Source of the DNA: a virus
Direction: 5' to 3' (one strand)
IMG/VR virus record: IMGVR_UViG_3300025305_000190
Location: 1-20,644 of that record
Length of the DNA stretch: 20,644 nucleotides
The notes under the pieces: generated by a model
The model's input: the letters and a program-made list of their open reading frames with translations, nothing else
Databases searched by the model: none
What the model was told of the DNA's origin: nothing
Position numbers and translations under genes: made by a program
Shown here: piece by piece, positions 1 to 20,644 of the stretch
Position numbering within the stretch: the stretch's first letter is position 1
How the letters are laid out: each line of letters begins with the position of its first letter

Positions 1-2
1 AG

Positions 3-191
3 AAAGAGGAAGCACCTGAACCAGAGGTATATGACACAAGTCTGCAACCTTACGTGGATGACCTTGTTGTGACCATTCAGGTTTGTCTTGAGGACGATAA
101 GATCACACAGAAGAAGGAACAGTCTATAATCATGAGCAAGCATCACGCACTACGAAGAGCAATCAAAGACTTAGAAGCATCTAAGAAGTAA
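3..191 (+). CDS. Hypothetical protein, 3' end only
   Basis: The frame is open from the window edge to a TAA at 189-191, giving 62 residues of C-terminus; the start lies outside the window. The visible part is charged. An acidic stretch (KEEAPEPEVYDTS) leads to a short possible beta segment (DDLVVTIQVCLEDDK) and a basic helical tail (HHALRRAIKDLEASKK). I recognise no family. It lies 13 bases upstream of the next + strand gene, whose ribosome binding site falls in the gap, so the two are probably co-transcribed. Its reading direction matches the late (structural) strand, so it may be the tail of a late operon that continues from outside the window. Confidence 0.6.
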   Translation, partial: KEEAPEPEVYDTSLQPYVDDLVVTIQVCLEDDKITQKKEQSIIMSKHHALRRAIKDLEASKK

Positions 192-204
192 TCGGAGGTG
201 AGAT

Positions 205-1551
205 ATGTTCAAGCCAAAGCTACCTAGGATTTCTATTAGACTGCCTAAGTTTAAGTTTCCCAGGATTGCGGTGCCCATGCCACGGATATCAATTCCGTTT
301 GGAAGAATTGCTACCATAATTGGAGCGATCAATACAGTGTTGCTGGTAACCATAGGTTCGCTTGGACTGTTCTTGTCTTACATAAATCCTGTTCTATGGA
401 TAGTCGATAATGACCTCATTGGTCCATACATCCCACTAGGTATAGCAAGCGTAGTATATGAGGAGATAATCTTTTTACAGACTAACTACCTGCTTTACAT
501 GATAGGAGCTTCGGCTGGTCTAATTGTATTCGGGCTGTTGCTTCATGTGACAAATCAATCTACTCCAATGGCTGTAGTCAGGTCACCCATCAATGCCTAC
601 AAGCGAGTGGTGGTCTGGAGAAACTGGATACTTGCTAAGATAACTTATCTAAATGACGAGTCTCAGAAATGGAAGACTCTTTTTAGTGTAATGAAAAGTC
701 CATACGCTTTCTTAAGAATGATGGGATTCAGTCCACAAATGGCTATAGGATTACTCACTGTTGGGGCTACTGCAGGTGGTGGTGTCATAGTTAATGAAAC
801 TATCTTATCTGAGCGTAGCTTTAGTGGTGGAGATGCAGGTATATATGCTGCTTCACTTGCACTAGACATGGGATTAGAAGCGAATCCGCCTTTGGATGTG
901 CCTACTGAATACGTTGAAGGTTCTAATACCCTACGGATTGACCTAGGATCAACACCAGTGAGAGAGATCACCATCGAGAATGTTTCAGTGGGAACTGTCT
1001 TTACAGGTTCAGCGTTACCGTCAGGTGAGGCTAATGTGGTACAGATATCAGGTAATACAATTTCTGGCGGGACAAACACCAGATTAGAAATAGGTCATTT
1101 AATATTTGAAAATTCTCGCTGTAAAAAGTTAGAACTTTCAGATATCCAAGCCCATACAATCGTGGTTAGAGGCAACGCCTCAGATGGTCAGTCAATTTCG
1201 CCTAGTCCCGGTACCAGCAGGATGTTAAGTATCGGTGGAGGACATCAACAGGCTGATGCTATGAATACTAATGGTGGTACGTATGACCGCATATGGATAC
1301 AGGCTCCTGCGAGCGGAGTTAATGGGAAGATTGGCTTATTAAAATTGAGCAATTTGTACACAAAAGGGGGTACTTGTTTGCTATCGAAAATGAATATTGG
1401 CACAATGGAAATCCTACTTAACGAGGTAGGCATGGGTGACGGGTTTGCAACTAAAGAATTTACCATCGCCACCAATGTGACTGGAGCTAATATTACGATA
1501 GAGGATAACGTTGAGGTAAGCATTAGCGAGCCGACCACCACTGGTCATTAG
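205..1551 (+). CDS. Membrane-anchored protein with beta-rich C-terminal half
   Basis: 448 aa; the ATG follows a strong SD (CGGAGGTGAG). Residues 1-34 are a basic, Pro-punctuated repeat in which PRISI or a variant recurs about every 6-9 residues. Hydrophobic segments follow at about 35-60, 95-113 and 178-196, the last Gly-rich. From about residue 235 to the end the chain is polar, rich in Val, Ile, Thr, Gly and Asn with short alternating strands (EITIENVSVGTVF, HTIVVRG, KEFTIATNVTGANITIEDNVEVSI), which suggests a beta-helix or beta-sandwich. No signal-peptidase site is obvious. I do not recognise the family. The architecture suggests a membrane-embedded protein with an exposed beta domain, perhaps acting in lysis, superinfection exclusion or the virion. 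It ends convergently 76 bp from the last leftward gene, with no clear terminator between. Confidence 0.85.
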   Translation: MFKPKLPRISIRLPKFKFPRIAVPMPRISIPFGRIATIIGAINTVLLVTIGSLGLFLSYINPVLWIVDNDLIGPYIPLGIASVVYEEIIFLQTNYLLYMIGASAGLIVFGLLLHVTNQSTPMAVVRSPINAYKRVVVWRNWILAKITYLNDESQKWKTLFSVMKSPYAFLRMMGFSPQMAIGLLTVGATAGGGVIVNETILSERSFSGGDAGIYAASLALDMGLEANPPLDVPTEYVEGSNTLRIDLGSTPVREITIENVSVGTVFTGSALPSGEANVVQISGNTISGGTNTRLEIGHLIFENSRCKKLELSDIQAHTIVVRGNASDGQSISPSPGTSRMLSIGGGHQQADAMNTNGGTYDRIWIQAPASGVNGKIGLLKLSNLYTKGGTCLLSKMNIGTMEILLNEVGMGDGFATKEFTIATNVTGANITIEDNVEVSISEPTTTGH

Positions 1552-1627
1552 GCGAGTGAGTATAGTAATACACCTACCAACCCTAGTATAGAAACCAGGA
1601 TTGCTAGCTGTATTAATAGACTCCACA

Positions 1628-1807
1628 TTACTCGTTCTCAAGAACCTTGAGCGACACGCCGCCTAAGAATCCAAAGATACCACCGATAATTGCGGTGATG
1701 ACTTCTATAGCTTCCATCTGCAATCCCACTACTACGGTCACTATACTGAATATAGTCGCACACAGGATGGCGGTTAGTATCTGTGGTCTTAGCTTTCCTA
1801 TTTGCAT
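1628..1807 (-). CDS. Small two-helix membrane protein, holin-like
   Basis: 59 aa. ATG at 1807 is preceded by AAAGGAGTAGATC, a strong SD with good spacing, and the TAA is at 1628-1630. Residues about 9-29 (ILTAILCATIFSIVTVVVG) and 34-52 (AIEVITAIIGGIFGFLGGV) form two hydrophobic helices separated by a short polar turn with Gln and Glu. The N-terminus is basic (QIGKLRP) and the C-terminus charged (KVLENE). Size and topology fit a class II-type phage holin, which would permeabilise the inner membrane, but no endolysin is visible beside it. It is the last gene of the leftward operon and starts 3 bp after the alpha-CTD-like gene stops. Holin function is inferred from topology; any small phage membrane protein would look similar. 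Confidence 0.68.
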   Translation of the reverse strand: MQIGKLRPQILTAILCATIFSIVTVVVGLQMEAIEVITAIIGGIFGFLGGVSLKVLENE

Positions 1808-1810
1808 GAT

Positions 1811-2359
1811 CTACTCCTTTAATATTCGATGTCCAAAACTTTGATCCATTACTTCTTTCATATCTGTAGGTTTTGTAATATAAGCCAGCATCCTTTCTTC
1901 AGCCGTCTTTTCTAAAGATTGCAATATGTCTGCCAAAACGTATTTTATTTCCCTCATCTCAAGTTCCAAATATAAAGCATCTGCACTTAGGCTTTGCCAT
2001 TCGCCACGGTTTCTCCTGTCTTCATCCATGTCACGGTCTTCCTCTGTTAATATTTCTCTGGTTACTAATTCCTTTCTCCATCTCCGCCTGGCAATCATTT
2101 GTAGATAGTCTGCTTCTACGCTATCCACTCCATGAACTAAGTCGATTGTTCCTAGCACTTTCTGTAAATTACTATATGTAAGGTTTCCAAAATTTCGTTC
2201 ATATCTTAGCTCACTTTTAGGACATAGTAGAAGTTCCCCAATTGTTTTTATCTTAAGCCTTTGTAAACAATTCAGAAGCCTTGTCGCCTGAGTATTACTC
2301 AGCACGGACGTATCTAAATCTTCTATTTTTATTTCGGCTGTTTTATTATTTATCTGCAT
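1811..2359 (-). CDS. RNA polymerase alpha-CTD-like protein
   Basis: 182 aa. Residues 12-69 resemble the C-terminal domain of bacterial RNA polymerase alpha. They open with IEDLD, continue with RLLNCLQRLKIKTIGELL (as in alpha's NCLKRxGIxTVGDLL) and end with a helix-hairpin-helix around RNFG (55-58). R27 and N30 align with E. coli R265 and N268, which contact UP-element DNA; the lysine and serine after the conserved Gly are L60 and T61 here. There is a short insertion before R27. The remaining 110 residues are highly charged and probably helical (ARRRWRKEL, EEDRDMDEDRR) with no alpha NTD. It probably binds DNA or host polymerase and redirects transcription (inference). The SD GAGGAG is embedded in the last codons of the upstream gene, so the two are coupled. 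Confidence 0.75.
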   Translation of the reverse strand: MQINNKTAEIKIEDLDTSVLSNTQATRLLNCLQRLKIKTIGELLLCPKSELRYERNFGNLTYSNLQKVLGTIDLVHGVDSVEADYLQMIARRRWRKELVTREILTEEDRDMDEDRRNRGEWQSLSADALYLELEMREIKYVLADILQSLEKTAEERMLAYITKPTDMKEVMDQSFGHRILKE

Positions 2360-2362
2360 AAT

Positions 2363-2593
2363 TTACTCCTCTATGGTTACATACTCTAATGTATTTGCTT
2401 TAATCGCAGCCTCTTCTTCTAATGAAATGAGAAATTCATCAACAGCAGATTTGCGAATTAATCTACTTCCCTCCAGTTTTATTGACTTGATTGTTCCATC
2501 TGTAAGTAATTTTCTAGCTTTAGTAATTCCGCACCTTATATAGTCAGCGAATTCGGGGACTGTCATTAATTCACTATTTGTTTCCATATCCAT
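2363..2593 (-). CDS. Excisionase/MerR-like helix-turn-helix protein
   Basis: 76 aa. Residues 9-57 read as a winged helix-turn-helix of the HTH_17 (excisionase) type. TVPEFADYIRCGITKARKLL forms the paired helices, KSIKLEGSRLI the wing, and RKSAVDEFL the closing helix. The domain fills the protein apart from a short acidic tail. Such proteins bind DNA as architectural factors or small transcription regulators; an excision role is not supported because no integrase is visible. The start at 2593 has the SD GAGGAG seven bases upstream, inside the 3' end of the nuclease gene. The C-terminal IEE residues are encoded by the SD of the following gene. Confidence 0.75.
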   Translation of the reverse strand: MDMETNSELMTVPEFADYIRCGITKARKLLTDGTIKSIKLEGSRLIRKSAVDEFLISLEEEAAIKANTLEYVTIEE

Positions 2594-2596
2594 AAT

Positions 2597-3112
2597 CTAC
2601 TCCTCTATCTCTACGTAGCCGTCTTGTGTCCAACGATACCATGTTCCGTTCTCTTCTTTAGTCCACGCACCAAGTTCATTTTTCGACCCACCAAAGTAAG
2701 GTCGTGCTAGGTCTGCCTCTATAAGTAGTTGGCTGATAGATGGATTGTCTGTTGATTCTATCCACAATTCACCTAGTACTCTGCCATACTTATCAAAGCC
2801 ATGTGACTTGAGAATCAAAGTGCCTTTATCAATTATGTAAGCAGTCCATTTATATGTTCTGCCAGACTTATACGTTTTTGATTTAGCAACAGGAGTGGAT
2901 ATTCCCTCGATGAGATTTATAAGGAATTGTTTTGCCTTCAGACCAAGTATCTTTTCTTTCTTGTCAGAGGTGCGAGACTCTGGAGTATCTATTCCAGTTA
3001 ATCTTATTGATTTATTAGTTGCAGCTTGGTCAAACCCTAAGTCAATGTACTTAGTGGAGATAGTATCGCCATCATTAATCTTTTCCACGTAGTCAATTTT
3101 ATATTCATACAT
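2597..3112 (-). CDS. Staphylococcal-nuclease-like (thermonuclease family) nuclease
   Basis: 171 aa with the full SNase motif set. NDGDTI supplies D16 (S. aureus D21), IRLTGIDTPES supplies R37, D42, T43 and E45 (R35, D40, T41, E43), and FDKYGRVLGELW supplies R111 (R87). The motif EADLARPYFGG near residue 133 is also typical. All residues for calcium binding and phosphodiester hydrolysis are present, so an active nuclease degrading DNA or RNA is expected. There is no signal peptide, so it should act in the host cytoplasm, plausibly on host DNA or in phage DNA processing. ATG at 3112 has SD GAGGTG seven bases upstream and overlaps the upstream gene by 8 bp. The C-terminal tail (about 145-171) is Trp-rich and acidic. 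Confidence 0.9.
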   Translation of the reverse strand: MYEYKIDYVEKINDGDTISTKYIDLGFDQAATNKSIRLTGIDTPESRTSDKKEKILGLKAKQFLINLIEGISTPVAKSKTYKSGRTYKWTAYIIDKGTLILKSHGFDKYGRVLGELWIESTDNPSISQLLIEADLARPYFGGSKNELGAWTKEENGTWYRWTQDGYVEIEE

Positions 3113-4079
3113 ATCGGTTCACCTCTGCATTAATTTTAGGGAAATTTCGTCTTGCCAGTTGGTTTAGTTCGCTCCAAATGATGGCATGGGATTTCTTCCG
3201 TAGTGTTATTGAGTGAAGGTCCTCTTTGTTCGTGAATTTTTTAAAAGCATAATGGATTGATGTAAGCATTATGTCTTCAGTCCACATCTTAGATGGAGCT
3301 ATCGCTCCCGGTTTTGAAGTAGTACCCCTTTTAGATAGTTCAATTTCTATTTTGTGACGTATCGTTTTTCGTGGATCGCCATCGTTTATAAGGGCATTGT
3401 CTTTACCTAACGCCAGACCTTCCCAAAAATCTACACATGCTTTCGTGTCAATACTTCTATGCAGCAGTATTAAAGCTACAGAAGGTGCTATTGGTAATTT
3501 CAACATCTTTGACACAGTTTCTTGGAAGTATTTAATTGCATCTAAGCCTTCGTCACTCTCGTTAAGGTGGCTGTCTATAGCTACTGAAAGAGGATTGCTA
3601 ATTGAATAGCGGTGATTCCCCTGAGATGTCTCATATCGCAGGAATCTATACATCCACCTAGCTACTCCCGCTCGATAGTTATGATGCTCCTTCCCTAGCA
3701 AATAGAGGGTGTCTGCATTTGTCCTTGCCTTGTTTTGATCCATTGCAATAAAATCTTCAAAATCATATCCTGATAAAATAAGACTTTCATGTGATGTTCC
3801 TGTGTTTACCATCGCAGTCAACCGGTGGTGTCCATCTGCCAACTTGTGGTCAGGACTTATCCTAATGGGGTCAAACAAACGATCATTATATTCACCACTT
3901 AGCATCGCTCTTTCGAGAGATTCTAGTAAGGGCTTGCTTAGTCTTCTGTTCCCTATAGAATTTCCCAAAAGGATTTTCGCCTCGTTGGGTGTAATTAGGA
4001 TTTTGTCTAAGAATATTCCGTTCCCTAAATCAATTGGGAAAGTTACTGCCTTTGCCTTTTTACTCAATAGTGTAGTCAT
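3105..4079 (-). CDS. ParB/DGQHR-like domain protein
   Basis: 324 aa from ATG at 4079, chosen because AAGGAG lies six bases upstream; an in-frame ATG at 4118 would add 13 residues but lacks a comparable site and overlaps the upstream gene by 59 bp. The centre of the N-terminal half carries ISPDHKLADGHHRLTAM, the phosphosugar- or nucleotide-binding DGxHRL signature of ParB-like and DGQHR domains. It is followed by FIAMDQNKARTNADTLYLLG, typical of phage and plasmid proteins of this type. The C-terminal half is helical and basic with no recognised motif. ParB-like proteins may be DNA-binding CTPases or nucleases. Placed between a helicase-like ATPase and a nuclease, a DNA-processing or partition-type role is plausible but unproven. 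Confidence 0.7.
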   Translation of the reverse strand: MTTLLSKKAKAVTFPIDLGNGIFLDKILITPNEAKILLGNSIGNRRLSKPLLESLERAMLSGEYNDRLFDPIRISPDHKLADGHHRLTAMVNTGTSHESLILSGYDFEDFIAMDQNKARTNADTLYLLGKEHHNYRAGVARWMYRFLRYETSQGNHRYSISNPLSVAIDSHLNESDEGLDAIKYFQETVSKMLKLPIAPSVALILLHRSIDTKACVDFWEGLALGKDNALINDGDPRKTIRHKIEIELSKRGTTSKPGAIAPSKMWTEDIMLTSIHYAFKKFTNKEDLHSITLRKKSHAIIWSELNQLARRNFPKINAEVNRYV

Positions 4080-5412
4080 TCCTGTCTCCTTCATTGTATA
4101 ATAGCCCGACCGTTCCATTATCGTTAACTTGTAAAGATTTAGTTGATCTTACAAAATTTGCGATTGCATCACTTGTGATCGTTTCATCTTTTACGATACT
4201 TACTCGTTGTGCTAACTTGTCTAAATCTTGTGATCCACTAGATTTAATTATCTCTTCACATACTTTAGCTACTGTTAGTTCTCCTAGAACTTGATCGCTC
4301 TCGCCTAAGTTCATAGACCTGAATATTACCTTATCTGTATAAGAGTTTCCATACTCCGATTCTATGACCTTATCAAGGTAGGTTACTTCAAAGCCTCTTG
4401 CGGTTGAAGGGGCGGCATCATTTCCTTTACGCCAATACATAGCAACGTCAGCTACGTTATTACCCTGTGCATTTTTGTAAGTGTCGATCTTTTTTAACTC
4501 GTGCATCATTCTTGTGCGGTTATGTTTCATACTGGAACCATACAACTCACCTGCTTTATTGGTATGATCTATTGTGACTGAGGTAGTTCCCTCACCTAGT
4601 GTTCGTAAGGCATTGAAGTAGCGTTTTATACTCTCATCGTCATTTGCACTACCATCAATGGCGGCAGATAAACTGTCAATCACGAGGTAAGTTGGTGATC
4701 CAATATCAGCTACAATAGTTGCAACCTCATCAATCTCATCTGGTAGACTTCTATCCATTCTCTTCCACAAGATACCTGATTTCTCTGGATCAGTTAAACC
4801 AAGTCCTTTTTGAATTGCATACAATCTGTTTTTAAAAACTGAAGATTCCTCTTCCCAATCTAGCCAGATTACATTCCCTTTAACGGCACTTATACCTGCC
4901 GTAGAGATGCCTCTATCTACTAAAACGCATGTGAGTAGGCTAAACATACTTTTACCCGACCCACCTTTAGCATATACCATATTGCTTGCACCCTTAACAA
5001 AGAACGGATTTACAAAAAAACTTCTAGGTGATTCATTAATATGCAGATCGGTCATTTCTATTGCAGGAGTACCTTCACGATGCAGGTCAATGATAGCATC
5101 GAAAGCCTGATTGATTATGGTACCCCATGATATTTGTGCAAAGTCATCAGTTTTTTCTGAGAGAACTTCTATCAACCTACGTTTGGTAGAGTAATCTAAT
5201 AAGCTAACATTAGTTCTTTCGATACGTTCTTGTTGTTTTCCGATAGTAGGTAAGTCAGCGTATATTGTAATCTCTGCTTCTGTTACTCGTTTCCTAACTT
5301 CCCATACTCTGGTAGCACGTATCTTTACTCCATACTGATTGAAGATAACATCAATAACTGTACCTTCTTTTCTCACTTCCATATTTGATTTCAACTGTTC
5401 ACTACTAACCAT
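4060..5412 (-). CDS. RecA-fold AAA ATPase, RepA-like replicative helicase candidate
   Basis: 450 aa. The ATPase core starts near residue 135. Walker A is AKGGSGKS (148-155); NVIWLDWEEE (180-189) matches the strand and acidic motif typical of RepA/RSF1010-type and AAA_25 ATPases. Walker B is TYLVIDSLSAA with D246, and SVTIDHTNKAG is the following sensor strand with His. The N-terminal 120 residues have no recognised domain, and the last 80 look like a small helical, possibly winged-helix, domain. Such proteins are hexameric helicases or helicase-like ATPases of plasmid and phage replication, so this is the best replication-initiation candidate here. It starts 8 bp inside the upstream gene with AGAGG about ten bases ahead, and its 3' end overlaps the ParB-like gene by 20 bp. 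Confidence 0.82.
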   Translation of the reverse strand: MVSSEQLKSNMEVRKEGTVIDVIFNQYGVKIRATRVWEVRKRVTEAEITIYADLPTIGKQQERIERTNVSLLDYSTKRRLIEVLSEKTDDFAQISWGTIINQAFDAIIDLHREGTPAIEMTDLHINESPRSFFVNPFFVKGASNMVYAKGGSGKSMFSLLTCVLVDRGISTAGISAVKGNVIWLDWEEESSVFKNRLYAIQKGLGLTDPEKSGILWKRMDRSLPDEIDEVATIVADIGSPTYLVIDSLSAAIDGSANDDESIKRYFNALRTLGEGTTSVTIDHTNKAGELYGSSMKHNRTRMMHELKKIDTYKNAQGNNVADVAMYWRKGNDAAPSTARGFEVTYLDKVIESEYGNSYTDKVIFRSMNLGESDQVLGELTVAKVCEEIIKSSGSQDLDKLAQRVSIVKDETITSDAIANFVRSTKSLQVNDNGTVGLLYNEGDRNDYTIE

Positions 5413-5704
5413 AGTTATATAACCTCTTCTTAGTTTTTTGCTTTACTACATTCTCTTCATTTGCAGGTTCCTTTTTCTTTGGATTATTCAGTTTCATCTT
5501 GTTATATATTTGAGTAAGTTTACGGTCTATATCATCAAGTTTATTTACATGTTCCTTAAAATATTCTGGATGAGAGGATTCAACATTACGGGGAATATTA
5601 GTTCTTCTTCGGTTAACCCATAGCTTGCAACAATATGTATCAGAGGCAGGGTAATCTACCTGACAATTATATTCTCCATTTGGGTATCTTGGGCATTCAT
5701 CCAT
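5405..5704 (-). CDS. Small Cys-containing protein with ECPRYPNGE N-terminus
   Basis: 99 aa from ATG at 5704, which shares one base with the TAA of the upstream gene (TAATG), so translation is coupled. An upstream in-frame ATG at 5767 would lie inside that gene and is less likely. The same N-terminal sequence recurs at 6032-6067 with the same start arrangement, which supports this choice. Residues 1-30 carry four Cys (C4, C14, C22, C23), enough for a small metal site. The C-terminal half is Lys-rich and likely helical, ending KQKTKKRLYNYG. I recognise no family. It is probably a small nucleic-acid- or protein-binding accessory factor of the early operon. Confidence 0.65.
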   Translation of the reverse strand: MDECPRYPNGEYNCQVDYPASDTYCCKLWVNRRRTNIPRNVESSHPEYFKEHVNKLDDIDRKLTQIYNKMKLNNPKKKEPANEENVVKQKTKKRLYNYG

Positions 5705-5997
5705 TAGTCGTACCATCCTTCCTTTAGAAAGAAGTGAGTTCTTAGCTCTCTTGTTTCTGCTAAACAATCCGCCTCAGATATCAAATCACAAATACATTCA
5801 CGATTGAATCCACGCATCATCCAACATTCGGAACAACGGTTATTGCCTCTCTGCTTGGGAAAGGCATACCATATTTTTTTATCCTCTGGACAATGGTACC
5901 AATACTTTCCTGACTCGCATTCAAGTGAAGAGCAGTCCGTGTTCTCATAAAAACTAGGTGGGTCAACTGGTGGCTCGTAGCTAATTGTCCATATCAT
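5704..5997 (-). CDS. Cys-rich small protein, paralogue B
   Basis: 97 aa from ATG at 5997, preceded by GAGG seven bases upstream; the longer frame from 6063 begins in the remnant of a duplicated gene and lacks a good site. It is a paralogue of the gene at 6064-6276. Both begin with SYEPP or YYEPP within ten residues, then an acidic Cys-Glu-Ser segment, then NRCSECWMMRGFNRECICDLI against NRCDSCKLFIPKVKSGDCICSYI. The paired CxxC and CxC motifs suggest a zinc-binding knuckle. This copy carries an insertion (YHCPEDKKIWYAFPKQRG) and a longer C-terminus. I cannot name the family. It ends by sharing a base with the next start, so the two are coupled. Confidence 0.65.
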   Translation of the reverse strand: MIWTISYEPPVDPPSFYENTDCSSLECESGKYWYHCPEDKKIWYAFPKQRGNNRCSECWMMRGFNRECICDLISEADCLAETRELRTHFFLKEGWYD

Positions 5998-6031
5998 CTC
6001 TTTACCTCGCTTTCTATGCTTTCTGTTACAA

Positions 6032-6067
6032 TCATTCTCCATTCGGATATCTTGGACATTCATTCAT
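6032..6067 (-). pseudogene. Remnant N-terminus of a duplicated ECPRYPNGE gene
   Basis: Read from ATG at 6067 this encodes MNECPRYPNGE and then a TGA. It matches the first 11 residues of the gene at 5405-5704 (MDECPRYPNGE) except one, and the DNA match covers about 33 bases. In both places the ATG overlaps the stop codon of a YEPP-type Cys-rich gene. The simplest reading is that the pair [YEPP gene + ECPRYPNGE gene] was duplicated in tandem and the first ECPRYPNGE copy was lost except for its first codons. It may still serve as a tiny translated spacer. Confidence 0.6.
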
Positions 6068-6276
6068 AATCTCTCCTCAATGTAACTGCAAATGCAATCA
6101 CCCGACTTAACCTTTGGGATGAACAATTTACAAGAGTCGCACCGGTTTATGCCCTCATCTTGCCGAAACAATTCTGAACAGGACTCACAATAATAATAGA
6201 GAGAGTCTGCATCCTCACACGCTTCAAAATGATTCTGTGCTGGCGGCTCGTAATAACTAGCATCAGGTATATTCAT
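6064..6276 (-). CDS. Cys-rich small protein, paralogue A
   Basis: 70 aa. ATG at 6276 shares one base with the upstream TAA, and SD GAGGTG lies seven bases ahead. Six Cys in CESC, CDSC and CIC arrangements suggest one or two zinc knuckles: residues about 29-34 pair with 46-49 and 60-62. It aligns with the product of 5704-5997 through the YEPP start and the NRCxxC...CIC end, but is shorter and lacks that protein's insertion. The rest is acidic and Tyr-rich (DADSLYYYC). The function is unknown; small zinc-knuckle proteins of this size in phage early operons are often host-interaction factors. Confidence 0.65.
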   Translation of the reverse strand: MNIPDASYYEPPAQNHFEACEDADSLYYYCESCSELFRQDEGINRCDSCKLFIPKVKSGDCICSYIEERL

Positions 6277-6473
6277 TACTTCACCTCGTTTTCATCAAAT
6301 ATCATGTCATCTAAAATTTCCCAACCTCGTTCTATCATGCTGTTTGTCATCCATTTCTCGTTGCTACTTAACCATGCCTCAGCTTGGTCGTCAGTCCATT
6401 GTGAGTATTCACGACTAGTCCTTATGTGGTGAACATCATCTGTAGTCCATGCAACTTCTGCATATCTTTTCAT
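6276..6473 (-). CDS. Small acidic protein, paralogue of 10601-10852
   Basis: 65 aa. ATG at 6473 follows AAGGAGTTAAAGA, a strong SD. The core VHHIRTSREYSQWTDDQAEAWL then WEILDDMI corresponds to IQQIRKDQGYPEWTNEQVKQWV then IEWIHDNI in the protein at 10601-10852, so both belong to one small helical family. It is Trp-rich and acidic with no metal motif. I do not know its function. Upstream is a 189-bp gap (6474-6662) without an ORF. The gap holds only a weak inverted repeat, ACGTCAG and CTGACGG about 18 bases apart, and I see no clear promoter or terminator there. Confidence 0.65.
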   Translation of the reverse strand: MKRYAEVAWTTDDVHHIRTSREYSQWTDDQAEAWLSSNEKWMTNSMIERGWEILDDMIFDENEVK

Positions 6474-6662
6474 TCTTTAACTCCTTATGATTTTGTTGTG
6501 AGCAGTTTAAAATCTCATACTCAGGAGAAGAGATGCACTTCCTGTAACTTCACCACCAAGTTCAGAAGAGTTGGGATTATTTGAAAGTCCTCGCAATGAG
6601 GTAATTTACGTCAGGAAACCAAATGAATGAAAAAAACTGACGGGTGGTTAAATCCCTAGCGT

Positions 6663-6878
6663 TTATTCATTATTTTCTTTTAGCCATTCAGCTACTTCCG
6701 ACTTACGGAACTTATATATAGTGTTGTAACGATATCTAGGCATACCTGCTTTAAGGTAAGTATTCCTGATAGTCCAAACACTAACGTCAAGCCACTCGCT
6801 AAGTTTTCTAATACCTATAAAAGGTTCTTCGTTCTCAACATATTGGCGTTCCACTTGTTCTTCCGATTTGACTTCCAT
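6663..6878 (-). CDS. Second excisionase-like helix-turn-helix protein
   Basis: 71 aa from ATG at 6878, where GAGGTG lies six bases upstream; an in-frame ATG at 6893 adds five residues and has no such site. The domain fills the C-terminal two thirds. IGIRKLSEWLDVSVWTIRNT forms the helix-turn-helix, AGMPRYRYNTIYKFR the wing, and KSEVAEWLKENNE the closing helix. This is the standard form of HTH_17 excisionase-like DNA-binding proteins. It overlaps the 3' end of the nuclease gene by 64 bp in another frame, which is long for this operon. Either the nuclease tail extends into it or the nuclease has gained extra C-terminal residues. It is probably a regulator or architectural DNA-binding factor. Confidence 0.75.
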   Translation of the reverse strand: MEVKSEEQVERQYVENEEPFIGIRKLSEWLDVSVWTIRNTYLKAGMPRYRYNTIYKFRKSEVAEWLKENNE

Positions 6879-7657
6879 AATCTCACCTCGCAAATATTTT
6901 TAAATGTGTTTTGATGTTCGGGTATATTTCTTATTTCTTTTATTTGTATTTGTTTATCCTCAGTCTTTGGCAATTTAACTATGATCGCTCTCATTGGCTG
7001 AGTTAAATCTTCATTAGTAAGAAATGTTTCATTACCACTGTAGGCTAGGGCTAACGTATATGCGCCACCTACCTGTAGTACCATCTCTGCATGAAAATCT
7101 TTAGATGTTTTATAGTCTATAACTACTAGTCGGTTATCAGTATCTCTAACTATTAGGTCAGCCGTACCTGCAAATCGTATACCATCTTTGTAGTAGTAGA
7201 GACTTTGTTCTGTTGCAACTATTCTAGAATCAAATCCAGAATCCCTGAGCCATCCATACCAAGCTGAGACTACGGGTTTAAACTTATCTTCATATGGTAT
7301 GTTTGGGTTATAGGTTAATTCTTCCAGTAAGTAATGTGCCTGAGAACCAAAGTCACTTGATTCTTTTCTTACTTCTTCAGCCGCATCCTTAGACTTCTCA
7401 ACCATCTTTAGGATCGCATTGTATTGTAAGTCAGGAGCAAAGGTTAGAAGGTAGGGTAGGGTATTCTTTATATACTCATACCCTAAGTTCCATCTCCAAA
7501 TCTCTAAGCCTTTACCCTTGTCCAGTACATCAATGATTGAGGTAACTCTAGGGAACACTGTTCCTTCAGGGATACGGCTATCTCCCTGTACGAGATAGCC
7601 TTTCGCATCGTTAGCTAATCTGACTTCTACTTTCTTATGTTCTATAGGTGCAACCAT
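6815..7657 (-). CDS. PD-(D/E)XK (RecB/Cas4-like) nuclease
   Basis: 280 aa. The RecB-type motifs are in order: GSQAHYLLEEL with H108, TEQSLYY with E150, GTADLIV with D167, VVIDYKTSK with D181 and K183, and LQVGGAYTLAL with Q195 and Y200. This matches the H-D-(D/E)XK-QxxxY pattern of RecB-family exonucleases (PDDEXK_1). The four-Cys cluster of Cas4 is absent. It probably resects or processes phage or host DNA during replication or recombination. The N-terminal 40 residues include FPRVTSIIDVL, common in phage versions. Its ATG shares one base with the upstream TAA. The last 20 residues (SNRKNKWNANMLRTKNLL region) overlap the next gene and may be a recent extension. Confidence 0.87.
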   Translation of the reverse strand: MVAPIEHKKVEVRLANDAKGYLVQGDSRIPEGTVFPRVTSIIDVLDKGKGLEIWRWNLGYEYIKNTLPYLLTFAPDLQYNAILKMVEKSKDAAEEVRKESSDFGSQAHYLLEELTYNPNIPYEDKFKPVVSAWYGWLRDSGFDSRIVATEQSLYYYKDGIRFAGTADLIVRDTDNRLVVIDYKTSKDFHAEMVLQVGGAYTLALAYSGNETFLTNEDLTQPMRAIIVKLPKTEDKQIQIKEIRNIPEHQNTFKNICEVRLWKSNRKNKWNANMLRTKNLL

Positions 7658-8673
7658 TATTCACTTATAAAATATTTCTCTGGATTAGTTATGAAATCAA
7701 AGTTCTGAGCAATAACATCTAGCATGGTATCTGCCATAATGCCTCTTAGAATTGGTCGGGCATCGTTAGCCCACATACTGCCGACTCTCAACATAATTTC
7801 TTCAGGACTTTGAGGTTGACCTGATTGTATACCTGCCTCTTTAACAGACTCATACATAGTGCTATACATTGACTCTACTAACGGTGCCAACATAGTGCTT
7901 ACACCATTGAAGGCATTACCGATAGACATACCAAGTTGGTTTTGATCAGCAAATATATTAGCGAGTTTTTGTTTTTGCCAGTCAGGTATATCTACAATAG
8001 TGTTATCTACTGGTGGTTGTGGTGGTATATATGGTGGTGCAGGTGGAGCATATGGTGGTGCAGGTGGAGTATATGGTTGTTGTGCATTTACATTAGGTAA
8101 GTTTGGTACCTGATGTAATCCTTGCGAATTATCAACATTAGGATACTGAGGGAATGGGTCTTGGACTGCATATTGTGGATTAGGTTCTACACTAGTAATT
8201 ACTGCACCTGCTGTTTGTAAAATGCCTACGGTAGGTGGAACATTCATATCTATATATGGAATACTTCTATCCCACTGAGATATTTTCCAATAGTAATCAT
8301 CGGGTAAGGCAGTAGCAGGGTTACCAGAGCCGTTACCATTAGGCTTGGTCTGTTCTAGTACAACATTAAAGGACTGAATACTTTTAAGTAATGTAAACAA
8401 TTCTTGTCCTTTAGGTATATCTTTAAATTCTGCATTTGGGAACAGGAAACTGTTTGGATTCACGTAATCAGGACACACACTTTTATCCACAAAGATTCTT
8501 TGAACACTGGTTAAATGATCTCTCCCTGCCAGAGTTGATAACTCTTCAGCCCACTCAAACACTCCCTGCAATGTCCATTGGTTTTGATTTTGGGGATTCT
8601 GTTCACACTTGAGTACGTGTATTGTTCCGTTTATCCTTGTGGGTACTGGTTGCCATCTATTATTCATCGTCAT
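7657..8673 (-). CDS. Unknown protein with Pro-rich linker, operon partner of the nuclease
   Basis: 338 aa from ATG at 8673, which has GAGGAG six bases upstream; ATG at 8700 lacks this and overlaps the upstream gene more. Three parts are visible. Residues about 1-115 form a compact mixed domain (GTIHVLKCEQNPQNQNQWTL, SVQRIFVDKSV). About 170-230 is a disordered linker rich in Pro, Asn, Gln and Tyr, with a repeated PPAPPY unit (TPPAPPYAPPAPPYIPP). About 235-338 is helical (WQKQKLANIF, GIMADTMLDVIAQNFDFI). I do not recognise the family. A folded domain plus a long linker, next to a RecB-like nuclease and helicase-like ATPase, recalls single-strand binding or recombination-mediator proteins, but no OB-fold signature is clear. 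Confidence 0.75.
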   Translation of the reverse strand: MTMNNRWQPVPTRINGTIHVLKCEQNPQNQNQWTLQGVFEWAEELSTLAGRDHLTSVQRIFVDKSVCPDYVNPNSFLFPNAEFKDIPKGQELFTLLKSIQSFNVVLEQTKPNGNGSGNPATALPDDYYWKISQWDRSIPYIDMNVPPTVGILQTAGAVITSVEPNPQYAVQDPFPQYPNVDNSQGLHQVPNLPNVNAQQPYTPPAPPYAPPAPPYIPPQPPVDNTIVDIPDWQKQKLANIFADQNQLGMSIGNAFNGVSTMLAPLVESMYSTMYESVKEAGIQSGQPQSPEEIMLRVGSMWANDARPILRGIMADTMLDVIAQNFDFITNPEKYFISE

Positions 8674-8986
8674 TTTCTTCTCCTCTATTTTTAAATTCAT
8701 TATAAACGATATAGTTTTCTGCTTGAATTAAGACAGGTTTAAAAGTATTTGATATATCATTAGTAGCTACCACTAATCCATCTATTTCTTCTAATAAATC
8801 CTGTAATTTATCTAGTTCTTTTTGTTTGTCCTCAATGAAATTGTTATTCAGATATCTTTGTGACTCTATAGTCGTAACATATTGTTCGAGATTATCTTTT
8901 CGATTGGTTAGAGTTGTGAAGTATGAATCAATGCGTTCCTTAAAACTTGAGAACGTTTGATCAATCTGATCTATCTTTTTATTCAT
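8660..8986 (-). CDS. Coiled-coil protein
   Basis: 108 aa, nearly all heptad-like helix. IDQIDQTFSSFKERIDSYF and KQKELDKLQDLLEEIDGLV are the clearest coiled-coil stretches, separated by an Asn-rich break (YLNNNF). The tail is acidic (GEENDDE). ATG at 8986 overlaps the upstream stop by 8 bp, has no strong SD and so probably depends on reinitiation. No family is recognised; it is presumably an oligomeric accessory protein made with its neighbours. Confidence 0.65.
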   Translation of the reverse strand: MNKKIDQIDQTFSSFKERIDSYFTTLTNRKDNLEQYVTTIESQRYLNNNFIEDKQKELDKLQDLLEEIDGLVVATNDISNTFKPVLIQAENYIVYNEFKNRGEENDDE

Positions 8987-9437
8987 GTGCTTGTTTTATT
9001 TTCCAGTCCACTAGGTCTACATCCATATCGCAATGTGGACAACCGGCACTTATCCAATTCAGGTGATACACTAACGTAGTTTCACTACATCGAGGACACG
9101 TAATAAGAAACTTCTCCTTATTGGGATTCTTATTAGGTGGTAAGGGTGGTTCCTTATTAGAGATGTATCCATCTACAATTCCTTCTGCCATCTGTTGACA
9201 TACTTGGAACTCATCTTCATTCAATTTACTTGCAAGCCACTTGGCGACTACAGTTGCATGATGAATATAATGTTCTGCATCCATTTCTTCTTCTAATTCT
9301 TTAGGCATACCTTTTACAATAACAACAAGTGTCTCAGTGAGGGCTTGTTTATAGGTTTTCCACTCCGCCTCATCCATTATTTCGTGAATATAGTCATCCA
9401 TTGCCATGTCATCTTCTTTGGAATAGTTACTCATCAT
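8979..9437 (-). CDS. Acidic protein with C-terminal zinc ribbon
   Basis: 152 aa. The first 90 residues are acidic and helical (EDDMAMDDYIHEIMDEAEW, KLNEDEFQVCQQMAEGIV). A Pro/Asn/Lys linker (PPLPPNKNPNKEK) leads to a C-terminal zinc ribbon. There CPRC and CPHC lie 20 residues apart, with TTLVYHLNWISAG between, which is the classic two-knuckle rubredoxin-like arrangement. It probably binds nucleic acid or protein through the ribbon. ATG at 9437 overlaps the upstream gene by 11 bp; the next codon is also ATG, and AAGGGTGA serves either. The function is unknown. Confidence 0.7.
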   Translation of the reverse strand: MMSNYSKEDDMAMDDYIHEIMDEAEWKTYKQALTETLVVIVKGMPKELEEEMDAEHYIHHATVVAKWLASKLNEDEFQVCQQMAEGIVDGYISNKEPPLPPNKNPNKEKFLITCPRCSETTLVYHLNWISAGCPHCDMDVDLVDWKIKQAHE

Positions 9438-9762
9438 TCACCCTTCTACTAGTTGGACGCACTTCATACCTATAAAACTTCAGATCACATTCGATAGGAC
9501 GTCCATACTCAAAGATTACACGAAGGAGTAATGGTGTAAGTTCCATAGACCAATGTGTATTCATTACTTCACATGTTAGTTTCTCAGCCATAGACCAAGA
9601 AATATTAAACTTTTCGTATACTTCATTTCTAACCTCATAAAAATCATACATGTCTAGGTGGTCGGAGCTTTCTTCTCCCACGACTCCTAGCAATCCATTA
9701 AGTTCTTCAGCAATGTACTCTTTTATTTTTGGACGATTATCTTTATTAACTCTAGTTACCAC
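9427..9762 (-). CDS. Hypothetical protein, first gene of the leftward operon
   Basis: 111 aa with a GTG start at 9762, preceded by AAAGGAG six bases away. It lies about 25 bases downstream of the predicted transcription start, so it is the first gene on the long leftward transcript. It is acidic and probably helical at the N-terminus (DNRPKIKEYIAEELNGLLGVVG, DFYEVRNEVYEKFNISWSMAEKL). The C-terminus is mixed and basic (YRYEVRPTSRRVNDE). I recognise no family. Small first genes under a strong early promoter often act against host functions, but that is only context. Confidence 0.65.
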   Translation of the reverse strand: MVTRVNKDNRPKIKEYIAEELNGLLGVVGEESSDHLDMYDFYEVRNEVYEKFNISWSMAEKLTCEVMNTHWSMELTPLLLRVIFEYGRPIECDLKFYRYEVRPTSRRVNDE

Positions 9763-9793
9763 TTTCTTCTCCTTTCAATGCCCTACTTGGATC

Positions 9794-9822
9794 ATCCTAG
9801 CATCATCTTCCACTCGTGTCAA
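9794..9822 (-). promoter_or_regulatory. Strong sigma70-type promoter of the leftward operon
   Basis: On the - strand, TTGACA (9817-9822, a perfect -35) is followed after exactly 17 bp by TAGGAT (9794-9799). TGC directly before the -10 makes it an extended -10 promoter. Transcription should start near 9787 and enter the GTG-initiated gene at 9762. It is the best consensus promoter in the window. No other clear promoter was seen between it and 1628, so it may drive the whole operon. Confidence 0.8.
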
Positions 9823-9857
9823 TACAGTGAAATACAGTTCTATTGACCAAATTGACC
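9821..9857. repeat. Tandem operator-like direct repeats at the promoter
   Basis: Two direct repeats sit just upstream of the leftward promoter. AATACAGT occurs at 9821-9828 and 9831-9838, exactly 10 bp apart and overlapping the -35. ATTGACC occurs at 9842-9848 and 9851-9857, 9 bp apart. About one helical turn of spacing puts each pair on the same face of the DNA, as expected for cooperative repressor or activator binding. ATTGACC also occurs once on the - strand at 12636-12642, upstream of the other small genes. The binding protein is unknown; the two HTH proteins of the operon are candidates. Confidence 0.5.
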
Positions 9858-9920
9858 GATAAAAAATTATCTGTTATATTTATAGGGATATCGGATGTGA
9901 ACTCTGATGTTTGTTGTGCT

Positions 9921-9959
9921 AGAGAGAGTGTCTAGCCTGAACAACTTTGCACTCTCTCT
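9921..9959. repeat. Inverted repeat, 10-bp stem
   Basis: AGAGAGAGTG (9921-9930) pairs perfectly with CACTCTCTCT (9950-9959) around a 19-base loop. On the + strand it is followed by TATATTTATATA rather than a T run, so it is at best a weak terminator. It lies between the leftward promoter and the AT tract and could be a protein-binding dyad or an end marker of the gene-unit region to its right. Confidence 0.55.
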
Positions 9960-10038
9960 TATATTTATATAAAGAGATTATTAAAAAAGATATATATAAT
10001 ATATATATATAATATATATAGTTTTTCTTTTCTTTTAT
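9960..10038. other. AT-rich tract
   Basis: Almost no G or C for about 80 bp, with a TA-repeat core at about 9989-10020 and a T-rich stretch at 10021-10040. There is no gene. It would melt easily. A matching TA-rich tract lies at 13136-13211, so the six-unit region is bracketed by two such tracts. Confidence 0.6.
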
Positions 10039-10064
10039 TTAAGTATATTCATTAGGATATTATC
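10039..10064. repeat. Unit 5 left arm
   Basis: This 26-bp arm reads TTAAGTATATTCATTAGG and then ATATTATC. Its partner at 10531-10556, in inverted orientation, differs at one base only (A here, G there). Together they bracket the two genes at 10083-10513. It is the outermost left arm of the array and abuts no other unit. Confidence 0.85.
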
Positions 10065-10082
10065 TATAATATATTTAGTTTA

Positions 10083-10286
10083 TTAGTTTTTTAGTTTGTA
10101 TTTAGTTAGTGCGGTAGCTTTTGCCAACTCCACTTCTTCTTTTGATAGACTGTCATCCGCTATTTGTTGAGCAATCGTCGCACACTCTTGTGACTTCTTC
10201 TCTGTTGGTGCAGTCAGGGCTAAGTAAAGTGCTAGTGTAACCGCCTCAAGTGGGTTTTCTGGATACCCTTGTGGTACGTCCATCAT
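10083..10286 (-). CDS. Small helical protein (unit 5, second gene)
   Basis: 67 aa. ATG at 10286 overlaps the TGA of the upstream gene as ATGA, the usual arrangement for coupled translation; the second codon is also ATG. The sequence is Ala-, Leu- and Lys-rich and probably an all-helical bundle (LEAVTLALYLALTAP, SQECATIAQQIADD, EEVELAKATALTKYKL). The long hydrophobic stretch is broken by Pro and Glu, so a membrane segment is uncertain. I recognise no family. Confidence 0.6.
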   Translation of the reverse strand: MMDVPQGYPENPLEAVTLALYLALTAPTEKKSQECATIAQQIADDSLSKEEVELAKATALTKYKLKN

Positions 10287-10513
10287 TCCACCTTCACTTT
10301 CTCAGGGAAGAATGGTAACTCGTGATCCATACCGCCTTGATTAATGGTAAGTCGTACCTCAAACCCTAACTCTCTAGCGTAATCTAGTAGAAATTCATTT
10401 AGTGTTTGTTTCCCTGCTATGCGAGTTAATATTCTAGCCTTCTCATTTGCAGGGTAGTAATACTTAGTGCCATAATGTGTTTGTGCTTGTACCAATACTT
10501 TTTTATCGTTCAT
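10283..10513 (-). CDS. Small protein (unit 5, first gene)
   Basis: 76 aa. It starts basic and beta-rich (KKVLVQAQTHYGTKYYYP), with a central helix (KQTLNEFLLDYARELGFEVRL) and an acidic and then basic tail (MDHELPFFPEKVKVE). No known motif is visible. The start has only GAGAG about eight bases upstream, not a full SD. The same weak A- and G-rich leader (AAAGAGAG or AGTAGAGAAA) precedes most genes of the six-unit array, which sets these genes apart from the long operon. Confidence 0.6.
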   Translation of the reverse strand: MNDKKVLVQAQTHYGTKYYYPANEKARILTRIAGKQTLNEFLLDYARELGFEVRLTINQGGMDHELPFFPEKVKVE

Positions 10514-10530
10514 TAGTTTACTCTCTTTCC

Positions 10531-10587
10531 GATAATACCCTAATGAATATACTTAACTTATGATAAGTACTCTAAGATAGACACTAT
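10531..10587. repeat. Boundary of units 5 and 4: right arm 5 and left arm 4
   Basis: 10531-10556 is the inverted partner of 10039-10064 (25 of 26 bases). 10562-10587 begins GATAAGTACTCTAAGATAG and is the left arm of unit 4; its partner at 10881-10906 matches at 25 of 26. Five bases separate the two arms. At the junction ACTTAT and ATAAGT form a small palindrome. Arms of different units share little here, so each arm matches across its gene and not across the boundary. Confidence 0.85.
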
Positions 10588-10600
10588 AACTATATGTGTT

Positions 10601-10852
10601 TTATTCTTTCTCTCGTAACTCTAATTCTTCTTCTGAATATTTATCAATGTTGTCATGTATCCACTCGATCCCTGCATCGTTCATCGCATGGATAATATCA
10701 TCTTCATAACTATAAGACTCAACCCATTGTTTAACTTGTTCGTTTGTCCACTCTGGATAGCCTTGATCCTTCCTGATTTGTTGGATTTCTTCAGTGTCTA
10801 TAAGGGATTCTATCTCTATAAAGTCTTGGTTTTTTCCATAGTATTTTGGCAT
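10601..10852 (-). CDS. Small acidic protein (unit 4), paralogue of 6276-6473
   Basis: 83 aa. Its core IQQIRKDQGYPEWTNEQVKQWV, followed by AMNDAGIEWIHDNI, matches the small protein at 6276-6473 in order and spacing. It has a longer N-terminus (KYYGKNQDFIEIESLID) and an acidic helical C-terminus (EEELELREKE). The function is unknown. One member of the family sits in the long operon and one in a repeat-bracketed unit, so gene content has moved between the two regions or duplicated. Confidence 0.65.
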   Translation of the reverse strand: MPKYYGKNQDFIEIESLIDTEEIQQIRKDQGYPEWTNEQVKQWVESYSYEDDIIHAMNDAGIEWIHDNIDKYSEEELELREKE

Positions 10853-10880
10853 TTGGTTTATCTCTCTTTCTTTAAAAGAA

Positions 10881-10943
10881 ATAGTGCCTATCTTAGAGTA
10901 CTTATCTGCCTGACAGGTATCCTAAGATAGACACTAGACGTAG
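10881..10943. repeat. Boundary of units 4 and 3: right arm 4 and left arm 3
   Basis: Right arm 4 is 10881-10906; left arm 3 is 10909-10943, beginning CCTGACA and ending ACGTAG. Only two bases separate them. Here the inner cores are also alike: TAGTGCCTATCTTAG pairs with CTAAGATAGACACTA at 14 of 15 positions. The - strand RNA could therefore fold a boundary hairpin with one G-U pair. The outer, unit-specific parts differ. The partner of arm 3 is 11315-11349, with 30 of 35 matches. Confidence 0.85.
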
Positions 10944-10963
10944 TATCATTAATTATAGTTTCA

Positions 10964-11299
10964 TTATTCAGTACCAACTATGTGGCACGTGCAATCTTTA
11001 TCAGTATGGTACTCATCCAAAGCCTCATAGATCATCTCGTGGATAGTATCATGGTCTACTTTCTCGTATGGGTAATAATGATCTACTATATAACGTGCAA
11101 TCATGGCTCTCCATTTTGTATGTTCTCTATCTGATAGGTTTTTCCATTCAGTATGGTTATGTCCCCAATAACTATTATTGTATTCAGTTTCCAACATATT
11201 TCTAGCTGAATTAGATTTTCTTAGCCATCCTGTTACAGCGATAAGCATAAATTCTCGAATGGTTGTATTTTTATTTATATTCCAATTTTTTGTTATCAT
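10964..11299 (-). CDS. Hypothetical protein (unit 3)
   Basis: 111 aa, rich in Trp, His, Tyr and Asn. Predicted helices include TIREFMLIAVTGWLRKSNSARNML, EHTKWRAMIARYIVDHYY and HDTIHEMIYEALDEYH. The C-terminus has CTCH and several His, so a weak metal site is possible. I do not recognise a family. It is the only ORF between arms 10909-10943 and 11315-11349. The leader is A-rich with GGGAAAG about 13 bases upstream and no canonical SD. Confidence 0.65.
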   Translation of the reverse strand: MITKNWNINKNTTIREFMLIAVTGWLRKSNSARNMLETEYNNSYWGHNHTEWKNLSDREHTKWRAMIARYIVDHYYPYEKVDHDTIHEMIYEALDEYHTDKDCTCHIVGTE

Positions 11300-11314
11300 T
11301 TGTTTTGTCTTTCC

Positions 11315-11380
11315 CTACGTGTAGTGCCTATCTTAGAACACTTGTCAGGATATAATGACCAATCTAATATAGACATTATC
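11315..11380. repeat. Boundary of units 3 and 2: right arm 3 and left arm 2
   Basis: Right arm 3 (11315-11349) and left arm 2 (11350-11380) abut with no base between. Arm 2 begins ATATAATGAC and ends TAGACATTATC; its partner at 11589-11619 matches at 29 of 31. Across the boundary the cores pair only with three mismatches in 16, so the match within each unit is better than between neighbours. Confidence 0.85.
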
Positions 11381-11397
11381 TACTTTGTTAATTGTTT

Positions 11398-11568
11398 TCA
11401 TTCTTGTGTTATTACACATCCATTATTCGGGTTCTTACATTTAGGGCTATAACATTCTTCACATTCAGTAAGTATTTCATTTATCCGAATCGCATCTTGC
11501 AATAGTTTTAGATATTCGATTTGCTTACTATCAAAGGTAATTTCTAAAGGCTTTTTTTGTTCAGTCAT
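11398..11568 (-). CDS. Small Cys-rich protein (unit 2)
   Basis: 56 aa. ATG at 11568, TGA at 11398-11400. The N-terminal two thirds is a charged helix (FDSKQIEYLKLLQDAIRINEIL). The C-terminus has CEECYSPKCKNPNNGC, four Cys spaced as a compact zinc finger or knuckle. GGAG lies about 11 bases upstream of the ATG. It is the only ORF inside the arms 11350-11380 and 11589-11619 and fills the interval, which supports it as a real gene. The function is unknown. Confidence 0.65.
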   Translation of the reverse strand: MTEQKKPLEITFDSKQIEYLKLLQDAIRINEILTECEECYSPKCKNPNNGCVITQE

Positions 11569-11588
11569 TAGGTATTATCTCCATTTCT

Positions 11589-11652
11589 GATAATGCCTAT
11601 ATTAGATTAGTCATTATATAATTTAGATAGTTAACCTAATATAGACATTATT
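11589..11652. repeat. Boundary of units 2 and 1: right arm 2 and left arm 1
   Basis: Right arm 2 is 11589-11619; left arm 1 is 11624-11652, beginning TAGATAGTTAA. Four bases separate them. The inner cores TAATGCCTATATTAGATTA and TAACCTAATATAGACATTA can pair over 19 positions with two mismatches, the best boundary hairpin in the array. The partner of arm 1 at 12179-12207 matches at 26 of 29. Confidence 0.85.
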
Positions 11653-11668
11653 CATTATGGTTTTCAAA

Positions 11669-11968
11669 TTATTTATATTGTTTGTATGATTTTAAATCTT
11701 GATTCACTAGTTCTTGACACTTAGTAGGCAATGCTTCAAAGTCTATTACCTTATCATTAGTACCCCATACACTATAGCGTTGTTCTAATTCACCATGTTG
11801 ACCAAAGCCTTGTGGATGCGTTGGGTTCTCCGACATTGCTAGGTAGGGATAAACTCCATATTCATTGGGTTCATATAAAACCATGTACCTATCAAAGTGT
11901 TTTTTGCCGCTATCAGCTACTAGTAAAATCCCATTAGGATAATTTGTTCTAGACTTTCTATATTTCAT
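11669..11968 (-). CDS. Phage protein with NPTHPQGFGQHGE motif (unit 1, second gene)
   Basis: 99 aa. The N-terminus is basic (KYRKSRTNYPNG), then beta-rich (GILLVADSG, DRYMVLYEP). AMSENPTHPQGFGQHGELE is a conserved-looking signature that I recall from small uncharacterised phage proteins, and an acidic helix (FEALPTKCQELVNQDLKSY) closes the chain. No enzymatic residue set is evident. It overlaps the upstream gene by 11 bp, so both genes of the unit are read from one message. The function is unknown. Confidence 0.65.
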   Translation of the reverse strand: MKYRKSRTNYPNGILLVADSGKKHFDRYMVLYEPNEYGVYPYLAMSENPTHPQGFGQHGELEQRYSVWGTNDKVIDFEALPTKCQELVNQDLKSYKQYK

Positions 11969-12158
11969 TTTGTCTTTTTCCTATATAAAATCCACTATCC
12001 CATTGGCATTCTAAATCCATTAGATTTGCATAGCGATTGTCATCATAATTTATTTCACCTGATAACATTTTTTCTTTGGTTTTTCTATATGGATTATCTG
12101 CAAGGTTTGACCCAAATATATAAGCAGTCTTTCCTTCAGATGTAGTACTATCTAACAT
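11958..12158 (-). CDS. Small protein resembling the RMF/CrpP-like pattern (unit 1, first gene)
   Basis: 66 aa. The arrangement AYIFGSNLADNPYRK, a variable stretch, then CQWDSGFYIGKRQ resembles the A-Y-x-x-G...NPY...W-x-x-G-F-x-x-G pattern of ribosome modulation factor-like small proteins seen in bacteria and phages. The usual basic content is reduced, so I call this only a resemblance. If right, it could bind ribosomes or RNA. The leader before ATG at 12158 is AGTAGAGAAACAAATA, without a strong SD. Confidence 0.55.
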   Translation of the reverse strand: MLDSTTSEGKTAYIFGSNLADNPYRKTKEKMLSGEINYDDNRYANLMDLECQWDSGFYIGKRQNEI

Positions 12159-12178
12159 TATTTGTTTCTCTACTTTCT

Positions 12179-12235
12179 AATAATGCCTATATTGGATTAA
12201 CTATCTAGGTTAGGTATTCTTATCAGGATATTATC
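12179..12235. repeat. Boundary of units 1 and 0: right arm 1 and left arm 0
   Basis: Right arm 1 (12179-12207) and left arm 0 (12208-12235) abut exactly. Arm 0 begins GGTTAGGTAT and ends GGATATTATC; its partner at 12579-12606 matches at 25 of 28. The two abutting arms share little beyond the AT-rich core. Confidence 0.85.
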
Positions 12236-12251
12236 CACTAATTATTAATTG

Positions 12252-12557
12252 TTACTCTTCATTAATCATTTCATCTAATGCGTCAATATCAAGTTTAGGA
12301 TCAAAAAAACTTACACCGTCTTTTGTTTTAGTTTCTTGTGTAAATCGTTCAATCTTCTCATCTTGCCAAGTGTCTGGTCTCATTAGATGGTTAAATGTTC
12401 CTATTAAATCATTGCGCAATGATAAGTATGGCGATGCATAACCTTTATAACCTTTGACTATCTGATATAGTGGGTAATCATTTTGTAACCATAGCGCAAC
12501 GTTCCAAGTTTCATAATTTTTCCATCCATTGTAGGTAGTATCTTTTGCTAAACTCAT
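12252..12557 (-). CDS. Conserved phage protein with NGWxNYETWN start (unit 0)
   Basis: 101 aa. The start TTYNGWKNYETWNVALWLQND, written here in part as NGWKNYETWNVALW, is a signature I recall from small uncharacterised proteins in many phages (DUF7249, from memory and unverified). The remainder is helical and acidic (DIDALDEMINEE). No catalytic motif is seen. It is the only gene within arms 12208-12235 and 12579-12606 and the most upstream gene of the leftward array. Its leader AGTAGAGAAAACTATA closely resembles that of unit 1. Confidence 0.75.
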   Translation of the reverse strand: MSLAKDTTYNGWKNYETWNVALWLQNDYPLYQIVKGYKGYASPYLSLRNDLIGTFNHLMRPDTWQDEKIERFTQETKTKDGVSFFDPKLDIDALDEMINEE

Positions 12558-12578
12558 TATAGTTTTCTCTACTTTCTA

Positions 12579-12606
12579 GATAATACCCTGATAGGGATAC
12601 CTAACC
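12579..12606. repeat. Unit 0 right arm
   Basis: Inverted partner of 12208-12235. It contains its own small palindrome CCCTGATAGGG. No further unit abuts it on the right, so it is the outer end of the array. Confidence 0.85.
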
Positions 12607-12865
12607 TTTGTGCTTGGTACCGGATTTTGCCGGACGGTCAATCAATCTTTGTCATTGTCGCCATTACCCAAGAATCACTATTCAGTTGTTAAGGTTCTAT
12701 CACTATCCATAGTCTACACGCTCATACAATAAAAGTCAATAGGGTAGATATAGATAGCCTATCTATCTATATACCGGTGGGCTGTAGCCATATCATGTAT
12801 TGGTGTAGGGTGTATCCAAGTAATCATGTAAAGCTAATAAAAAAGGATAAGGATAAAGTCGCTAT

Positions 12866-12976
12866 CTAAAGTAAACACTAAACTATATTTATTTATATCT
12901 ATTCTAAAAGACTTAGCGTTTATGTTAGCTATGACCTAAAGTAAACGATAAATTATATACTTAGCGTTTAAGTTAG
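12866..12976. repeat. Four iteron-like sites in two dyads
   Basis: The 16-bp site CTAAnnTAAACnnTAA occurs four times in alternating orientation: 12866-12881 (+), 12913-12928 (-), 12936-12951 (+) and 12961-12976 (-). The - sites read TTAGCGTTTA at their start on the + strand. The second dyad has a 9-bp AT-rich spacer, the first a 31-bp AT-rich spacer. This is the pattern expected of binding sites for a replication initiator or a dimeric repressor. Confidence 0.65.
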
Positions 12977-13135
12977 CCCCACGTCACAATATTTTTTCCC
13001 ACTATATATAGCGTCTATTGGTTACCCACCGGGTATCCCTTAGCGATATGTAATAGTGCAAGTGCATACCCATCTATATTTAATTTTATAAAAAGGGAGA
13101 TAGTATAGATAGGATATTTATAAATATGAAGGCGC

Positions 13136-13211
13136 ATATATTATATATATATATATTACATACAATAATAATTCTTTTCTCTTTTTATTTATATAATATA
13201 TATATATATAT
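13136..13211. repeat. TA-repeat tracts
   Basis: Two (TA)n runs at about 13136-13158 and 13190-13211 flank a pyrimidine-rich segment (TTCTTTTCTCTTTTT). They would melt easily and may be a DNA unwinding element next to the iterons. Confidence 0.6.
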
Positions 13212-13234
13212 TGGGATGAAAATAACTTTTTAAA

Positions 13235-13307
13235 GGGCTGGGTAAAAGAGATAGTAGCTTCAAAATAATCACATGGAAGGAGGAACGAACCAAGTGAAGC
13301 CCAGCCC
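13235..13307. repeat. GC-rich inverted repeat enclosing a possible mini-ORF
   Basis: GGGCTGGG (13235-13242) and CCCAGCCC (13300-13307) are perfect 8-bp inverted arms in otherwise AT-rich DNA. Just inside, AGCTTCA and TGAAGC could pair as well. The loop carries GGAAGGAGG, a strong SD, and then GTG at 13294, which would open a 10-codon frame (KPSPIEIIA) ending at 13326; an ATG at 13273 opens the same frame for 17 codons. A folded leader controlling access to a leader peptide is possible but unproven. Confidence 0.45.
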
Positions 13308-13332
13308 GATTGAGATTATAGCATAGGGCAAT

Positions 13333-13365
13333 AAAAAAAAGAGAACGGATAGATACCCGCTCTCT
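13333..13365 (-). terminator. Intrinsic terminator, leftward
   Basis: Read on the - strand, AGAGAGCGG (13357-13365) pairs with CCGTTCTCT (13340-13348), nine pairs including one G-T, around an 8-base loop, and is followed by seven T. It would stop leftward (antisense) transcripts arriving from the structural genes before they enter the control region. On the + strand there is no T run after the stem. Confidence 0.65.
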
Positions 13366-13395
13366 TCCCAACAATAAACATCAAAGGAGTTAAAA

Positions 13396-13545
13396 ATGAT
13401 GTCCACAGTAGACGTTAGCATAGGTATTTTATTAAAGCAAGGAGTAAACCAGTATAGTGCAGATCAGACGTTTCTGGAGGTGGTCGAGGCGGAAGACAGG
13501 TTCCGCAATCTGCTTACCTCTCCTTGCGCCGTCATGCTACCATAG
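13396..13545 (+). CDS. Small hypothetical protein, first rightward gene
   Basis: 49 aa. ATG at 13396 follows AAAGGAG six bases upstream, one of the best ribosome sites here. The product begins MMSTVDVSIGILLKQGVNQY, is acidic in the middle (LEVVEAEDRF) and ends TSPCAVMLP. The stop at 13543-13545 lies five bases before the likely start of the next gene. It may be a helical early-late switch factor or simply a leader gene for the packaging operon; I recognise no family. Confidence 0.65.
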   Translation: MMSTVDVSIGILLKQGVNQYSADQTFLEVVEAEDRFRNLLTSPCAVMLP

Positions 13546-13549
13546 GATC

Positions 13550-14098
13550 ATGCTTTTGTTATCGAAAACTTGTCCGAGATGTAAAAAAGTAGCAAGAGGA
13601 GACAGGGAGGGATTTACCTGCCCTATCTGTGGATGGAACGAGTATATTATTCCTGCTCCTCCCAAAGAACTCACCGGAAGTGTTCCACTTATAGATAGGT
13701 TCTTCTTAGCCTATAAAGGCACACACCCGAAATACAGGTACGTAAGAGCGTCTATCATAACGTTTCTTTATCTGACTCCGAAGAAAAAAGATAAGATTAT
13801 TTACTTTATGGATTGTCCTCATGATAGATGTAATATACGGACGGCTGGCAAGAAGTCGTGGCAGTATTCTCTGAGGAAATTAGAGAAGAGTTACTTCAAG
13901 TTTGTTTGCAAGGATAAACATTTATGGTATCTTGTGGTGTTAAATGGCGAGCCGTTACATTGGCTTAGTAATGATATGGAGGTCGATATGCCTAAAGTCG
14001 GAAAGAAACATTTTTCATATACTCCTAAAGGCAGGACTGCTGCTAAGAAGTATGCAAAGAAGACCGGTAAGAAGATGACTAAGAAGAAGAAGTATTAA
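13550..14098 (+). CDS. Basic protein with N-terminal zinc ribbon
   Basis: 182 aa from ATG at 13550; an upstream in-frame ATG at 13457 lies inside the previous gene and gives a non-conserved-looking Arg/Trp-rich lead, so I reject it. CPRC (residues 8-11) and CPIC (24-27) are a zinc ribbon. The middle is mixed alpha/beta and aromatic (ITFLYLTPKKKDKIIYFMDCPHDRC, YFKFVCKDKHLWYLVVLNG) with a second possible Cys/His cluster. The last 30 residues are almost all Lys, Ala, Gly and Thr (GRTAAKKYAKKTGKK), typical of a nucleic-acid-binding tail. It directly precedes terminase and may act in packaging or late regulation. The family is unknown. The start site has only a weak AGGA. Confidence 0.7.
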   Translation: MLLLSKTCPRCKKVARGDREGFTCPICGWNEYIIPAPPKELTGSVPLIDRFFLAYKGTHPKYRYVRASIITFLYLTPKKKDKIIYFMDCPHDRCNIRTAGKKSWQYSLRKLEKSYFKFVCKDKHLWYLVVLNGEPLHWLSNDMEVDMPKVGKKHFSYTPKGRTAAKKYAKKTGKKMTKKKKY

Positions 14099-14587
14099 AT
14101 GCCAGCTAGTAATGCACGTATAAGCGATCATTTAGCTAACAGACCCCAAGATGTTAAAGCTAGGCAGGATAAGTTCTTAGAGATATATGAGTCTGATGAA
14201 GGTGGAACTATTATCCATGCGGCAGAACAGGTAGGTATTTCCCGAAATACTGTAATGTACTGGAGAAGAGAGGATGTGCAGGGATTTGTTAAACGATTCG
14301 ATAACGCCCATAAGACATTTTCCGAAAGAGGCGAGAAAAACTGGTTATATAAAAGACTTGAAGACCCAAAGTGTCATCCGAATCTAGTTATGTTTGCATT
14401 GAAAGCATTATTACCTAATAAGTATCGTGAATTAGCTATGAATACCGATCTGACAGGTGAAACTATCTTAGAAGAACTTAAACGAGCCAGAAAACAAATG
14501 GTGAATACCGCTAAAGAGGATATAAAAGATACCTCTGTAACAGTAGAACAACAAGTTAAGGACATACTTAGTAGTAAAGGGAATTGA
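14099..14587 (+). CDS. terS: Terminase small subunit
   Basis: 162 aa. Residues 22-60 hold a helix-turn-helix (IIHAAEQVGISRNTVMYWRR) like that of many small terminases. It is followed by a helical linker and LKALLPNKYRE, a motif common at the end of the DNA-binding region in this family. The C-terminal 50 residues are charged helix for oligomerisation and large-subunit contact. It would bind phage DNA at the packaging site and hand it to the large subunit encoded immediately downstream. The ATG follows the upstream TAA directly. Confidence 0.82.
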   Translation: MPASNARISDHLANRPQDVKARQDKFLEIYESDEGGTIIHAAEQVGISRNTVMYWRREDVQGFVKRFDNAHKTFSERGEKNWLYKRLEDPKCHPNLVMFALKALLPNKYRELAMNTDLTGETILEELKRARKQMVNTAKEDIKDTSVTVEQQVKDILSSKGN

Positions 14588-14593
14588 TGTCAG

Positions 14594-15952
14594 ATGGCAA
14601 TTCAAGCCCCTCCGAATACAGATCAGGTAGCCGAATATATTTATGGCAAAGTAGGATTTAAACCTACTGAGTTACAGAAACCTATACTCGCTTGTAAGAA
14701 ACGATTTATACTCGTTGCAGGTGGTGAGCAAGCGGGTAAGAGTATAGTAGCCTCTAAATTTTTACTGAGTAGATTTTTAGATCACGAAGGTGCTGGACTC
14801 TACTGGCTGGTTGCTGCTGACTATGAAAGAACAAGAGCTGAATTTGAATATCTTGTTGACGACTTTGCGGCAATCGGTGTTCTCGCTGAAGCATCGAAAA
14901 GAGTCGATCCGGGAAAGATCATATTAGCCGATGGAACCAGAATAGAAACTAAGTCAGCTAAAGACCCAAGAACTCTTGCTATGCGCGCTCCTAACGGTAT
15001 TATAGGATGCGAAGCATCGCAGCTAGATTTAGAAACCTTTCATAGATTGCGCGGCAGATGCGCTCCGAAGCGAGGGTGGATGTTTTTATCAGGTACCTTT
15101 GAAGGCTCATTAGGCTGGTATCCACAGATGTATCAAGCGTGGGAACACTCGTCTTCTTTAGAGGAAGAATCATTTTCGTTACCTTCTTATTCTAATGAAT
15201 ATCTCTATCCCGGTGGTAGAGATGACCCTGAAATTTTAGCTTTAGAGAAGGTAAGCAGCGATGACTTCTTTATGGAGAGAATCGAGGGAATCCCGTCACC
15301 ACCACAGGGAATGGTATTTACTGAAATTAGACCAGATATTCATATTCAGGATGTGGAATATGAACCTGATGAACCAGTGCATATATGGATAGACCCCGGT
15401 TACGCAGAAGCATATGCATGTGAGATAGTTCAAATAATAAATGATCAGGTAAGAGTTATAGATGAAATCTATGAACGCGATCTGGTTACAGATGATATGA
15501 TTGATATAGCACAATCCAGACCGTGGTGGCGCGATGCGGAGTTTGGTGTGATTGATATAGCAGGATACCAGCATCAGGCGATGGCTGCACCAGCAGAAGT
15601 CTGGCTGGAACGAACTGGTATTTATTTTGATTCACAGAAGATAAGAATTAACGAGGGAACAGAAAGATTAAAGTCCTTCTTAAAGACCGATCCGGTGGAT
15701 CAGAAAGAAGCTCGCATTGTTTTTAGTCCAAAGTGTAAAGGTATACTTTCTGAGTTTGGAATTATGCCGAATCCCTTCGATGGACAGACTCGTGCGTACA
15801 GGTGGAAATATGATCGGGATGGAAATATAGTTGGCGAATCTCCTCAAGATCAGTATAATCATGGCGTTAAAGCCATAATTTATGGTTTAATTAATCGTTA
15901 TGGTTATGGCTATATAACTGATAATAGAACAATTAAAGTAAGGCGTTGGTAA
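14594..15952 (+). CDS. terL: Terminase large subunit
   Basis: 452 aa, a typical length. The N-terminal ATPase has Walker A GGEQAGKS at 43-50 after the adenine-contacting ELQKPIL segment, an acidic IIGCEASQL strand near 136-144, and the coupling motif SGTFEG at 166-171. The C-terminal nuclease of RNase H fold starts near residue 262 with VHIWIDPGYA, where D267 is the first catalytic Asp; further acidic residues are in VRVIDEIYE and FGVIDIAGYQ. It is the packaging motor that cuts concatemeric DNA and translocates it into the prohead. The ATG is six bases after the small-subunit stop, with AAAGGG some distance upstream. I cannot assign cos or headful packaging from sequence alone. Confidence 0.92.
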   Translation: MAIQAPPNTDQVAEYIYGKVGFKPTELQKPILACKKRFILVAGGEQAGKSIVASKFLLSRFLDHEGAGLYWLVAADYERTRAEFEYLVDDFAAIGVLAEASKRVDPGKIILADGTRIETKSAKDPRTLAMRAPNGIIGCEASQLDLETFHRLRGRCAPKRGWMFLSGTFEGSLGWYPQMYQAWEHSSSLEEESFSLPSYSNEYLYPGGRDDPEILALEKVSSDDFFMERIEGIPSPPQGMVFTEIRPDIHIQDVEYEPDEPVHIWIDPGYAEAYACEIVQIINDQVRVIDEIYERDLVTDDMIDIAQSRPWWRDAEFGVIDIAGYQHQAMAAPAEVWLERTGIYFDSQKIRINEGTERLKSFLKTDPVDQKEARIVFSPKCKGILSEFGIMPNPFDGQTRAYRWKYDRDGNIVGESPQDQYNHGVKAIIYGLINRYGYGYITDNRTIKVRRW

Positions 15953-17839
15953 ATGGCGAATTATAAGCCCGAAGAGATTATCGATCTTGTCGATAGTCAT
16001 TATGATCTGACTGAACCACTACGCACCCGTATGGATGAAGACCATAAAATCTATCGTTTGGAAGAGTTTGATGCCGGTGAAGGATATCAGTCCTATACAT
16101 CTAATGAACCACAAGTTTATGCAGATAAGCTGATCTCATGGATAACGTCTGCCGAGATGGTAACGAGAGTTCCATATAATAATTCTGAACGAGAGCAGCG
16201 AGAGAATAATGATGCAAAGGAAAGATTCCTTATCGGAATATTAAAAGCGGCTGATGACAGATTAACCGCTAAATTTCAGCCTAGTATAAGACAACAAATG
16301 GCTTGGTTTACTTGTATTCGTGGATGGTACGCTGGTCGCGCGTTATTAGTTAAGAATGAAGATGATGAGACTTACGTGGATATTCAGCCGTGGGACCCGA
16401 TGCACACCTATTGGGCTGAAGGGAAACACGGACTCGCGTGGGCTTGCTATAAAACTAAGAAGACTCCATCAGAAATTAAAGCAATATGGGGAGTAGAAGT
16501 TAAAGGTGAAAACGCTGAACTCGATGACGATGACGCAATTGATGTTTATGACTTCTATGATGATGAAGATAATATAGTATGTACCGATGATACTGTCTTA
16601 AAGAAGCGAACTAAGCATGGTGCGGATAGAGTTCCTGTCTTTTTAGGACCGGTTGGTGCGAATCCTCTGGTTCAGGCTATTACTTTCAATAATAATGTAG
16701 ATACTGTAGAAGATTATGGCGAGTCTTGCTATAAATCTTCACGATCTTTGTATGAGAAGCACAACTTTATGATGTCAACCATGCTTGAACTTACCGCTAG
16801 GTCCCGTAGACAAGGACTTAAAGTTAAATCCAGAGATGGAAGTAAGACTTTAGAGGAAGACCCTTACAAGGAAGGCTCTGAAATCGCTCTTGGACAGGGC
16901 GAGGACGTAGAACCACTCGGATTACTGGAGATGGCTAAGGAATCAGGGGCGTTTATGGGTCTTGTTGCTGGTGAAATGCAACGAGGCGGCTTACCTCACT
17001 CGATTTATGGTCAATTAGAGTTCCAATTATCTGGTTTTGCTATTAATACTCTTAGACAAGGTGTCGAAACTATATTAATTCCAAGACTTCAAGCTGTGGA
17101 ACGAGCGTATCGAGCTATATTCCAGCTTATTTGCGATCAGTATATATCTGGCGCATTTAAGGCGATGGAATTATCAGGACAAGATCAGAACAGGATGTAT
17201 TTTAGGGAAGAAATTACTCCAGATATGATAAAAGACGCAGGTGATGTAGAAGTTTCACTTATCGGACAACTTCCACAAGACGATATGAGTAAGATGAGTA
17301 TGGCGCAGATAGCAAGAGAAGGAAATACTCCGTTACTATCAGATACGTTTATTAGAGATAATATCTTGGGCTTACAATCCGCTGATGCAATGGGAGATTC
17401 AATTAATACGCAAATGGCGGAAAGAACTTTACCTGAAGCGCAGCTTTGGACTCTGTTGCAAGCCGCTATCAGACAAGGCAGGGAGGATTTGGCTGAGTTT
17501 TATCAGGGAGAATTAATGAGAGTGTTTATGGCAAAAGCTATTGAACAACAACAAATGATAGCTCAGGCTGCACCGCAAGCTCAAGCTCCACCACAAGCTC
17601 AAGCTCCACCACAAGCTCCACCACAAGCTCCACCACCCCAAGGTATGGTTCCTCAAGGTGGAGGTGGACCAACTTTACCACCACAAGTAATGCCTGACGC
17701 AATGATGGGAGTACCACCAGTTGCACCAACCGCTCCACCGGGTCCTTCAGTTCCACCCGGAACTCCAAGACCGGGAGCGCAAGGCACAGAAGCTAGGCTT
17801 GCTAATATGGGATTAATACCAGTAGGACCGGGAGGTTAA
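15953..17839 (+). CDS. Portal protein
   Basis: 628 aa. The call rests on the position directly after the large terminase (stop and ATG adjacent), the length, and portal-like segments. These include an acidic N-terminal region with DIQPWDPMHTYW, a long central helix region (LYEKHNFMMSTMLELTARSR), the crown-type stretch GLPHSIYGQLEFQLSGFAINTLRQ, and helical IPRLQAVERAYRAIFQLICDQY. Twelve copies would form the ring through which DNA enters and leaves the head. The last 100 residues are a disordered tail rich in Pro, Gln and Ala with a repeated QAPPQA unit, ending in Gly/Pro. That tail is unusual for portals and may be a linker or interaction arm. Confidence 0.78.
   Translation: MANYKPEEIIDLVDSHYDLTEPLRTRMDEDHKIYRLEEFDAGEGYQSYTSNEPQVYADKLISWITSAEMVTRVPYNNSEREQRENNDAKERFLIGILKAADDRLTAKFQPSIRQQMAWFTCIRGWYAGRALLVKNEDDETYVDIQPWDPMHTYWAEGKHGLAWACYKTKKTPSEIKAIWGVEVKGENAELDDDDAIDVYDFYDDEDNIVCTDDTVLKKRTKHGADRVPVFLGPVGANPLVQAITFNNNVDTVEDYGESCYKSSRSLYEKHNFMMSTMLELTARSRRQGLKVKSRDGSKTLEEDPYKEGSEIALGQGEDVEPLGLLEMAKESGAFMGLVAGEMQRGGLPHSIYGQLEFQLSGFAINTLRQGVETILIPRLQAVERAYRAIFQLICDQYISGAFKAMELSGQDQNRMYFREEITPDMIKDAGDVEVSLIGQLPQDDMSKMSMAQIAREGNTPLLSDTFIRDNILGLQSADAMGDSINTQMAERTLPEAQLWTLLQAAIRQGREDLAEFYQGELMRVFMAKAIEQQQMIAQAAPQAQAPPQAQAPPQAPPQAPPPQGMVPQGGGGPTLPPQVMPDAMMGVPPVAPTAPPGPSVPPGTPRPGAQGTEARLANMGLIPVGPGG
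17571..17636 (+). repeat. In-frame tandem repeat in the portal tail
   Basis: The motif CAAGCTCCACCA recurs four times here, twice extended by an extra CAAGCT, giving QAPP and QAQAPP units. It codes for the disordered part of the portal tail and can be expected to vary in copy number between related phages. Confidence 0.75.
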
Positions 17840-17840
17840 T

Positions 17841-20393
17841 ATGCCAATGCTAGATAGGGGAATATATTCTATGATGACAGAGGGAGTAGACGCTATTCCT
17901 GCTGCGTTTGGAAGTATGACCGCGCAAGGAGTAGGGATTTATCCTGATGAGGCATCCCCATTTTCTCAATTTGAACAACCTGCTCAAGGAATGGGACTTT
18001 TGGGTGGGCAAACATACCAGTTTGATCCTTTAGTACCAGCGAATCTTCAAGCGGGAATGGTTGGTAGCGGAATGATACCCGGTCAACCAGTATCCTTTCG
18101 TGATCCAATATTAGATACTCTTATGCAACAGTATAGGGAACGGGAGGGGGGTCCGCCGCTAAGTGCTGCGGAGAAGTGGGCAAAACAAAGAGCTATTGAA
18201 AAAGCTAAAGCTACTGCTAAGTGGACAGCTACAGAAAGTGAATTAGAGAAACAATTAGGTGATAAAGGTAAAGCAGTATCTATTCTTGTAGCTGCTGATG
18301 TCGGAGATGATCCATTACAAAGGTCATCTGGAGAAATCGAAGCATTAGCTGAAAGAACTAATGAGGCTAGAGCTAATAGAAGGGTAAGAGATGAACGAAT
18401 AGAAAAAGCCGGTGGTTTACAAAATCTTCTTGCAAGACAAGTAGCATCATCAGATGAAATACAAACTACTTTACCAGATGGTACTGTTATAAAAGAAAGT
18501 CCTTCTGAAGCATTAGGACAAAACAGATTCCCCGGTCTTGGTAGAGCAGGAATCCTCGATATGACAAATGTGGATGAAAACGGGGATTTAGTTATAGAGG
18601 ATCAGGCTACTGATCAAGCTGCTGCTGGTGCGTTAGATACTCTTGGTGAGGATGTACCACTAGGATTAAAAGGTACAGAAAGAATTTCTCCTCTTGGAGA
18701 ACAAACAGATACAGCCGCTGCAAGAGCAGCTATGGATAGAGATAATGTCATTATAGATGCTGCCGGAAATGTAACTCAAGCAGGTCAAGCTGGGATGGCA
18801 GGTCAAATAGGACAAGCAGCTCAAGCAGGACAGATAGGATTTTTAGGAACTGAGTCACGTGATCCATATACTGCTATACCCGGATTAGAAGAATATTTCG
18901 ATCCTACTATGATTGAGACTCCTGCTGAAGTATATCGAAAACAGCGACTAGGTGATATTTCTGGAGTTCCTTTAGGTGTCTTACTAGACCCTAATCTTCA
19001 AAATGCTTTATCTAGAGGGTTTACTCCTACAATGGGAAGATTCTTATTGCAACAAGCCCTACAAACAGGTGCTGATTTTCCGGGTGGAGAATTAGGTATG
19101 GGTACTACTGAAGCATTTCAAGACTTTTTAGAAGAAAATCAAAGGTTGGCTACAGCAGATTACCGAACAGGATATTCTGATCTTGCTGATTATCTTAGAA
19201 TGTTATCCCAACCACAAGCTCTTGAAGGTATGCCTCCAGCACAACTTGCTAGATGGGCTAGTATATTTGGTGAAGGAACGGATGATCAAATGAAGACCGG
19301 CATTTTACAAATGTCTATTGCTGCACTTGGAGTTCCACCGGGTATGGGTAGTCGTGCTTATAATGGTCTTGAGAGAATATATGATGTTATGATCACTCGA
19401 TACGGTGAAATAGCTGGTAGAGCGCAATTTACTAATTGGGTAGCATCCGCTTATCCAGTTCCTTATAAGAATGTAGCTCAAAATCAAGTTACTAAAGAAA
19501 AAGTAATTACTAATGCAGTTACTGCTTCTGGAGCTACTAATAATCAAGAAGTTAATAATGTTGTAGAGGAGATTGCTAAAGAAGGTATGCAACCTGAGAG
19601 AGCGCTAGCTGTAACAGGACAAGATGTTTACGCTCCTACACCAGAAGAAGCTGCTGTAGTTCCTACTACTACTGACCAACCTGCATTTGAAACAGATGTA
19701 AGAGGTAGGGTCACTTATACAGATAGACCTAAAACTCCAGAGCAACAGCAAGCAGCCTTGGAAACTGCTCAGGAGTATATGCAGCGACAGGCTACAATGA
19801 TTGGTGGAATGCCACAAGCAGGGATGCCGGGGCTTGCAGGAGATTTGCCTTCTCCAGCCGTCCCAGCAGGTGGGGAAGTTGCGTATGATCCATTTACTGA
19901 TGTTGCTCCACCTCCAACACCTATGAATATTCCTACATCTCTAGGAGGTCAGTATGGAGAAGATGCTCAGGGAGTATATCAGCTAAGAAAGGATGGAGCT
20001 AAAACTTATCTTAAAGACCCTGCTACTGGATTAGGGTTCGGAATTTCAGGTAATTTAGCCTATACTATCGGTGGTACTCCTACTACGAATAGAACATTTA
20101 ATATTGGTGATTATTCTAATCTTGTAGAGACACTATATCCTACAAGAGTAATGACTGCTGGTAAACAAAAACGAATTGATTATTCTATTATTCCTAAAAC
20201 AACTTGGGAAACAAAGTATCCTGAGTCTGAGTTTGGTATTGATCCATATAAGGGAGTTGAAGATAGATTTATACCTCCAAAAACCATCACTTCTCCAAAG
20301 GCTAAAGGTATTAGGAATGTTCCACCTCCTTTACCGATAGCCGGGGAAAAGGCTAAAGGTAGTATATTCGGTGAATCGTTTAGAGGTAGATAA
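17841..20393 (+). CDS. Large hypothetical virion-associated protein
   Basis: 850 aa; GGAGG lies five bases before the ATG and the portal stop is one base upstream. There is no recognised domain. Composition changes along the chain: a Met/Gly/Pro/Gln-rich N-terminus; a charged helical stretch near 100-200 (KWAKQRAIEKAKATAKW); a Gly/Gln/Ala repeat near 315-335 (QAGQAGMAGQIGQ); a more compact region around 345-560 (LARWASIFGEGTDDQMK, YGEIAGRAQFTNWV); Pro-rich spacers; and a short compact C-terminal part (GVYQLRKDGAKTYLK) before a basic tail. Position after the portal is where scaffold, protease or internal virion proteins sit. The mosaic, repeat-rich build suggests an internal or ejected virion protein rather than a major capsid protein. 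Confidence 0.75.
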   Translation: MPMLDRGIYSMMTEGVDAIPAAFGSMTAQGVGIYPDEASPFSQFEQPAQGMGLLGGQTYQFDPLVPANLQAGMVGSGMIPGQPVSFRDPILDTLMQQYREREGGPPLSAAEKWAKQRAIEKAKATAKWTATESELEKQLGDKGKAVSILVAADVGDDPLQRSSGEIEALAERTNEARANRRVRDERIEKAGGLQNLLARQVASSDEIQTTLPDGTVIKESPSEALGQNRFPGLGRAGILDMTNVDENGDLVIEDQATDQAAAGALDTLGEDVPLGLKGTERISPLGEQTDTAAARAAMDRDNVIIDAAGNVTQAGQAGMAGQIGQAAQAGQIGFLGTESRDPYTAIPGLEEYFDPTMIETPAEVYRKQRLGDISGVPLGVLLDPNLQNALSRGFTPTMGRFLLQQALQTGADFPGGELGMGTTEAFQDFLEENQRLATADYRTGYSDLADYLRMLSQPQALEGMPPAQLARWASIFGEGTDDQMKTGILQMSIAALGVPPGMGSRAYNGLERIYDVMITRYGEIAGRAQFTNWVASAYPVPYKNVAQNQVTKEKVITNAVTASGATNNQEVNNVVEEIAKEGMQPERALAVTGQDVYAPTPEEAAVVPTTTDQPAFETDVRGRVTYTDRPKTPEQQQAALETAQEYMQRQATMIGGMPQAGMPGLAGDLPSPAVPAGGEVAYDPFTDVAPPPTPMNIPTSLGGQYGEDAQGVYQLRKDGAKTYLKDPATGLGFGISGNLAYTIGGTPTTNRTFNIGDYSNLVETLYPTRVMTAGKQKRIDYSIIPKTTWETKYPESEFGIDPYKGVEDRFIPPKTITSPKAKGIRNVPPPLPIAGEKAKGSIFGESFRGR

Positions 20394-20404
20394 GGAGAGA
20401 TAAT

Positions 20405-20644
20405 ATGGCTAATGGCAATCTAAATACATTCGATGATTTTTATTCAGGCATGTTAGAGGGGCAACCTCAAATGGCATATATGGGTGCTGTTGCTAATCAG
20501 CCTTTCCGTGGTACTGCGCCTATGCAACAACGTGCTAGGGATTATTGGGCTAACCAGTACGGTAATGTTTATAATCGATATATGGGACAACGAGCGCAAG
20601 AGATGCAAGGGCGAGTTGATCCTTCTAAATGGACAACCTTCTCT
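20405..20644 (+). CDS. Virion-type protein, 5' part only
   Basis: 80 codons are visible from ATG at 20405, preceded by GGAGAGATA, and the frame runs off the window. The sequence is rich in Met, Gln, Asn, Tyr and Gly (MLEGQPQMAYMGAVANQPFRG, partly repeated in style in the previous protein) and resembles the low-complexity N-terminus of its neighbour. Probably a second internal or scaffold-type virion protein of the same operon. Confidence 0.65.
   Translation, partial: MANGNLNTFDDFYSGMLEGQPQMAYMGAVANQPFRGTAPMQQRARDYWANQYGNVYNRYMGQRAQEMQGRVDPSKWTTFS

Follow-up and report, generated by a model that had tools for sequence, protein, structure and literature searches.

Organization of the six-unit array

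The window analysed here is a 20.6 kb fragment of a tailed-phage record in IMG/VR, with terminase, portal-position and early genes, and the record hosting the array represents one marine phage. A non-coding divergent region is followed on its left by the start of a leftward operon of small genes, which opens with 2.6 kb made up of six leftward units (10039–12607), each bracketed by an inverted repeat of 26–38 nt. In transcription order, each unit comprises an arm, a purine-rich leader of 15–28 nt, one gene or two overlapping genes, a further 13–20 nt and the inverted arm, such that the arms of all units are placed 15–28 nt ahead of the start codon and 13–20 nt past the stop codon. Two overlapping genes are present in units 1 and 5. 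The parts of the array are as follows:

10039–10064, (−): 3′ arm of unit 1, 25/26 complementary to 10531–10556
10083–10286, (−): second gene of unit 1, 67 aa, no family match
10283–10513, (−): first gene of unit 1, 76 aa, 4 nt overlap with the second gene, no family match
10531–10556, (−): 5′ arm of unit 1, 17 nt ahead of the start codon
10562–10587, (−): 3′ arm of unit 2, 25/26 match to its partner
10601–10852, (−): gene of unit 2, 83 aa, short similarity to an arm-less small gene at 6276–6473
10881–10906, (−): 5′ arm of unit 2, 28 nt ahead of the start codon
10909–10943, (−): 3′ arm of unit 3, 30/35 match to its partner
10964–11299, (−): gene of unit 3, 111 aa, no family match
11315–11349, (−): 5′ arm of unit 3, partner of 10909–10943
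11350–11380, (−): 3′ arm of unit 4, 29/31 match to its partner
11398–11568, (−): gene of unit 4, 56 aa, no family match
11589–11619, (−): 5′ arm of unit 4, partner of 11350–11380
11619–11652, core 11624–11652, (−): 3′ arm of unit 5, 29/34 match, core 26/29
11669–11968, (−): second gene of unit 5, 99 aa, phrog_4496 (E 2e-11)
11958–12158, (−): first gene of unit 5, 66 aa, overlaps the second gene
12179–12212, core 12179–12207, (−): 5′ arm of unit 5, partner of 11619–11652
12207–12244, core 12207–12235, (−): 3′ arm of unit 6, 31/38 match, core 26/29
12252–12557, (−): gene of unit 6, 101 aa, DUF7249 (Pfam E 1.8e-12) and phrog_871 (PHROG E 4.4e-18)
12570–12607, core 12579–12607, (−): 5′ arm of unit 6, earliest in transcription order

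The phrog_4496 family is of unknown function and has relatives in mycobacteriophages. All six arm pairs proposed by the first-pass annotation, which was made from the sequence alone, were recovered at their positions, with gaps between partner arms of 466, 293, 371, 208, 526 and 343 nt in units 1 to 6 and with matches of 25/26, 25/26, 30/35, 29/31 and 26/29 in the first five. The pair of unit 6 is likewise present, but its match is 26/29 or 31/38 rather than the 25/28 reported. Units touch or almost touch, with inter-unit arm spacings of 5, 2, 0, −1 and 0 to −6 nt.

Ungapped scoring (+1/−2) of the region 10000–12650 yields six pairs with scores of 20–25, whereas a pair scoring at least 18 appears in 0 of 1000 dinucleotide shuffles of this region. 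Three such pairs occur in 971 kb of background from 120 chance-matched viral contigs, which are chance hits to a too-short 16-nt core pattern in IMG/VR, and two in 550 kb from 42 helicase relatives. The six-unit inverted-repeat arrangement is confirmed as real and lies far beyond chance.

Further features can be observed around the array. A strong hairpin, AGAGAGAGTG...CACTCTCTCT, was recognized by eye at 9922–9961, just past unit 1, and possibly represents the array end. The divergent non-coding region harbors two near-identical inverted repeats at 12865–12990 (CTAAAGTAAACRMTAA ... TTAGCGTTTAWGTTAG), also found by eye. TA-rich microsatellites border the array and divergent region at 9990–10020 and 13140–13210, and the lengths near them vary by a few bases among assemblies. 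An Rfam scan of the window returned no match, and ARAGORN identified no tRNA in it. A function of the arms as terminators was rejected, as the sequence read has no T-run behind the 3′ arms and a terminator scan gave 2 sites compared with 1.4 in shuffles. At 1811–2359, a phage protein with a match to the RNA polymerase alpha C-terminal domain (Pfam E 1.7e-9) is encoded, which could touch transcription.

A single repeat family with partner-specific changes

Gapless alignment of the 12 arms showed them to be diverged copies of one 26-nt element, with the consensus ATAAGTATTCTAATATAGRCATTATC. A sequence-only arm profile, searched at E up to 10 against 58 sources (567 kb, comprising the window and relatives), detected exactly the 12 arm sites and no further copy of the element. 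The earlier notion that the arms lack a common consensus is therefore contradicted; they form one family, yet are also paired gene by gene. Arms of the same unit are 81–96% alike and those of different units about half alike, while the outer arm tips vary from unit to unit and the mismatches within arm pairs are almost all transitions. Own-partner alignment scores are 24–27 and the best wrong partner scores 17.

It could be argued that the arms stem from an intergenic palindrome that was recently duplicated and have no function, since adjacent arms agree at 13–20/26 positions in the hairpin sense. Own-partner identity (20–25/26) is, however, above that between neighbours even though the latter touch, and neither the covariation nor the constant wobble pair described below would be expected of a neutral remnant, leaving this explanation very improbable.

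Covariation was evaluated by treating each of the six units as a row and its 5′ and 3′ arms as the two strands of a helix of 26 pairs. Paired cells amount to 96.2% compared with a shuffled mean of 76.2%, and 0/500 shuffles were as high. Two-sided compensatory changes affect 16/26 pairs and 29 cells (shuffled: 7.8 pairs). Covariation scores 0.641 in the real arms compared with 0.240 in shuffled ones, and 0/500 shuffles reached either value. When the partner was slid by 1–3 columns, only 28–42% of cells were paired and 0–4 pairs covaried. The sample comprises six units of one virus and one unit of a relative, with no orthologous rows. These changes provide a strong argument that the two arms of a unit are maintained together, and not for RNA pairing over DNA copying, which covariation alone cannot separate because the rows are paralogues of one virus with a shared history. 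The suggestion that a gene and its arms constitute one unit is upheld by the strong within-unit covariation and by a profile limited to the 12 arms, with the amendment that the unit is translational, comprising two genes in units 1 and 5.

One rival explanation considers the arms as 12 protein-binding sites or promoters, such as an operator or start-associated element, inverted at both unit ends. The shared consensus and the purine-rich leader on one side of each gene accord with such a role, and there is a precedent in the cluster K mycobacteriophages, where 17-bp inverted repeats are found upstream of many genes (PMC3203893). Their SAS/ESAS elements are located at the starts of some small non-structural genes and share a consensus, with both 17-bp ESAS repeats positioned upstream of one gene, mostly 4–13 bp apart and next to GGGATAGGAGCCC (PMC3203893). 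The phage arms are similar in being start-linked inverted repeats with a common consensus in a subset of small phage genes, but differ in that one arm precedes and one follows the gene, and in that the partners co-vary. Given the partners on opposite sides of the gene and the absence of the GGGATAGGAGCCC 13-mer from the leaders read, assignment of the arms to the ESAS was rejected. Binding sites furthermore give no reason for 16/26 co-changes between sites around one gene, and sigma-70-like sites are not enriched (23 compared with 19.9 in shuffles). A plain operator family, which leaves the covariation unexplained, was likewise rejected, and we regard binding sites or promoters as improbable.

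At pair 19/40 (mRNA sense), the 5′ arm has G and the 3′ arm U in 6/6 units, and the single unit of the relative L020 also carries G·U at this position. The columns flanking this constant pair have changed together on both sides between units. This argues against simple copying of the arms, as a copied position would be G–C or A–U, so that some function appears to keep the two column-19 bases apart, the tolerated change being one that would still pair in RNA. Outside this pair, mismatches are about equally of the G·U and A·C type (mRNA sense); they therefore reveal no clear preference for wobble and do not favour RNA over DNA.

Proposed RNA panhandles and DNA-level alternatives

In a partition function computed for the 2.6 kb mRNA-sense strand, the arms pair with their own partners with probabilities of 0.90–0.99, and with the 3′ arm of the upstream neighbour at 0.00. 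The helices have energies of −32 to −50 kcal/mol, which sum to approximately −234 kcal/mol in the mRNA sense compared with −212 kcal/mol in the opposite sense. On this model, the arms probably pair in RNA, with each unit forming a separate loop. Three options had been put forward in the first-pass annotation, namely a mobile or exchangeable cassette, an invertible segment and a message whose ends pair into a panhandle, and the last of these agrees best with the constant G·U pair, the placement of the arms outside the start and stop codons and the own-partner pairing probabilities. We suggest, with slightly better than even confidence, that the array gives rise to a series of mRNA panhandles, each enclosing a single translational unit, which likely serve as double-stranded RNA processing stalks or insulating stalks, like the stems that surround 16S and 23S rRNA.

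In the mechanism we propose, the 26-nt element would be carried in the leftward transcript, where the copy upstream of the ribosome-binding region would pair with the inverted copy past the stop codon. Each panhandle would then consist of an RNA helix of 26–38 bp around a coding loop of 200–530 nt, with six such structures end to end. Selection would hold the arms of a unit complementary while the units drift apart, and because of this combination every arm would find its own partner and not that of a neighbour. A dsRNA-specific RNase, such as the host RNase III, may cut the helices so that the short messages are released separately; alternatively or in addition, the closed helix may shield the message ends and stop neighbouring units from co-folding. 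Processing or insulation is the favoured role, and cutting of the arm helices by RNase III in particular is a guess; at 26–38 nt, the helices pass the length of approximately 20 bp expected for this enzyme. Among the points against panhandles, relatives have similar small-gene operons without such arms, and adjacent arms are able to form local hairpins (−7 to −32 kcal/mol) earlier during transcription. Such a local hairpin may form first and subsequently give way to pairing with the 3′ arm of the same unit.

The main rival to the panhandles is a set of DNA cassettes of mobile or exchangeable origin, in which the inverted ends template each other or the arms are kept matched by gene conversion. 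The terminal repeats of linear replicons template each other via panhandle intermediates. Such cassettes would be compatible with the end-to-end abutment of the units, the greater likeness of own arms (81–96%) than of arms across units (about half), the predominance of transitions among the mismatches and the fact that ends of one family enclose six different sets of genes. Copying would nevertheless erase, in all units unless selection restored it, the constant G/A difference that sets 5′ arms apart from 3′ arms and persists amid co-changed columns. Among the genes tested, none was recognised as a transposase, an integrase or another mobility gene, target-site duplications are not evident, and the element was found nowhere else by profile in the 567 kb. 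We therefore view cassettes as unlikely, if still of appreciable probability. A transposon with terminal inverted repeats or an insertion sequence was rejected on account of the outer tips, which differ between units, and the lack of a recognised transposase.

Far less credible still, and the least probable of the explanations considered, are invertible gene segments with a pair of recombination sites for each unit. There are 26-bp inverted sites around every unit, whose unit-specific sequence would prevent recombination between units. The genes, however, all share one direction, the leader never changes sides, and none of the genes tested was recognised as a recombinase. The assemblies L009, L012 and L013 belong to the same virus (99.9–100%) and are collinear over the array; the four assemblies that cover the region are collinear, and no inverted copy of any unit was found. 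The invertible-segment option of the first-pass annotation is thus opposed by gene direction, collinearity and the absence of a recombinase among the genes tested, and a site-specific inversion cassette was rejected on the latter two grounds.

Comparable systems, related viruses and host

The pre-16S and pre-23S stalks to which the panhandles were likened above are processed by RNase III in bacteria and by bulge-helix-bulge cutting in archaea. Bacterial rRNA processing stems are inverted repeats with RNase III sites, in which the flanks pair across each RNA of one operon to form serial stems, each with its own sequence (PMC7038931). Complementary 5′ and 3′ flanks around each segment are equally found in the phage units. 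In contrast to the rRNA stems, the six stems here bracket phage protein genes and are derived from one repeat family, no bulge-helix-bulge was seen in the arms, and the cutting is hypothetical. More tentatively, and with somewhat less than even confidence, we propose that this phage protein operon is organized as an rRNA-precursor-like chain, where co-evolving 26-bp panhandles, one around every translational unit, make the RNA architecture addressable, so that the polycistronic message is fragmented or insulated one unit at a time.

Pairing of the 5′ and 3′ ends of bacterial and phage messages is already known in single cases, as are serial stems in rRNA operons. If true, six chained pairings that enclose protein genes, are individually addressed by sequence and bear compensatory changes from one paralogous unit to the next would constitute a new organization of the polycistronic message, and a clean system for asking whether a long-range 5′–3′ helix sets processing, stability or translation for each unit. 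Cassettes would instead represent gene capture of a new type, in which the ends are specific to each unit. On either reading, the covariation makes the array testable from sequence once one relative with the same genes is known. An initial literature search by feature description returned no match.

The RNase III sites between the early genes of T7-type phages are local hairpins; the arms would similarly split a polycistronic early message, but pair across the gene. End pairing is known for the icaR mRNA of Staphylococcus aureus, where the 3′ UTR pairs with the 5′ UTR to form a double-stranded RNase III substrate (PMC3868564). The two ends of one message pair there as proposed for each phage unit, although in icaR only one gene is involved and the pairing is short and covers the Shine-Dalgarno sequence, whereas the phage helix is at least 26 bp long, leaves the leader free and is repeated per unit. 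The promoter early stem-loops (PeSLs) of T4-like phages (cited in PMC4503421), for which a role in gene shuffling has been proposed, are likewise inverted repeats that recur between genes and accompany clusters of small early genes. Together with the ESAS they are the nearest phage features, and in both the repeats are local. The PeSLs combine a local hairpin with a promoter, whereas the arms pair best across the gene and lack a sigma-70-like promoter; with sigma-70-like sites not enriched and the across-gene partner preferred over the local one, the arms were not assigned to the PeSLs.

Among relatives with 83% terminase identity, one unit was found, only in L020, where its arms (3200–3224 and 3537–3561) surround the first gene of the leftward operon. 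A similar leftward operon in L017 lacks units and has repeated local intergenic hairpins instead. These hairpins, of the TGAGCAGTTTTTAGACTTGCTCA type, are located between small leftward genes at L017:6560–7430 and L020:2230–2265. In L181 (helicase 43%), the small genes are packed without arms. No such array is present in 79 further loci with DUF7249 genes, in 42 further loci of helicase-alignment relatives or in terminase relatives in Chloroflexota MAGs; none was seen in approximately 270 viral contigs other than that of the array. Repeats in L229, L273, L274, L303 and L304 were rejected as unit arms, being self-palindromic hairpins or REP-like and not unit-specific. The same genes did not turn up in any second virus, and no cassette exchange was observed. 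The unit 3 protein and the exonuclease, used as baits in IMG/VR, recovered the same virus only; the L020 unit protein and its neighbour gene returned L020 alone. A blastn comparison of 10000–13000 against phage records gave no match.

Terminase relatives at 53–54% are located on contigs of Dehalococcoidia/Chloroflexota MAGs (L303, L304 and L305), which hints at a Chloroflexota host. RNase III was found in two of the three Chloroflexota MAGs holding terminase relatives. In L012, an ORF of more than 1713 aa (16216–21354) is located downstream of the virion genes and continues off the stretch.
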